A DNA stretch of 64,000 nt from Oceanipulchritudo coccoides (GTDB lineage: Bacteria; Verrucomicrobiota; Verrucomicrobiia; Opitutales; Oceanipulchritudinaceae), in the NCBI RefSeq assembly GCF_010500615.1, contig NZ_JAAGNX010000001.1, positions 1,255,531-1,319,530 of the forward strand. Direction: 5' to 3'. Positions 1-64,000 of the stretch are shown piece after piece. Made by a program: the position numbers and the translations under genes. The first letter of the stretch is position 1; each line of letters begins with the position of its first letter. Below the pieces are notes generated by a model, which saw only the letters and a program-made list of their open reading frames with translations, was not told where the DNA came from and did no database searches.

Positions 1-231
1 CTTGACTGCACGCTCCTTTACCAGCACAAGAGGTGGATTCTTGCTGGCGGGTTGTCACCGGATAACATCCGTGAGGCGCTCGGCTTCACGCAGGCTGAGA
101 TGGTTGATGTCAATAGTGGCGTTGAGCAGTCTCCCGGCGTCAAGGACCCGGATAGATTGAAGGAACTCTTCGCAATAATCAGGCAGCATGACAGACAACA
201 GGACGATACTCGAACTCAAGGGGATTCATAA
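1..231 (+). CDS. trpF: Phosphoribosylanthranilate isomerase, C-terminal part
   Basis: The reading frame is open from the first base and stops at 229-231. The visible 76 residues contain ILAGGLSPDN and VDVNSGVEQSPGVKD, the phosphate-binding end of the TrpF (beta/alpha)8 barrel. The enzyme isomerises N-(5-phosphoribosyl)anthranilate in tryptophan synthesis in the cytoplasm. The 5' part lies outside the window. The last 44 bases overlap the start of the next gene, an ABC ATPase, in another frame, so the two are probably co-transcribed although their functions are unrelated. The final residues (about RQQDDTRTQGDS) are beyond the usual TrpF end and may be a non-conserved tail. Confidence 0.88.
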   Translation, partial: LDCTLLYQHKRWILAGGLSPDNIREALGFTQAEMVDVNSGVEQSPGVKDPDRLKELFAIIRQHDRQQDDTRTQGDS

Positions 232-1123
232 GGAATTCGGGGATCTGGTTGCCCTGAAAGAGGTGGACCTATCCATTTGCAAGGGCGAGTTTTTCGGGCT
301 GTTAGGACCCAACGGTGCAGGGAAGAGCACGCTCATGAAGATCCTCAGCGGATTTATTGAATCTGATTCCGGAGAGGTTCTTATCGATGGGCAAACAGTT
401 GGTTTGCATGACATGGCGGCGCGCCGTCGATGCGGACTCGTTCCGCAGGAAATTGCCCTTTACGAGAGCCTTAATTCGCTCGAGAACCTGAGGATTTTTG
501 CCCGCTTATATAAGCTACCGCACAAGCAGGCTGAGGCAAGAAGCGAGGAACTCCTGAAATCCGTTGGACTTTGGGAACGACGGAATGATCGCGTCAAGGA
601 ATTCTCAGGTGGCATGAAGCGGCGTCTCAACATTATCGTCAGCCTCCTCCACAATCCTGACATTCTCCTCTGCGATGAGCCGACGGTGGGCGTCGATCCA
701 CAATCGAGAAATGCGATTTTTGATTTCCTCGAGGCCCGCAACCGCGAAGGCCTGACCGTCCTCTACACAACACATTACATGGAAGAGGCTGAGCGCCTTT
801 GTCCGCGCATTGCGATCATTGATCATGGGGACATCCTCGCCTGCGGTGAACAAAAGGAATTGCTGCGCAAGGCTGATTTCGAAAGAGAGATTGTCATCCG
901 CAAAGGCCCGGACCAGGAATCGTTCCTCGCCGGGTTGAAGCAACATGGAGAGCTCATGGAGGATGAGTTGGTCTATCGGCTTATGCCGTCCAGCAAGAGC
1001 CGGCTATCGGAAATTTACAGCGCCCTCGAGTCGGCCGGGCTTCCCTACGAAATCCTTGATGTTCGTCCGCCCTCCCTGGAGAGCCTTTTTCTTAAATTAA
1101 CCGGCCACCGCCTCAGGGACTGA
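188..1123 (+). CDS. ABC transporter ATP-binding protein (ABC-2 exporter type)
   Basis: This 311-residue protein is a single nucleotide-binding domain. Walker A is GPNGAGKST (residues about 40-48), the signature is FSGGMKRRL, Walker B is ILLCDEPTVGVD and the switch histidine is in TTHYMEEAE. About 80 residues follow the core, as in DrrA/NatA/CcmA-like exporters. It starts inside the end of trpF and is followed after 15 bases by an ABC-2 permease, so the two should form one exporter in the inner membrane. The substrate cannot be told from sequence. Drug, polysaccharide or lipid export are all possible. Confidence 0.93.
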   Translation: MTDNRTILELKGIHKEFGDLVALKEVDLSICKGEFFGLLGPNGAGKSTLMKILSGFIESDSGEVLIDGQTVGLHDMAARRRCGLVPQEIALYESLNSLENLRIFARLYKLPHKQAEARSEELLKSVGLWERRNDRVKEFSGGMKRRLNIIVSLLHNPDILLCDEPTVGVDPQSRNAIFDFLEARNREGLTVLYTTHYMEEAERLCPRIAIIDHGDILACGEQKELLRKADFEREIVIRKGPDQESFLAGLKQHGELMEDELVYRLMPSSKSRLSEIYSALESAGLPYEILDVRPPSLESLFLKLTGHRLRD

Positions 1124-1138
1124 ATTTAACCGATTGGA

Positions 1139-2473
1139 ATGATGAACACTCTGCTTGCACTGGTCTCAAAGGAACTGCGGGTCTTCTGGAATGACCGGAC
1201 CGCCGTTGTCCTGTCCTTCCTTGTTCCAATGGTTCTTATCACGATTTTTGGGATGATATTCGGTGGCGGGGGAGGGGGACCCTCCGGGATCAGGGTCCTT
1301 GTCGTCGATGAAGCCAACAGTGAAACGTCAGAAAAACTGATCGAAATTCTCCGGTCCGAAGATACCTTCCGCATTTTTACTGACCGCAGTCTTCCTGAAG
1401 GAGAATCCGTTCCGCTTGAGCGTGAGTATGCAGCCTCACTTTTGCAGACGGATGCGAGCACGTATCGCTATCTCCTGATCCTTCCTGAGGATCTGCTCTC
1501 CGAGGACTTTGGCTTCAACCTTGAACTGCTCTACAATCCGCAAAACACGATTGAGAACAACATCGTTCAGGGAATTCTCCAGAAGACCTTGTTCTCGCAG
1601 GGCTTCCCCCTGCTCCTCAATAACATCGAATACGGCATCACCGACTCCGTTCAAGACGCCTTCAACGGTGATCTGGCGATGATCATTTCCGAACACTTCG
1701 GAGCGGATCCCGATGAAATCCTTGAGGAGATTAATTCAGGCGGTTTCTTTGGTGGCGCATTCAGCGCGGATTCCTCGGCGGAGGGTGAAGAAACTGACGC
1801 CTCGGATGACCTCCTCGGCGGTGTTTTCAACATGGAAAAGACGCAGGTCTTCGGAAAGGGGAAGAACCCGGCCTCCCAGAGCGTTGGTGGATGGGCAGTG
1901 ATGTTTCTGCTCTTTTCCCTCACGGGTGCCGCTTCCAGCCTCTTTGAAGAGCGGGACCAGGGACTTTTCCTGAGAATTCTCGCAGGCCCCGCCAACCGCA
2001 CCCAGATCCTCTGGAGCAAGTTCATTTTCTGCGCCTTGTTGGGATTGTCCCAAATGGTGGTCCTGATCCTTTTCGGTGAAGTCGTTTTCGACGTCATCAC
2101 ATCGTGGAGACAATTGCTTCCGCTCTTTGTGGTTTCCCTGGCCGCTGCCTCCGCGGCGACCGCTTTCGGGATGCTCCTCTCCTCAATCGCCAAGACGCCC
2201 GCCCAGGCAAACGGCCTCGGAACTTTCCTGATCCTCGGGATGAGTGCCTTCGGCGGAGCCATGTTTCCGCTTTTCATGATTCCCGAGACAATCCGGACCT
2301 ACATTTCTCCGTTTACCTTGGTCTACTGGGCCATGGATGGATTGCTGGCCGTCCTCTGGAGGGATGCCGGTCTGGTTCAGGTATTGCCGCAAGTGGGAGT
2401 ACTTTTTGCCATCGCCTGTGTTGTTCTGTCGATCGCCCTCTGGCGCTTTCGCCGCGGCGATCTTTTTCGTTAA
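1139..2473 (+). CDS. ABC-2 family transporter permease
   Basis: This 444-residue membrane protein has one N-terminal membrane segment (about residues 22-45, containing a run of six glycines), a large extracytoplasmic domain to about residue 240, and then five or six membrane segments ending in a short charged tail. That topology is typical of ABC2_membrane_3 permeases. It directly follows its ATPase. The external domain holds an acidic Ser/Asp-rich stretch (around DSSAEGEETDASDD) that looks like a flexible linker. Two consecutive ATG codons lie at the start and the first is used here. The substrate is unknown. Confidence 0.88.
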   Translation: MMNTLLALVSKELRVFWNDRTAVVLSFLVPMVLITIFGMIFGGGGGGPSGIRVLVVDEANSETSEKLIEILRSEDTFRIFTDRSLPEGESVPLEREYAASLLQTDASTYRYLLILPEDLLSEDFGFNLELLYNPQNTIENNIVQGILQKTLFSQGFPLLLNNIEYGITDSVQDAFNGDLAMIISEHFGADPDEILEEINSGGFFGGAFSADSSAEGEETDASDDLLGGVFNMEKTQVFGKGKNPASQSVGGWAVMFLLFSLTGAASSLFEERDQGLFLRILAGPANRTQILWSKFIFCALLGLSQMVVLILFGEVVFDVITSWRQLLPLFVVSLAAASAATAFGMLLSSIAKTPAQANGLGTFLILGMSAFGGAMFPLFMIPETIRTYISPFTLVYWAMDGLLAVLWRDAGLVQVLPQVGVLFAIACVVLSIALWRFRRGDLFR

Positions 2474-2482
2474 GTCTTCTAC

Positions 2483-2512
2483 TTGACAGTGAACACCTGT
2501 TTACTGTACAAA
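2483..2512 (+). promoter_or_regulatory. lexA promoter with overlapping SOS-type operator
   Basis: A consensus -35 box TTGACA lies at 2483-2488. A weak -10-like TGTACA or TACAAA lies 16-18 bases further on. The spacer is filled by the imperfect palindrome GTGAACACCTGTTTAC (2489-2504), with 6 of 8 matched positions per half. It sits just upstream of the lexA start codon, where an autoregulatory LexA site is expected. The dyad is seen directly; LexA binding is inferred. Confidence 0.6.
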
Positions 2513-2519
2513 TGCACAT

Positions 2520-3155
2520 ATGAAGGAGTTAACATTTCGGCAGGAAGAGGTTTTGGGCTATATTCAATTACACATGCGGGACTATGGGACGTGGCCCAGC
2601 TTCCGCGAAATTGAGGAACACTTCGGGTTCAAGAGCACCAACGCGGTCATGGGGCATCTCAAGGCACTTGAAAAGAAGGGCTACATCAGCCGTGTTCCGG
2701 GACAGGCCCGAACCTTCAAGATTAATTTCGACCTTACTGAGGACGCCCGGCCAGTGGAGGCCATGGATGTCCTGGACATTCCGATCTATGGCAGCATCGC
2801 CGCAGGATTCCCCGACGGGGTGGAGTCCGGTGGTGAAATCGGGCGCCTGCAGATCGATACCGAGACAGCCGGGATCCGGCGTTCACGTCGCAGCTTTGCC
2901 TTGCGGGTGCGCGGCGAGTCGATGATTGATGTCGGGATTTTCGATGGCGACACAGTTGTCATTGAGCAATGCCCGCCCAATGACGGTGATATCGTGGCCG
3001 CGCTGATCGACGGCGAAACAACCCTCAAGCGCTTTATGAACAAACCGGGCCGTTCCCCGTATCTGAAGGCCGAAAACCGTAATTTCCCCGAGTTGCATCC
3101 GGTCTCCGAGCTGGTCATCCAAGGCGTTGCCCGCGCGGTCGTGCGAAATTTATAG
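2520..3155 (+). CDS. lexA: LexA repressor, SOS regulator
   Basis: This 211-residue protein has an N-terminal winged helix (about 1-65, with TWPSFREIEEHF) and a C-terminal S24 self-cleavage domain. The Ala-Gly cleavage bond is at about 95-96 (SIAAGF), the catalytic serine is S134 (RGESMIDVGI) and the general base is K170 (ETTLKRFM). All autoproteolysis elements are intact, so RecA-stimulated inactivation is expected. The start codon follows a palindromic promoter with almost no Shine-Dalgarno sequence. No other SOS genes adjoin it, so it appears to be a single-gene unit. Confidence 0.96.
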   Translation: MKELTFRQEEVLGYIQLHMRDYGTWPSFREIEEHFGFKSTNAVMGHLKALEKKGYISRVPGQARTFKINFDLTEDARPVEAMDVLDIPIYGSIAAGFPDGVESGGEIGRLQIDTETAGIRRSRRSFALRVRGESMIDVGIFDGDTVVIEQCPPNDGDIVAALIDGETTLKRFMNKPGRSPYLKAENRNFPELHPVSELVIQGVARAVVRNL

Positions 3156-3160
3156 ATTAG

Positions 3161-3249
3161 GTTGGAGTACCGCCTTTAATTAGCGTTGGGGTTCTGCCTT
3201 TAGGCGGTTTTATGTCACGTGCAGACCGCCTGAAGACGGCACTCCAACA
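3161..3249. repeat. GC-core palindromic intergenic repeat (family A), double copy
   Basis: The convergent gap between lexA and tcdA carries three blocks of one motif: TTGGAGTACCGCCTTT, then TTCTGCCTTTAGGCGG, then ACCGCCTGAAGACGGCACT followed by CCAAC. Outer TTGGAGT and ACTCCAA are inverted, so the unit can fold into a long hairpin. The same motif recurs near 5633, 16691 and 20621. Confidence 0.75.
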
Positions 3250-3251
3250 TT

Positions 3252-4040
3252 TTAGCGACTCTCCAACATTTTCAACACCTCCGCCGTGGCGAAAAAGGCC
3301 ATGGTTGCGGTGATCTGGGTGGCGCTCCCCAGGCCGGTATCACAATTGATTCCGCCGGGGTTTTCGGGATTGCGATTTTCGCAAACGGATCCGTCGGGCT
3401 GGGGAAAGCGCGGTGGCTCATCGGAATAGACGCAGGGGACCTTGAACTTCCCCTTGCCGACACGGGGGAAACGGTACTCTGTGCGGAGCTTTTTCCTGAC
3501 CAGCATGAGCAACCGGTCCCCTTCGCTCCGGCTGAGGTCGTCCGCCTTGATACGGGTTGGATCAATGCGCCCGCCCGCACCTCCGACGGTCACGATGGGA
3601 CGCTTGTGCTGTTTGGCGGTGGCGATGAGGTGCGACTTCTGGCGCACGCTGTCGATCGCGTCGACGATGACCGAATACTGGGTGGCAAAAAAGGCAGATG
3701 CCGAGGATTCGCTGTAAAAGGCATGGAGCTCGTGGACAATGATCTCCGGATTGATGGAGCGGAGCCGATTGGCCATGGCGTGGATTTTGGATTGTCCGAT
3801 GGTCTCTTCCAAGGCGTGGATCTGACGGTTGGTATTTGTGACACAGATATCATCGAGATCCATCAGGGTAATTGTTCCGATCCCCGAACGGGCAAGCCCT
3901 TCGGCTACCCATGAACCGACCCCGCCAATTCCGACAATTGCCACATGAGCCTTCTGGAATCTTTCCAGTCCGTCTGCACCATAGAGTCGGGCAATCCCGC
4001 CAAATCGTTCGGCGTGGGCGTCTGATTCACCTTGTTGCAT
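3252..4040 (-). CDS. tcdA: tRNA threonylcarbamoyladenosine dehydratase TcdA
   Basis: This 262-residue E1-like/ThiF-fold protein has the nucleotide-binding loop VGIGGVGSWVAEGLARSG (about residues 35-52) and the MDLDDICVTNTNRQ segment typical of TcdA (CsdL/YgdL). The family uses ATP to cyclise N6-threonylcarbamoyladenosine at position 37 of tRNAs to ct6A. The C-terminal region (CVYSDEPPRFP, GINCDTGLGSATQI) also matches that family rather than MoeB or ThiF. It faces lexA convergently. Length is normal. Confidence 0.9.
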   Translation of the reverse strand: MQQGESDAHAERFGGIARLYGADGLERFQKAHVAIVGIGGVGSWVAEGLARSGIGTITLMDLDDICVTNTNRQIHALEETIGQSKIHAMANRLRSINPEIIVHELHAFYSESSASAFFATQYSVIVDAIDSVRQKSHLIATAKQHKRPIVTVGGAGGRIDPTRIKADDLSRSEGDRLLMLVRKKLRTEYRFPRVGKGKFKVPCVYSDEPPRFPQPDGSVCENRNPENPGGINCDTGLGSATQITATMAFFATAEVLKMLESR

Positions 4041-4045
4041 CCCTG

Positions 4046-4073
4046 ACTACGAATCACGTGAATCAAACGAATG
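4046..4073. repeat. ACGAATC-type repeat fragment (family C)
   Basis: ACTACGAATCACGTGAATC and a further AAACGAATG match the left half of the long inverted repeat at 8380-8475. It lies just upstream of tcdA and directly before a family B repeat. Confidence 0.55.
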
Positions 4074-4098
4074 CAATACTGCGGATCGCACCAATAAC

Positions 4099-4192
4099 TA
4101 ACCACGGATTATACTGATCTTACGGATTTTGAATCATGAGATTGCTTACCTCTGAAACTTCTAATCCTTTAAATCCGTGCGATCCGTGGTTA
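4099..4192. repeat. CCACGGATT palindromic intergenic repeat (family B)
   Basis: TAACCACGGAT (4099-4109) and ATCCGTGGTTA (4182-4192) are perfect 11-base inverted ends. Between them are further ACGGATT and AATCCGTG pieces. A second copy lies at 15597-15686, also between genes. The element sits between the tcdA start and the NtrC-type regulator and could form a hairpin in either transcript. Confidence 0.75.
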
Positions 4193-4262
4193 AGTCCCTG
4201 TGTGACCCGCTGTTTGATAATTTCGGTTGCACGTGAGTAATAATGTCGCACTTTTTGAGGAG

Positions 4263-5630
<1,368 letters not shown>

Positions 5631-5632
5631 GG

Positions 5633-5671
5633 TAACTCCAACCTAAGACCGCCTGAAGGTGGAACTCCAAC
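5633..5671. repeat. Palindromic intergenic repeat, family A
   Basis: AACTCCAAC, then ACCGCCTGAAGGTGG, then AACTCCAACG: the family A GC-core hairpin flanked by direct CTCCAAC pieces. It follows the response regulator stop directly and may act as a transcript end. Confidence 0.7.
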
Positions 5672-5732
5672 GATTCCTCCCATTCCTTCTTGCAGTCTCT
5701 CGTGAATTGAGCTTTCTCCCACCTTTCACAGC

Positions 5733-6749
5733 ATGGAAGCCTGGATACAATCACTCGTCCAACCGATTCCTCTTTGGGGACTCTTCATAATAATCGCCGT
5801 GTTCCTCTACACGCTGGCGAAAGGGGCGGATATTCTCGTGGTGGAAGCAGTCACGCTATCCATTCGCTGGGGCGTTCCGCCGCTCCTGATCGGGGCGACA
5901 ATTGTCAGCCTCGGGACGACCTTGCCGGAGACGGCGGTTTCGGTGGCGGCAGCCTTAGGTGGGCGCCCGGGACTTGCGCTGGGCAACGCAGTTGGCTCGA
6001 TCATCTGTGACACGGGATTGATTCTTGGCATTGCAGCCCTGATGAGGCCCATTCCCCTTGATAAGACAATCGTCAACCGGCAGGGCTGGATTCAACTGGG
6101 ATCGGGATTTCTGCTCGTTGCCATGTGTCTTCCCTGGTCATCCCTTGGAAGTGTATTCAGCGAAGGCGGGCGACTTCCGCGCTGGGGTGGTTGGCTTTTC
6201 CTTTTCCTGCTCGTGGTCTACATCTGGAAATCGATCGACTGGGCTCGCAAGGGCGAAGCACCTGAACAGGAGGAGACACATGCCGATTCGGCAAAGATGC
6301 CGATCGTCCTTCTGAAGCTCGCCCTTGGCATGGCTCTGGTCATTCTTTCCTCGAAGGTGCTGATCCCGACCGTTGAAGAGACTGCTTTTCGTCTGCATGT
6401 TCCGGAAGCCATCATTGCGGCCACGCTGGTCGCCTTCGGGACATCCCTTCCGGAGCTGGTCACAGTGGTCACATCTGTGAGGCGCGGCCATGGTGGGCTT
6501 GCCCTCGGAAATGTAATCGGGGCAGACATCCTGAATGTCCTTTTTGTCGCAGGGGCCTCGGCCGCTGTGACTCCGGGCGGTCTGTATGCGGATCCAAAGT
6601 TCTTTTCGCTCCTTTTCCCGGCAATGATATTTGTCCTGCTTGTTTTCCGGATCTCCGTCTGGGTATCGGGGACGCACATGCGGCGCTGGACAGGATTTGT
6701 CCTTCTGGGCGCATATATTCTTGTCACGTTGCTCTCCTATTCTAGATAA
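5733..6749 (+). CDS. Calcium/sodium antiporter family protein (CaCA)
   Basis: This 338-residue integral membrane protein has two homologous halves, each with the CaCA alpha-repeat signature. The first is SLGTTLPETAVSVAAALGG with GNAVGSIICDTGLILG. The second is AFGTSLPELVTVVTSVRRG with GNVIGADILNVLFVAG. The acidic residues in the two TLPE/SLPE motifs coordinate cation in the family. About ten membrane segments are visible, split by a charged cytoplasmic loop (GEAPEQEETHADS). It probably exchanges Ca2+ for Na+ or H+ across the inner membrane. Ion choice is family inference. It appears monocistronic. Confidence 0.9.
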   Translation: MEAWIQSLVQPIPLWGLFIIIAVFLYTLAKGADILVVEAVTLSIRWGVPPLLIGATIVSLGTTLPETAVSVAAALGGRPGLALGNAVGSIICDTGLILGIAALMRPIPLDKTIVNRQGWIQLGSGFLLVAMCLPWSSLGSVFSEGGRLPRWGGWLFLFLLVVYIWKSIDWARKGEAPEQEETHADSAKMPIVLLKLALGMALVILSSKVLIPTVEETAFRLHVPEAIIAATLVAFGTSLPELVTVVTSVRRGHGGLALGNVIGADILNVLFVAGASAAVTPGGLYADPKFFSLLFPAMIFVLLVFRISVWVSGTHMRRWTGFVLLGAYILVTLLSYSR

Positions 6750-6802
6750 GAGCGGTTTTTAAAGGGTACAATAAAGATTAGGCTCACTAATATAGATTTC
6801 AT

Positions 6803-8371
6803 ATGGAAACACGACCTGTAGTATTAATCATCCGGGATGGCTGGGGTGAAAATCACAACCCGGCGCACGATGCGTTTAACGCGGTCAAACTGGCTGAGAC
6901 GCCGGTGGCCGACAAACTTACTGCCGAATGGCCGCGCACCGAACTGATGGCTTGCGGGCTGGATGTGGGACTTCCGGAAGGTGTGATGGGCAATTCCGAA
7001 GTAGGGCACCAGAACATCGGAGCTGGGCGAATTGTCGATCAGGAGATCGTCCGCATCGACAAGGGCTTCGAAATGGGGACCGTGAAGGACAACGCCATCC
7101 TCCAGGGGGCTTTTACAGGCCAGAGCCCTGTAACTCTCCACCTGATGGGCCTTGTCTCCGATGCCGGCGTCCATGCCATGCTGGAACACCTCTACGGCCT
7201 GCTCCGTCTGGCCAAGGAGGCTGGACTGGAAAAAGTCTTTATCCACTGCTTTACCGATGGGCGTGATACGCCGCCCAAATCGGGAATGGGCTACATCAAA
7301 CAGATCGAGGAAAAGTGCGCCGAGATTGGCATCGGGCAGATTGCCTCCGTTTCCGGTCGCTTCTGGGCCATGGACCGTGACCTGCGCTGGGATCGCGTGC
7401 AGAAGGCCTACGATTGCCTGACCGGCCGCAACGTCGAGCGAACGGCCCCCGATGCCTCAGCCGCCATTCAGCTTTACTACGACAATCCACTCGATTCATC
7501 CCGCAACGGGGACGAGTTCATTGTCCCGACAGCCATCGTCGGTGAAGACGGCAAGCCAGTGGGGACCATCAAGGACGGTGACTCGGTCATCTTTTTCAAC
7601 TTTCGCGGGGACCGGCCGCGCGAGCTCACCCGTGCATTTATCAATGACGAATTCGATGGCTTCGACCGGGGCGACAAGCTCGATCTTTACTATGCGACGA
7701 TGACGGATTACCAAAAGGGCCTCTGCGACAAGGTGATCTTCAACAAGCCAGCCAAGATGCCGGACATTCTGGGCACCTATGTCGCTGACAAGGGCATTCC
7801 GCAGTTTCGTTGCGCCGAGACAGAGAAGTTTCCCCACGTGACGTTCTTCTTTAATGATTACCGGGAAGAACCCTTGGAGGGTGAGGATCGCGAAATGATC
7901 CCAAGCCCAAAGGAGGTCGCAACCTATGACTTGAAACCGGAAATGTCGGCCTACGGGATTCGTGATGCCGCCGACAAGGCCATCCGCTCAGGCAAGTACG
8001 GGCTGGTCGTTATAAATTTTGCGAATGCAGACATGGTGGGCCACACGGGCTCCAAGGAAGCGGCCATCAAGGCCTGCGAAGTGGTTGACAACTGCGTAGG
8101 CACGCTGCTTGAAGCGGTGGATGCCATCGGCGCCGCCGCCCTCATCACAGCCGATCACGGCAACAGTGACCAGATGTATGTTCCGGAAACCGGCAGCGCC
8201 CACACCGCGCATACGCTCAATCCGGTCGAGCTGGTCGTCTACGGAAAGGAGCTCAAGTCCCTTTCCCTCGCCCAATCGGGCCGACTTGCCGACATCGCCC
8301 CGACCATTCTCAAACTCATGGGTCTCGAGCAGCCCGCAGCCATGACCGGCGCGAACCTGCTTAATTCCTGA
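6803..8371 (+). CDS. gpmI: 2,3-bisphosphoglycerate-independent phosphoglycerate mutase
   Basis: This 522-residue alkaline-phosphatase-superfamily enzyme interconverts 3- and 2-phosphoglycerate in glycolysis and gluconeogenesis. The N-terminal metal motif is IIRDGWGEN, the phosphorylated serine is S65 in [15 protein letters not shown], and the C-terminal metal ligands lie in [12 protein letters not shown] and [11 protein letters not shown]. Length and motif order are canonical. The next gene downstream is a PPi-type phosphofructokinase, so two glycolytic genes are adjacent, separated by a 96-base inverted repeat. Confidence 0.96.
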
Positions 8372-8379
8372 ATTTCCCA

Positions 8380-8475
8380 ACTACGAATCATGCAAATTCC
8401 ACGAATTATTTTTTTGAGTTCCCTGTAGACAACTCAATATCAGTCTAGATTCGTCCAATTCGTCTGATTCGTAGT
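8380..8475. repeat. Long inverted repeat, ACTACGAATCA type (family C)
   Basis: ACTACGAATCA (8380-8390) and TGATTCGTAGT (8465-8475) are perfect 11-base inverted ends. Further CACGAATTA and AATTCGTC blocks inside extend the pairing imperfectly to about 30 bases per arm. It fills the gap between gpmI and the phosphofructokinase gene. A partial copy is at 4046-4073. Confidence 0.75.
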
Positions 8476-8494
8476 CTTCAAACATCTTTATACC

Positions 8495-9712
8495 ATGAAA
8501 GTAGCCATCCTCACAGCCGGGGGCCTTGCGCCCTGTCTCAACTCCGCCGTCGGCGGGCTTATTGAACGCTATACGGAGATTGATCCGTCTATTGAAATTA
8601 TCTGCTACCGCAGCGGGTACAAGGGCCTTCTCCTGGGTGACTCAATCGAGGTCACCGATGTCATCCGCGAGGATGCCGGTATCCTGCATCGTTTCGGCGG
8701 CAGCGCCATCGGCAACAGCCGGGTCAAGCTGACCAATGTCAAGGACTGCGTGAAGCGGGGCCTCGTCCAGGAGGGCCAGGATCCCCAGCAAGTGGCTGCC
8801 GATCAGCTGGTTAAGGATGGCGTTGATATCCTGCACACGGTGGGCGGGGACGATACAAATACGGCTGCCGCCGATCTGGCCGCCTTTCTCAAGAAAAATG
8901 ACTACGATCTTACGGTTATCGGCCTGCCCAAGACCATCGACAACGATGTTTTCCCGATCAGCCAGAGCCTCGGGGCATGGACAGCCGCCGAGCAAGGCGC
9001 CGCGTTCTTCGAAAATATTGTTAATGAGCACAACGCCAATCCGCGCATGCTCATCGTCCATGAGGTGATGGGACGCAATTGTGGCTGGCTCACCGCTGCC
9101 ACGGCTATGGAATACATGGATCTGGTCGACCAGAACGATTATGTCCCGGAAATTGGCCTCGATAAGGAGCGCTTTGAGGTCCATGGGGTCTATATTCCCG
9201 AGATGTCCATCGATATCGATGCCGAGGCTGCCCGCCTCAAGGCGATCATGGATGAGTTTGATTGCGTGAATATCTTCGTCTCCGAGGGAGCCGGGGTGGG
9301 CGATATCGTCAAGATGATGGAATCCGAGGGGCAGGAGGTCCCGCGCGATGCCTTTGGCCACGTCAAGCTGGATGCAGTCAATCCGGGCAAGTACTTTGCC
9401 GAACAATTTGCCAGGAAGATGGGCGCCGAAAAGGTCATGGTCCAGAAATCCGGCTATTTCTCCCGTGCCGCCGCCGCCAACGACGAGGATCTGCGCCTCA
9501 TCAAGTCCTGCGTCGATCTTGCTGTCGAGTGCGCCATCAAGCACCAGGGTGGGGTCATCGGGCATGACGAGGACAACCAGAATATCCTCTCCGCCATTGC
9601 ATTCGATCGCATTAAAGGCGGCAAGCCGTTCGATATCGATACCGACTGGTTCATTGAGCTCCTCGAAATCATGGGCCAACCCAAAGGCGAACGGGTCGAG
9701 GTGGCACACTAG
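8495..9712 (+). CDS. pfp: Pyrophosphate-dependent phosphofructokinase
   Basis: This 405-residue PfkA-superfamily enzyme phosphorylates fructose 6-phosphate. GGDDT (about residues 116-120) has Asp where ATP-dependent enzymes have Gly, and PKTIDND (about 144-150) has Lys at the second diagnostic position. Both are hallmarks of PPi use. MGRNCGWLTA and the substrate loops are intact. PPi use makes the step reversible and spares ATP. It follows gpmI on the same strand. Donor specificity is inferred from the two residues, which are well established in this family. Confidence 0.9.
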   Translation: MKVAILTAGGLAPCLNSAVGGLIERYTEIDPSIEIICYRSGYKGLLLGDSIEVTDVIREDAGILHRFGGSAIGNSRVKLTNVKDCVKRGLVQEGQDPQQVAADQLVKDGVDILHTVGGDDTNTAAADLAAFLKKNDYDLTVIGLPKTIDNDVFPISQSLGAWTAAEQGAAFFENIVNEHNANPRMLIVHEVMGRNCGWLTAATAMEYMDLVDQNDYVPEIGLDKERFEVHGVYIPEMSIDIDAEAARLKAIMDEFDCVNIFVSEGAGVGDIVKMMESEGQEVPRDAFGHVKLDAVNPGKYFAEQFARKMGAEKVMVQKSGYFSRAAAANDEDLRLIKSCVDLAVECAIKHQGGVIGHDEDNQNILSAIAFDRIKGGKPFDIDTDWFIELLEIMGQPKGERVEVAH

Positions 9713-9837
9713 GCGCCAATCGAGGCTTTTTTTGAACGATTTACAGGTTTTCAGCCTTTCCCGAGCAAAATTAATTCCTTTCCGCAGAAAAAAAGGCTTT
9801 ACAGGCCTAGAGAAGGCCCTTCAAAATGATTCTCGAT

Positions 9838-10692
9838 ATGAAACTAAATAATCTCACCCCAATCGTTCTATCTGCCGCCGCTTTATGCGCCGGATCTCTT
9901 TCACTCTCTGCCGCGACGTCTGGCGTCGTGGGAGCGACTTCAATTACGGTTCCCAGCGGCCCTACCGTGATGTCGATCGCTTATCTCAAGTCAGTTGAGC
10001 TCCAATCAGCCGTTGCTAGTGTTACCGGCGCTGATGTTGATGTTGGCGCTACTGTTCCGGTTTTGACCGGTCCTCATTACCTGCATGTTCTCGATGGAAC
10101 GGACGCAGGCCGCGTATATGATATCGACTCTTACGTCGGCAATGTAGTTACTTTGACCGGGGCTCCGGTGGCTTTGACTGCCGGTGATACCGTTGCCATC
10201 CGCGCCCACATGACGCTCGATGACCTTGGTGCCAGCGTTCCTAATTTCTCGACTGTTACATTGCTCGAGCCAGGTGGAACTCCACTCGTTGCAACCAAGT
10301 TATTCACAGGATGGAGCACAGGTGGCGATACCATTATCCGTCCCGCCGAAGGTTTCGTTATCAATAACGGCCTTGCTTTCACGATGACCCTTTCGGGCGC
10401 TGTGAGCGAAGACGACGTTATTTATGAAGCCGCTTCCGGACCAGCAATTATTGGATTTATTGACCCAGTCGATGGTGCAGTGGACGTTGTCAGCACAGTT
10501 GCTGCAGGCGTTCCGAACTTCTCGACTATCACAGCCTTGAATCCTGACGGAAGCCCGTTGGTTTCAACCAAGCTTTTCACAGGTTGGTCAATTGATCCGT
10601 CAACTATTGATGTAACGGATTACAAATCAATCGTTATTAATACAGCTGCAGGCGTAAATATCGTCAATGCTGGCAATGTTATTGCCCCATAG
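9838..10692 (+). CDS. Secreted TIGR02597-like protein (1)
   Basis: This 284-residue protein has a signal peptide (MKLNNLTPIVLSAAALCAGS, cleavage near SLSAA/AT). The ATG at 9838 is chosen over 9826 because it gives a clean signal sequence. The mature part is Gly/Thr/Val-rich, predicted all-beta, and carries IRAHMTLDDLG. That motif recurs as IRKHMTLDDFF in the gene at 11518, so the two are paralogues. VPNFSTVTLLEPGGTPLVATKLFTGWS and its second occurrence with NPDGSPLVSTKLFTGWS show an internal duplication. It resembles the TIGR02597 family of Verrucomicrobiota, whose function is unknown. A PEP-CTERM gene follows after 53 bases. Confidence 0.72.
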   Translation: MKLNNLTPIVLSAAALCAGSLSLSAATSGVVGATSITVPSGPTVMSIAYLKSVELQSAVASVTGADVDVGATVPVLTGPHYLHVLDGTDAGRVYDIDSYVGNVVTLTGAPVALTAGDTVAIRAHMTLDDLGASVPNFSTVTLLEPGGTPLVATKLFTGWSTGGDTIIRPAEGFVINNGLAFTMTLSGAVSEDDVIYEAASGPAIIGFIDPVDGAVDVVSTVAAGVPNFSTITALNPDGSPLVSTKLFTGWSIDPSTIDVTDYKSIVINTAAGVNIVNAGNVIAP

Positions 10693-10745
10693 TTTTTAAA
10701 GCATTTTCACTCAATCAATCTAAATAAAATAACTACACAATAATT

Positions 10746-11324
10746 ATGAAAAAAATCCTAGCCACTCTTGGACTCGCTTCCATGGTTTTCGTTTCCTCTG
10801 CGACAGCGCAGTCATTTGCTTTCGTCGGCGAAGTAGGCCAGCTCCTGAATGCAACGGGTAATCCTGTTAATTCAACAGCGGTCGATGCATTTTATGCTGT
10901 CACCCCGTCTGGTACTGTGCCGTCCTTCGTGGATGCGCTCGCACCTACTCCAGAAGAGGTCGCAGCTGCAATTAGTGACTTCTCCTGGTTGCCACTTGTT
11001 GACGGCGCTCCTGCAGGCGCAGACTTCATGACTCCTGATGTACAATTAGGTGCCTTGGTTTCTATCGCAGTTGGCGAACAACCTATCTTTGCCTTCTTTG
11101 ACAGCGTTGCCACTCCGACTGAAGTTGCAGTCCTTTCGGGTGCCCCGTTCTTGTCAAATCTTGATAATCGTTTCATCACGATTTCTTCAGGCAACTTCTC
11201 CATCCTTTCTGGAGCTGCTGGCTCCGTCCAGATGGTTTCAGTCGTTCCTGAGCCGTCAACCTTCGCTCTCTTGGGCGGTGTTTTGGCACTCGGCTTCGTG
11301 ATGTATCGTCGCCGCCGGGCATAA
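10746..11324 (+). CDS. PEP-CTERM sorting domain protein (1)
   Basis: This 192-residue protein has a signal peptide (MKKILATLGLASMVFVSSATAQ). It ends in a textbook PEP-CTERM tail: VPEPSTFALLGG, a hydrophobic segment, then YRRRRA. That tail is recognised by exosortase, which removes it during delivery to the cell surface or exopolysaccharide. The passenger domain is about 150 residues, Ala/Val/Pro-rich, with no recognised catalytic motif. It is paired with the TIGR02597-like gene upstream and is followed by a strong terminator at 11362. No exosortase gene lies in this window. Confidence 0.9.
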   Translation: MKKILATLGLASMVFVSSATAQSFAFVGEVGQLLNATGNPVNSTAVDAFYAVTPSGTVPSFVDALAPTPEEVAAAISDFSWLPLVDGAPAGADFMTPDVQLGALVSIAVGEQPIFAFFDSVATPTEVAVLSGAPFLSNLDNRFITISSGNFSILSGAAGSVQMVSVVPEPSTFALLGGVLALGFVMYRRRRA

Positions 11325-11361
11325 ACAGTTTTCTAATAATAATCTAGGTGGGATTATTTCG

Positions 11362-11398
11362 GTCCCGGTATCGCTTCGGCGGTGCCGGGGCTTTTTTT
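11362..11398 (+). terminator. Rho-independent terminator
   Basis: The stem CCCGGTATCGC / GCGGTGCCGGG, with two G-U pairs and a TTCG tetraloop, is followed by seven T residues. It lies 37 bases after the PEP-CTERM gene and closes the 9838-11324 transcript. Confidence 0.85.
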
Positions 11399-11517
11399 GT
11401 TCTAACATCAGGAGAAATCGTGAGTCTTCAGGCGCTTTTGCATCGCCCCGATTGTCGTAATTCACCGAAAAAATTTCTTGTCAGTCACGCGGTGTGCCGT
11501 CACGTATTTATAGCGAA

Positions 11518-12504
11518 ATGCGAACCACCCTGATTATTTCCAGCATACTCTTATCAAGTACTCACATTCCTGTTTCGTTATCCGCCCAGACAACAGTCTA
11601 CACCGAGCCCATGGGCGGGAGCTATGTGACTGTTGCCGAAAGCATTTTGGGAGGGGTCTTCGTATCGTGTCCTTACATTCACGATAATGATTTTGTGGGA
11701 GACGTATCTGGTGTAGTCGATGGGACTGGATCTTCCACTGTGAGTGTTGGGGGGGCGCCCTTGGTTTCAGGGGCCTTTAATGAATCGCTCCAATTTCCCC
11801 TCTACTATCTGGAAATAACTGAGGGAGGTCACCCGTTTGAGGGGTATTCTTTTGATATCATTTCCAACACCACAGATTCAGTCATTGTATCGGCTGAGCT
11901 GGCTGCAGATTTTTCCCTTGCTGCTGGGGACCAGATTCAAATCCGCAAGCATATGACTCTCGATGACTTTTTTGCGGATGCTGAGAGTTCTTTCGCCGCA
12001 TTTTTCGAAACAGTAAAGTTCTTCAACCTGGATGGTAGTATCGATCTCTATACGTGGACTGGCTCAATGTGGTCACCAGATTTCGGGACAACTGATAGTG
12101 GTCAGAGACAGATCTATCCCGGTGAAGGCTTTCTCGCGACCTTCAGCTCAGAGATCACTTTTATCGTCAGTGGCAAAGTGAAGACGACCAAGACTGTCGT
12201 TCCGATTCCCGCTTCGACGGTTTATCCTGTTTTTTATGGTTCATCAAGCCCCGTCGATGAAACTCTTGGTTCCCTGCAGCTTGCCGCTGGCGGACTGAAC
12301 GACTTTTTTGGAACGGTTAAATTCATATCCGAGGATGGCAATCTCACCCCCATCACGCTCTTTACGGACTGGGGTGGGTTTATGACAGATGACTTTGGCT
12401 CGACCGATGGAAGTGCTTATCCCGTACCGGCATTGACCGCCTTACAAATTGCCAACGGGGGCATTGAAACAAACGTTGTTCTGCCAGCACCGTTTACCCC
12501 TTAA
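11518..12504 (+). CDS. Secreted TIGR02597-like protein (2)
   Basis: This 328-residue protein has a signal peptide (MRTTLIISSILLSSTHIPVS, cleavage near LSAQ). The first ATG giving a signal sequence is 11518; an earlier in-frame ATG at 11494 would add eight polar residues. It shares IRKHMTLDDFF, the VTVAESILGG-type N-terminus and the FFGTVKFISEDG / FFETVKFFNLDG duplication with the family seen at 9838. Function is unknown. A PEP-CTERM gene follows after 35 bases, repeating the gene order of the previous pair. Confidence 0.7.
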   Translation: MRTTLIISSILLSSTHIPVSLSAQTTVYTEPMGGSYVTVAESILGGVFVSCPYIHDNDFVGDVSGVVDGTGSSTVSVGGAPLVSGAFNESLQFPLYYLEITEGGHPFEGYSFDIISNTTDSVIVSAELAADFSLAAGDQIQIRKHMTLDDFFADAESSFAAFFETVKFFNLDGSIDLYTWTGSMWSPDFGTTDSGQRQIYPGEGFLATFSSEITFIVSGKVKTTKTVVPIPASTVYPVFYGSSSPVDETLGSLQLAAGGLNDFFGTVKFISEDGNLTPITLFTDWGGFMTDDFGSTDGSAYPVPALTALQIANGGIETNVVLPAPFTP

Positions 12505-12539
12505 TTCTATATTTTCAAATCTCACAAAGCTCTTTTTAA

Positions 12540-13127
12540 ATGAAAAAATCCACACTTCTTTTAATGACGTCACTTTGCCTTGGCGGTGTGGCATCTTATG
12601 GTGCCGTTACGGTGCAAATTATCTCGAATGCCGCCACGGGTCAGGTTCAAGATTCCACGGGGACCGCGCTACCGGATGGTAGCCTAATGCGGGTTGGGTT
12701 CTTTGATCTTGATCCTATTACTGGACTGGGCTCTCTGAGTGCATCCCAGTTGCTTGACTCCAGTCTGGTGGAACCCTTCTTTACGGAATTTACGACCTTC
12801 ACCAGCGCTAGTGGAAACTTTCTGGAGAATGACAATACCTTGGATGCGACAAATGTGGGTGATCAGGTTTACCTTTGGGTATTTAATTCACCCCTCCCAG
12901 CGACGGCTAGCGAGTACGGCATATTCAGCTCAAGTACCTGGAACTCTCCGGCCGATACAGGCTCATTAAATATGGTCTCTTCGGCTATCAATGAGACTGT
13001 TGTCGGCTCGACCGATGGGTCTGCGCCAACAAATTTTCTGCTGACCGCTGTACCGGAACCCGCCCACTATGCAGCCCTTGTTGGGCTGATCGGTCTTGGT
13101 GTGGTCATCTGGCGCCGCCGGCGCTAG
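12540..13127 (+). CDS. PEP-CTERM sorting domain protein (2)
   Basis: This 195-residue protein has a signal peptide (MKKSTLLLMTSLCLGGVASYG) and ends VPEPAHYAALVGLIGLGVV then IWRRRR, a PEP-CTERM sorting tail. The passenger shares ALPDGSLMRVGFFD, VYLWVFN and GSLNMVSSAI with the next gene (13147), which has no PEP-CTERM. It is therefore a paralogue with an exchanged C-terminus. It should be processed by an exosortase encoded elsewhere. Role unknown. Confidence 0.88.
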   Translation: MKKSTLLLMTSLCLGGVASYGAVTVQIISNAATGQVQDSTGTALPDGSLMRVGFFDLDPITGLGSLSASQLLDSSLVEPFFTEFTTFTSASGNFLENDNTLDATNVGDQVYLWVFNSPLPATASEYGIFSSSTWNSPADTGSLNMVSSAINETVVGSTDGSAPTNFLLTAVPEPAHYAALVGLIGLGVVIWRRRR

Positions 13128-13146
13128 CGCAGGATTTCGCAGGCGC

Positions 13147-13977
13147 ATGCGACGAAACTTACTGACGCTTCTGTTGGGCTGTGCCTGTCTCTGCTCGCAC
13201 GCGGACATCACGATTCAGGTGATTGCCATACCGGCGACAGGGGCGTTCCTTCAGGCGGACGAATCGGCCCTGCCGGACGGGAGTATTGCCCGGGTTGGAT
13301 ATTTTGACGAGGCTGGGCTCTCTGGATTGGATGCGAGCGGATTGCGAAATTTCGGGACGTTAGACGCCTTGTTTACGGAAGTGACAAGTTTTCCGAGCCG
13401 GTCGGGCAACATCCAGGGAAACACGAATGTCTCGGTATCAACTGCCGGAGGTGTTGGCCGGAGGATTTATCTTTGGATCTACAATGGAGGGAATCCTGAG
13501 AGTGCCACACAGAGCGGGATATTTACTGACCCAAACTGGACCGTTCCCTCTGACCTTGGCAGCTTGAACATGGTCAGCTCGGCAATTGACGAGGCGGATA
13601 TTGTTCTGGGGACGGTCGTCCCGGGCGGCTATGCGCTTGAGGAAATGGGCGATGGATCCGAAGGCCTGGGATTGGAAGCGCTGTTCGAGACCAAGAAAAA
13701 CCTCGATGGGACCTTCACTTCATCCTGGTTCGGGACCTATTCCGATCTGGGGTCTCGCTGGATTTATGATTCTGCACGAGGTGTCCTGTATGTTAATAAC
13801 AGCTCAACGCGGGAAGACATATTTCTCTATAGCATTTCGCTGGCAAGCTGGGTGTGGACCAGCCGCGATACGTACCCAATTCTTTATTCCTACAGCTCCG
13901 GCACCTGGTTGCATGTGTTCGAGGTGAATGGCGCAGCGTATCTCTTTGATTACGCGGCTGGTGATTGGCAGCTCTAA
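13147..13977 (+). CDS. Secreted paralogue with Trp/Tyr-rich C-terminal module
   Basis: This 276-residue protein starts at ATG 13147, which gives the signal peptide MRRNLLTLLLGCACLCSHA. The 13096 start overlaps the previous gene and adds 17 polar residues. The passenger (about 20-160) is paralogous to the 12540 product (ALPDGSIARVGYFD, IYLWIYN, GSLNMVSSAI). Instead of PEP-CTERM it ends in an 86-residue module (about 191-276) with SSWFGTYSDLGSRWIYD, LYVNN, WVWTSRDTYPILYSY and TWLHVF. That tail recurs on the products at 29742, 58767 and 60415, and in short form at 57642. Its stop overlaps the convergent permease stop by 4 bases. Confidence 0.78.
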   Translation: MRRNLLTLLLGCACLCSHADITIQVIAIPATGAFLQADESALPDGSIARVGYFDEAGLSGLDASGLRNFGTLDALFTEVTSFPSRSGNIQGNTNVSVSTAGGVGRRIYLWIYNGGNPESATQSGIFTDPNWTVPSDLGSLNMVSSAIDEADIVLGTVVPGGYALEEMGDGSEGLGLEALFETKKNLDGTFTSSWFGTYSDLGSRWIYDSARGVLYVNNSSTREDIFLYSISLASWVWTSRDTYPILYSYSSGTWLHVFEVNGAAYLFDYAAGDWQL

Positions 13978-15554
13978 TCGTCCTTTCGGTCCCTACGCAG
14001 CTTTGCGTGCAGGCCGAGTGTTAGCACGGTGAGGAGAAGAATCCCAAATCCCAAGGCGCGCTGAACGGTAAGGGCGTGTTCATTGAGTTCCTCCGATGGG
14101 ATAAGTTGAGTCACGCTGAGGAGGATGAGGATAATGGGCGAGAGGGATGCAACAAAGAGGGCGGCTGGATTGAATCCGTTGCTGATGGCGGTGATGAGGA
14201 TAGCCCCGAGAATCGGCACCAACCAGTGCAGGAGGGCGAAGAGTCCAAGTTGACCTCCGCCAAAGGATTCCTTGAGTCCCTGAAAATAAAACAGGCAGAG
14301 CCCGGTTGTGCCAATAAGGATGAGGCCCATGAATGGGTGCGAATTGAGACCGTCAAAGTATCCGCTTCGGTGAACTGTGAAAAGGGCGATGCCGACCAGT
14401 GTTGTTTGGACCAGGAAGAGCAGGGTAGTCAGGGTGTAGCCGTTGGCTTCGTCATCCCAGCGTGGGAGCTGGTTTAGGTTTTGTCGCTTGGCGCGAATTC
14501 GGCCGAGTCGGAATTGCTGTGGATCGGGCAGGGCGGAGACCATGAGGACAAAAGCCAGGAGGGTCGTCACCAGCGCAAGGATCAAAGGAAGCCCGGCCAC
14601 GGCAGCAGCCTGTGGAAGGGTGCCATCCGACTGGAAGATGCGGATGGCGTTCTCCGAGCGGGTCAGGTTGGGCCAGATATTGGCCAGGCTCATGATTGCG
14701 AAGGCCGAAAAGGTAATCATAGCCATTGGCTTGTTGATCGCCGGGACGCTGTCGGCCTTCCATTTGCGGGCGATGATAGTCGCAAAGAGGATAATCAGGA
14801 GCGACTGGATCATGAAAGAGAAGAGCGTCCCGGAAATCATAAGGGTAAAGAACGGGACATCCTGCCCGGCCAACAAACCGAATTCGTCCATGCGGATATT
14901 CTCACTCGGGCCAATGACCGGAAGAATGTTTTCCGCAAAGACCGGCCGGACGGTGAGAAATTCCATAAAGACGAGCCCGAGGTGGGAAAGTTGCGGGAGG
15001 GCAAAATACAATAGAATGATGAGCCCCTGGGAGATCCGGGCCGACCAGCGCCACTTCTTGCTGATCATCCCAGCGACCATGCCCGTAAAGTGGTACAGGA
15101 GGGTCGAGGTGAAGAGAATCAGGTAGTAGGGAAGGAAGGCGGTGGGCGACACCTTGCCGACAATCAGGACAAAGGCCATGAAGGGCAGGGTGATGCCAAA
15201 AAGCACATATTCCCGCACTGGCAGACCAAACAGGTATCCGAGAATTTTCTGCGGAATGGGCAAAGGGGTCAGACGCTGGTAATTGAGGACATTGTCGACC
15301 TTTTCCCGCGTGATCCCAGTAGCCACACTACCGGTACCCATGAAGAGCAGGATGATCCCCTGAATGATCATCATTGGCAGGATGGCGGCCCGGGCGGCAT
15401 CCATCGGATCACGATCACGGACAACTTGGGGGACGTAGATGATTGCCACCGTGAAGGCGCATGTGATGGTCGTCAGAAGATACCAGAAGATGGCCTTCTT
15501 GACGCGCAGATTGGATCGGCAGAAACGGATGAAAATGGGATTATTGTGAAGCAT
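13974..15554 (-). CDS. ABC transporter permease-like membrane protein
   Basis: This 526-residue, strongly hydrophobic protein has about twelve predicted membrane segments and no large external domain. It lies downstream of an ABC ATPase (15730-16677) on the same strand, so it is most simply the membrane partner of that ATPase. An early GTGSVATGITREKVDN segment resembles the cytoplasmic coupling region seen in ABC-2 proteins. A family B repeat separates the pair. The substrate is unknown. Confidence 0.72.
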   Translation of the reverse strand: MLHNNPIFIRFCRSNLRVKKAIFWYLLTTITCAFTVAIIYVPQVVRDRDPMDAARAAILPMMIIQGIILLFMGTGSVATGITREKVDNVLNYQRLTPLPIPQKILGYLFGLPVREYVLFGITLPFMAFVLIVGKVSPTAFLPYYLILFTSTLLYHFTGMVAGMISKKWRWSARISQGLIILLYFALPQLSHLGLVFMEFLTVRPVFAENILPVIGPSENIRMDEFGLLAGQDVPFFTLMISGTLFSFMIQSLLIILFATIIARKWKADSVPAINKPMAMITFSAFAIMSLANIWPNLTRSENAIRIFQSDGTLPQAAAVAGLPLILALVTTLLAFVLMVSALPDPQQFRLGRIRAKRQNLNQLPRWDDEANGYTLTTLLFLVQTTLVGIALFTVHRSGYFDGLNSHPFMGLILIGTTGLCLFYFQGLKESFGGGQLGLFALLHWLVPILGAILITAISNGFNPAALFVASLSPIILILLSVTQLIPSEELNEHALTVQRALGFGILLLTVLTLGLHAKLRRDRKDD

Positions 15555-15596
15555 GGTCTAAAATTCGATCGTATGTACGGCAGTGTTGAGGAGAGA

Positions 15597-15686
15597 AACC
15601 ACGGATTGCACGGATTTAAGGGATTTAGAGGTTTTCAGGAATTAAGAGAAACACCCTGATCCTTGAAATCCGTGTCATCGGTGGTT
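15597..15686. repeat. CCACGGATT palindromic intergenic repeat (family B), second copy
   Basis: AACCACGGATTGCACGGATTT at the left faces AAATCCGTGTCATCGGTGGTT at the right, with TTAAGGGATTTAGAG and a TTCAGGAATTAAGAG stretch between. It closely resembles the copy at 4099-4192. It lies between the ABC ATPase and permease genes. Confidence 0.75.
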
Positions 15687-15729
15687 CCTCCTTTCGTCGG
15701 TTCATCTATATCGCGTTTGGTTTGGCGAC

Positions 15730-16677
15730 TCATTCGGACTCCTCCGGTTCGGTCGAGATGGCCCGCATGACATCCTCCAGACTGGAGCGCCGGGCTTGAA
15801 AGCCATGGATCTGGAAATTGGCCTGGACAAGGTCCTTGAGCAATGTGGCCTGCGCATCCTTGCCCCCGGCGAGCTCCACATGGATCCGGTGCGGCTGTTT
15901 CTCGGGCAGGGTGGCGGTTAGATTGTGGGAGGCCAACCAGTCCCGGCAGGCCTCGCGACCATCCACCAGTTCAATCTCCACCTTGCTGATGGCATGCTCC
16001 ATTGAGGCGAGGACATCATGAACGTCGCCATGCTCGCGAAGGCGACCCTTGTGGAGAATTCCAATGGACGTCGCCATCTCGGCAAGCTCGCTGAGAATGT
16101 GCGAGGAAATGATGATTGTCGCCCCGGTGGTGGCCACGCTCTGAAGGGCATCCTTGAGATCAATACGGGCGAGCGGATCCATGCCACTGGCGGGCTCGTC
16201 GAGGAGGAGAATCTCCGGCTTGTGAAGGAGCGTCTTGGCGAGGACAACCCGTTGCGTCATGCCACGGGAAAGGGTCCCGCACAGGACATCGCGCTTGTCC
16301 GCAAGCTTGACCAGCTCCAGGCATTCATCAACCCGCTTGGACTTTTCGGTCCCGGCAAGCCCGTACGACGCAGCGTAGAGATCTAGAAATTCCCATACCC
16401 TGAGATTGCCCACCACGGGAGCCAGATCGGGCATGTAGCCCAAACGGGCACGGATAGCATCCGGATCCCGGTCCAGATCGTAACCGGCCATCCGGACGTG
16501 TCCGTAGGTGGGCACCAGCAAAGTCGCAAGGACGTTCAGGGTGCTGGTCTTGCCCGCCCCATTGGGACCCACCAGTCCGTAAATTTCTCCCTTGTCGATG
16601 GTCAGGGAAAGATTGTTCACGGCGGTCAAATCGCCGTAATCGACCCGCAGGTCCTGTAGTTCTATAGCTATACTCAT
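15730..16677 (-). CDS. ABC transporter ATP-binding protein
   Basis: This 315-residue protein has Walker A GPNGAGKTS, signature LSRGMTQRV, Walker B ILLLDEPASGMD and switch His in SSHILSELAE. About 100 residues follow the core. Start 16677 (MSIAIELQDLRVDYGD) is chosen because the upstream in-frame extension is low-complexity and runs through an intergenic repeat. It pairs with the multi-pass protein at 13974-15554. The signature reads LSRGM rather than LSGGQ, as in several ABC-2 exporters. The substrate is unknown. Confidence 0.9.
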   Translation of the reverse strand: MSIAIELQDLRVDYGDLTAVNNLSLTIDKGEIYGLVGPNGAGKTSTLNVLATLLVPTYGHVRMAGYDLDRDPDAIRARLGYMPDLAPVVGNLRVWEFLDLYAASYGLAGTEKSKRVDECLELVKLADKRDVLCGTLSRGMTQRVVLAKTLLHKPEILLLDEPASGMDPLARIDLKDALQSVATTGATIIISSHILSELAEMATSIGILHKGRLREHGDVHDVLASMEHAISKVEIELVDGREACRDWLASHNLTATLPEKQPHRIHVELAGGKDAQATLLKDLVQANFQIHGFQARRSSLEDVMRAISTEPEESE

Positions 16678-16690
16678 ATCTGCAAAAAAA

Positions 16691-16756
16691 ATTGGAGTCC
16701 CGGTTGAAGTTCCGCCATCAGGCGGTCTTGGTTGGGGTCCAGCCTTTAGGCGGTCG
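16691..16756. repeat. Palindromic intergenic repeat, family A
   Basis: ATTGGAGTCCCGGTTGAAG, TTCCGCCATCAGGCGG and TTGGGGTCCAGCCTTTAGGC make two adjacent units of the family A motif. It lies between the ABC ATPase start and the ggt stop. Confidence 0.65.
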
Positions 16757-18469
16757 TCAATACCCCACTGCCGCCCCTCCATCCCGTCGTGGATCAGTGG
16801 CCCCTGTCAAGACATCACCCGCACGGACAATCGTCTGGGCCGAGCCAATAGTCCCTTCCTCGGTTATCGGGTATCCGATCAGCCGAAGCGAATGCAGCGC
16901 GTCGGAAGGAAAGCCGCGTTCCACGTAAAGGGCATCCGGGAACCACTGGTGATGGAAGCGCGGGGCGTTGTTGGCTTCCGCGGCGTTTAGTTCGAATTCC
17001 ATCACATTCAAGGCGACCTGGAGAACGGTATTGATGATCCTGCTCCCGCCGGGGCTTCCGGTGACAATGTGGACCTCGTCATTTCGCGTCACAATAGTCG
17101 GGGTCATTGAGCTGAGCATGCGCTTCCGCGGCTCGACGGCGTTGGCCTCTCCACCAATCAGACCGAAGGCGTTCGGTGTACCCGGCTTGGCGGAGAAATC
17201 ATCCATTTCATTATTTAACAAAATGCCTGTCCCTTCGGCCATGATGCCTGAACCGTAACTGAAATTAAGCGTATAGGTGTTGGAGACCGCGTTCCCTCGG
17301 GCGTCAACAATCGAGAAATGGGTTGTTTCCGGACTTTCCGTCACGGGGCGTGGCTCCCCCGGATCAATATCGGAACTGGCCGTGGGAGTCATTGAATTGA
17401 TCCGGTTGAGGATCTTCTGCTCATAGCCCTCCGAAAGAATCTCATCCACGGGGATGTCTGCAAAGTCCGGATCGCCAAGGTGCTTTGAGCGATCGGCATA
17501 AGCTCGTTTCATGGCTTCAGCCATGATGTGGACGGTCTGGCCACTGTTCTGTCCCCACGCCCGCAGCGGGAAATTTTCAAGCAAGCGGAGCATCTGGATG
17601 AGATGGACGCCTCCCGAGCTTGGTGGTGGCATCGAGTAGATGACAAAATCCCGGTACGTGCCACTGACCGGATCGCGCCAGACCGGTTTGTAGTCCGCGA
17701 GGTCTTCCAGGCTCATGATGCCGTTGTTCTTGGAAAGGGTCTCCACGATGGCTTGGGCCGTCGGACCTGCGTAAAAGCCCGCCAGGCCCTCTTTGGCAAT
17801 CCGCTCGAGGGAAGTTGCCAGATCTGCCTGAACAAGCCGCTCACCAGCCCTGTAGAGGCTACCATCCTTCTTGAAGAAGACCTGGCTCGCGGTCGCGTCC
17901 ATTCGCCCGGAATCGCGCGCCTCGGAAAGGCTCTTCGCGAGGCCCGGGTGAATGTTGAATCCATTCCTTGCGAGGGCAATCGCGGGTGCGAGGAGTCGCT
18001 CTAGCGGAAGCGAGCCAAAGCGTTCGTGGGCGGCAATCAACCCGGCAACAGTGCCCGGCACACCGACCGCCAGCGGGGAATTCCTGGAAAGGTCCGGATC
18101 GGCTTCTCCATCCTCGTCGAGAAACATATCCCGATAGGCCTTGAGGGGCGCGGTTTCGCGGTAATCGAGGGCATAGGTGTTCCCGGTTTCCGCTTCGTGA
18201 AAAAGCATGAACCCTCCACCGCCGATATTCCCGGCTCGGGGAAGGGTTACGGCCAAGGCGAATCCGGTTGTTACAGCTGCATCAATGGCATTTCCACCGT
18301 CTTCCAGTACGGCCAATCCAGCCTCGGCGGCCAGCTTTTCGGCGGCCACGACCATGCCTTGTTTCGCCTCAACCGGGCGAAAAATGGAGTTGCTCCGGTA
18401 GATTGGAGCTGCCCCGGCAAGGTTCATGATGACCAGACCGACTAGAATCAGGGAATGTCTCGCGTGCAT
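16757..18469 (-). CDS. ggt: Gamma-glutamyltransferase
   Basis: This 570-residue Ntn-hydrolase precursor has a signal peptide (MHARHSLILVGLVIMNLAGA), so it should be periplasmic. The self-cleavage site and catalytic Thr are in ESPETTHFSIVD (first Thr about residue 382). The large subunit precedes it (GGNAIDAAV, GNIGGGGFML, APAIALA) and the small subunit follows (NEMDDFSA, MTPTIV, GSPGGSRI). It hydrolyses or transfers the gamma-glutamyl group of glutathione. In-frame starts at 18475, 18481 and 18568 are also possible; the last overlaps the divergent trigger factor region. Confidence 0.93.
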   Translation of the reverse strand: MHARHSLILVGLVIMNLAGAAPIYRSNSIFRPVEAKQGMVVAAEKLAAEAGLAVLEDGGNAIDAAVTTGFALAVTLPRAGNIGGGGFMLFHEAETGNTYALDYRETAPLKAYRDMFLDEDGEADPDLSRNSPLAVGVPGTVAGLIAAHERFGSLPLERLLAPAIALARNGFNIHPGLAKSLSEARDSGRMDATASQVFFKKDGSLYRAGERLVQADLATSLERIAKEGLAGFYAGPTAQAIVETLSKNNGIMSLEDLADYKPVWRDPVSGTYRDFVIYSMPPPSSGGVHLIQMLRLLENFPLRAWGQNSGQTVHIMAEAMKRAYADRSKHLGDPDFADIPVDEILSEGYEQKILNRINSMTPTASSDIDPGEPRPVTESPETTHFSIVDARGNAVSNTYTLNFSYGSGIMAEGTGILLNNEMDDFSAKPGTPNAFGLIGGEANAVEPRKRMLSSMTPTIVTRNDEVHIVTGSPGGSRIINTVLQVALNVMEFELNAAEANNAPRFHHQWFPDALYVERGFPSDALHSLRLIGYPITEEGTIGSAQTIVRAGDVLTGATDPRRDGGAAVGY

Positions 18470-18623
18470 CCACATCACCATGGGGGATTTTTTTGGTTTG
18501 GAAAGATTAAGTGTCACGCCCCCTTCAAAGCGGAATATTTCAAAATGAGTTGACCGATAAAACTCCATGTCGTTTAGTGCCCGTTTTTTCCGAAGCTATT
18601 TAATCATCAAAACGATAGAGACC

Positions 18624-19982
18624 GTGAACGTCAGTATAACCGATATTACAGAAACCCGTAAGGATGTCGTTGTGACCATCAGCAGCGATGAAATTTCCAA
18701 GCAGGAAAGCAGCATCCTGAAAAACTTTATGAAGCAGGCGAAAGTGCCTGGTTTTCGCCCAGGAAAGGCTCCCGAAGCGCGAGTGCGCCAGCTTTTCGGA
18801 TCGCAGATCAAGGAGCAGCTAAAGGAATCCGTGATGCGGTCTGCCTATGATGAAGTGGTCGGGCAGGATAATCTCGATGTCTACACAATCGTCGAGTTTC
18901 CCGAGCCGGGAGATATCTTGAGCGGACAGGAAGTCTCGATCGACCTGACCGTCGACGTGAATCCGGAATTTGAGTTGCCGGATTACAAGGGAATTTCGAC
19001 TGAAGTTCCTTCAACCGAGGTGGATGACAAGGAAATCGAGGATTCCATCGACCGGATTCGCCGACAACGCGCGGATTTTGAAGTCGTCGAGCGCGAGGCC
19101 GCGGCAGGTGATTACGTGAAGCTTTCCTACACGGGTACAATCGATGGGGAAGCCATTGCGGAGAAGCTGAAGGATGTCCCACGCCTGCAAGCTTGGGGGT
19201 CTGTTACTGATGGCTGGGAAGAAGCCGGTACGGATGAAGCCAAGCAATTTGGCGTTCCGGCTGTCATCGATGCGCTTGTCGGCATGAAGGCCGGGGACAA
19301 GAAATCCGTTGAGCAGGAAATCGGGGATGATTTCGCTGTGGAAGAATTGCGCGGCAAGACCGTCACTTACGAGGTCGAGACGCAGGAAGTTCGTGAACGC
19401 AAGCTACCCGAGATTGATGAGGAATTTCTCAAAAGCGTCCGTGCTGAGTCACTTGAAGACTTCAAGGCACAAATTTTAGACGAGTTGGAAAACCAGAAAA
19501 AGCGCAATGCCGAGGATGCCCAACGCGACCAGATCCTGAATTTCCTTGGCGACGCGGTCGATTTCCCTCTGCCAGCCAGCGCGGTCGAGTCGGAGACCCA
19601 AAGCGCCATGGCCCGGATCATCAGCCAGAACATGCAGCAAGGTGTTCCGGAAGAGGAATTCGAAAAGCACAAGGAACAGATCCATGCTGGTGCGGCCAAA
19701 AGTGCGCAACGTGACGTGAAACTGCAGATTATCCTCAACCGGATTGCCGGCAAGGAGGAGATTACGGTTGAAAACGACGATCTTTCCCGGGCTGTTTACA
19801 GCATGGCCATGCAGCAGCGCCAGAAGCCGGAGGATCTTGCCAAGGAATTCCGGAAAGACCGCAGCCGCCTGGTCCAGTTGCAGCGCCAAATCCTTTTCTC
19901 AAAGACCCTCGATTTTCTGCGCGGCGAAGCCAAATCAAAAACGGTTGAAGCGGCACCAGTTGACGAAAAAGCGGAATCCTGA
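18624..19982 (+). CDS. tig: Trigger factor, ribosome-associated chaperone
   Basis: This 452-residue protein has an N-terminal ribosome-binding domain with [15 protein letters not shown] (the family FRPGK motif), a central FKBP-like prolyl isomerase domain (about 150-240, [10 protein letters not shown] and [15 protein letters not shown]), and a helical C-terminal chaperone domain. GTG 18624 fits the usual start ([10 protein letters not shown]); an in-frame ATG at 18567 would add 19 residues. It is followed by clpP and clpX, the classic tig-clpP-clpX order that couples folding and degradation. Confidence 0.94.
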
Positions 19983-20017
19983 TTGCGATTCAGCCAAGAT
20001 CAGATCATCTTACGCAC

Positions 20018-20617
20018 ATGAGTTATTATCTGCCATTACCGCACGTCGTCGAGAGCGACGGCCGCACGGAAAAGAGCTGGGATATCTATAGCCGCCTGCT
20101 CAAGGACCGCATCATCTTTATTGGCACGCCAGTTGATGACTACGTGGCCAATGCCGTCATCGCCCAGATGCTTTTGTTGCAGATGGAGGATCCCAAAAAG
20201 GATATCCAGCTTTACATCAATTCTCCCGGGGGCAGCGTCACCGACGGCATGGCTATTTACGATACCATGCGCTTCCTGAGTTGTGACATCAAGACGTACT
20301 GCATGGGACAGGCAGCCAGTATGGCGACTGTGCTCCTTGCTGCCGGCACGCCCGGAAAGCGTTATGCCTTGCCTCATAGCCGCGTGATGATCCACCAGCC
20401 AACTGGTGGGGCCACTGGCCAGTCGGCTGACATCACGATTGCGGCCCGTGAAATTCTTCGCTGGAAGCGTACACTGAGCGAAGTCCTCTCGGAGCATTCG
20501 GGCCAATCTGTTGAGCGGATTGAAAAGGATTCCGATCGCGACTTCTACATGACTGCCGATGAAGCCAAGGATTATGGGCTTGTCGATCAAGTCATTCAGT
20601 TTAAGGATAAGGAATAG
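20018..20617 (+). CDS. clpP: ATP-dependent Clp protease proteolytic subunit
   Basis: This 199-residue S14 peptidase has the triad S101 ([14 protein letters not shown]), H126 (SRVMIHQP) and a D near 175 (DSDRDFYM). It assembles as a double heptamer that degrades substrates unfolded by ClpX or ClpA/C. Length is normal. It lies 35 bases after tig and 66 bases before clpX, with a repeat in the second gap. Confidence 0.96.
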
Positions 20618-20620
20618 CGG

Positions 20621-20671
20621 GGGACCGCCTGAAGGCGGAACTCCAACTTTAATTGAAGGCGGAATTCCAAC
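20621..20671. repeat. Palindromic intergenic repeat, family A (one full, one partial unit)
   Basis: ACCGCCTGAAGGCGG followed by AACTCCAAC is a perfect GC-core hairpin. A partial unit, TTGAAGGCGGAATTCCAAC, comes next. It sits between clpP and clpX in the same transcript. Confidence 0.75.
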
Positions 20672-20683
20672 TGCAACTTTACA

Positions 20684-21982
<1,299 letters not shown>

Positions 21983-22011
21983 GAGGCATCATCGCGAGTT
22001 GAACCCGCTCT

Positions 22012-23040
22012 CTACGGATTTCCAACCGCGAGGGACATCGCATCTTGTGCTTGCAGTGCCTCGATTGTTTCCGGAGCTACGATGATCACATCGCTTCCAG
22101 TGGTTTCCGCATCAGCGATGATCGCCCGGAAATCTAGCGAGCCGTTTGCGAGAAGGAGCTGGATTGACTTTTCAGGGTTTGGAATTCCCGGCTTGAGGCT
22201 TACTAATTTGGCGGCCTTCCATGTTCCGAGCTCCTCCCGATCAGCCATCAAGATTGGTCCGGCGTCGAAAATATCCACCTCATTTGTCTCCTTGAACCCC
22301 TCCTGCATGAGGATGCGCCGTGCTGGCTCAGTATGCGGGTGCACACGCCCGATTACGGATCGGGCTGACTCCGGAAGCAGGCTCACATAAATGGGAAATT
22401 TCGGCATAAGGACCCCGATAAATTCCTTTTCCCCAAGCCCACTTAAAATATCTGCCGTATAGTAATCCTTCTCAAAGAACTTGACCCCGACCGCTTCCCA
22501 AAACGGGGACAAATTCTGATCGTTGATGTAGCCACGCAGCTCGGCGATGACCTCGTTGTCGAAGCGTTCGGGAAAGGACTTCATGAAGCAGAACCGGGCC
22601 AGGGAGAGCAATTTCCCGAGGCCCCCCGAGCGAAAATCCCGATGCAGGAAAAGGCTGCAGATTTCGGTCGGTCCCTTGTGGTTTTTTGTCAGGTGAAGAG
22701 TCTGGAGGCAGGTGCGGATTTCAAGCGGTGGATAATTCTGTTCCTGCTCACGGATCGTGTAGGTGTAGAACGGATCAAAACCACCGACCCGGGATAGGAT
22801 ACCCGAGGTACCAATTATCTTTCCCGAGGCCACATCCTCAAGGACGAAGAGGTACAACTCACCACCGGGTTTGCGTATCCGCGGATCGAAGGCCCTTATG
22901 GAATCATCAATCCGGTGAGCCAGAAAGTCAGGGTCATTGGGGAGCGAAGTGAGCCCATGTCCGATTGTTCCTACCAGGTGGAAGAGGTCGTCATGATCGC
23001 TTTCGCGCACAGGACGAAGGATGCAGGCAGGTGTGGTCAT
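22012..23040 (-). CDS. astA: Arginine N-succinyltransferase family protein (AstA-like)
   Basis: This 342-residue protein shows the AstA pattern: RPVRESDHDDL at the start, LPNDPDFLAHRI, EICSLFLHRDFRSGGLGKLLSLARF (a GNAT-like acyl-CoA segment), AELRGYINDQNLSPFWEAVG and LLPESARSVIGRVHPHTEPAR. The enzyme succinylates arginine, the first step of the AST pathway. Other AST genes (astB, C, D, E) are absent here. It overlaps the upstream M20 hydrolase gene by 4 bases, so the pair is translationally coupled. Confidence 0.87.
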   Translation of the reverse strand: MTTPACILRPVRESDHDDLFHLVGTIGHGLTSLPNDPDFLAHRIDDSIRAFDPRIRKPGGELYLFVLEDVASGKIIGTSGILSRVGGFDPFYTYTIREQEQNYPPLEIRTCLQTLHLTKNHKGPTEICSLFLHRDFRSGGLGKLLSLARFCFMKSFPERFDNEVIAELRGYINDQNLSPFWEAVGVKFFEKDYYTADILSGLGEKEFIGVLMPKFPIYVSLLPESARSVIGRVHPHTEPARRILMQEGFKETNEVDIFDAGPILMADREELGTWKAAKLVSLKPGIPNPEKSIQLLLANGSLDFRAIIADAETTGSDVIIVAPETIEALQAQDAMSLAVGNP

Positions 23041-24221
23041 GAAGGTTTTTGTAACGGGGGAGTTGCGACAAGTGCGGGACTGTCTGCAAAGTGATGCAGG
23101 AAGGCAACTGTCTTTGCGATCTGCTCGGGTATGCTTTCGAGGAGTGCATATTCATTCTCTGAATGAATGTAGTTGCCGCGAATACCGATTCCGTCGAGAT
23201 GCGGGAGGCCTGCCTGGCTCAACAGGTTTCCATCCGAGCTTCCGCCTGTTTCGCGCTTTCCGGATTCAGGAAATCCCAGCCCATGCTCGATTGTATTCCA
23301 GATCCTGTACAGGGTCGCATCACCTTTAGACTCCTCTTTGGGCGGCCGGGTAAAGCCTCCTTCAAGGGAAAAAGAAACGCCCTTCCAGCGAGCCTGGGAT
23401 TCTCCGACCATATCATGCAGGGCGCGTTCAATCTGGTTGCCGGTGGATTCGTGGGATGCGCGGACGTTCAGCCATCCCTCGGCCTTGTCGGGGACAACGT
23501 TAACAGCGCCCCCGCCGTTGATGCGCCCAACGTTCACAACTGCATCCTCGAAACTTTCATTGAGGGCGTGGCACCTCAGGAGGAAATCGGAGAGGGCCAC
23601 GATGGCATTTCGACCAGCCCGAAAGTCTCGGCCGGTATGAGCGGCCTTTCCTCTTGTCCGTACCTGGTAGGTGCCTGTCCCTTTTCTCGCGCAGACCAGC
23701 TCGCCGCCGGGAAGGGCACTTTCAAAGACCAGTCCAAGGTGAGCCCGACCTGCCGCTTCGAGGATGAGGTCACGGCTGGCTGGCGAGCCAATTTCCTCAT
23801 CGGCGGTAATCAGGATCTCGCCTCCAAGGGTACCTGACCTGTTTTCCCTGAGAAACTGCTCCACAGCTTCCAGCATGATGAAGAGGCCGCCCTTCATGTC
23901 GGTTACACCGGGCCCGTTTGCCTTTCCGTCCTCCAGCATCCGCAATCGCTGGAAGGAATGATTCTTATCAAAAACGGTATCCATATGGCCGCTGAATAGC
24001 ACCTGCACGGGCGCTTCCGATCGAAAGCGCAATCTGAGGACATCACCCGGGTGGATGACGGAACCATCCAGTTCGCGAAATTCGGGCAAGGTGATCCGTT
24101 CGATGGGTCCGGGGATTCCTGACAGGTGTTCAGCGAGGGCATCGGCCATTAGCCGCAACCCCTCTGGATTGAGGCTTCCAGAGTTGATATTTACCCAATG
24201 CTCCAGTGAGGCATACTGCAT
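23037..24221 (-). CDS. M20 family metallopeptidase / amidohydrolase
   Basis: This 394-residue protein has the M20 zinc ligands and catalytic residues: FSGHMDTVF, NGPGVTDMKGG and TADEEIGSPASR. A dimerisation domain follows, with RGKAAHTGRDFRAGRNA and NVVPDKAEGWLNVRAS. It most resembles glutamate carboxypeptidase (CPG2)-type hydrolases that cut N-acyl or peptide bonds to amino acids. It starts the two-gene unit with astA, sharing ATGA. An N-acyl-arginine or N-succinyl-amino-acid substrate is an attractive guess but is not shown. Confidence 0.85.
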   Translation of the reverse strand: MQYASLEHWVNINSGSLNPEGLRLMADALAEHLSGIPGPIERITLPEFRELDGSVIHPGDVLRLRFRSEAPVQVLFSGHMDTVFDKNHSFQRLRMLEDGKANGPGVTDMKGGLFIMLEAVEQFLRENRSGTLGGEILITADEEIGSPASRDLILEAAGRAHLGLVFESALPGGELVCARKGTGTYQVRTRGKAAHTGRDFRAGRNAIVALSDFLLRCHALNESFEDAVVNVGRINGGGAVNVVPDKAEGWLNVRASHESTGNQIERALHDMVGESQARWKGVSFSLEGGFTRPPKEESKGDATLYRIWNTIEHGLGFPESGKRETGGSSDGNLLSQAGLPHLDGIGIRGNYIHSENEYALLESIPEQIAKTVAFLHHFADSPALVATPPLQKPS

Positions 24222-24550
24222 TATATTAGCTTAACTCATCCATTGTTTTCCGCAATAGGAATTCTCTTATAAAAAATCCGTTGCTTTTTGTGAAAAAGGG
24301 TGATTAGGCTCTTTTACTCAAGTTCATACTATTTACCCCAAATACCCATTAGACCAGTCCCCCGTTGCTGGCATGGATTATCGGAGTTATCCGATTGGGC
24401 CGGAAGCTGGATCTTCTATATCAGGGGGGCAACGGATCCTGTTTTCGGCCCTCCTTTATTTTTAATCCCTGAGGGGCGGTGACTTGGTATCGCTTTTGGC
24501 CTCGACAATATCTTGACCCATCGTCGCGTGCGTTCAGCCTCGGAAGCACG
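24222..24550. other. Non-coding interval with possible structured RNA
   Basis: About 330 bases lie between the divergent M20 hydrolase and oxidoreductase genes. No convincing gene is seen. TTGCTT (24281) and TAGGCT (24305) could be a weak promoter. Downstream, CCGTTGC (24362-24368) can pair with GCAACGG (24429-24435) around a perfect ATCGGA-GTTA-TCCGAT hairpin (24380-24395). TCAGGG (24421) and CCCTGA (24467) form an alternative pairing. This could be a leader or a small RNA, with low confidence. Confidence 0.3.
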
Positions 24551-25492
24551 ATGAGCAACATTGAGCAGGTCAAATGCGGAGTCATTGGAGTCGGATCCCT
24601 TGGGCAGCACCATGCGCGGATTTATGCCGCCCTGCCCGGGGTCGAACTAGTGGGAATCTGCGATGCAGATCCCTCCCGGGCGGCGGAAATTGCCAGTCAG
24701 CACGGAACGACTGCCTTTGAGTCGCCGGAGGCTCTTGCGGCGGAGTGCGAGGCCATTAGCATTGTTGTTCCGACAGACCTGCATGCGCAGGTGGCAGTTC
24801 CGGTAATGGAAGCCGGGGCGCATGTGCTCGTGGAAAAACCGATCTGTGCATCCCTTGAGGAGGCGGCAATTGTGCTTGAAGCGGCCAAACGCACGGACCG
24901 GCTGGTCCAGGTGGGACACATTGAGCATTTCAATCCTGTGATGAGCTACCTTGAGGAGCATGTCCGCGAACCGCTTTACATCACGGCTGACCGGCTTGCG
25001 CCATTCAATATTCGTGGCACGGAAGTTGGTGTGGTATTGGATCTCATGATCCACGACATCGGAGTGATCCAGCAGCTGGTCAAGTCGCCCATTGCGAAGC
25101 TCGATTCCGTGGGCGTGGACGTCCTCTCCGGCAAGGAAGATATTGCCAATGCGCGAATTCAATTTGCTAACGGGTGCGTGGCAAACATCAACACGAGCCG
25201 GGTGAGCACGAAGAAGGTTCGCGAAATCCGGGTATTCCAGAAAGACGGCTATCTTTCCCTGAATTTCATGGAACAGAACGGCCACCTTGTTCGCAAGAGT
25301 GGGGCCGGGCTGGAGAAGGAAATGATTCCGATTGAGAAGGATGAGCCCCTTAAGCTGGAGCTGCAATCCTTCGTGGATTGCGTGCGCGAAAAGCGCTCCC
25401 CGAAAGTCGGGGGTGTCGAGGCAGCATCCGCATTGGAGGTGGCTATCCGCATCACCGAGCAAATTCGTGTCCAGATGCCCGGACGCAAATAG
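24551..25492 (+). CDS. Gfo/Idh/MocA family oxidoreductase, possibly UDP-sugar 3-dehydrogenase
   Basis: This 313-residue NAD(P)-dependent protein has a Rossmann fold (VIGVGSLGQHHARIYA) and the EKP motif (VLVEKPIC). The segment VGHIEHFNPV is typical of the UDP-GlcNAc 3-dehydrogenase-like branch, and LDLMIHDIGVI follows. ATG 24551 puts the Rossmann strand near the N-terminus; the 24479 start adds 24 unlikely residues. It lies 10 bases before lpxB, so a lipid A sugar-modifying role like GnnA is plausible. The expected transaminase GnnB is not in the window, so the substrate remains open. Confidence 0.82.
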   Translation: MSNIEQVKCGVIGVGSLGQHHARIYAALPGVELVGICDADPSRAAEIASQHGTTAFESPEALAAECEAISIVVPTDLHAQVAVPVMEAGAHVLVEKPICASLEEAAIVLEAAKRTDRLVQVGHIEHFNPVMSYLEEHVREPLYITADRLAPFNIRGTEVGVVLDLMIHDIGVIQQLVKSPIAKLDSVGVDVLSGKEDIANARIQFANGCVANINTSRVSTKKVREIRVFQKDGYLSLNFMEQNGHLVRKSGAGLEKEMIPIEKDEPLKLELQSFVDCVREKRSPKVGGVEAASALEVAIRITEQIRVQMPGRK

Positions 25493-25502
25493 AATTCCCC
25501 AA

Positions 25503-26675
25503 ATGTCTACTGCGGATATAGAGCTTTCACCGCCAGCGAGTGGACCTGTAGATGTCCTTTTCGTCGCCGGTGAACATTCAGGTGACCAGCATGCGGCGCT
25601 GATTGCACGCGATATCCAGCAAGCCCATCCGGATTGGCAGATGGCGGCCATGGGCGGGCCCAGCCTGAAACTTGCCGGTGTTCAACTGCTCTTCGACCTG
25701 ACCCGGCATTCGGTGGTGGGCCTGGTTGAGGTTTTACGGCATTACGGGGAATTCAAGCGAATCTTCGAAGCCTTGGTCGGGTGGATCGGGGCACATCAGC
25801 CAAAGGTTGTGGTCCTCGTTGACTACCCGGGCTTCAACCTCCGACTTGCCGACGCCCTTCGCAAACGGGGCATCAGCCGGAAGGGCGGAGGAAATGTAGC
25901 GGTTTATCAATACGTTTCCCCGCAGATCTGGGCATGGAAGGCCAAGCGTCGCTTCAAGATGGCGAAAATCCTGGATGGCTTAGGGGTGATTTTTCCTTTT
26001 GAATTGGACTGCTACACGGATACCAATTTGCCGGTGGCCTTTGTCGGGCATCCATTTGCGAGGAAGGATTACAGCAATCCGCTACGCTATGATCCCGAAG
26101 GCCCCATTCTTCTTCTGCCCGGTAGTCGGAAGCAGGCTGTCTCTCGTATCTTTCCCGTAATGTTGAAGACAATCGCAGCCTATCGGGCATCCGGTGGAAC
26201 CCGACGCTGTGTCTGCCTGTATCCTGAAGACAGTATCCGCCTGATTTTGGAGGATGTCATCGGGCGGGAGCATGTTGATTCCGGGATGGTGAGCCTTCGT
26301 CCTGCGGAGCAGGGAACGACTGCTTCCGCTGTCCTGACAAGTTCCGGGACCATGTCCCTTAATTGTGCCCTTGCAGGATTACCAGGAGCGATTGTCTATG
26401 TTGCCCATCCATTCACGACTTGGTTGGGACGCCGCCTCGTGAGCATCGAATGGCTTGGGATTGCCAATCTCGTCCTTGGTCGATGTCTCTATCCGGAATT
26501 TATCCAGGAGGCAGCCAAGCCGGAGGTGCTGGCCACATTGCTGAGGGATACTCTTGCTGATCCTGAAGCCCATGGTGTCTTTTCTGCAGGTTCTAAAGAG
26601 GTTTTTGGTAAATTACACGCGACAGACGCGTCTAACATGGTGACCCAGATCGTGCAGCTGGTTGGCTTGGATTGA
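25503..26675 (+). CDS. lpxB: Lipid-A-disaccharide synthase
   Basis: This 390-residue GT19 glycosyltransferase joins UDP-2,3-diacylglucosamine and lipid X in lipid A synthesis at the inner membrane. Family segments include FVAGEHSGDQHAA, AAMGGPSLKLAGV, LVDYPGFNLRLA, YVSPQIWAWKAKR, PFELDCY, VGHPFA, LLPGSRKQAV and SSGTMSLNCAL. ATG 25503 matches the normal start. A longer in-frame extension overlaps the previous gene and is rejected. It is probably in one operon with the oxidoreductase. Confidence 0.94.
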   Translation: MSTADIELSPPASGPVDVLFVAGEHSGDQHAALIARDIQQAHPDWQMAAMGGPSLKLAGVQLLFDLTRHSVVGLVEVLRHYGEFKRIFEALVGWIGAHQPKVVVLVDYPGFNLRLADALRKRGISRKGGGNVAVYQYVSPQIWAWKAKRRFKMAKILDGLGVIFPFELDCYTDTNLPVAFVGHPFARKDYSNPLRYDPEGPILLLPGSRKQAVSRIFPVMLKTIAAYRASGGTRRCVCLYPEDSIRLILEDVIGREHVDSGMVSLRPAEQGTTASAVLTSSGTMSLNCALAGLPGAIVYVAHPFTTWLGRRLVSIEWLGIANLVLGRCLYPEFIQEAAKPEVLATLLRDTLADPEAHGVFSAGSKEVFGKLHATDASNMVTQIVQLVGLD

Positions 26676-26789
26676 GGTATTAGGAACTGGAAGCAAGGTA
26701 TTAGACCTACAGTTGACAGGGCGCCGATTTGTGTTTCTGTTTTTGGCGTGTTTTCGGTTTAAAACACGGCTCATTTCACCAGGCTCCCT

Positions 26790-28868
26790 ATGAATCTATC
26801 CTCTTGTTTCGGCATTGCCGCCGCGTGTACGGCTTTATTGTTTACTGGCTCCTTTGCGAAAGGTTCGCTCGTCATTACAGGCACTATTGACGGGCCTCTT
26901 ACGGGCGGCCTCCCTAAAGCGATCGAAGTATATGTTACCGCTGATATTCCTGATTTGAGTATCTATGGGCTCGGCTCAGCGAACAACGGGGGAGGGTCTG
27001 ATGGTGAGGAGTTCACTTTCCCCGTCGGCTCAGCTACTGCCGGTGACTTTATTTATGTCGCTTCAGAAGTTCCCCAGTTTACAGCCTTTTTTGGATTTGC
27101 TCCGGATTTCACAAGCGGTGCAGCCAATATCAACGGGGACGATGCCATCGAACTTTTCCAAAGCGGAAGTGTTATCGATGTATTGGGCGACATTAATACG
27201 GATGGTACTGGCCAGCCTTGGGACCACCTCGATGGATGGGCCTATCGCAATGATGACACCGGTCCGGATGGATCAACCTTTTCCTTGTCCAGTTGGAGTT
27301 TCAGTGGAGCAAATGCCTTGGACGGTGAAACGACAAATGCCGCTGCTGCTACGCCTTTTCCCACAGGTTCTTACAGTACCGGGGTAATCGACAACCCACC
27401 GTCGATTTCCAGCCTCAGTCCTGCTGATGATGCCCTGGAGGTTGCAGTGGGTAGCAATCTTGTCGTGACCTTCAGCGAGCCGGTCCAAGCCGGAAGTGGA
27501 AGCGTTACGCTTCATCTTAGTTCGAATGATTCCATCGTCGAATCCTTTTCGATTGGCGCAGCCAATGTCTCTATTTCAGGCAACACCTTGACCCTGAATC
27601 CCACCGCAGAATTTGCCGCGGCGACTACGTATTACGTACAGTTACCAGTTGGCATTGTTGAAGACCTGAGCAGCAATCCCTTTGGCGGATTGACGGGGAC
27701 AACAGCTTGGGACTTTACCAGCAGCACGGGAACTCTCCCACCGGATATTGCTTACTACACTCCCGTTATCGGACTGACGGGCAATACCCTCAAGGTTCAG
27801 CTGGAGCAGATCATAGACGACCACACGGTGATTCCCTACACAAGCAGCAGCACCGATATCTGGGATGCCCATCAGGACCTTTACGAGGATCCAAACAATC
27901 CAAGCAACCTGATCCTTTTCTACTCTCAGGCCAGCATCGATAAGTCGCTACAGGACAGCGGCGGTAGCCCAAGTGATTACTGGAACCGTGAGCACCTTTG
28001 GCCGCGTTCCTACGGGATTGGCACCGACGGGCCCGATAACAGTGATCTCTTCAACCTGGTTCCATCGTACCGGGGAGTTAACACAAGCAGGAGCAACAAG
28101 TACTTTGATTATTCCAATCCACTGGATGGCTCCTATGCTGACCCAGCTTATTTCCTTTCCCCTGATTGTACCGCCGACAGCGATTCATGGGAGCCTGCCG
28201 ATGGACAGAAGGGCTGGGTGGCTCGTGCCATGTTCTACGTGACTACCCGCTACAACTACCTGACCCTCATTGACACTCCCCCGGACCCGGAGCCCTTTGT
28301 TGACGGTACATTCATGGCACAGTTGTCGGTCCTTCTTGAATGGAACCGGAAATTTCTTCCGGTCCTCAAGGAGCAGGAGATCAACCAGGCGGTTTTTGAC
28401 AATTACCAGGGAAACCGGAACCCCTACATTGATTTTCCTGAGTTTGCTGATGCTGTCTTTGTGACAGGTCCCTCATGGGGCGGATGGCGCTTGGAGCATT
28501 TCAGCTTTGAAGAGCTGGTAAACCCGGCCATTTCCGGCGACCTTGCCGACCCGGATTTTGATGGCATCATAAACCTTGTTGAGATGGCGCGGTATTCTGA
28601 TCCGCGCTCGGCAGATGATGCACCTGCCGTGGAAGGTTCCGCCAGTGGCAACCAGGTAACCGTGAGCTTTGTCCGGGCCAATGACATGTCGAACCTCAAT
28701 CTGGATATGGAAGTTCAAGTTTCCACGGACTTGCAGACATGGGACCCGCTTCCTTTGGGGGGCGCGACCATCAGTACTGTGAATACTGAGCAGGAAGAGG
28801 TCACTGTTGTCCGAACCCTGGCGGTGGGTGAGGTTGAGTTCTATCGAATCCAGGTTACACGACTGTAA
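26790..28868 (+). CDS. Secreted endonuclease I with lamin-tail-like and Ig-like domains
   Basis: This 692-residue protein has a signal peptide (to about SFAKGS). Next come a lamin-tail-like domain (about 25-200), a Big_5-type Ig domain (about 203-315, SLSPADDALEVAVGSNLVVTFS), and an endonuclease I domain (about 320-575) with WNREHLWPRS, DLFNLVPSYRGVNTSRSNKYFD and a NRNPYIDFPEF end. Endonuclease I enzymes cut DNA non-specifically. A C-terminal beta domain (VQVSTDLQTWDPLP) follows. It should be extracellular and could supply nucleotides or phosphate. A second endonuclease I is at 58767. Confidence 0.88.
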   Translation: MNLSSCFGIAAACTALLFTGSFAKGSLVITGTIDGPLTGGLPKAIEVYVTADIPDLSIYGLGSANNGGGSDGEEFTFPVGSATAGDFIYVASEVPQFTAFFGFAPDFTSGAANINGDDAIELFQSGSVIDVLGDINTDGTGQPWDHLDGWAYRNDDTGPDGSTFSLSSWSFSGANALDGETTNAAAATPFPTGSYSTGVIDNPPSISSLSPADDALEVAVGSNLVVTFSEPVQAGSGSVTLHLSSNDSIVESFSIGAANVSISGNTLTLNPTAEFAAATTYYVQLPVGIVEDLSSNPFGGLTGTTAWDFTSSTGTLPPDIAYYTPVIGLTGNTLKVQLEQIIDDHTVIPYTSSSTDIWDAHQDLYEDPNNPSNLILFYSQASIDKSLQDSGGSPSDYWNREHLWPRSYGIGTDGPDNSDLFNLVPSYRGVNTSRSNKYFDYSNPLDGSYADPAYFLSPDCTADSDSWEPADGQKGWVARAMFYVTTRYNYLTLIDTPPDPEPFVDGTFMAQLSVLLEWNRKFLPVLKEQEINQAVFDNYQGNRNPYIDFPEFADAVFVTGPSWGGWRLEHFSFEELVNPAISGDLADPDFDGIINLVEMARYSDPRSADDAPAVEGSASGNQVTVSFVRANDMSNLNLDMEVQVSTDLQTWDPLPLGGATISTVNTEQEEVTVVRTLAVGEVEFYRIQVTRL

Positions 28869-28945
28869 AATTCGACTGACTTTCACTGCCACCCATTGCG
28901 GATCGACCTTGGAAATTGTTTTTGCCAAGGGAAGGGGCTTGTGTC

Positions 28946-29659
28946 ATGTTTTCTTACATGAAAAAGCCACTAATTGTCATTGTGATCCTGATTCCCGTTC
29001 TTTTTATCGGCCTTTATCTTTTTGGAGGGATGGTCCTTGGAAAGGTTGCCGAAGCTGGTGTGGAGGCCTTTGTGCCCCAAGTGACAAAGACCACGGTGAC
29101 CATGGACAGTCTGAAAGTGTCACCATTGACCGGTTCGGGCACTATCGAGAACTTCGTCCTGGGGAACCCCGATGGCTATAGCTCTGATTACTCAATTGCC
29201 TTTGGCCGCGCACATCTGGATGTGGCCCCGTTTTCCATTCTTGGTGACCGGATTCTCATTGAGAAAGTCCATGTTTACGCTCCAAAGTTCAATTATGAGA
29301 CGAAGATCATCTCTTCCAACATCAAGGAAATCCTGAAGAATATCCGGGCGGCCGCCGGGCGCGAACCGGATACCGAGCCTGAACCCCAGACGGATGAACC
29401 ATCCAACCTCAAAGTGGAAATACGCGAGCTGATCATTGATGAGGGCCAGGTCTCGCTTAGCATGGCCGGATCGACGGTCCCCCTGCCAATGCCGAAAATT
29501 GTCCTGCGCGACATTGGAACGGATGAAGGTGGGATTTCTCCTGACGAAATGACTTTCGAGGTGATGTCGGTTGTCTTGCAGCAAGTTATCGAAGCGGCAG
29601 CCAAGTCCCCCGGAAGTACAATTGAGGGTATCAAGAATATTTTTGGCGGCGGAGACTAA
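28946..29659 (+). CDS. Membrane-anchored AsmA-like protein
   Basis: This 237-residue protein has one N-terminal membrane segment (KKPLIVIVILIPVLFIGLYL), then a beta-rich periplasmic domain with a repeated TTVTMDSLKVSPLTGSGTI / ENFVLGNPDGY pattern. That pattern is common in short AsmA/DUF748-like proteins, which help organise the envelope or carry lipids. An acidic, Pro-rich linker (REPDTEPEPQTDEP) splits it. ATG 28946 is preferred because the earlier start adds charged residues before the anchor; 28958 is also possible. Function is not established. Confidence 0.6.
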   Translation: MFSYMKKPLIVIVILIPVLFIGLYLFGGMVLGKVAEAGVEAFVPQVTKTTVTMDSLKVSPLTGSGTIENFVLGNPDGYSSDYSIAFGRAHLDVAPFSILGDRILIEKVHVYAPKFNYETKIISSNIKEILKNIRAAAGREPDTEPEPQTDEPSNLKVEIRELIIDEGQVSLSMAGSTVPLPMPKIVLRDIGTDEGGISPDEMTFEVMSVVLQQVIEAAAKSPGSTIEGIKNIFGGGD

Positions 29660-29741
29660 GCAGGGAACATTTTCCCGCGGTTGCTGTATAATATTGCAGG
29701 GAATCTGATTCTCATGTTAAATAGACGACGTGGAGGGGAAG

Positions 29742-32700
29742 ATGAAAGTGAAATGTTTATATGTCGGCGCGGCCCTTTGGATGGTCGGCCAAAGTGGGTT
29801 ATTAGCCCAAACTAATGCGGTAGAGGTACGGGTATCCGACGCTATCCAGCAGGTCAGAGTGGAGGCTCTGGATTCCGACACGGGTCGCTGGCTGGCAATT
29901 GCCTCGGGCTATCGGGACCACACCGATTCAGGCTGGCTCAAGATTGCTCTTCCTGAGGAATTTGAGACTCACCAGCTCCGGGTGATGGGGACAGATGCTG
30001 TCTCGCCTTTTGCCGGTAAGATGGAGTCTGCCCGCTCCGCGGGTACGACCTTTGTGGCCTATCCGCCCTCGCAGTATCGTGGCTGGGGACCTGAGGCTGT
30101 TGTTGATGCCAATACCATGGGAACCGAAGAGCCGGTGATTGAAGAGGCCGATATCTGGGCATGGAATGGCCCGACGCTCTATTTTTATAATCAATACCGT
30201 GGGTTGCAGGTCATTGATTTGGAAAATCCCCTGGCACCGGAATGGCAGGATTATTTCCGATATCCCGCGCGGGGAGAAGACCTCTACGCAATGGAAAATG
30301 GCCGCATCATCCTAATTGGAACAGGCAATTACTGGTCCAACGACAGTGTTGCGCTCCAGTTTCTACAATTCGACGGATCGGAAGTGTCTCTTGATGAAAC
30401 AGTCGAGCTTGAGGCGGGGCAATATCTGGATAGCCGCCGATACGGAGATTACCTGTATGTCATGACCCGTGAGTGGCGTCGCGAACTCAATCCAAATGGT
30501 CAGGAGAGCCAGTATCCGCTCATTCGCTTGTACACCGTTGCCCTTGGCGATTTGGTGGCCGAGAGGGTTGTCGATGTACAGACTTTCGCAAGCAATGGGT
30601 GGTTGGACGCGGTGCTGACAGCTCAGCCTGACGGGATCCTCCTGAGTCTAAACAAATGGGAAAACCGTGCCGTGGACTTTCGATACCGCTGGCGCTCTGA
30701 AGTGCACGTGCTTGTGCCGGGTGCGGACGGCGTACCCGAATTGGTCGGGGTAGCTCCCTTGGCTGGAATTGTCCATGACAAGTTCAAGATGAATTTCCGC
30801 AACGGGTTGCTGACGACTGTTTCGCAGCAGGCCGATTGGACGACGGGCGCATTCTCGCGCGTCACTAAACTGGAGAATTTCGCCCTTGGAGATTCGGGAT
30901 TCACCAAGGTTGGTTCGCTTGACCTGGCACCGGGAGAGACGCTTTTCGCGACCCGCTTTTACGAGGATACGGTCTATGTGGTCACTTTTGAATTTGTCGA
31001 TCCGCTGTTTGCCATCGACAACAGCATCCCTTCGCAACCAAAAGTTGTGGGTGAGCTTATTGTTCCTGGTTGGTCCAACTATATTGAGTGGGTGGACGAT
31101 CAGCTTTTTGCAGTTGGTATTGAGGAACGCCGCCTGACGGTGTCCATCTTCGATGTCGCCGACCCGACGAACATGAGCCTGAAAAGCCGTGTCAACCTGA
31201 GTGAGGACTCATGGGCCTTCAGCGAGGCCCAATATGATGACCAGGCAATCTCCTTCTTCCCCGAGAAGAAACTTTTGATGCTGCCCTTCAGTTCATGGTC
31301 ATGGGAGAAGCAGGAGCAAATCCAAGCGATGCAACTGATCAGCTGGGATGATACCGGCCTGCAACTGCGCGGAGCCATACAGCATATTGATGTGCCCCGT
31401 CGGGGAACCTTGCTGGACTCAACTGTAGTGACTGTGTCCGGGCGTGAAGTTGTCACCACTGACATCAATGACCCTGACCTGCCTGTTGAAGGTGGAAAGG
31501 CAACCCTGGCTTGGAATGTCAGTCGCTTGATCCCGCACGAGGAGTATTTGCTACAGCTTGAGACGCCCAGTGCCAACTACTGGGGGTATTGGCGTTCTCC
31601 TTATGATCCCAATGCCTTGATGGAACCAATTCTTTTTGTCACCTCCAAGGACAGCCCGAATATTCCAGCCGCCGAGGTTCCTCTCGCTGCAGGCCGGTTG
31701 CTCGGGGCGGTTGTCCAATCTGACAGGCTGTTGCTCCTTCAGGATGTGACAGTGTATCCAGAAGACGACTACTGGAACATCCCGGAAAAACAGGACATCG
31801 TGGCGCGCCTTTACAGCCTGGCTGATCCGCTTAATCCGGTCCTCATGAACGAAGACCTGCTTTCCGGCAGCCCATATCTCGGAGGAGCATTCGTTCCACA
31901 TCAGGCTGGCGACAGTGTGATCTGGTCCAGCTCAGTGCCTCGCTATGACTACTTCATCGATTTTCGCTATGACGCCATCTGGCCGGGTCCATATCTTTAT
32001 GGCGGACAGCTCTCATATCTCGTTACAGAGTACAGCCCGCTCATTGATATGGTAAAGATTGGGGCATCCCATGTTTACGCGACATCTGCACAGTGGAGCA
32101 ACGCCTCCTCCTGGTTTTGGGAAGAGCCGCTCTTGATTGCTTCCATGAGTGAATACGTCGAGTATCAGGGACCGGATGGATATCCGGAATATCAGGCAAA
32201 GAATCACCTGATCGCGGTTGATTTCACAATTCCCAGCGAACCGCTGCAACTCGCCAGGGCCAAGATTCCTGCCGACTTGCGCGCTGTCGAAGCTGTCGGA
32301 AGCGGGCGGGAATACTTCCTCTATTTCGAGCCTGATTACAGAATGGTGGAAACGTGGGCATGGGACGGGGCAATCGCCTTCCCGCTTTTCAAGCAGATAC
32401 TTGGCACCAATGACCCAAGTAAGGAATCCTCCTATACGCTTGCATGGATGCCGCCGTTCCATCTCCGAAGCCGTTATTTGTATCTGGATGGAGAGTACAA
32501 AAATTCGCTTGAGGTCTGGATTCACAATTTCTCCGCAAACCGGTTTTTCCGGCTGAATGAGTTCGATTATGTCGGCCAATGGCTTGGGAACAACGCAGTT
32601 CTGGAACCGTTCTATCTCCAGTCAACTAACGAAACCCTGGATCTATTCAAGGGCGATGCCCAGACGAAGAAATTCGAAAAGGTGGCCTCCATGCTCCTCG

Positions 32701-33296
32701 ACATTCCGTATTACTACGGACTGGAACTCGGGCAGACCATCCTTGATGCGAACCGGGCTTATGTTCCATTCGGCCTTTACGGTGTAGAGACTTTTGTATT
32801 CGACGATCCGCTTCCCCTCGATATGGCCCCTCGCTACCAACAGCTTGAGGCCGTCGCCGGTTGGCGTGAATTATCCGGTTCAAGCTGGCAAATTGTCACC
32901 ATGAACAATGTTGATAATGCAGGTGTCCTGAACGAGTACAATTGGCTCTATCGGCCCGATTCAATGCGGGAATTGGATGCCATGGCGACCGATTTAGGGG
33001 ATTTCAACCGTGAATCCGCTTGGTTCGGTCGATATGCGCACGCTGCCAATGCACCCGAATGGATCAGTCATGTTGAGCATGGCGCGCTGTATTCCTATGT
33101 CCCGGATGATGTGGAAGCGGAGGGTCTGTTCCTCCTGTACCACGATTTTGGGATTGTCTGGACGCATCCCTCGGTGTGGCCCTTCTTCTACAGCTACCAG
33201 CGTGATGAGTGGATTCATTACGTGGAGGCAAGCGCAACAGAAGGCCACCGATGGTTCTATGGACTCAGCAGTGGTTGGATGAACCGGAACAAGTAG
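29742..33296 (+). CDS. Large secreted beta-propeller protein with Trp/Tyr-rich tail
   Basis: This 1184-residue protein starts at ATG 29742 behind a strong GGAGGGG site and has a signal peptide ending near LLAQ. The body is beta-rich. DLENPLAPEWQDYFRYPARG, AIDNSIPSQPKVVGEL and IFDVADPTNMSLKSRV are the spaced blade motifs of the Beta_propel family (COG4880-like). Such proteins are secreted and mostly of unknown role. The last 94 residues (about 1091-1184) are the Trp/Tyr module (ESAWFGRYAH, GALYSYV, WPFFYSYQRDEWIHYVE), shared with 13147, 58767 and 60415. Confidence 0.75.
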   Translation: MKVKCLYVGAALWMVGQSGLLAQTNAVEVRVSDAIQQVRVEALDSDTGRWLAIASGYRDHTDSGWLKIALPEEFETHQLRVMGTDAVSPFAGKMESARSAGTTFVAYPPSQYRGWGPEAVVDANTMGTEEPVIEEADIWAWNGPTLYFYNQYRGLQVIDLENPLAPEWQDYFRYPARGEDLYAMENGRIILIGTGNYWSNDSVALQFLQFDGSEVSLDETVELEAGQYLDSRRYGDYLYVMTREWRRELNPNGQESQYPLIRLYTVALGDLVAERVVDVQTFASNGWLDAVLTAQPDGILLSLNKWENRAVDFRYRWRSEVHVLVPGADGVPELVGVAPLAGIVHDKFKMNFRNGLLTTVSQQADWTTGAFSRVTKLENFALGDSGFTKVGSLDLAPGETLFATRFYEDTVYVVTFEFVDPLFAIDNSIPSQPKVVGELIVPGWSNYIEWVDDQLFAVGIEERRLTVSIFDVADPTNMSLKSRVNLSEDSWAFSEAQYDDQAISFFPEKKLLMLPFSSWSWEKQEQIQAMQLISWDDTGLQLRGAIQHIDVPRRGTLLDSTVVTVSGREVVTTDINDPDLPVEGGKATLAWNVSRLIPHEEYLLQLETPSANYWGYWRSPYDPNALMEPILFVTSKDSPNIPAAEVPLAAGRLLGAVVQSDRLLLLQDVTVYPEDDYWNIPEKQDIVARLYSLADPLNPVLMNEDLLSGSPYLGGAFVPHQAGDSVIWSSSVPRYDYFIDFRYDAIWPGPYLYGGQLSYLVTEYSPLIDMVKIGASHVYATSAQWSNASSWFWEEPLLIASMSEYVEYQGPDGYPEYQAKNHLIAVDFTIPSEPLQLARAKIPADLRAVEAVGSGREYFLYFEPDYRMVETWAWDGAIAFPLFKQILGTNDPSKESSYTLAWMPPFHLRSRYLYLDGEYKNSLEVWIHNFSANRFFRLNEFDYVGQWLGNNAVLEPFYLQSTNETLDLFKGDAQTKKFEKVASMLLDIPYYYGLELGQTILDANRAYVPFGLYGVETFVFDDPLPLDMAPRYQQLEAVAGWRELSGSSWQIVTMNNVDNAGVLNEYNWLYRPDSMRELDAMATDLGDFNRESAWFGRYAHAANAPEWISHVEHGALYSYVPDDVEAEGLFLLYHDFGIVWTHPSVWPFFYSYQRDEWIHYVEASATEGHRWFYGLSSGWMNRNK

Positions 33297-33342
33297 GGGC
33301 TCGTCAGGGCCGCGGCTTAAAGACGCGATCCAATGACAGTGA

Positions 33343-36165
33343 CTACAGCTTCGTGACTTCCCGGTAGGACTGTCCGGCTTTCCAGTCGTCGAGGTTGGTG
33401 ACCGCTTCGACTTCATCAGCCAGCTCAGCTTCCTGACGGGCGAACAGGAGGATCAATTGTGACTGCGCCTGTTCCGGATCAATTGTGGATTCAAGAAAGG
33501 CGACCACATCTTCCATAGTCAGATCGTCGAGGGCAGCGAGGGCGTCAGCGCGCCGGGACCAGTTTGCTCCATGCTCGTAGGCAATCTGGTAGAACCGGGT
33601 CGCCTTCTCGAGAATGGTCTTGTCCTTCTTTTCGAGCTCCGAGCGAACAGCCTCCTTGGCCTTCTTGAAGGCGTCCTCTGGCATGCTCCTGAGCATCTCG
33701 GGAAAAGTTGAGACAAGTTCATCGGAGCGCCGGACCAGTTCAACTGGGTCGTAATCTCCGGACTGGATGACAAATCCCAATCGGGTAGTATCCTTCAGGT
33801 TGAAATTGAAGGACCAGACAACATATCCCAATTGCTGCCGGGTTCGCATTTCGGAATAGTAGGGGGCCTGCGTCAGGTTGCTCAGGACCGCTGCTGCAAC
33901 GCGATTCTCCGGGGTGGCCGGTCCGACCAGGTAGTCCTTCCGGAACACCGAATTATTCGTTGGCAAAACCTCCTTGTAGACAAGCTGGTTGCCAGAATCG
34001 AAAGCGAGGACCTGATTTTCGTATGGATTATCAATCGCCTTGATTTCAAGTGATGCCTTGAGCGTACGAGCCATTTCCACCGCTTGTGCGGCGGAGACAC
34101 TTCCGTAAACAAGTGCTTCAATATTGCCCGATTCAAAGAGTTGAGCGCCGTGGGCATAGACATCCGCCAACTCGATGGATTCAGCGGCTGCTGCTTTTTG
34201 TGCCGGCAGGTAATAATCCTTGAAGGTCGCCTGGGAAGTAAAATAGCGCACGTATGAGTAGGCGTTGTCGAATCGGGCATTCTGCCACCCGCGAACCATG
34301 CGTTCCTTGATCGCGTCAAAGCGCGCCTTCTCAATTTCAAAATTTTGCAAGGCATCAACAAGGAATGGCAGTAATTTTCGAGCTGATTCCGTGTATCCAA
34401 AAAGGGATACAGAGACACCTTCCGATGAAGCGCTGATGACGTACCCCAACTCGGCCATGAGGGCATCATATCCAATTTCGTTCACCTTTTCCCGGACAAC
34501 TGCCTGGTAGAATTCCATGAGGACAGCATCTTCAACCGAATAATCCGTATCGGGAAGCCGCACCTTGAAGTGCATGGCAGTTTTCGGGCGTTGGAACTCC
34601 TGGTCCTGCCCATAATACAGGCTTAGTCCCGGTTCATTGATGAGCAGCACTGGGCGCTCAGGGAGCAAATCGACATTTTCCGGAACAAAAGGATTTGGAT
34701 TGGGCAGGGTTTGCCCTTCGACAATTTCCGGGTTGGCAAGTCGGTCGTAGATCTCACCAGTCAATTCAACATAACTGTATTCGATCCCAAAAATTTCCTC
34801 TTCCTGATCGGTTTCCATATCCTTGGCGGAAATGCTCACCAGCATGTTCTCCGGGCGAAGGTAATTGAGGAATTCGAAATAGAAATCCGGATCCTGACGG
34901 AGGTAAAGGGTGGGTGCGTTTTCCGCGAACTCAAGCGGCAGCTGCAAGCCGCGGTTGGCGAGCTGGGTCGCCCGGTCTGCCCCTTCTCCCTTGTCCGTGT
35001 AAAGCCGGCGCAGGCCAGCCATCATGGCCTGTTCCTCGTAGAGAAATTCAGGGTAGGGTGACTGGCGCATCATCTCCAGGTAACTGGCGACAAGCTCAAG
35101 AACCCGTTCCGAATTGGCTTGTCCGGCCGGGGTCAACCCAATGGAAAAGACCGTCGTGCTATAATCACCTGTTTCATCCCACACGGAGGACCCGAGGGAA
35201 GTGGCCAGATTCTCCGCCTTCAAACTGGAAAGGAGGCTTCCTTTTCCCTCGTAGCCAATGATAAAGCCAATCATGGATTCGGATTTTGCATCCCAGTCAC
35301 TTCGGACACTTGGCGTGTTGAAATAGATGTTAAGAAGTCGCTGATCCTCGATGGCCTTCATTCGAATGATGCGCACAGCTTCTTCGTCTTCCAAATAGTC
35401 TGGCGGGTAGCGCAGGGCGTCGCGTCCGCTACTCTTGACCGGGCTGAACTTGTCCCGGACCCATGACTCCATCTGGTCGATGGAATGCGTTGAAACCAGA
35501 CTCAGGGCCATCTGGTTGGCTGAATAGTATGTTTCGTAGAACTCAATCAGTTGTTCGCGGCTGGCATTGATCAGGGAATCCTTGTTTCCAATGTTAAAGC
35601 TGTGCTCTGGATGCCCCTCCTTTGTATGGATGGCAAACATGCGGTAACCGCGCCAGCTGTCGCTTTCCAGGTTCTTTTCAAACTCTGAATCAACTGCATT
35701 GAGTTCGCGCTCGGTGAACTCCTCAGTGAATAGTGGAGCAATAAAGAACTGGGCAAAGCGGTCGAGGGCGCCTTCGAAGGCATCAGGGAAGACCTGAAAA
35801 TGGTAGTTGGTATGATCGCCGGCGGTGTAGGCGTTGCTGTAGCCACCGTTTTGGGTCAGGTATTCCGTATATTCACCAGCGTCAGGATATTTTTCAGTTC
35901 CCAGAAAGAGCATGTGCTCCAGAAAGTGTGCCAGGCCCTGGGCGTTTTCCGGATCCATGTAGGAGCCGACATCAACCGCAATCGAGGCCGATGAAATATT
36001 CAGGTCCGGATCGGAAACCAGGATGACCTTGAGACCATTATCGAGAATGAGGGTTTCTGATTCGGAGTTATCGAGCGGGTGCTTTTCAAGGGTTCCGATG
36101 GCCTGTAGGGCCGAAAATGTAATAATTAGAAGTAAAACAGGGGACAGTAATTGTTTCATACGCAT
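33343..36165 (-). CDS. M16 family zinc protease, pitrilysin/insulinase type
   Basis: This 940-residue protein has a signal peptide (MRMKQLLSPVLLLIITFSALQA) and the inverted zinc motif HFLEH (residues 80-84) in AHFLEHMLFLGTEKYP. The downstream zinc ligand is in NAVDSEFEKNLESDSWR. Four M16 domains fit the length, and the C-terminal half has the YSEMRTRQQLGYVVWS signature of pitrilysin and insulinase. It should be periplasmic and degrade peptides in an enclosed chamber. It is divergent from the gene at 36261 and appears monocistronic. Confidence 0.93.
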   Translation of the reverse strand: MRMKQLLSPVLLLIITFSALQAIGTLEKHPLDNSESETLILDNGLKVILVSDPDLNISSASIAVDVGSYMDPENAQGLAHFLEHMLFLGTEKYPDAGEYTEYLTQNGGYSNAYTAGDHTNYHFQVFPDAFEGALDRFAQFFIAPLFTEEFTERELNAVDSEFEKNLESDSWRGYRMFAIHTKEGHPEHSFNIGNKDSLINASREQLIEFYETYYSANQMALSLVSTHSIDQMESWVRDKFSPVKSSGRDALRYPPDYLEDEEAVRIIRMKAIEDQRLLNIYFNTPSVRSDWDAKSESMIGFIIGYEGKGSLLSSLKAENLATSLGSSVWDETGDYSTTVFSIGLTPAGQANSERVLELVASYLEMMRQSPYPEFLYEEQAMMAGLRRLYTDKGEGADRATQLANRGLQLPLEFAENAPTLYLRQDPDFYFEFLNYLRPENMLVSISAKDMETDQEEEIFGIEYSYVELTGEIYDRLANPEIVEGQTLPNPNPFVPENVDLLPERPVLLINEPGLSLYYGQDQEFQRPKTAMHFKVRLPDTDYSVEDAVLMEFYQAVVREKVNEIGYDALMAELGYVISASSEGVSVSLFGYTESARKLLPFLVDALQNFEIEKARFDAIKERMVRGWQNARFDNAYSYVRYFTSQATFKDYYLPAQKAAAAESIELADVYAHGAQLFESGNIEALVYGSVSAAQAVEMARTLKASLEIKAIDNPYENQVLAFDSGNQLVYKEVLPTNNSVFRKDYLVGPATPENRVAAAVLSNLTQAPYYSEMRTRQQLGYVVWSFNFNLKDTTRLGFVIQSGDYDPVELVRRSDELVSTFPEMLRSMPEDAFKKAKEAVRSELEKKDKTILEKATRFYQIAYEHGANWSRRADALAALDDLTMEDVVAFLESTIDPEQAQSQLILLFARQEAELADEVEAVTNLDDWKAGQSYREVTKL

Positions 36166-36260
36166 AGATCAGAATTGGGTTAGTGATTACTAGTAAAGTC
36201 AATTGTTTACCCTTTGCAATCAGGGCTGACAAATCCGTTTGAATGCATTAACCTGTTCTC

Positions 36261-38498
36261 ATGCGGGTGTTCAATTTGTTTCCGTGGCGCACCCTTATCC
36301 GACGGATTGCCCACCGGAAGGGCTTTCTAGATCCATTTGAGTTGCTCGCCAGGCTGAGGCGTTTTTCGCAACCCTCGGAAGTGCAGGAACCCATCGAACT
36401 CATACGAGCAGGTATGGTTTTTCATGCCCGTGGATTGGTGAACACCAAAGTCATTCAGCACAATCTTGACTGGATCTGGCCCTACTGGGTGGTCCGGCAG
36501 TTTTCCCCTGAAGATCCATCCTTCATTCCACGGGCATTTTCCTTCAGTCATGTCAATCTGACCCACCGGAACTGGACCGCCCTCGGTGTGCCTGGCTGTC
36601 TTGAGCTTCCCATTGTGGATCCAAGAGGATTGGTCACTCCCCATCATGACGACTGGTCGGTTGATCACTGGTTCATACCGGATCAGGGTCCCGGGCTTTA
36701 CCCCTCGACGCTTGAGGATGCCGAACAGCGGTTGTTGATGGAGGAGCGCCATACAGTTGAGACAATCTGTTCCAGTAAGGCTGCAAGACTGGTATTGCGA
36801 TCGGAAGTAAACCGGGAGGAAGGCACACCTGTTCTCAGAACTTCCATCCAAGTGACCGCACGACAATCGGGCCGTTTGATTTTGAGCATCCGACCCTGTA
36901 ATCCGGAGGGGGTCCAATTCATTGAAAGCGTCGGCTTTAGCAATGACGGATATCGCCTTGATGTCGGTAAATCGCAGCATGTGCAATTTGCGCGAAGTCC
37001 GGACGAATTATATACTTCCAATTATGAGGAGGGAGATGTCCTGCGACAGATTCAATCCGGTTTGGAGACTCATAAATGCGACTGCGAGGCCGGTCTTGCC
37101 ACTGCCGCCGCCGCCTACCGCATCAATGAAGGGGAAACGCAGGAATTCAGCTACTCCATTCCAATTATTGAGGAATCCTCCGGTAGCCTCCTCCATAAAA
37201 GCCCGGAGCGCACGAAGGCCTCTGACTGGACACCGCACATGGCTGGTTGGGCAAAGCTTCAGGTGCCGTCCGGGCGTTTTGTGGAGATATTTGAAAGCAG
37301 CAAACGCACCCTGGCCCTGCTTAGCCAAACAGACATCCTGCCCGGGCCTTACACCTATCGTCGTTTCTGGTTCCGGGATGCCTGCCTGATTGGGAATGCC
37401 CTTCTTGGGCTCGGACAGGACGAAACTGTCCGCAAATCATTAAGCTTTTTCCATAACCGGCAACATCTGGACGGTTACTTTCATTCGCAAGAAGGTGAGT
37501 GGGATTCCAACGGCCAAGTCCTCTGGCTGGCCAGACAATATGAACTACTTTCCGGCAATACCGGGAAATCCCTCGACACGGGATCTATCTTGAAGGCAGC
37601 TCGCTGGATTGATCGAAAGCGTCGCAAGACCGAACATGATGCGCAGCCTTTCCGTGGATTACTGCCGGCTGGATTCAGCGCCGAACACCTCGGTCCGAAT
37701 GACTTTTACTACTGGGACGACTTCTGGGGCGCGGCTGGCTTGCGTTCCGCCGCCGCCGTCCTTGATGCGAGGGGCGAAAGCGAGCGAGCGGGTGAAATCT
37801 CCTCAATGGCGTCTGCCTTTGAAAAAGCCATCCTCGCAAGTATCGAAACGCACGAGCCTGCGCGTGTTGGAAAGGCCATTCCCGCGGCGCCCACTCGCCG
37901 CATGGACAGTGGGGCCATCGGCTCGTTGGTTGCGGATTATCCCCTGGCTTTGTCGTGGGTCCCGAGAGAGAGAATTCTTGCCACAGCTGAATGGTTGAAA
38001 AATCACTCCTTCCACAAGGGCACCTTTTTCCAGAATATGATCCACTCCGGCATGAACGCCTATCTGACTCTGGATATCGCCCAGACTTTCCTGCGCGCCG
38101 GTGACCCGCGCTACTGGCAACTGGTGTGCGCGACTGCCGAGGCAGCTTCTCCCACTGGCAAGTGGCCCGAAGCGGTTCATCCAAACACGATGGGTGGCTG
38201 TATGGGCGACGGCGAGCATGCCTGGGCAGCCGCCGAGTGGTGCCAGATGATGCGGGCCCTATTCATTGATGACTCCGGCCATTCCCTCAAAATTGGCCAA
38301 GGGCTCCCTGCTGCATGGCTTGGGCAGGAGAAGCCGCTTTCCTTCGGTCCGACCTTGACGCGCTGGGGTCCGCTGAGCGTCGACCTCAGAAAAAGTGAGG
38401 GCACATGGAAGATTCATGTCCTTGCGGAGTGGAGAGGAATCCCGCCAGAAATTGAAATTTGCCTGCCTGAGGACATCCCGGCCCAACTGGCACCATGA
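36261..38498 (+). CDS. Six-hairpin glycosidase-like protein
   Basis: This 745-residue protein has an N-terminal beta domain (to about 330) and an (alpha/alpha)6-like C-terminal part. YRRFWFRDACLIGNALLG, WDSNGQVLWLARQYELL, FYYWDDFWGAAGL, GKWPEAVHPNTMGGCMGDGEHAW and a C-terminal beta cap resemble GH15/GH63/debranching-type barrels. No signal peptide is seen, so it is probably cytosolic. A glycosyltransferase follows after 10 bases. Acidic residues are present in the barrel but I cannot assign the catalytic pair. A role in glycogen or oligosaccharide turnover is a guess. Confidence 0.55.
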   Translation: MRVFNLFPWRTLIRRIAHRKGFLDPFELLARLRRFSQPSEVQEPIELIRAGMVFHARGLVNTKVIQHNLDWIWPYWVVRQFSPEDPSFIPRAFSFSHVNLTHRNWTALGVPGCLELPIVDPRGLVTPHHDDWSVDHWFIPDQGPGLYPSTLEDAEQRLLMEERHTVETICSSKAARLVLRSEVNREEGTPVLRTSIQVTARQSGRLILSIRPCNPEGVQFIESVGFSNDGYRLDVGKSQHVQFARSPDELYTSNYEEGDVLRQIQSGLETHKCDCEAGLATAAAAYRINEGETQEFSYSIPIIEESSGSLLHKSPERTKASDWTPHMAGWAKLQVPSGRFVEIFESSKRTLALLSQTDILPGPYTYRRFWFRDACLIGNALLGLGQDETVRKSLSFFHNRQHLDGYFHSQEGEWDSNGQVLWLARQYELLSGNTGKSLDTGSILKAARWIDRKRRKTEHDAQPFRGLLPAGFSAEHLGPNDFYYWDDFWGAAGLRSAAAVLDARGESERAGEISSMASAFEKAILASIETHEPARVGKAIPAAPTRRMDSGAIGSLVADYPLALSWVPRERILATAEWLKNHSFHKGTFFQNMIHSGMNAYLTLDIAQTFLRAGDPRYWQLVCATAEAASPTGKWPEAVHPNTMGGCMGDGEHAWAAAEWCQMMRALFIDDSGHSLKIGQGLPAAWLGQEKPLSFGPTLTRWGPLSVDLRKSEGTWKIHVLAEWRGIPPEIEICLPEDIPAQLAP

Positions 38499-38508
38499 AG
38501 CATATTCC

Positions 38509-39774
38509 ATGAAATTGGCACTATTCACTAATACCTATTCACCCCATGTCGGGGGCGTGGCAAAGTCTGTTGCGGCTCTTGTGAAGGGCATGCGCGCACG
38601 CAACCATGAAGTCCTTGTCGTGGCACCGGAATTTGAAAACCAACCGAAGGACGAGCTTTCAGTTGTCAGGATTCCCTCGATCCACAATTTCAACGGAACT
38701 GATTTCTCGTTCAAGCTGCCCAGCGGAAATAGGATAGGGGAAGCGATCAAGGCCTTTCATCCGGATATAATCCATAGTCATCATCCATTCCTCCTGGGCG
38801 ATGCGGCCATGCGAATGGCGCATCAGTGGCAGGTTCCCATTGTCTTCACCCACCATACCCGCTACGAGGATTATGTCCACTATGTCATTGATGATTTCGA
38901 GTACCTGGAGCGTCTGGCAATCGAATTGGCAACCGAGTATGCGAATCTCTGTGACCGGGTGATCGCCCCCAGTAACAGTATCAAGGATCTCATTACAAAA
39001 CGCGGCGTCAAGGTCCCGGTCTCGTCGATTCCAACTGGTATCGATCACGAACAATTCAAATCAGGCGACGGGCTCAAGATTCGCAAGCAACTGGGAATTG
39101 CCGAGGACCGGTTTGTCATAGGGCATGTCGGTCGGCTCGCTAATGAAAAAAACCTGCCGTATCTGGTTGAAGCGGTGTGCGCTTATTTGAAAGGGGCGCA
39201 GGATGCTGAGTTTCTCCTCGTCGGAAAAGGGGATAGCCTTGATCGTATCAAAGCCACGATGCATGAAGAGAGACTCGATAAGCGAGTCCATTATCTCGGC
39301 AAGTTAGACCGGCAGGACCTTGTCGACAGCTATCATGCGATGGACTTGTTTGCCTTTTCCTCCAAGTCCGAGACGCAGGGAATGGTCCTTGCTGAGGCCA
39401 TGGCTGCAGGAACCCCGGTAATCGCCCTCGATGCTTCAGGATCTCGCGATATTATCAATGACTGGAAAAACGGCCGCCTGATGCCGGAGGCCAGCAATCC
39501 GGAATCCTTTGCCAGAGGAATCGGCGAGTTGCGCAAACTGGCCTCCGAAAACAGCCAGGAGTTGCATGAAAACATGAGGACAACCGCCGAAAAATTTTCA
39601 GAGTCCGCCTGCCTTTACCGGGTGGAAGCACTTTATCACGAGTTACGTGAGGAGGAGCAGATCTCTCCGGACATAAAATCCTTCGACCGCTTTGCCAACC
39701 GGATTGAAGCGGAATGGGAAATTGCCATCAGCCGGGCACGGGCAATCGGTGTGGCATTGCGAGGCGCTGATTGA
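38509..39774 (+). CDS. GT4 family glycosyltransferase
   Basis: This 421-residue GT-B enzyme has the N-terminal acceptor loop TNTYSPHVGGVAKSVAALV, and HSHHPFLLGDAAMRMA and HHTRYEDYVHYV, typical of diacylglycerol glucosyltransferase-like GT4 proteins. The C-terminal donor site has GHVGRLANEKNLPYLVEAV, LVGKGDSL and the E-x7-E element SETQGMVLAEAMAAGTPV. It is probably retaining and membrane-associated, making a glycolipid or polysaccharide. ATG 38509 is chosen; the earlier in-frame start is inside the preceding gene. Exact acceptor unknown. Confidence 0.87.
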   Translation: MKLALFTNTYSPHVGGVAKSVAALVKGMRARNHEVLVVAPEFENQPKDELSVVRIPSIHNFNGTDFSFKLPSGNRIGEAIKAFHPDIIHSHHPFLLGDAAMRMAHQWQVPIVFTHHTRYEDYVHYVIDDFEYLERLAIELATEYANLCDRVIAPSNSIKDLITKRGVKVPVSSIPTGIDHEQFKSGDGLKIRKQLGIAEDRFVIGHVGRLANEKNLPYLVEAVCAYLKGAQDAEFLLVGKGDSLDRIKATMHEERLDKRVHYLGKLDRQDLVDSYHAMDLFAFSSKSETQGMVLAEAMAAGTPVIALDASGSRDIINDWKNGRLMPEASNPESFARGIGELRKLASENSQELHENMRTTAEKFSESACLYRVEALYHELREEEQISPDIKSFDRFANRIEAEWEIAISRARAIGVALRGAD

Positions 39775-39792
39775 AAGAGGGCGGAATTCACC

Positions 39793-40383
39793 CTACAGTT
39801 TCTTGAGCGCTTCGATCAAATCTTCGAGCGGTGGACGCTCGTTAATGTTGTGGATGTCGATGTAGCGAATCACACCTTCCTGATCGATGACAAAAAGGGC
39901 ACGTTCGGAAGTTCCGTCACTGCGCAGAATGCCAAATTCGGAGCAGACTTGGCCATGCGGGTAAAAGTCTGACAGGACTTTAAACCAGACCCCGCCCATT
40001 TCCTGGGTCCATGCATATAGCGTTGGAAGGTTGTCGGTAGTGATGCCCATCAAACAGACACCCAGCTCCTCGAAAAGCGGTTGGGCCACATTGTAGCCCG
40101 GCCATTGTTCTGAACAGACTGGAGTCCACGCAGCAGGCACGAAGGTGATAACAACCGGATGCTTCGCCAACTCGTCATACAACCGGACTTCACTGCCACT
40201 TAAAGAGGGCAGAATGAAATCTGGAGCCTTATCGCCGACTCTCAATTGGCTCGCGCTGTCGAGCGGCTCAAGATGGCCGGGCTGGTAGACGGAGGTATTG
40301 GCGGGCTGGTCGGTGCTACACATGACCTGCGGATTGCAGGAAACAAGGGCAAATCCGAGAATAGTGAATGGGGTTGCGAGCAT
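39793..40383 (-). CDS. Peroxiredoxin, probable lipoprotein
   Basis: This 196-residue AhpC/TSA protein has the peroxidatic Cys in AAWTPVCSEQWPGY (about C90) and a late VCSEFGILR segment that may hold a resolving Cys. The start at 40383 gives a short N-terminal segment with a possible lipobox (ALVSC, C16), suggesting membrane anchoring on the periplasmic side. It reduces peroxides, or perhaps polysulfide, with electrons from a thiol partner. It is last in the minus-strand sulfide cluster and follows a thioredoxin-like lipoprotein by 34 bases, a natural partner. Confidence 0.82.
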   Translation of the reverse strand: MLATPFTILGFALVSCNPQVMCSTDQPANTSVYQPGHLEPLDSASQLRVGDKAPDFILPSLSGSEVRLYDELAKHPVVITFVPAAWTPVCSEQWPGYNVAQPLFEELGVCLMGITTDNLPTLYAWTQEMGGVWFKVLSDFYPHGQVCSEFGILRSDGTSERALFVIDQEGVIRYIDIHNINERPPLEDLIEALKKL

Positions 40384-40417
40384 GGTGGAATTTTGAATTG
40401 AGTGGATGTGAATGGAA

Positions 40418-40933
40418 TCAGCGGACGGATTCAAGCACCATATTGAGGTCATCGCTGCGAAAGCGGCCCTCGTGCCGGTATACTTCGCGCCAGCCGTTAC
40501 CGGATGGCTTCAGGACCAGCACCGTCGGGGTCCCTCTTAACGAAAATGGATATTTCAAGGCCGTGTCCGGATCAGGAATGCAACGGTAACCCAAGGGATA
40601 TCGCTTGAGGAAGACCTCCACCTCGAAGGCGGTGTCTCCGGTTCCAATGCCCAGCACGCGGACCGTCTCGTCCATTGGCTGCTCTGAGAGCATTGTGTTC
40701 AGCTTGGCAAAATTGTCGGCTGACTGCTGGCAGGCGACACAATACAGATCAAAAAATGTCAACACCCACACGTCCGCATCAGGAGTCAGGATCTCATGTG
40801 ACAAGATCTCCTCCTTTGCCGGTGCCGCGACCTGTGTGCTTTCTTCAATGGAAGTCTGGCATCCAAATAGAAGGAGCAGGCTGGCCGGGATGGCCAGCCA
40901 GCCTGTCTTCACTATCATGCGGTATAATCGCAT
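40418..40933 (-). CDS. Thioredoxin-like lipoprotein
   Basis: This 171-residue protein has a lipobox (LLLLFGC, C25) and a thioredoxin fold with the redox motif CVAC (about C65-C68, in FFDLYCVACQQSADNF) and cis-Pro in RGTPTVLVLK. It should be anchored in the envelope and exchange thiols there. It lies between fadL-like and peroxiredoxin genes of the same cluster (gaps 10 and 34 bases), so it may reduce the peroxiredoxin or handle sulfane sulfur. The ATG at 40918 is an alternative start. Confidence 0.8.
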   Translation of the reverse strand: MRLYRMIVKTGWLAIPASLLLLFGCQTSIEESTQVAAPAKEEILSHEILTPDADVWVLTFFDLYCVACQQSADNFAKLNTMLSEQPMDETVRVLGIGTGDTAFEVEVFLKRYPLGYRCIPDPDTALKYPFSLRGTPTVLVLKPSGNGWREVYRHEGRFRSDDLNMVLESVR

Positions 40934-40943
40934 TGGGGGGGAA

Positions 40944-42251
40944 TTAGAATTTCCAGCTGAGACCAAACTCAATACTGGTCTCGCTCAGTGTGGACTTGAG
41001 GGTTGTCGGTGCTCCGGTCGGCCCGGTGCCCGACTCGCTGATGTCCTCTTCGAGCGCTTTCATAAACGCAAGGCTCAGGGCAAAGCGTTCGGAATAGTGG
41101 TATGTCAAACCGGCTGTCACATGGGATTCAACAACAGCGGGGAAGCCGATAACGCGGAATGTTTCGTAGAAGTAAGTCGGCATGACAAGGTCCTGCACGA
41201 CGGTCATGTCATTCGGCATGCCTGTGTTGAAATCGAAGCTGCCATCCCAGCCATTGTTCTCCTTGACCGGGTTTTTGCCATAATTGTATCCCACGCGGAG
41301 GACCAGCTTGTCCTTGATTGCTTCATACTGGATACCCAGTGCGATGACAGTCTGGTTTCTCCAGTCAAAGTCGGAGTAACCCGTTGCGTCGCCCCAGTTG
41401 ATCCACTTTACATCAGCGGCTAGAACCAGTGCGCCTTCGTTGGCTTCATAGGCTACGCCCACACCAATCTGCTGCGGGTTTTCCAGTTTGAGATCCTGCA
41501 AGGGGCCACCGAGGGAAATCACGTTCTCGTGATTGACTTCCTGTGGACTCGTGTAGACCAGGCCCAAGGCGATATTTTCGCTGGGACGATAGGCAAGGCC
41601 CAGCTGAACGCCGTAACCGTAGCCGCTCGAAGATCCCTGGCCAAGGTCAAGAACCGCGTAATCAAGATGAAAAGCCACCCCGACGGAGAGGTCTGGGGCC
41701 AACTGCCAGGCGACACTTGGCGCGAATTTCATGATTTGCAGGCTGGTATAGCTGCCGGCAATGATCGGTGCTGTATCAAACCCGGGGGGGACCTGTCCAA
41801 GGCTGCCGAGGGTGCCACCGATGACTGTATTGCGGTAATCAACACCGAGGCCGCTGACCCCGTATGCTGCCAGTCCGAACCGGCCACGATTGTCCTCGCC
41901 GAATGGGACTGCCACCCCGATTGCCGGAATTGGGTATACGCTGTCGTCACTACTGACATTCAACGACTCACTCGGCATGAGTGGATTGGTCACCGATGCC
42001 TTCACGTCGGGCATGAAAAGCGTGCCGGCAAAGTCTACTTGTGTCGACGGGCAGAACTTTGTGAAGCACAGTGAGGCCGGATTACCAAAAACGGCGGTGA
42101 TCGCATCTTGTGGGTAGGCGATGGAGGCGCCTCCCATTGCGCGTGCTTTTGGACCTATGGCAATCAAGTTGTCGCCATTGGTGGCTTGCAAGACTGATGA
42201 ACCCAATAAAGCGGATCCGATCAGGAGTGTTGTTAGTGTGTGTCGTTTCAT
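40944..42251 (-). CDS. OmpP1/FadL family outer-membrane transporter
   Basis: This 435-residue protein has a signal peptide (to about VLQA) and the FadL N-terminal plug motif (IGPKARAMGGASIAYPQDAITAVFGNPASL). Repeated amphipathic beta strands follow, ending in SIEFGLSWKF with the terminal aromatic needed for BAM insertion. FadL proteins let hydrophobic molecules diffuse across the outer membrane. In this operon, behind sulfide:quinone oxidoreductase and sulfur-relay genes, it may serve export or import of a sulfur-containing or hydrophobic compound. That link is inference. Confidence 0.9.
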   Translation of the reverse strand: MKRHTLTTLLIGSALLGSSVLQATNGDNLIAIGPKARAMGGASIAYPQDAITAVFGNPASLCFTKFCPSTQVDFAGTLFMPDVKASVTNPLMPSESLNVSSDDSVYPIPAIGVAVPFGEDNRGRFGLAAYGVSGLGVDYRNTVIGGTLGSLGQVPPGFDTAPIIAGSYTSLQIMKFAPSVAWQLAPDLSVGVAFHLDYAVLDLGQGSSSGYGYGVQLGLAYRPSENIALGLVYTSPQEVNHENVISLGGPLQDLKLENPQQIGVGVAYEANEGALVLAADVKWINWGDATGYSDFDWRNQTVIALGIQYEAIKDKLVLRVGYNYGKNPVKENNGWDGSFDFNTGMPNDMTVVQDLVMPTYFYETFRVIGFPAVVESHVTAGLTYHYSERFALSLAFMKALEEDISESGTGPTGAPTTLKSTLSETSIEFGLSWKF

Positions 42252-42303
42252 TTTGGGATATGTAATTGGTTTTCGCTACTATTTCTGTTCTATACTCTAT
42301 TGA

Positions 42304-42795
42304 TCAGGTAAAGATAATCTGTGAACCGGCGGACAGTTCGTAGAACTCACCGACCGTCAGGACCCTGTCCATTTGCGGGCAGAAGTCTTCCGGTTTGAGA
42401 TGGAACATGTCGACTGTTGCCTTGCAGGCAAAAATCTCGCCGCCGGCATCACTGATCATCTCGATGAACTCACCGACCGGGGGTATGTCGAGCTTGTCCA
42501 TTTCCTTCTTCATCATATGCGTGGCAAAGGCCGACATTCCGGGAATTGCCCCGAGGATGGTCGGCATTGGGAAGCCCATGGCATCCGGTACGCAAAGGGC
42601 GGGGTTGCCCACCGTGGCCACCTTCAACTTTTCCATCTTCTTCTTCACGATGGCGTGCAGACCGAAGAAGGTGAAAAAGAGGCTGGCCTCGATTCCTTCC
42701 ATGCGGGCCCCGTTGGCCATGATCAGTCCGGGATAGACCCCTTCGAGGGATCCCTTGGAGACGACGATTGAGACTTTTTTAATGGGTTCGCTCAT
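42304..42795 (-). CDS. DsrE/DsrF-like (DsrE2 type) sulfur-relay protein
   Basis: This 163-residue protein has KKVSIVVSKGSLEGVYPGLIMANGA, then FFTFFGLHAIVKKK and a conserved Cys in GGEIFACKATVDMF. That matches the DsrE2 branch of sulfurtransferase-like proteins, which carry sulfane sulfur on a Cys persulfide. A second Cys is in EDFCPQM and another in ALCVPD. It lies between TusE-like and FadL-type genes, 15 and 52 bases away. It probably accepts sulfur formed by sulfide oxidation. Confidence 0.85.
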   Translation of the reverse strand: MSEPIKKVSIVVSKGSLEGVYPGLIMANGARMEGIEASLFFTFFGLHAIVKKKMEKLKVATVGNPALCVPDAMGFPMPTILGAIPGMSAFATHMMKKEMDKLDIPPVGEFIEMISDAGGEIFACKATVDMFHLKPEDFCPQMDRVLTVGEFYELSAGSQIIFT

Positions 42796-42810
42796 TGTGG
42801 TATCCTCCTG

Positions 42811-43125
42811 TTAAACGCAACTGGCTGGTTTCGGGAATCCGGCGATACGCGCAGCTTTCTTGATCGGCCCGCCGGGGAAAAGACGGTACAGGTCCTTTGT
42901 CGGGATGCCGCCCACCTTGTTCAGTCGGCGCATGCCTGGAACAGCCTGCTTTTCCGCAAAATCTGACTCAATGAACTTGAGGACTTTCCAATGCTCATCG
43001 CTCAGCTCAATACCTTCTTCGGTTGCGAGGGCCGCAGCCACAGCCTCATTCCATTGCGTACGGTCGGTCAGGTAACCTTCCTCGTTCACTTCAACGCTGC
43101 TTCCAGCGAGTTCTTTCGTAGCCAT
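42811..43125 (-). CDS. TusE/DsrC family sulfur-relay protein
   Basis: This 104-residue protein ends in GFPKPASCV with the penultimate Cys that carries persulfide in DsrC and TusE. The earlier Cys found in sulfite-reductase DsrC (about 11 residues upstream) is absent: the segment reads PIKKAARIAGF. It is therefore TusE-like, a sulfur carrier, rather than the disulfide-forming substrate of dissimilatory sulfite reductase. It lies between the sulfide:quinone oxidoreductase and DsrE2 genes. Confidence 0.88.
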   Translation of the reverse strand: MATKELAGSSVEVNEEGYLTDRTQWNEAVAAALATEEGIELSDEHWKVLKFIESDFAEKQAVPGMRRLNKVGGIPTKDLYRLFPGGPIKKAARIAGFPKPASCV

Positions 43126-43168
43126 GATATTTCGTTTTTTTAGGGTTTAATTCGGTTTGGTTAAATGA

Positions 43169-44422
43169 TTATGCGGAGGCCTTTGCCTTGTTCGGGATTT
43201 TCTTCCCAAGATAGGACATCCGGTGATCGACAAAGGGGATGGGGTAGCCCTTGAGCAACATGTGCCAGTAGACATACTTGAAGGCCAGTTTACCCAGATG
43301 GTTCAGGCGAGTCTGGCTGAGCAGTCCAAACGGACCGACATGCGGGAAGGGGAAATGGCCAGGGACCGGTTCCTGCTCGTAATTAAAGTCGAGCAGGAAT
43401 CCTTTTCCAAACCCGGACTCAATGAAGCAATTGGCGTGTCCGTCAAAGCGTTCCTCCATCTCCTCGCCCTTCATGTAGGAGAGGATGTTTTCCGTCAGGA
43501 CTTCGGCCTCGAAGTGGGCCACTGAGCCTGCCTTGGATGTCGGCAGGTCGGTGGCGTCCCCAATGACAAAGATGTTTTCCTTCGCCTTGGCCTGCAGGGT
43601 GTCCCGGTTTGTCGGAATGAAATTCAGTTCGTCCCCCATGTTGGAACGTTCTATCAGCCTGTCCCCCATGTTGGTCGGTACGGATACCAGCAGGTCATAG
43701 GGAACTTCTCGCTCGTCCCAGGAGACAATCTTGTGGCCTTCGTTGTCCACCGATCCGATGGCGAAGTCCTGTTCCACAATGATGCCCTTTTCCTCGAGGA
43801 GGTGGTTCAGGATGGCCGAGGCAACCGGCTTTGTGAACGCCCCGGAGAGCGGAGTTGTGTAGACAATCTCTGTCTTTTCCCGGAGGCCTCGCTGTGTCAG
43901 GTACCAGTCGGCCAGAAAGGCAAATTCCAGTGGCGCGACCGGACATTTGATCGGCATTTCCGCAATGTTGATGACAAGGCGCCCGCCTTGCCAGTCCTTC
44001 ATCGCAGCCGTCAGTTTACGCGCTCCTTCAAATGTATAGAAATCATGACTACGCTTGCCCCAGTCCGATCCCGTTAGTCCATCAATTTCCTCTGGGGCGA
44101 TGCGGCATCCTGTCCCGACAATCAGGATGTCATAGCCGAGTTCCTCGCCTCCGGCCAGGATCACCTTGTTGTCTTCCGGGCAAATTTGCTCAATTCCCGA
44201 CTGGCGATACGTCGCCCGCGAGGGGAGAAATTTCTTCCGCGGCTTCTGCACGTCCTTTTCCGTGTAGACTCCGAAGGGCATGAAGAGGTAGCCCGGCTGG
44301 TAGTAATGCACCTCGCTCTGGTCGACAATCGTGATTTCCCAGTCCTTGCCTGCCTTCCGGCTCATTGTGTTGGCCATGATTGTGCCGGCAGTGCCCGCAC
44401 CCAGTATCAATAGTTTCTTCAT
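43169..44422 (-). CDS. sqr: Sulfide:quinone oxidoreductase
   Basis: This 417-residue FAD protein has the dinucleotide fold ILGAGTAGTIMAN and the second FAD motif IFVIGDATDLPTSKAGS. C160 (EMPIKCPVAPLEF) and C332 (HANCFIESGFGKG) sit where SQR places its redox cysteines. An aromatic C-terminal region (KYVYWHMLLKGYPIPFVDHR) fits membrane association and quinone contact. It oxidises sulfide to sulfane sulfur and feeds electrons to the quinone pool. It follows an ArsR regulator by 8 bases. SQR subtype is not assigned. Confidence 0.88.
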   Translation of the reverse strand: MKKLLILGAGTAGTIMANTMSRKAGKDWEITIVDQSEVHYYQPGYLFMPFGVYTEKDVQKPRKKFLPSRATYRQSGIEQICPEDNKVILAGGEELGYDILIVGTGCRIAPEEIDGLTGSDWGKRSHDFYTFEGARKLTAAMKDWQGGRLVINIAEMPIKCPVAPLEFAFLADWYLTQRGLREKTEIVYTTPLSGAFTKPVASAILNHLLEEKGIIVEQDFAIGSVDNEGHKIVSWDEREVPYDLLVSVPTNMGDRLIERSNMGDELNFIPTNRDTLQAKAKENIFVIGDATDLPTSKAGSVAHFEAEVLTENILSYMKGEEMEERFDGHANCFIESGFGKGFLLDFNYEQEPVPGHFPFPHVGPFGLLSQTRLNHLGKLAFKYVYWHMLLKGYPIPFVDHRMSYLGKKIPNKAKASA

Positions 44423-44430
44423 TTTTTTTC

Positions 44431-44754
44431 CTAAAGGTACTTTGCTTTGAAAAATTGGATCATTTCACGCACCCGGTCATCGGTCAGTCGATACACCATC
44501 CGCTTCGCGTCACGGTCGCATTCCACAATTCCCGCCAGACGCAGGATCTTCAGCTGCTGCGATAAATTCGATAGCTTCTCCGTTCCCAGTATCTCCGCCA
44601 TCTCCGATACGCAGAAGTCTCCACGGCTCAATATGCAGACGATCCGGAATCGTTGCTTGTTCGCGATTAACTGGAATATCCCGATGACGTGGCGGCAAAC
44701 CTCCTCGTTCCTCGCGAATTCCTCCCGTAGTTCCTGTCCAATTGAGTTTAACAT
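44431..44754 (-). CDS. ArsR family transcriptional regulator, probable sulfide-cluster repressor
   Basis: This 107-residue winged-helix protein has the recognition region SEMAEILGTEKLSNLSQQLKIL and wing VECDRDAKRMVYRL. Cysteines are at 20, 40, 48 and 79. C40 is placed much like the first reactive Cys of SqrR/BigR sulfide sensors, but the late second Cys of those proteins is not seen. It is first in the cluster with sqr and starts inside a TTTAACA inverted repeat, so it should control itself and the genes behind it. ATG 44754 is preferred to 44796. Confidence 0.85.
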   Translation of the reverse strand: MLNSIGQELREEFARNEEVCRHVIGIFQLIANKQRFRIVCILSRGDFCVSEMAEILGTEKLSNLSQQLKILRLAGIVECDRDAKRMVYRLTDDRVREMIQFFKAKYL

Positions 44755-44770
44755 CTGAATGATTGTTAAA
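44747..44770. promoter_or_regulatory. Perfect inverted repeat, probable ArsR operator
   Basis: TTTAACA (44747-44753) and TGTTAAA (44764-44770) are perfect 7-base arms around a 10-base AT-rich spacer. They overlap the ArsR start codon and lie in the divergent gap to the carboxylase operon. Site size and place suit a winged-helix dimer; binding is inferred. Confidence 0.6.
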
Positions 44771-44936
44771 TAATAAAACCAATGGCCGCGGATCAAGAAA
44801 ATTTATATTAGGAAAACATGGAATAAGAGTATCTTATGACCATAATGACGGATTTTTCTTGTTTCGAAGAAAAGATTGGCTTGTCAGGCGTATCACTTTT
44901 TTTGATAGATAATAAACCAACCTATTAATTTTGCTT

Positions 44937-46520
44937 ATGCCAGAACAAGACGGACCGGAAAAGGGAGATGAAGTGAACCGCGAGCGGACGGAGGCCTTAC
45001 GGGAACAAAAGGCGGCGATGCGGCTTGGCGGTGGTGAGGCGCGGCTAAAGGCGCAACAGGACCGGGGCAAGCTAAGCGTCTGGGAGCGGATTGAGTATTT
45101 ATTTGACGAAGGGACCTTTGTGGAAGTGGGGGGCTTTGTGGAGCTGCGGAGCGAGCACTTCGGGCTGGGCAAGAAAAAGGCGCCCGGGGACGGCGTAGTG
45201 ACCGGGTTTGGCCGGGTAAACGGGGAACTGGTCTACATGGCGGCGCAGGATTTCACGGTGTTGGGGGGCTCACTTGGGGAGATGCATGGCAAGAAAGTGG
45301 CGACGATCATGGACATGGCCATCCGCAACGGTGCGCCAATGATCACCCTGAATGACAGTGGCGGGGCGAGGATCCAGGAAGGGATTGGCTCCTTGTGCGG
45401 CTACGGCGAGATTTTCTATCGGAACACGCAGGCCAGCGGGGTGATCCCGCAGATCAGCGTGATCATGGGCCCCTGTGCGGGAGGGGCGGTTTACTCGCCC
45501 GGGATCACTGATTTTGTGGCGATGGTGAAAGGGACCTCCAACATGTTCATCACCGGGCCGGACGTGATCAAGACGGTGACCGGTGAGGAAGTGAGCAAGG
45601 AGGACCTTGGCGGACCGGAGATCCACATGGCCAAATCAGGTGTGGCAACGCACATCGGTGAGGATGACGAGTCGACGCTGAACTGGGTGGCGAAGTTACT
45701 CTCCTATATCCCGCCGAACAACCAGGAATCGGTACCGGTCGTGCCGCCGGTGGCCCGCACGACTGGCTTGCCCTTTTCCCTGCAGGATTTTGTCCCCTCA
45801 AACGCCAACAAGAGCTATGATATCCATGCGGTAATCGACGCGGTTGTTGATCCGCACAGTTTTCTGGAACTCCAGGAAGCCTACGCGTCCAATGTGGTGA
45901 TCGGGTTCAGCCGTATCGACGGAATCAGTACAGGAATTATTGCCAACAACCCGAAGCACCTGGCTGGTTGCCTTGACGTCAATGCCAGTGACAAGGCGGC
46001 ACGATTTGTGCGATTTTGTGACGCATTCAATATTCCCTTGCTCACGCTGGTGGATGTGCCGGGCTTTTTACCCGGCGTGGACCAGGAGTACTCTGGCATC
46101 ATTCGTCACGGGGCCAAGTTGCTCTATGCGTACAGCGAGGCGACCGTTCCGAAATTAACGGTTGTCCTGCGGAAAGCGTATGGAGGGGCCTACATCTGCA
46201 TGTGTTCGAAGCACCTTGGCGCGGATATGGTAGTGGCCTGGCCTGGCGCGGAAATCGCGGTCATGGGACCAAAGGGAGCAGTCAATGTGATCTTCCGGAA
46301 GGAGATTGCGGCCAGCGATGACCAGGAACAGGCGGCGAAAGATAAGGAGAACGAATACATTGAGACCTTTGCCAATCCGCGGATGGCGGCGTCCCTCGGG
46401 TATGTGGACGACGTTATTGAGCCGGACCAGACAGGCCACTTTGTACGTCAGTACTTATGGTCACTGAGCGATAAGCATGTTGAGCGGCCAATCCGTAAAC
46501 ACGGTAACATCCCGCTTTAA
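44937..46520 (+). CDS. Acyl-CoA carboxylase carboxyltransferase subunit
   Basis: This 527-residue crotonase-fold protein of the PccB/MmdA family has DSGGARIQEGIGSLCGYGEIF and IMGPCAGGAVYSPGITDF in its N-lobe and VDVPGFLPGVDQEYSGIIRHGAKLL with AYGGAYICM and AWPGAEIAVMGPKGAV in its C-lobe. It transfers carboxylate between biotin and an acyl-CoA such as propionyl-CoA, or runs in the decarboxylase direction. The active-site loops look intact. ATG 44937 is preferred to the TTG at 44931. It begins a three-gene operon with a biotin-carboxylase-like and a biotin-carrier gene. Confidence 0.9.
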   Translation: MPEQDGPEKGDEVNRERTEALREQKAAMRLGGGEARLKAQQDRGKLSVWERIEYLFDEGTFVEVGGFVELRSEHFGLGKKKAPGDGVVTGFGRVNGELVYMAAQDFTVLGGSLGEMHGKKVATIMDMAIRNGAPMITLNDSGGARIQEGIGSLCGYGEIFYRNTQASGVIPQISVIMGPCAGGAVYSPGITDFVAMVKGTSNMFITGPDVIKTVTGEEVSKEDLGGPEIHMAKSGVATHIGEDDESTLNWVAKLLSYIPPNNQESVPVVPPVARTTGLPFSLQDFVPSNANKSYDIHAVIDAVVDPHSFLELQEAYASNVVIGFSRIDGISTGIIANNPKHLAGCLDVNASDKAARFVRFCDAFNIPLLTLVDVPGFLPGVDQEYSGIIRHGAKLLYAYSEATVPKLTVVLRKAYGGAYICMCSKHLGADMVVAWPGAEIAVMGPKGAVNVIFRKEIAASDDQEQAAKDKENEYIETFANPRMAASLGYVDDVIEPDQTGHFVRQYLWSLSDKHVERPIRKHGNIPL

Positions 46521-46555
46521 GGCAGAACCTGATCAATCATCGAAAAAGGATAACC

Positions 46556-48088
46556 ATGTTCAAACGAGTGTTGATAGCCAACCGCGGACTGATCCAGGCC
46601 AACTGCGTGAGGGCGGTTAAGGAACTGGGGGCGACCGCCATCACGATATTTGATGATGAGGACCGGGACAGTGCGGGGGTTCGGAATGCGGATGAAGCAT
46701 ACCGCCTTGTGCTGCATGATCCACGCTTGCGCCCATATTTGGATCTTGAGCAAATCGTGGCGCTCGCGGAAAAACTCAAAGTCGATGCGGTGCATCCCGG
46801 ATATGGTTTTCTTGCCCAAAACGCCAAATTCGCGCGTGAGCTGGAGAAGCGGGGCATATCAATCATTGCCCCGAGTGCGGGCGGCATGTTGAACCTTTCA
46901 GACAAGTCACGCGTAAAGGAAGCAGCCCGAAGTGCCGGATTACCGGTCTTGAAAGGCTCGGAAGCCTGCAGCGAAAGTACCCGACTACTCGAATTTGCGG
47001 AGCGCCTTGAGTTTCCCCTCCTGATGAAAGCGGTTCATGGGTTTGGCGGGATCGGAATGCGGGTCGTCAAGGATGCCAGTCGCCTTGAAAGTGCCTTCGA
47101 GGGGATCCAGACAATCAGTGGAAAGTTTCTCATGAATTCCCCCGAGGTTTTTCTTGAGGAGTATCTTCCCAATGCCCGGCATATTGAGTTTCCCGTTTTG
47201 CGAGACAAGAGCGGCCGGACAACGGTTTTTCCAGAGATGGAGTGTTCGCTGCAGAGGCGTTTCCAAAAGCTGCTGGCGGAAACACCTGCACCGGATTTCG
47301 ATCCGGACATGCGGTCGCGCTTGCAATCGGAGATCCGCGTCCTGTGTGAGCGCTTGGACGTCTTCGGCTTTGCCTCGGTGGAATTCCTTGTCCATGAGGG
47401 CAAGCCGTACTTTATCGAGATTAACGGATATATCCAACCATCCCATACGGCGACCACGCTGCTGACTGGCGTAGACATGCTGAAGGAGCAGATCCGGTTG
47501 CTTTCGGGTGAGCCCCTGAAAGTGCGGAGCGAGGATCATAAACCTGACCGGCATGTCATCGGAGCCTACATCTTCGCCGAGGATCCGGAAAACAACTTCG
47601 AGCCGTCCCCAGGCCAGGTGGACCGGCTTTACCTTCCCTTCGGGGAGGAAGTTTTCATGCAGACCTCCATATTCAGCGGGGCAAAAATCTCACCCTTTTA
47701 TGATCCGATGGTAGCGAAATTGCTGGTACGCGGACTTAGCCGTGAGGATGCCATCCTGAAAATGAGCATTGCCCTTGAAGAGTTTTTCGTGGAGGGCGTG
47801 AAGACGAACATTCCGCTTATGAGGGGAATTCTTAAATCGGATGCCTTCCAGTCGAGTTCCCTGACCCCGGACTTTATCAATCGCCCGGAGGACCGCGTCC
47901 GGCTGGTCGAAAGCCTCAAGTCGGAGAGCGATTGTGAAATTGCCGCCCTTGTTGCCGCCCTTGCCCTGCACCGCGATGGCGACACCATCAAACGGATGGA
48001 GGCACTCGTTGCCGAACGGGGCAAGGATTCCGTTCTCGGGGCAGCTACCCGGTGGCTTCGCCCACGCAAACCAAGGAGACCACTATGA
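46556..48088 (+). CDS. Biotin-carboxylase-like ATP-grasp protein with altered active site
   Basis: This 510-residue protein aligns over its whole length with AccC and keeps almost the same residue numbers. ATP and metal residues are kept: K117, K158, H209, E276, E288, N290 and K238. The residues that bind bicarbonate and biotin are changed. R292 is Y and E296 is S (FIEINGYIQPSH instead of NTRIQVEH), V295 is P, and R338 is Y (VIGAYIFAEDP instead of VECRINAEDP). H236 is F. It overlaps the biotin-carrier gene by 4 bases. It may be inactive, or may carboxylate by another route or use another substrate. Confidence 0.85.
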   Translation: MFKRVLIANRGLIQANCVRAVKELGATAITIFDDEDRDSAGVRNADEAYRLVLHDPRLRPYLDLEQIVALAEKLKVDAVHPGYGFLAQNAKFARELEKRGISIIAPSAGGMLNLSDKSRVKEAARSAGLPVLKGSEACSESTRLLEFAERLEFPLLMKAVHGFGGIGMRVVKDASRLESAFEGIQTISGKFLMNSPEVFLEEYLPNARHIEFPVLRDKSGRTTVFPEMECSLQRRFQKLLAETPAPDFDPDMRSRLQSEIRVLCERLDVFGFASVEFLVHEGKPYFIEINGYIQPSHTATTLLTGVDMLKEQIRLLSGEPLKVRSEDHKPDRHVIGAYIFAEDPENNFEPSPGQVDRLYLPFGEEVFMQTSIFSGAKISPFYDPMVAKLLVRGLSREDAILKMSIALEEFFVEGVKTNIPLMRGILKSDAFQSSSLTPDFINRPEDRVRLVESLKSESDCEIAALVAALALHRDGDTIKRMEALVAERGKDSVLGAATRWLRPRKPRRPL

Positions 48089-48597
48089 ATTACAATGTCC
48101 ATTCTCCCAAGAAGCACTCGGTCACGATTGATCGTAAGGCCGACCTGAACGGCCTTTTCGAGGTCGCGGTGGATAAAGGCAGTTATTCGGTGGAAATCCG
48201 AAAGGTCCAGGACGACGGAAGTCTCAAGACTCTTATGATCGACCATAAAGTCTGTCCGGTGGAAGTGGAACGTCGGGGTGACGGCCTGCCGGTGCGGGTC
48301 TTTCTCAAGGGTGTGCCTTTTGACGTGGATATCTCGAAGATGGCTTCGACACGCTTTCGTCCGGAATTACCTGACCGTGAAATCAGCGGCGAAGTGCGTG
48401 CCAATTTGCCCGGACAAATTGTGGCCCTTTTTGTCAAGACGGGCGAAGCAATCACCACCGGGCAATCGCTGGGGATCCTTGACGCCATGAAAATGGAAAA
48501 TGAGCTTTTGGCGCCCAAGGACGGCACGGTTAGATCTATTTCGGCACAGCCCGGACAGATCCTCGCCAAGGGGGATTTGATTCTGGAAATTGAGTAA
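48085..48597 (+). CDS. Biotin carboxyl carrier protein (biotinyl domain)
   Basis: This 170-residue protein has an extended N-terminal beta region (1-100) and a C-terminal biotinyl domain with the target lysine K136 in LDAMKMENELLAPKDGTV. It starts at ATGA within the stop of the preceding gene, behind an AAGGAG site. It has about twice the length of a lone biotinyl domain, like the tail of propionyl-CoA carboxylase alpha chains, so it may be a split-off piece of such a chain. It should shuttle carboxylate to the carboxyltransferase at 44937. Confidence 0.92.
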   Translation: MNYNVHSPKKHSVTIDRKADLNGLFEVAVDKGSYSVEIRKVQDDGSLKTLMIDHKVCPVEVERRGDGLPVRVFLKGVPFDVDISKMASTRFRPELPDREISGEVRANLPGQIVALFVKTGEAITTGQSLGILDAMKMENELLAPKDGTVRSISAQPGQILAKGDLILEIE

Positions 48598-48780
48598 GCA
48601 CGCCGTGCATGCCACGCAGGGGCTCCGCATTTTGTGCACCCACCCACATCACCCAGGCCGATAGCCTGGGCTGGTATAGGGTCCCGGCCTTCGGCCGTCC
48701 GGTTTTTGGGGATGGTATGATGACGGCCAACGGCCGGCATCCATACCAGCCCGGGCTGGAGCGAAGCGAAGGCCCGGGTT
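48598..48780. repeat. GC-rich palindromic intergenic mosaic
   Basis: GGGCTGGTAT (48668-48677) and ATACCAGCCC (48743-48752) are perfect 10-base inverted arms. Between them are CGGCCTTCGGCCG and GACGGCCAACGGCCGG, which are also self-complementary. AGCCCGGGCTGGAGCGAAGC follows, then GGCCCGGGTT running into the tandem array. No gene is supported here. It looks like remnants of a mobile palindromic element. Confidence 0.65.
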
Positions 48781-48904
48781 AACGGTCCGCGTGGGTTAAC
48801 GGTCCGCGTGGGTTAACGGTCCGCGTGGGTTAACGGTCCGCGTGGGTTAACGGTCCGCGTGGGTTAACGGTCCGCGTGGGTTAACGGTCCGCGTGGGTTA
48901 ACGG
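48781..48904. repeat. 17-bp tandem repeat array
   Basis: Seven identical consecutive copies of AACGGTCCGCGTGGGTT run from 48781 to 48899, with a partial eighth (AACGG) and a preceding partial GGGTT. The unit joins the last bases of the palindromic mosaic. Exact identity suggests recent expansion by slippage or recombination. It lies about 80 bases upstream of the SLC12-like transporter start, so copy number could affect its expression. Confidence 0.95.
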
Positions 48905-48983
48905 CCGGGGCACCGGCAGGTATGCACCGTGATCGGCGAGGAATTTGCTTTATCCGTTAAGCGTTTTGAATACGGTGGGCCCC

Positions 48984-51203
48984 ATGGCAGAGGGAGATCC
49001 CACCACAGAGAGCAAAAAGTTCGGTACGTTTCTCGGTGTCTTTACGCCCAGCGTATTGACGATCCTCGGCGTCATGATGTACCTGCGCTTTGGCTGGGTG
49101 CTGGGAAATGCCGGACTACTGCACACTTTGCTGATCCTCTGCATGGCCTCAGGGATCACCTTTATTACCGGATTAAGCGCTTCGGCGATCGCCACCAACA
49201 TCCGGGTCGGGGTAGGGGGCGAATACTACATGGTTTCGCGAAGCCTTGGCTTGGAGCTCGGGGGCGCGATTGGGATTCCGTTGTTTCTTTGCCGGACGTT
49301 AAGCCTCACCCTTTACGCATTCGGATTGGCCGAATCCCTTGCCTTTGTCTGGCCGGCCGAGTGGGGGGAGCCCCCGGTTCAAGTCATGACTGGCGTGATC
49401 ATCCTGTTCATCACCGCGGTGGCCGGGAAAAGCGCCAGCCTGACCTTGAAGCTACAGATCCCGATCATGATTGCCGTGGGACTGAGCATCCTTGCCCTTG
49501 TTGCCGGTGTCATGACCGGACCGCTACACATGCCTTCACTTGAGCCGAGTTATGAACGTTCTGCCCCAAGTGGATTCTGGTTAGTCTTTGCCGTATTTTT
49601 CCCTGCTGTGACGGGATTTACGGCCGGAATTGGCATGTCCGGCGATCTCAAGCATCCAAGAAAGTCCATCCCCATCGGAACGATTCTTGCCGTAGTGACA
49701 GGTTTTGTCACCTATGCCGTGATTCTGACATTGCTTTCAGTCACTGGTAAAGTCAGTGGCCAGCAGCTGGCAACCCTTGATCCCAATGCCCCTCCCATTT
49801 GGGCCAATATCGCAATTCTTGGGGTCTGGCTGATCCTTCCGGGCATGTGGGGGGCCATTCTTTCCAGTGCCTTTGGTAGTGCTCTTGGCGGTCCCCGCGT
49901 TTTGCAAGCGCTGGCTACGGATGGCCTCGTGCCGGGTATCCTTGCCAAGCTCAGCAAATCCGGACAACCCACCGTGGCCACCTGGGTCACTGGGGGCATT
50001 GCCTTGTTGGCGGTCTTGCTGGGTGACCTGAACGCCGTGGGACGGTTGGTAACAGTCTTCTTTCTGACCCTTTACGTGACAATCAATCTTTCCGCGGCAC
50101 TTGAGAAACTGGCCCGCGAGCCATCCTACCGGCCACGGTTCAATCTGCCCGCATGGGTGTCCCTCTTCGGCTGCTTTGCGGCCACCGCGGTCATGTTCCT
50201 CATCAATCCGCTTTTCTGTCTGGCGGCCATTTTTCTCGAATTCCTTCTCCTGTTCTATCTTCGCCGGAAATCCCTTGAGCGCCGCTGGGGAGATGTCTGG
50301 GCCGGTGTCTGGAACGGACTGGCCCGGTTTGCCCTCTTGCGCTTGCGGAATACCGAGTCGCTGGCCCGCAACTGGCGCCCGCACATCCTCTTGTTCACAG
50401 CTAATCCAGATCACCGCCGAAGCCTCGTTCGGTTGGCTAGCGGCTTCAACCAGGAGCGGGGAATTGTTACGGTCTGCCGGGCTGTTGTCGGTGATCTTGA
50501 CCAGGACTTTCGTAAGATCCCCGCCATGCAACAGGAAATGGAAGAGGCTATCGACAAGGAAGGCCTCGCCGCCTTCTGTGAAGTCAATATCGTCCGCAAT
50601 TTCGAGGAGGGTGTGATCAATATCACCCAGGCAAATGGTTACGCTGGTCTGCAATCCAACACGATCATGTTTGGCTGGCCGGATGATGCGGAGGGCATGG
50701 CGCGCCTGCTAAGGATCTGTTCAACCGCTTCCCGCCTCAACATCAGCTGCCTACTGGCCAAGCTGGAAGACACCCCCACGATCCGGCAGAAACGCCTCCT
50801 CGATGTGTGGTGGCGCGGCAAGCAATACAACGGCGACATGATGCTTCTCCTTGGCCATCTCCTCACTTTAAATACCGATTGGAAGGACGGCAAAATCCGC
50901 TTGCGGACAATTGTGGCCAACAAGCGGGGCGAGAAAGAGGCTGTCACATACGCCCTGAACGAACTTATCCAGGAGGCCCGGATTCCCGCGGATATCGAAG
51001 TCTTCACAATGGATCAATCCACGCATTTGTTCGACCTCATGCAGTCCCATAGCCGCAACGCGGATCTCGTCTTTATGGGACTAAAAATACCCGAGGATAT
51101 TGAATTGTTCGAATATGCGGATACGCTCTTCAAACTCGGTAATAGATTTTCGAACATTGTCTTTGTCCGCAATGCCGGAAAATTTGCCGGTGAACTGATT
51201 TAA
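48984..51203 (+). CDS. SLC12-like cation-chloride cotransporter homologue (APC superfamily)
   Basis: This 739-residue protein has about twelve membrane segments (20-450), with FGTFLGVFTPSVLTILGVMMYLR and GGEYYMVSRSLGLELGGAIG typical of NKCC/KCC-like members. SLC12 family region FPAVTGFTAGIGMSGDLKHP is present. A large cytosolic tail (about 470-739) resembles the SLC12 C-terminal domain, with GLQSNTIMFGWPDD, WWRGKQYNGDMMLLLGHLL and WKDGKIRLRTI. It may move Cl- or amino acids with Na+ or K+. ATG 48984 is chosen over the TTG at 48945. Confidence 0.85.
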   Translation: MAEGDPTTESKKFGTFLGVFTPSVLTILGVMMYLRFGWVLGNAGLLHTLLILCMASGITFITGLSASAIATNIRVGVGGEYYMVSRSLGLELGGAIGIPLFLCRTLSLTLYAFGLAESLAFVWPAEWGEPPVQVMTGVIILFITAVAGKSASLTLKLQIPIMIAVGLSILALVAGVMTGPLHMPSLEPSYERSAPSGFWLVFAVFFPAVTGFTAGIGMSGDLKHPRKSIPIGTILAVVTGFVTYAVILTLLSVTGKVSGQQLATLDPNAPPIWANIAILGVWLILPGMWGAILSSAFGSALGGPRVLQALATDGLVPGILAKLSKSGQPTVATWVTGGIALLAVLLGDLNAVGRLVTVFFLTLYVTINLSAALEKLAREPSYRPRFNLPAWVSLFGCFAATAVMFLINPLFCLAAIFLEFLLLFYLRRKSLERRWGDVWAGVWNGLARFALLRLRNTESLARNWRPHILLFTANPDHRRSLVRLASGFNQERGIVTVCRAVVGDLDQDFRKIPAMQQEMEEAIDKEGLAAFCEVNIVRNFEEGVINITQANGYAGLQSNTIMFGWPDDAEGMARLLRICSTASRLNISCLLAKLEDTPTIRQKRLLDVWWRGKQYNGDMMLLLGHLLTLNTDWKDGKIRLRTIVANKRGEKEAVTYALNELIQEARIPADIEVFTMDQSTHLFDLMQSHSRNADLVFMGLKIPEDIELFEYADTLFKLGNRFSNIVFVRNAGKFAGELI

Positions 51204-51221
51204 CACCCTAGCAACGCCCTC

Positions 51222-52235
51222 ATGAAAAACATATATCTCCTCATCATCCTTGCCTGTCTCCTTTCCCTTACTGGATGCACCGACGGGAAGCGGGAATCCG
51301 TTTTGACCGCTGACCTGATTCCTGCCCAAAAGATCCTTGTCGATGGCCAGCCGTTTGAAATTAAGGGGATTTGTTACCATCCCGTTCCCAAAGGAAGCAA
51401 TAAGAGGGATTTCTCCCTTTTGGCCGGGGATCTGGTCCTCATGAAAGAAGCGGGAATCAATACCATTCGCGTCTATGAGCCGATTGATGACCGGGCCGTG
51501 TTGGATCAAATCCGTGACGCTGGCCTCAAGGTGATCATGAATTTCGGATATAACCAGGATGGCAAATACGACATCCTCAGCGGAACCTTGTTTGAATATG
51601 TCAGACAGTACATGGACCACGAGGCGATTCTTCTCTGGGAGCTTGGTAATGAATTTAACTTTCATCCCGAGTGGTTTGGCGGTGATATCAATGTCTGGTA
51701 CACTGCCCTGAACAATGCTGCCAAGTCGATTAAAGCCATCGATCCCGATCGTCTGGTTTCCACGGCACACGGGGAAATCCCGACCCCGGAGGTCTTCGAG
51801 CTTTGCCCGGACATCGATATCTGGGGATTGAATGTTTACCGCTGGGACGATCCGGGTAGCCTCCTGGTGGAATGGGTGAAGGATTTCCCGGGAAAGGCCC
51901 TCTACTTTTCAGAGGTCGGTGCGGATAGTTACATGACGATTCCCAACCTCGGCTACAAGCAGGGCTCGAATGAAAGAGCACAGGCCGATGCGGTCAGGAC
52001 AATCCTTGAGGACATTGAGCCGTATGCTGAGATTTGCGCGGGCGTGGTTATCTTCGCCTTCAACGACGAGTGGTGGAAGCACGGCAATAATGATGTCCAA
52101 GACGTGAGTGGCAAGGATGGTACAGGTTTTCCTTATGACGATGTCGCCAACGAGGAATGGTGGGGAATCGTTACAATTGACCGCGTGAAGAAGGAAGTCT
52201 TTGGGGTGTTGCAGGAGAAATGGGCGACCCCCTGA
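51222..52235 (+). CDS. Glycoside hydrolase-like lipoprotein (TIM barrel, clan A type)
   Basis: This 337-residue protein has a lipobox (LSLTGC, C19) and a TIM barrel. Acid/base E144 is in LLWELGNEFNFHPEW, and the probable nucleophile E231 is in ALYFSEVGADSY, the pair typical of clan GH-A enzymes (GH2/GH5-like). MKEAGINTIRVYEP marks an early strand. It should act on an oligo- or polysaccharide at the envelope. It lies 18 bases after the transporter. A beta-glucan substrate is only a guess from the neighbours. Confidence 0.75.
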   Translation: MKNIYLLIILACLLSLTGCTDGKRESVLTADLIPAQKILVDGQPFEIKGICYHPVPKGSNKRDFSLLAGDLVLMKEAGINTIRVYEPIDDRAVLDQIRDAGLKVIMNFGYNQDGKYDILSGTLFEYVRQYMDHEAILLWELGNEFNFHPEWFGGDINVWYTALNNAAKSIKAIDPDRLVSTAHGEIPTPEVFELCPDIDIWGLNVYRWDDPGSLLVEWVKDFPGKALYFSEVGADSYMTIPNLGYKQGSNERAQADAVRTILEDIEPYAEICAGVVIFAFNDEWWKHGNNDVQDVSGKDGTGFPYDDVANEEWWGIVTIDRVKKEVFGVLQEKWATP

Positions 52236-52239
52236 GCAA

Positions 52240-53994
52240 TCAGGGATTTTCACTAGCTGGATCGAAAAACTTGAGTTCCTTCGCGTCTGTCCGCGGGCCG
52301 AAGTCATTGATCGGGTGATTGATGCCGCCGTATCTTCCGGCAAAGGTGGTGATGTGTGTAAATTGGATTCCCGGCTTTTCCGGGCCCTCAATCGCACTGT
52401 GCAAGCGGACACCGGGATCACTGTCCGCACGGACCCCGAAGAAGCTGTAGATACCGAGTCCCCATGCATGGTGGGACTCAACGTGGTCGGCGACCTTGTA
52501 GGAGGCATAGCCGAGGGTCTCGCCAGACATCCATAGATCCTGACTCGGCGGGTCGTAGGGGATTTCAGACTGGTAGAAATAGGTCCTGCCGCGCTCGCCA
52601 TTCCACAGGGTCTGGTACTCCTGGAAGTGCTCGTTGAAGAGACCAAAGATCGTCACGTCATCGCCATTCACGACAATACCATGTTTTGCCTTATTCACTT
52701 CCCATTCCGCACCGGCACCATGATCAGCCCGCCAGAGCCATGTATGGTCAATGATTACGTCATGACTATTCACTACAAGGCAGGTCTCGACCGTTCCGGG
52801 TATGGCGCCTCCAACCCGACAATAGATGTCATGCAGGCTGGACGGGTTATCCGCATGGTCACGATTTGAACCGGGTGGCCCGATCTCAAGCAGGGAAGGG
52901 GACTCGGTAAGCCCCGCATCAAACATCATTCCGGAAAGGATAATCCCCGGAAGGTCATCGGTTGCGAGGGCTGTTTTCCCGTTTGTTGGGACCAAAGTGG
53001 GGAGCCCAATGCCGAGGATGATTGTGTTCTCCCTTGATACACGGATCGTCTCCTCAAGGGAATAGATGCCGGGGGTAAAAAGAATGTGCTTTCCGGATGC
53101 CAATGCTTCGTTGATCGACGCGGCGGTGTCCGTCCCGGGAAAAGCTATATGAAAGGCATTGATGGGGATTAATTCCCCGGCTTCCTTGCCATCTTTCCAG
53201 CTTACTCCGTGAGTTGAGTGTGCCAATGCAGGGACGAAAACGGAGTAGCCGCCCGACTCATCAATCAACAGGAACGGTTTTTCGCGGATTACCGGAGTCC
53301 TTTGCACTACCGTGTTGGGCTTCACCGGCCACTCTTCAGTCGCGGCCCCGATCGTCCCGACAAAGGTCCGGTTCCAGTTGCCTCCCGACCATGATCCCAG
53401 CTCGGAATTCCGGGTAAACCATTGCTGGCCGGTGGTCAGGCGCGCATTCCCCTCGACAATGGAGTTGGCCAGCAGGCCTCCGCTTGCCCAGCCGCCTTTG
53501 TCAAACTGCAGGTCACCAAGAATGTGCATGCGCCGGTAAGGCGCGGCCTGCGAGACCGCCCAGTAGATAAGATCTTCCGTGGACCGTGGATGCACCTCGA
53601 AATTGCTGGCAGAACGCCAGAACATGATCGTGACATTGTTCGTATGCGTTGTCGCTACCGACTGGACAGATCCATTAATCCGGACATCTCCCGGGACACG
53701 GCCCAGTCCTGCGGCTTCCACGTGGTAATCCACCGTGACATCCAGGTCGTATTCTCCCGGCTTGAACAAGAGGGCATAGCGTTCCTCCCCGAATTGCGCG
53801 TGCTTCTGTTGCTTGTGCAGGCCGTCCAGAATTGCCTGGATCTCACCCTGGTCCTTCGCCGGATCAAAAACCATGACCTTCGGACCGAAGATGGACTGTG
53901 CAGCGGAAATCTCCATTCCAGGCCCTCCGTTAAAGCCGATCCAATAAATCCCTGCGAGAATTAAGATCAGGATAGGGAGAGCAAACCACTTCAT
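52240..53994 (-). CDS. Membrane-anchored right-handed beta-helix protein
   Basis: This 584-residue protein has an N-terminal membrane or signal segment (MKWFALPILILILAGIYWIG) and a long Gly/Asn-rich region with evenly spaced short strands. Examples are HILFTPGIYSLEETIRVS, ENTIILGIGLPTLVPTNG and HDVIIDHTWLWRADHG, typical of pectate-lyase-like beta helices such as GH55-type glucanases. Actinobacterial relatives with NGDDVTIFGLF-type segments are often poorly named. It ends 5 bases from the convergent glycosidase gene. Catalytic residues cannot be assigned. Confidence 0.55.
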   Translation of the reverse strand: MKWFALPILILILAGIYWIGFNGGPGMEISAAQSIFGPKVMVFDPAKDQGEIQAILDGLHKQQKHAQFGEERYALLFKPGEYDLDVTVDYHVEAAGLGRVPGDVRINGSVQSVATTHTNNVTIMFWRSASNFEVHPRSTEDLIYWAVSQAAPYRRMHILGDLQFDKGGWASGGLLANSIVEGNARLTTGQQWFTRNSELGSWSGGNWNRTFVGTIGAATEEWPVKPNTVVQRTPVIREKPFLLIDESGGYSVFVPALAHSTHGVSWKDGKEAGELIPINAFHIAFPGTDTAASINEALASGKHILFTPGIYSLEETIRVSRENTIILGIGLPTLVPTNGKTALATDDLPGIILSGMMFDAGLTESPSLLEIGPPGSNRDHADNPSSLHDIYCRVGGAIPGTVETCLVVNSHDVIIDHTWLWRADHGAGAEWEVNKAKHGIVVNGDDVTIFGLFNEHFQEYQTLWNGERGRTYFYQSEIPYDPPSQDLWMSGETLGYASYKVADHVESHHAWGLGIYSFFGVRADSDPGVRLHSAIEGPEKPGIQFTHITTFAGRYGGINHPINDFGPRTDAKELKFFDPASENP

Positions 53995-54146
53995 TTAGTT
54001 CAGAGAATCGGCTTCCCGGAGAATGTCCAGTCACACCAATCCAGTAACCCGACTGAATTCTCCCTCCAATCACCCCTTTGATCGTTCCCAAGCCTGCAAA
54101 AACCTTGACCCGGTTGCTACGCCTGACAGAGATATTTCCCTCTACC

Positions 54147-54222
<76 letters not shown>

Positions 54223-54301
54223 TCCTACGCTCCTCGCTCCGCTCGGAGCTACGGCTGGCAAGCCATTGAAGATAGCTCTGCCATTTTCCGCCGTATGGGT
54301 C

Positions 54302-55732
54302 CTACAATTCGCCGCGCCGCTCGACCAATTGGGCTTTGATCTCGCGTGCTCGTTTTTCGGTGATGTTGTATCCGAGCATGACGATTATGGCCATGGCGGC
54401 GGTTGCTGCCGGGATGAACATATCGGCTAATCTGAGCTGCGTCATGGTATCGGTGGCTTGGATTTGTACGCTGCCATCGAAGCCGACAAGTTTCAAGACC
54501 AGGCCACCAAGGAAAATTGCCAGCGCTTGTCCCAGTTTGACCATCAACCAGTAGATTGCGCCAAAGGTACCTTCTTTTCGTGGCATGCCGTTTCGTAGTT
54601 CGTCCAAGTCACAAACATCGGCGGTCATACTCATCATGAGTGTAAACAAACCACCAATACCGAAGGAGATGAGCGGGATCGGCATAAAAATCATCCATGG
54701 ATTCTCCGGATTGAAGCCCCACCATTTGAGCAGGTAGCCGACAATCGAAAGGCAGGTGGAAATGATAAATGCATTTCGTTTTCCCCAGCGGTCGGCCATC
54801 CAGCTGACGATGGGAATGACCAGGAAAGCAGTGACAACGGCACTGATTGTGCCAAACCAGGCAGGCCAGTTTCCGGCAGCCCCGTAGTCGCCGCCGAACA
54901 TGTGGTACAAAATGATGAAGAAGGCAAAGGAAGCGACCATCTGAAAGCCATTAAAAATCAGAAAGGTGGCAGCGCACAGCCTGACAAATGGAATATTGCG
55001 GAAGGCCTGACCAATTCCCCTGAAAACTTCGATGAAGTTATTCGCCATTTCCTTAAAGGAGATTTCCTTCCTGTTTTCAATGTGGGAGGAATCAATGCCC
55101 CGGCAAAAGATTGCAGGAAGCAGCCCCAAAGTCGTGCAGGCGATAGCAACATATATGGCCAGTTCGCGAACCCCTTCAGCGGCACTATCAAACCAATTCT
55201 CATTAGCGACCAATACCCATAGCCAGGGCACAAACATCCAGGCAAATTGCCCTACAAATTGGGAAAAGGCCATGAGGTGGGTTCGCTCGTTGTAGTCCGA
55301 CGTTAATTCGTAGCCCAATCCCACCAAGGGCGTTGCATACATTGTATTCCCCAAGGTAAACATCAGGGAAAGGATGAGAAAGTACCAGAAATTGTAGGTT
55401 TGCGAGTTACCGGTGTCGAGTTGCCAGAGGAGTGCAAAAATGACCCCGCTGAGAATAGCTCCGATGAAAATGTAAGGGCGCCGCCGGCCCCACCGGGACT
55501 TTGTATTGTCGGTGATAAACCCCATGATCGGGTCTGTAATCGCATCGAGCAATCGGGGAATAGCTCCCAATAATCCGGCAAGGAGGGGATCCATGCCGAA
55601 TTCGATGATCAGGAAAGCTGCAAATACGCCAAGGGCGGCAGGAAGGAGATTGAGCGTCAGGGTGCCTGATCCGTAGGCCGCTTTTTGGCCCAAAGGCACT
55701 CGATCTCTGTCGGCTGTATGAGGATTAGCCAT
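54302..55732 (-). CDS. GPH-type sugar:cation symporter (MFS)
   Basis: This 476-residue membrane protein has about twelve segments and the GPH family marks: LLAGLLGAIPRLLDAITDPIMGFITDNTKSRWGRRRPYI near the N-terminus and a second loop motif in DRWGKRNAFI. GPH transporters bring glycosides or uronides in with Na+ or H+. The glycosidase and beta-helix genes lie next to it across the tRNA gene, so it may import their product. Substrate not shown. Confidence 0.88.
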   Translation of the reverse strand: MANPHTADRDRVPLGQKAAYGSGTLTLNLLPAALGVFAAFLIIEFGMDPLLAGLLGAIPRLLDAITDPIMGFITDNTKSRWGRRRPYIFIGAILSGVIFALLWQLDTGNSQTYNFWYFLILSLMFTLGNTMYATPLVGLGYELTSDYNERTHLMAFSQFVGQFAWMFVPWLWVLVANENWFDSAAEGVRELAIYVAIACTTLGLLPAIFCRGIDSSHIENRKEISFKEMANNFIEVFRGIGQAFRNIPFVRLCAATFLIFNGFQMVASFAFFIILYHMFGGDYGAAGNWPAWFGTISAVVTAFLVIPIVSWMADRWGKRNAFIISTCLSIVGYLLKWWGFNPENPWMIFMPIPLISFGIGGLFTLMMSMTADVCDLDELRNGMPRKEGTFGAIYWLMVKLGQALAIFLGGLVLKLVGFDGSVQIQATDTMTQLRLADMFIPAATAAMAIIVMLGYNITEKRAREIKAQLVERRGEL

Positions 55733-55978
55733 ATCTTTGTTATGTTAAGGAGGGGGGGGTAAGTGTAGGGTTTTGATGAATCAGATGAGATCCACGTATA
55801 TTGGTAGATGACTTATTTTGGATTCCTATCAATGGTAAAAGTCCCAAACGCTATTTGGGTACCAGCTTACCCAAGGATCTACTCAATAATGAGTAAAAGC
55901 CTCAGAATACGCCCTGAATATCGCTCTAGTCACCGATACCGCCGGGCCTCACGCGCGGTCCATAGATGGCGAGCCGGG

Positions 55979-56797
55979 TCAGGACTCGTTCTTCTGGAAA
56001 AGGTGCACGTCGCGCTGTGGAAACGGAATGACGACACCAGCCTTGTCGAAGGCCTCCTTGATCTGGCGGGTCAACCTGAGCTTGGTGGACCACCAATCGG
56101 CGCGTGGGATCCATGCCTGAACGATGAGGTCGACTGAGCTTTCGTTGAGTTTGACCACTTCCACCATGGAAGCAGGATCATCGAGTACCTTCTCTTCATC
56201 TGCGAGGACTTGCTTGACGGTTTCAATGGCCTTACCGATGTCGTCCGCGTAGGAGATGCCGAAAGTTTCATTGAAACGGCGCAAATCATTGTGTGTCTGG
56301 CTGAAGTTGATAAGAATATCTCCCCACAACTTGCTGTTGGGGATGAAGGCCTTCGGGCCGTCCGGTTCGTGCGCCCGCGTCGCCATGAGGCCGATTTCAT
56401 CGATCAAATAGACGGATCCACTCACCTTGACGGCCTCCCCGTTTTTAAACGGTTTTAGGATCAGGATCATGACACCGGCAGCAACATTCGAAAGGGTGCC
56501 TTGCAGGGCCAGGCCAATGGCTAGGCCGGCCGCACCGAGGGCGGCGACAATGCTGGTCGTGGCAACCCCAAACTGGTTCAGGGTGGCGGTAATGGTGAAC
56601 AGTATTACCGCCACAAAAGCGATCTGGGCGAAGAGGGCCCCGACGGTGTCGTCAATTCGCCCAGATTTCAAGGCCAGCCGCTTGATCCAGCGCTTGATCC
56701 ATCCGGCAACAAGATAGCCGATAACCAGCGTGATGATCGCTCCAATGACGCGGAGCCCGTACAGTTGGATGACTTGTTCTATGTTGGTTGTGTCCAT
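55979..56797 (-). CDS. mscS: Small-conductance mechanosensitive channel (MscS)
   Basis: This 272-residue protein has three membrane segments and the MscS pore helix with GAAGLAIGLALQGTLSNVAAGVMILILKPF. The cytoplasmic beta and alpha/beta domains follow (GEAVKVSGSVYLIDEIGLMATRA, IPNSKLWGDILINFSQ). It opens on membrane tension and relieves osmotic shock. Length fits E. coli MscS. The gene stands alone. Confidence 0.93.
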   Translation of the reverse strand: MDTTNIEQVIQLYGLRVIGAIITLVIGYLVAGWIKRWIKRLALKSGRIDDTVGALFAQIAFVAVILFTITATLNQFGVATTSIVAALGAAGLAIGLALQGTLSNVAAGVMILILKPFKNGEAVKVSGSVYLIDEIGLMATRAHEPDGPKAFIPNSKLWGDILINFSQTHNDLRRFNETFGISYADDIGKAIETVKQVLADEEKVLDDPASMVEVVKLNESSVDLIVQAWIPRADWWSTKLRLTRQIKEAFDKAGVVIPFPQRDVHLFQKNES

Positions 56798-56897
56798 AAT
56801 AATAAGATACTACCAGAAATCAGGCCAATTTCCCCAATATACAAATTGATTCCACAAGATTCCTTGATGAACCGAGGATTTTTCCGGGCATTACTGA

Positions 56898-57509
56898 TTA
56901 AAGGCCCGCATCAGCGAGCGGTTTGCGGCTGCCGATGGACTCAATCACGCGGAGACGCTCCTGATCGCTTGACCAGTCATGTGGAAGCCGCTGGATGAGG
57001 GACCGTTCAAAACCGACTGCCTCGAGCTTTTTGAGCATGTCCTCGTAGTCGCCATCTGAAATGGTCGGAGTCCGCTGCATGATCCAGGCATATTTACGGT
57101 TCGGGTGGGCGATGATTGTCCGGTTGTAGTCATCGGACAGATAATAAATGATGTATTGTGCCTTGAAGGGCCAGATGAACTGCATCCGCCATTCGGCGTT
57201 CGTTTCGGCATTATAGACCGTGCCAACCGGCGTGTGGGTCTTCAGCTTGGCATCGAATCCACCATCGCGGTACTGGTAAGTGGTCCGGATCTTTCCATCA
57301 GGAGCCAGAAAATAATGCTCCACGGCATTGTGTGCCTTCCCATCGACAAGGATTGGCGTGTAGCCCACGACAAACCACGCCCCCATGAAGCGATCCAGAT
57401 CGACCTGTGACGGAGTGGGGAGGGGAGCCTTGCTGGCGCAGCCGGTTGTAATAGCCATTATGACAGAGGTTAAAATTAAGATCAGTGGTCGAGAACTACT
57501 AATTCGCAT
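56898..57509 (-). CDS. blc: Lipocalin family lipoprotein (Blc-like)
   Basis: This 203-residue protein has a lipoprotein signal (SVIMAITTGC) and lipocalin motif DLDRFMGAWFVVG, with GTVYNAETNAEWRMQFIWPF and RKYAWIMQRTPTIS as later Blc-type strands. Blc proteins sit in the outer membrane and bind lysolipids or fatty acids. It is slightly longer than E. coli Blc (about 177) because of the C-terminal tail. Nearby genes give no further clue. Confidence 0.88.
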   Translation of the reverse strand: MRISSSRPLILILTSVIMAITTGCASKAPLPTPSQVDLDRFMGAWFVVGYTPILVDGKAHNAVEHYFLAPDGKIRTTYQYRDGGFDAKLKTHTPVGTVYNAETNAEWRMQFIWPFKAQYIIYYLSDDYNRTIIAHPNRKYAWIMQRTPTISDGDYEDMLKKLEAVGFERSLIQRLPHDWSSDQERLRVIESIGSRKPLADAGL

Positions 57510-57578
57510 GTGGTAAGGTCGGCTAATTCCGGAATATTTTCAACCCGGCCGATCTATTGGCCTCTTCTCAATCAATAA

Positions 57579-57605
57579 AAAAGCCCCGGCAGGACCGGGG
57601 CTTTT
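57579..57605 (-). terminator. Rho-independent terminator
   Basis: AAAAGCCCCGG and CCGGGGCTTTT form a perfect 11-base stem around a 5-base loop. Read on the minus strand, the hairpin is followed by TTTTTTATT. It lies 37 bases after the stop of the gene at 57642-58493 and ends its transcript. Confidence 0.9.
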
Positions 57606-57641
57606 GAGAGTTTGTTTTGGTGAGAAGCTGACGGATTACAT

Positions 57642-58493
57642 TCAGGGCTTCACAAAATAGACCCAGCCGCCGTTTTCATCCACACCGGCCTCATCGACAA
57701 AGAGGTACTGACCAAGGCCAACGGACCACACCCAGGGAGCTTCCTCAACATAGAGGAGACCAAGCCAGGGGGCTGTCTGTACGTAGCCTTCTTCACCGAT
57801 GGTGTAACCGGCCCAAGTGGGGCTCGCAGAAGCTGCGGTAGGATTAACCGAACCGAAGGTTGGCACCAGGGGATCAATGTCAAAAATTCCAGCATCCAGC
57901 TCAATTCCGCTACCGGAGGAATCGAAAACGCCCAAATGCTCGGTTGGCTCCCCGAAATCAACGGTCACTGTGTTGTACAGCTCGCCGGTCACGGAATCGC
58001 GGAAGACAAGCAGCGGCTCAAATTGCCCATTGAAGAGAATATCGCTGCCACCCAGAAGGACGCCATACAATCCCGGATCATCTCCCACAGCATCGGATAC
58101 CCCGATCGCATCGAGGATTTCCCCCAGCGAGCTGGTGTCCAGAGTGCCACTATCTGTCGGATCGAGGTCAGTCGAGGTGTCGCCGCTGAAACTTGTGGTC
58201 AAAATCAGGGTAAAGGAAGGATTTTCCAAATCCGGAATGGTGACGACCGCCAATCCGTTGGCATCGAAAGTTCCGGTGACATTGTTGACGCGGTCCACTA
58301 GGCCATTGTAACCGTCGTTTTCGACCGACAAAATCCAGAGGTCAAATGCGGCAGAAGGTGTTCCGCCCCCTATTTCTATGGTTTGCTCGGCAGGGTCTTG
58401 GCCGGCGGGATTTGGCTCAAACTCGCTGATATATTGCCCAAAGGAAACTCCGGACAAGGAAAGGATGGTTAGTAATGCGACAATTTTGTTCAT
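57642..58493 (-). CDS. Secreted lamin-tail-like protein with short Trp-rich tail
   Basis: This 283-residue protein has a signal peptide (MNKIVALLTILSLSGVSFG) and a lamin-tail-like beta domain opening with YISEFEPNPAGQDPAEQTIEIGG. The end (about 237-283) has TAPWLGLLYVEEAPWVWSV, GQYLFVDEAG and WVYFVKP, a half-size version of the Trp/Tyr module. It is divergent from the endonuclease gene at 58767 across 273 bases. It ends in a strong terminator, so it is a single-gene unit. Function unknown. Confidence 0.75.
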   Translation of the reverse strand: MNKIVALLTILSLSGVSFGQYISEFEPNPAGQDPAEQTIEIGGGTPSAAFDLWILSVENDGYNGLVDRVNNVTGTFDANGLAVVTIPDLENPSFTLILTTSFSGDTSTDLDPTDSGTLDTSSLGEILDAIGVSDAVGDDPGLYGVLLGGSDILFNGQFEPLLVFRDSVTGELYNTVTVDFGEPTEHLGVFDSSGSGIELDAGIFDIDPLVPTFGSVNPTAASASPTWAGYTIGEEGYVQTAPWLGLLYVEEAPWVWSVGLGQYLFVDEAGVDENGGWVYFVKP

Positions 58494-58766
58494 ATCTTTT
58501 TGTGTAATGTGTTGTAGGGAAGATGAGAGGTTTTGACTATCAATATCCCAAAACGAGAATCAACCCCATAATGAAATTTGCGCAGGAAAACACTGATTGG
58601 GATTGGGCTTCTTAGGAAATTTCTGCGGTCAAATCGAAAGTAACGGGACAAGGATTAGGCTGCCTTGAAAGGCGTTCGGAAAAATACCGCAGACGGAACA
58701 TTTCCCGCTTTGACAAGACAAGAGAACTGTTCAATTTCATGAACTCCATCAGCTTTCGGCTTAATT

Positions 58767-60389
58767 ATGACATTTCGGCTTTCCTTTTTTCGGTCTTTCC
58801 TCCTCAGCGTCCCGTTTTTAGTAGTGTGCCCCAAGGGTAGCGCACAGGATTACGGCCCTCCGGAAGGTTTTTACAATAACGCAGAAGGTCAGGTGGGGAC
58901 AGCCCTGCGCAATGAGCTTCAAAACCTCATCGATAATAATCAGGACCTTGGTTACGACGCTGCCAGAACAGCCCTCCGTACGCTCGATGCCGATCCGGAG
59001 GTGGAAGGCAATATTCTCCTGATGTATTCCGGTGACTCTATTCCCAGTTTTCTCTTTAATACCACAGGAGGCTGGAATCGCGAACATCTCTGGCCTCAAT
59101 CATTCGGGGCGGATGCCGCCACCAAACCGGGAGCAGACCTTCACCATCTTTACCCGGCCGACCCCGGCGTGAATTCCGCCCGGAGCAATTTGATATTTGA
59201 TTACACAAATCCGGGGGATTTCAACACAAACCCAAAAGCGCCCGGATCAAGCTACGACAGCAACTCCTGGGAACCGCGCGACGAGGACAAGGGGCGCGTC
59301 GCACGCGCAATGCTCTACATGGATTTGCGCTATGATGGTTCAGACTCATCTGATTTTGTCCTCAAGGAAACAGCGAATCAATCGACAACCGCCTTCGCCA
59401 AACTTTCCGTCCTTCTGGAATGGCACCGCCTCTTTCCGGCTGACGAGCGCGAACGCCGACGGAATCATCTCATCTACACCGGTTTTTCTTTCGGGGCGTT
59501 CAATTTCAATCAGGGCAACCGCAACCCCTTCGTGGATATTCCCGACCTTGCGGAAGTCATATTTACCGGTGATGACTACATCGGCTGGGGTACATGGCGA
59601 TGGACTCACTTTTCTATTGATCAGCTGGTCAACGGGTTACAAATCAACGACCTCGACGATCCGGACGAAGATTACCGCCTGAACCTGATCGAATACGGGG
59701 TCAATACCGACCCCACCTCGCCGGAGACCTCAGAAATTCTTAATGTTTCCAGCTTCGGTTCATTCGGATCACAGATTCGCTACACACGCCAAAAATTGCG
59801 TCAGCTGGCCGGTGTTGATTATGCCGTGGAGGCCTCGAGCACCCCATTGCGTGAAGAAACCTGGTCGGTTCTGACGGAAGACGACTGGACCAATTTCTTC
59901 GCCACCGACCAAGGGGACACGGAATTGGTGACGATTGCTCTCCCGCCCGCTGCTGAGCCAACTTGGTACCGCCTTCGGGTCACCCGCGAAACTGGGCCAG
60001 ATTCCAGTATTTCCGCCGCATACAATCCTGTGCTTGCCAACAATCCGGCAACCGCTGATTCAATCTTCGTCTATCAAAACAAGTTGAATGGCTCGGACTT
60101 CAAGCAATCGCCCTGGTTTGGTTCAGTTGCCGACGACCACTATCCGTGGGTTTATCATCTTGAGCATAACTGGCTCTACCTCTCAGCTACGCGCGATGAT
60201 GCGGTCTGGTTTTTCGACACAAACCTGGGTTGGTCTTTTACCTCCTCGGATGTCTATCCGTATCTTTATAGTTTTGACCTCGGCGGATGGATTTATTTCC
60301 TGAAAAGCACCTACTTCCCTAACCGTTGGATTTACGTCTACGGCCAAGGATGGATTCAGGAGCAAACCTTGCTCGCTCAGAGCACTTAA
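58767..60389 (+). CDS. Secreted endonuclease I with Trp/Tyr-rich C-terminal module
   Basis: This 540-residue protein has a signal peptide (to about GSAQ) and an endonuclease I domain close to the N-terminus (about 30-280), with WNREHLWPQSFG (about residues 103-114), DLHHLYPADPGVNSARSN and NRNPFVDIPDL. The last 95 residues (about 446-540) carry QSPWFGSVADDHYPWVYH, WLYLSA and SDVYPYLYSFDLGGWIYF, the tail shared with 13147, 29742 and 60415. It should degrade extracellular DNA. The next gene starts 25 bases later with the same tail. Confidence 0.88.
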   Translation: MTFRLSFFRSFLLSVPFLVVCPKGSAQDYGPPEGFYNNAEGQVGTALRNELQNLIDNNQDLGYDAARTALRTLDADPEVEGNILLMYSGDSIPSFLFNTTGGWNREHLWPQSFGADAATKPGADLHHLYPADPGVNSARSNLIFDYTNPGDFNTNPKAPGSSYDSNSWEPRDEDKGRVARAMLYMDLRYDGSDSSDFVLKETANQSTTAFAKLSVLLEWHRLFPADERERRRNHLIYTGFSFGAFNFNQGNRNPFVDIPDLAEVIFTGDDYIGWGTWRWTHFSIDQLVNGLQINDLDDPDEDYRLNLIEYGVNTDPTSPETSEILNVSSFGSFGSQIRYTRQKLRQLAGVDYAVEASSTPLREETWSVLTEDDWTNFFATDQGDTELVTIALPPAAEPTWYRLRVTRETGPDSSISAAYNPVLANNPATADSIFVYQNKLNGSDFKQSPWFGSVADDHYPWVYHLEHNWLYLSATRDDAVWFFDTNLGWSFTSSDVYPYLYSFDLGGWIYFLKSTYFPNRWIYVYGQGWIQEQTLLAQST

Positions 60390-60414
60390 TAATTAAACCC
60401 TAACTAACTAAAAT

Positions 60415-62190
60415 ATGATAAGCAGAAAATCTATAATCACATTGGGAGCTCTCGCTTTTAGCGCGTACTCCGTACAGGGCCTTGTGCTCAACGAAATCCG
60501 CACAGACCAACCCGATAATCCGGATGATGAGGAGTTTGTTGAAATCAAGGGCACTCCCGGGGAAAGCCTGGATGATGTTTGGTTCATTTATATCGGTGAC
60601 CACTCCGGTGATGGTGCCTTCAAGGGTTCCGGCGTGGTGGAACGCGCTCTGGACCTCACGGGCTATGTCATCCCGGCTGATGGTATCTTCCTCATGATCG
60701 GTCCCGCATTCGACGGTACGACGATGGGAATTGATGCCTCCCAGGTTGATTATGTTTCCGACGTTTTCGGCAATGCCTTGGAAAACTCGGATAATGTCAC
60801 GGCTATGCTCGTTCGTGGTTGGACAGAAGGTGAAATCCTTGTTTTCGATGATCAGCTCGGCAATGCCGCAATCGATATCGATGACGATGATGACGGCACC
60901 CCCAACGCGGTCCTTCCGTGGACGGAAGTCATCGATGCCGTTAGCCTTGTCGAAACGGTTAATGGTGGTGAATTTTACTATGGTGAAGCGTTTGGAGGTA
61001 CAAATCTCGGGCCTGACAATGGCGGTTTTGTTCCTTCGCATGCATTTCTCACAAGTGACACGGAAGAATGGACCATCGGTGCATACGTTCTTTTCGAAGA
61101 AGACTCCAATGGGAATGTAATTGGCTTGAATCCTGATGCCTCGGATACGCCAGGTACGGAGAACCCCATTGCTCCCCCTGCCTCCTTCCCTCCAAGCATT
61201 GAAGGGATTTCCGCGACCTTTGCTTCTGTTGGCGACGAAGTCACAGTCACAGGTCAAAACCTCGCCACAGCAACAGCTGTGACAATCGGGGGCGTCAATG
61301 CCAGTTTCGTCGTTAATGGCGATGCGCTCGTCGTTACGGTTCCTGAAGGGGCTGTCACGGGCGAGGTAACGGTAACCAACCCGGATGATACCGATGATTC
61401 GGTCGGCTTTGTGGTTGTTCTGGATACAGATTCCCTCGTCTTTTCGGAAGACTTCGTCAACGGCCTTGGTGATTTCCAGACCTTCAGCATTGCCTCCAAT
61501 GAGAATTGGGAAGCTTCTTCCTTTGCAGATTCCAGCTCGATTGAAATCAGCGGTTTCGGTGCAGACGAAGCCTCTGATGATTGGCTCGTTACACCGGTTA
61601 TTGATCTTACCAATGTCGGCAATGCCTACATGGTTATGGGCCATGAGCGTGCCTTTGGTGGACCTCCTCTTCAGATTAAGGTATCCACGGACTGGGATGG
61701 CACAGGCACTCCTGCCGGTGGAACATGGACAGACATAAGCGTAACGCTTGCTGGAGACAGCACCTTCGAGTTAATCGATTCCGGTATTGTCGATCTTTCC
61801 GCCTATGATGGAGAAACCATTTATATCGCAATACGGTATACCTCAACCGGTACTGGCCCCGGTGATGGCGCTATCGACCGCATCCATTATCTTGCCGTTG
61901 GTGGCGATACTGGCGGATGGGCGGTTACAGCTGAATTAGGTCTCGTATATGAATATGCCAACGGTTGGAACTACTCCCTTGATCTGGGATTTGTTCTGCC
62001 GAGCAACTACCCATGGATTTACCAAGCCAATTTTGGGTTCATGTATGTCATTGTCCGCTTACCCGGCGAGGCCATGTGGCTCTACAGCCCGACTCTCGGC
62101 TTTGTCTACGTGGACGAGGGTGATAGAGGTCGATTCTACTTGTTCGATAACGGATGGACTTTCGACAACTTCATCAATCCTCAAGGTTAA
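60415..62190 (+). CDS. Secreted multidomain protein: lamin-tail, IPT/TIG, choice-of-anchor-J and Trp-rich tail
   Basis: This 591-residue protein has a signal peptide (to about VQG). Then come a lamin-tail-like domain (about 25-250, LVLNEIRTDQPDNPDDEEFVEIK), an IPT/TIG Ig domain (about 262-340, ISATFASVGDEVTVTGQNLA), a choice-of-anchor-J-like jelly roll (about 343-495, EDFVNGLGDFQTFSI and IYIAIRYTSTGTGPGDGAI) and the tail (about 500-591, YPWIYQANFGFMYVIV). No catalytic motif is seen. It probably binds or displays something at the surface. It is likely co-transcribed with the endonuclease and ends in a terminator. Confidence 0.8.
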   Translation: MISRKSIITLGALAFSAYSVQGLVLNEIRTDQPDNPDDEEFVEIKGTPGESLDDVWFIYIGDHSGDGAFKGSGVVERALDLTGYVIPADGIFLMIGPAFDGTTMGIDASQVDYVSDVFGNALENSDNVTAMLVRGWTEGEILVFDDQLGNAAIDIDDDDDGTPNAVLPWTEVIDAVSLVETVNGGEFYYGEAFGGTNLGPDNGGFVPSHAFLTSDTEEWTIGAYVLFEEDSNGNVIGLNPDASDTPGTENPIAPPASFPPSIEGISATFASVGDEVTVTGQNLATATAVTIGGVNASFVVNGDALVVTVPEGAVTGEVTVTNPDDTDDSVGFVVVLDTDSLVFSEDFVNGLGDFQTFSIASNENWEASSFADSSSIEISGFGADEASDDWLVTPVIDLTNVGNAYMVMGHERAFGGPPLQIKVSTDWDGTGTPAGGTWTDISVTLAGDSTFELIDSGIVDLSAYDGETIYIAIRYTSTGTGPGDGAIDRIHYLAVGGDTGGWAVTAELGLVYEYANGWNYSLDLGFVLPSNYPWIYQANFGFMYVIVRLPGEAMWLYSPTLGFVYVDEGDRGRFYLFDNGWTFDNFINPQG

Positions 62191-62206
62191 TTCTTAGATA
62201 ATTCTT

Positions 62207-62246
62207 TTCAAGGCGACCTCCAGATGGGGGTCGCCTTGAAACTTTT
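62207..62246 (+). terminator. Rho-independent terminator
   Basis: TTCAAGGCGACC and GGTCGCCTTGAA form a perfect 12-base stem with a 10-base loop, followed by ACTTTT. It closes the 58767-62190 transcript 17 bases after the stop. Confidence 0.85.
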
Positions 62247-62270
62247 AAATCCTTTAAACTGCGTGAACAG

Positions 62271-64000
62271 ATGAAAATTCAGGAAGCTTTTCTCAAGGTC
62301 TTTGTGCTCCTTGTTGTCTTTGCCACCCCGTTGTTTAGTCAGAGCGTGACTTCCTCCGGCATTGGCGGCGTTGTCAGATCCTCATCGGGTGATCTGGCGA
62401 ATAATGTATCTGTTCAGGCACTACACGTGCCCTCGGGTAGTCGCTTTACGACGACCACCAACTCCGAAGGTCGTTACAATATCGGTGGTATGCGTGTAGG
62501 GGGTCCTTACCGGATCACCTTCACCGCCCCCAATGGGGATCAATCCGTCGTGGATAACATCTCCCTGAGCCTTCAGCAGCAGAGAATCCTCAATACGCGT
62601 GTCCGCCCCTCTGGCGATATATTCGAGCTTGATGCCTTTGAAGTGACCGCCAATGAATTTTCCTCGACCTTTAACGAGAACAAGCAGGGATCGAGCACGA
62701 TTATCAACGCTGAAAGCATTAGCCGGATTCCTACGGTCAGTCGCAGCATCAATGACATCGTTCGCCTGGATCCAAGAATGGCGTCCTACGACGAAGATAG
62801 CGGGACGCTTTCCGCAGGCGGTAAAAACACCCGTTATAACTCCCTGCTCATTGATGGGGTGCCCACGAATGATTCCTTCGGCCTGTCAGACAGCGGCCTT
62901 CCTGCTTTGAAGCAGCCGTTTTCCCTCGAGGGAATTGCTGAAGTGAGCGTCCAACTGTCTCCTTACTCAGTCGAAAACGCGGGCTTTACCGGTGCGGCGA
63001 TCTCGGCTGTGACCAAAAGCGGCACGAATACATTCAAAGGCTCGGTTTTTGGATTCTACCGGAATGAATCGATGGTCGGTGAGCTGGAGGATCTTTACTG
63101 GGTCAATCGCAACAAGACGCTTCCTGAAGGAACAGAGGAAGAGACGATCGTCCCGATTGACAATTTCGAAGAATATACAGCAGGTTTCACGGTTGGTGGT
63201 CCCATCATCAAGGATAAGCTATTCTTCTTCGCACTTTATGAAACGGTTGAGGAAACCGTTACACAGGATCCGGGGACATGGTTTCCAACTCAGGAGCAAT
63301 TAGACCGTATTTCGTTCATGATTGATGAAGTGTATCAATTTGACCCCGGCGTCCTCACGGAACCTGATTCACTCACGCGGGTGGATGATAAATACCTTCT
63401 CAAGCTCGACTGGAATATTTCTGACAAGCATCGTCTGACCACCCGTTACCAACTGACAGAAGGCGAAGATCCAAATTATCCAGACAGTGGCTTTAACAGC
63501 GTGGCCTTCACGAGCCATAATTATATCCAGAATTTCGAACTGAAGGATTACGCCGTTGAATTATTCTCAAATTGGTCTTCCACCTTCCAAACGGAAATTC
63601 TGGCCTCCTTCAAGGAGTACAATCAGTTTCGCGCGCTTGTCACAGATCCGCTTCCCGAAATACAAATCTCCTCGGTCGATGGCATCGATGGGGATCCGGG
63701 TTCAGTTTGGATCGGAGCCGAAGGTAACAGCCAGGCAAATAACCTGAATGTTGAGACAACCACCGTTCGTTCGAAGATCTCATGGCTCATCGGCGATCAC
63801 TCAATCAAGGCCGGCATCCAGTATGAGAATTTTGCCAATGTTAATGAATTCATCCCGAATCGCTTTGGCCGCTGGTTTTTCCGCAATGGTGTTCAGTCTT
63901 TTGAGAACGCAGACAATCCGGGCAACGTGGAAAACTACAGCCTGACGCTTCCCGCTCCGGGACAGAGCGGTATTGCTGAATGGGAAATGTCGATCGTGTC
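62271..64000 (+). CDS. Oar-like TonB-dependent receptor, N-terminal part
   Basis: The frame is open from ATG 62271 past the window end (576 visible residues). A signal peptide (MKIQEAFLKVFVLLVVFATP, cleavage near LFSQS) is followed by a carboxypeptidase-regulatory-like domain (GIGGVVRSSSGDLANNVSVQ, about 28-110). The plug domain has GSSTIINAESISRIPTVSRS and the LIDGVPTNDSFG loop, and barrel strands follow. This layout is that of Oar-like receptors, used for large substrates such as proteins, peptides or glycans. It has its own transcript start, as a terminator precedes it. Confidence 0.9.
   Translation, partial: MKIQEAFLKVFVLLVVFATPLFSQSVTSSGIGGVVRSSSGDLANNVSVQALHVPSGSRFTTTTNSEGRYNIGGMRVGGPYRITFTAPNGDQSVVDNISLSLQQQRILNTRVRPSGDIFELDAFEVTANEFSSTFNENKQGSSTIINAESISRIPTVSRSINDIVRLDPRMASYDEDSGTLSAGGKNTRYNSLLIDGVPTNDSFGLSDSGLPALKQPFSLEGIAEVSVQLSPYSVENAGFTGAAISAVTKSGTNTFKGSVFGFYRNESMVGELEDLYWVNRNKTLPEGTEEETIVPIDNFEEYTAGFTVGGPIIKDKLFFFALYETVEETVTQDPGTWFPTQEQLDRISFMIDEVYQFDPGVLTEPDSLTRVDDKYLLKLDWNISDKHRLTTRYQLTEGEDPNYPDSGFNSVAFTSHNYIQNFELKDYAVELFSNWSSTFQTEILASFKEYNQFRALVTDPLPEIQISSVDGIDGDPGSVWIGAEGNSQANNLNVETTTVRSKISWLIGDHSIKAGIQYENFANVNEFIPNRFGRWFFRNGVQSFENADNPGNVENYSLTLPAPGQSGIAEWEMSIV

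Follow-up and report, generated by a model that had tools for sequence, protein, structure and literature searches.

The methylmalonyl-CoA carboxyltransferase of Propionibacterium is a transcarboxylase composed of 12S, 5S and 1.3S subunits. The biotin carboxylase (BC) domain is described in a passage of PMC3199775 as limited to carboxylases, unlike the biotin-dependent decarboxylases and transcarboxylases. The active site is outlined in parts of PMC11077971, where residue numbers are one lower than those used here: E296 is the base that takes the proton of bicarbonate, R338 and D382 hold biotin, Mg-ADP is held by E276, E288, E201 and Q233, and strict conservation is stated for both E296 and R338. 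Here we analyze a BC homologue with a remodelled bicarbonate/biotin site, below called the altered BC, which is encoded in a stretch of 64,000 nucleotides from Oceanipulchritudo coccoides (the window). It is not a BC with the defining catalytic residues. Among the matches listed from the open-licence literature, none described an operon of this kind with a catalytically disabled BC.

Results

Gene order and neighbourhood

The altered BC gene is located between the genes of a carboxyltransferase (CT) and a biotin carrier (Table 1). It starts 36 bases past the last base of the CT stop codon (35 intervening bases), and at its other end the stop codon and the carrier ATG overlap as ATGA; an alternative CT start is the ATG at 44937. 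The first-pass annotation had described both neighbours as intact and as overlapping or abutting the altered BC gene, in agreement with the Carboxyl_trans match of 630 bits, the AMKM motif and the ATGA overlap. The N-terminal part of the carrier putatively resembles a BC-CT linking domain. The order CT, altered BC, carrier is the same in all 11 genomes where it can be read (the window, G001-G003, G010, G019, and G055-G059), the carrier of G019 having been found by tblastn at L049 1569-1057. A contig end cuts one gene of the triad in three genomes, namely the CT in L055 and L060 and the carrier in L057.

Table 1. Features of the triad, of the altered BC and of the divergent regulator gene
Feature	Position	Strand	Description
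ArsR-family regulator	44431..44796	-	divergent from CT; HTH_5 match
CT, PccB/MmdA/12S type	44931..46520	+	529 aa from TTG 44931; Carboxyl_trans 629.8 bits
Altered BC (biotin carboxylase homologue, remodelled bicarbonate/biotin site)	46556..48088	+	510 aa, ATG start, one open frame
Altered glycine-rich loop, residues 161-168 HGFGGIGM	47036..47059	+	position calculated from start 46556
Codons Y292-I-Q-P295-S296, in place of R292, V295 and catalytic base E296	47429..47443	+	position calculated
Codon Y338, in place of biotin-binding R338	47567..47569	+	position calculated
C-terminal helical extension, residues 444-510	47885..48085	+	contains stretch EIAALVAALALHRD
Biotin carrier	48085..48597	+	170 aa; biotinyl domain with AMKM motif

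No common pathway neighbours were seen by eye around the triad in the ORF lists, in which neighbours carry no family annotation, and no substrate is indicated by them. In the window, genes for DsrE_2, DsrC-like and Pyr_redox_2 proteins and the ArsR-type regulator adjoin the triad on the minus strand (42304-44796); by eye, the Pyr_redox_2 protein looks like a sulfide:quinone oxidoreductase. A similar ArsR-type ORF, again identified by eye, precedes the CT in G002. The regulator is loosely associated with the triad and could instead be part of the sulfur gene group. Immediately after the triad comes a gene for a transporter of the SLC12/amino-acid-permease type (48945-51203, plus strand).

Domains and predicted fold of the altered BC

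The Biotin_carb_N, CPSase_L_D2 and Biotin_carb_C domains of Pfam all match the altered BC above their cut-offs, and the protein is 34-39% identical to the BC rows aligned with it. Its predicted fold is that of a complete BC (pLDDT 86.7; Z 51.4 to 7kct, 2.0 A over 447 residues), and a BC fold was also predicted for L064, a relative from Candidatus Fibrimonadales (pLDDT 84.1); the alignments behind both models consisted of BC relatives, and the fold matches are silent on function. The stretch EIAALVAALALHRD (window form) in the C-terminal extension is conserved across the clade. By analogy with the architecture of propionyl-CoA carboxylase, this extension would contact the CT or the carrier.

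Residues lost and residues kept

Residues were read from an alignment to solved BCs, including that of E. coli, and to 80 related loci, the best 80 of 184 relatives from a genome scan that used two short peptide patterns, so that more distant members of the altered group may have been missed. The match to E. coli AccC, initially taken to be gap-free, is interrupted by small gaps, ahead of residue 200 and around 345. The altered BC of the window carries the substitutions R292Y, V295P, E296S, R338Y and H236F. The first four of these positions do not vary among the other BC loci (70 of 70; L065-L134, from the same best 80), and this part of the substitution list given by the first-pass annotation stands. 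H236 is its weak point, being H in 52 of the 70, Y in 9, N in 5, R in 3 and L in 1. The residues K116 (window K117), K159 (window K158), E201, H209, E211 and Q233 are retained, as are K238, E276, E288, N290 and Q294. The alignments to solved BCs and to the 80 loci thus bear out the original observation that ATP residues are kept and bicarbonate/biotin residues are lost.

The earlier list was also incomplete, since E12 is changed to L, R16 to N, E87 to Q (window Q88) and Q213 to P, and the glycine loop GGGGGRGM reads HGFGGIGM, with the basic residue K/R167 replaced by I. Altogether, the altered BC lacks five positively charged residues of ordinary BCs: R16, K/R167, R292, R338 and R367. Eight ATP/Mg residues (K116, K159, E201, H209, Q233, E276, E288 and N290) are present in each of the ten altered BCs, and so are Y82, G83, D382 (position 383 in the altered BC), K238, Q294 and H297; the catalytic base E296, the bicarbonate residue R292 and the biotin residue R338 occur in none of the ten and not in L064, versus 70 of 70 other BC loci.

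Residue counts were made over all 70 other loci and site statistics over 19 of them, in which 82 positions are invariant. Of these, 46 are kept in all ten altered BCs, 19 are mixed, and 10 never show the normal residue; each of the remaining seven has one single new residue (E12L, R16N, E88Q, Q213P, R292Y, V295P, and E296S, where E88 is the window number of E. coli E87). All 13 ATP-side positions, a list that includes K238 and Q294, which are also near bicarbonate, fall among the kept ones (hypergeometric 0.0002, or 0.0005 if 12 are counted), and none of the four bicarbonate/biotin positions does (0.03); these p-values are only indicative, since the two lists were drawn up after the alignment had been seen, with each position placed by its presumed role.

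Distribution and conservation

The gene set occurs in certain marine and anaerobic bacteria, and beyond the window the altered site recurs at nine further loci. Eight of them (L055-L061 and L063) belong to Opitutales-type Verrucomicrobiota, among these Pelagicoccus mobilis; the ninth, L062, is from a gammaproteobacterium, Pseudomaricurvus alcaniphilus, which the altered BC probably reached by transfer. The proteins of these nine loci are 45-73% identical to that of the window, L059 and L060 being near-copies. Y292, P295, S296, N16, L12, Q88 and P213 are found in 10/10 proteins, and position 338 is always aromatic (Y in four, F in six); G019, outside these ten, shows the same substitution set. 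A sequencing error or an oddity of one genome, which would have undone the original proposal, is ruled out by these shared residues. The set of Y292, P295, S296 and an aromatic residue 338 is conserved in a clade whose genes are flanked by CT and carrier genes in every readable genome (11 of 11). Since the substitutions are fixed in 10/10 altered BCs and absent from 70/70 other BC loci, selection appears to act on the altered state, and at the sequence level the change reads as a fixed set of uncharged replacements under selection, with the nucleotide site left in place.

L064 is 38% identical to the altered BC and has L12, Q14, P213 and F236 as the ten do. It differs elsewhere, with N292, H295, F296 and N338, the loss of H209, E211 and N290, and the changes E288D, H297Y and D382E. 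In its genome (G060), neither a CT nor a carrier gene adjoins the altered BC gene, and a CT encoded elsewhere is 69% identical to that of the window. G134, a second genome of the same phylum, has the CT and no BC at E 1e-40, which reflects either a gap or a CT working without the altered BC. In this phylum, Fibrobacterota, 57 of 80 sampled genomes of unstated completeness have no BC match at E 1e-40.

At E 1e-200, seven of the 273 genomes from the order have the CT, and all seven carry the altered BC (G160 and G173 were equated with G059 and G055 from their identical coordinates); G001 has the altered BC yet is outside these seven because a contig end cuts its CT. In five of 55 relatives (G011, G032, G038, G051 and G053, listed as 94-98% complete), the BC search gave nothing stronger than E 6e-10, the level at which carbamoyl-phosphate synthase matches, and in G033 (50% complete) it gave no match at all.

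Phylogeny and rates

In a BC tree of 47 rows (34 of the 70 other BCs, two AccC and 11 altered BCs, counting L064), the ten altered BCs and L064 form one clade with support 100/100 and a stem of length 0.92; the branch to L064 is long, and bootstrap values had not quite converged. The CTs of the altered sets likewise form one clade (100/100), with subgroups matching the BC tree, in a tree of selected CT loci that excludes L186, L199, L201 and L205, the CTs cut in L055 and L060, and that of G019. In six pairs, pN/pS is 0.24-0.37 for the altered BC, 0.13-0.20 for the CT and 0.26-0.38 for the carrier, with synonymous sites near saturation. Identity between altered BCs is lower than between their CTs, by 21 points on average (28 pairs) vs 11 in other sets (55 pairs), in a comparison of eight altered and 11 other sets where control pairs are mostly more distant or near-copies. 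This suggests looser constraint on the altered BC than on a catalytic BC; the carrier evolves just as fast, so fast evolution is not special to the altered BC.

Other biotin systems and the carboxyltransferase

The O. coccoides genome has one normal AccC, whose acetyl-CoA carboxylase (ACC) carrier is a separate protein encoded beside it, an OadA-like gene, and a separate locus (L051) with a second CT, a biotin carrier and OadB, where methylmalonyl-CoA mutase and epimerase genes were also noted by eye; hence the triad is not its only biotin system. No Biotin_lipoyl match was obtained for the OadA-like protein at L050 8090-9760. Further BC matches besides the altered BC are present in G019 and G055-G059. 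No AccC was detected in G010 (80% complete), where the altered BC is the only BC and a second match of the BC search (37 bits) is probably carbamoyl-phosphate synthase, and this genome also lacks matches for a second CT, OadA and OadB; no AccC was found in G060 either. Each single absence in G010 may be a gap, given its completeness, and those in G060 may be gaps too.

The PYC_OADA (5S-type) family has an unlinked match in the O. coccoides genome and matches in 11 of the 13 genomes searched, the exceptions being G010 and G060; in two of the 13 (G011 and G134) no altered BC was found. OAD_beta was not seen beside the triad in the ORF lists, and this family occurs elsewhere in 11 of 14 genomes, the exceptions being G010, G055 and G060. 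Coupling to OadA/OadB as a general rule is disfavoured, as neither was found in G010 and G060, both possibly incomplete.

The best solved relative of the window CT is 1vrg, from Thermotoga maritima, and the acceptor-site segment of the window CT is also nearest to 1vrg, followed by the 12S transcarboxylase subunit 1on3. The control genome of T. maritima has a PF02436 match and is absent from the controls matching the BC family. A passage of PMC7835884 gives D422 for S. coelicolor PccB and I420 for the promiscuous AccB-type. By a correspondence read from the motif, the window CT appears to have Ile at the position of D422; the propionyl-CoA carboxylase entry 8pn8 also has Ile there, so this residue alone decides nothing.

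Discussion

We see about an even chance that the altered BC is a pseudoenzyme with a structural and possibly an ATP-sensing role in a BC-free biotin carboxyl-transfer enzyme. It would be unable to charge biotin from bicarbonate and would dock the carrier onto the CT, a nucleotide-locked conformation possibly acting as a regulator or ATP sensor, while the CT and the carrier would move carboxyl groups without the BC half-reaction. Since the altered BC is conserved, the enzyme probably moves carboxyl groups without CO2 fixation. The most economical reaction would be acyl-CoA:acyl-CoA transcarboxylation at a single CT site, for example methylmalonyl-CoA + acetyl-CoA -> propionyl-CoA + malonyl-CoA, where the substrates are a guess; alternatively, acyl-CoA could be decarboxylated where a Na+-pump beta subunit is present. 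If the gene absences in G010 are real, the triad must work alone there, by acyl-CoA transfer, slow decarboxylation or an unknown activity of the altered BC; these absences favour a self-contained acyl-CoA:acyl-CoA transcarboxylase (or decarboxylase). The more specific idea that the altered BC keeps a nucleotide-bound switch or chaperone role for such a transcarboxylase seems doubtful, if possible. Counter to the pseudoenzyme reading with carboxyl transfer, the ATP residues, unneeded by a pure scaffold, are present in 10/10 altered BCs, G134 has the CT and no detected BC, and the normal AccC of most members might load the carrier of the triad.

The last point leads to a possibility raised by the first-pass annotation, that the altered BC has a structural role and the carrier is charged in trans by the housekeeping AccC, so that the triad as a whole would be an ordinary acyl-CoA carboxylase that uses the BC of another system. 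It suits most members, O. coccoides with its normal AccC included, and the further BC matches in G019 and G055-G059, but no AccC was found in G010 and G060, both possibly incomplete, and both the 57 of 80 genomes of the G060 phylum without a BC at E 1e-40 and the separate ACC carrier beside the AccC of O. coccoides weigh against it; we regard it as distinctly unlikely. The same annotation had suggested a changed ATP-dependent reaction. In one such reading, the altered BC would activate another substrate in the remodelled pocket. Retention of the ATP/Mg residues together with a new residue set fixed in 10/10 does resemble a new function rather than decay, and yet the loss of R16, K/R167, R292, R338 and R367, along with that of ATP residues in L064, makes this reading unlikely, though still possible: with the cations gone and H209, E211 and N290 missing from L064, ATP chemistry is probably not required for the function that the clade as a whole shares.

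It is very unlikely that the altered BC still carboxylates biotin by a changed mechanism, for instance with another base. The retention of Y82, G83, D382, K238, Q294 and H297 in 10/10 proteins leaves some of the biotin and bicarbonate site in place; however, E296, R292 and R338 are invariant in 70/70 other BC loci, the account in parts of PMC11077971 calls E296 and R338 strictly conserved, and L064 has even H297Y and D382E. That the gene is decaying and functionless is highly improbable. The long stem branch (0.92), the heavier loss in L064 and G134 with its CT and no detected BC could be read in this way, but low pN/pS contradicts it, as do open frames with shared substitutions and a shared gene arrangement in 11 genomes from two phyla. 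The initial judgement of selective loss rather than random decay is upheld by substitutions that are conserved in one clade and set with a CT and a carrier.

A clade of altered BCs without the residues of BC chemistry strains the rule that a BC domain marks carboxylases, and its members are likely to be misannotated as acetyl-CoA carboxylase. They would be natural pseudoenzymes for asking about the non-catalytic roles of the BC subunit, and bear on the source of malonyl-CoA in bacteria without acetyl-CoA carboxylase. If the doubtful reading of a nucleotide-bound switch or chaperone for a self-contained transcarboxylase is true, hosts that lack the genes of acetyl-CoA carboxylase, apparently including G010, could make malonyl-CoA from methylmalonyl-CoA, and this supply would need no ATP and bicarbonate. 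As two hosts are named strains (Pelagicoccus mobilis KCTC 13126 and Pseudomaricurvus alcaniphilus MEBiC06469), these proposals should be testable.

Comparison with known systems

The altered BC is like AccC/PccA (E. coli AccC, 3g8c, 1bnc) in its fold, domains and ATP/Mg residues, whereas R292, V295, E296, R338, E12, R16, E87 and Q213 of those proteins are replaced by a fixed set. Operons of three-subunit acyl-CoA/propionyl-CoA carboxylases in Anaerolineales (L099) and Bdellovibrionota (L109) have the CT upstream and the carrier downstream of the BC, as the triad does, but their BCs keep R292, E296 and R338, and their CTs are just 56-58% identical to that of the window. An ordinary propionyl-CoA carboxylase was rejected for the triad on its active-site residues: the gene set is linked as in a three-subunit acyl-CoA carboxylase, but its BC is without the catalytic residues. 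In comparison with the Na+-pumping methylmalonyl-CoA decarboxylase MmdABCD, the triad operon is without a beta or delta subunit, and shares an MmdA-like CT (TIGR01117, below its cut-off) and a carrier. From the 12S/5S/1.3S transcarboxylase, it differs in having a BC homologue, and no linked 5S subunit was seen; the two are alike in combining a 12S-like CT with a biotin carrier, and an active BC is presumably missing from the triad as well. The triad would work like a transcarboxylase or decarboxylase that carries a retained BC scaffold.
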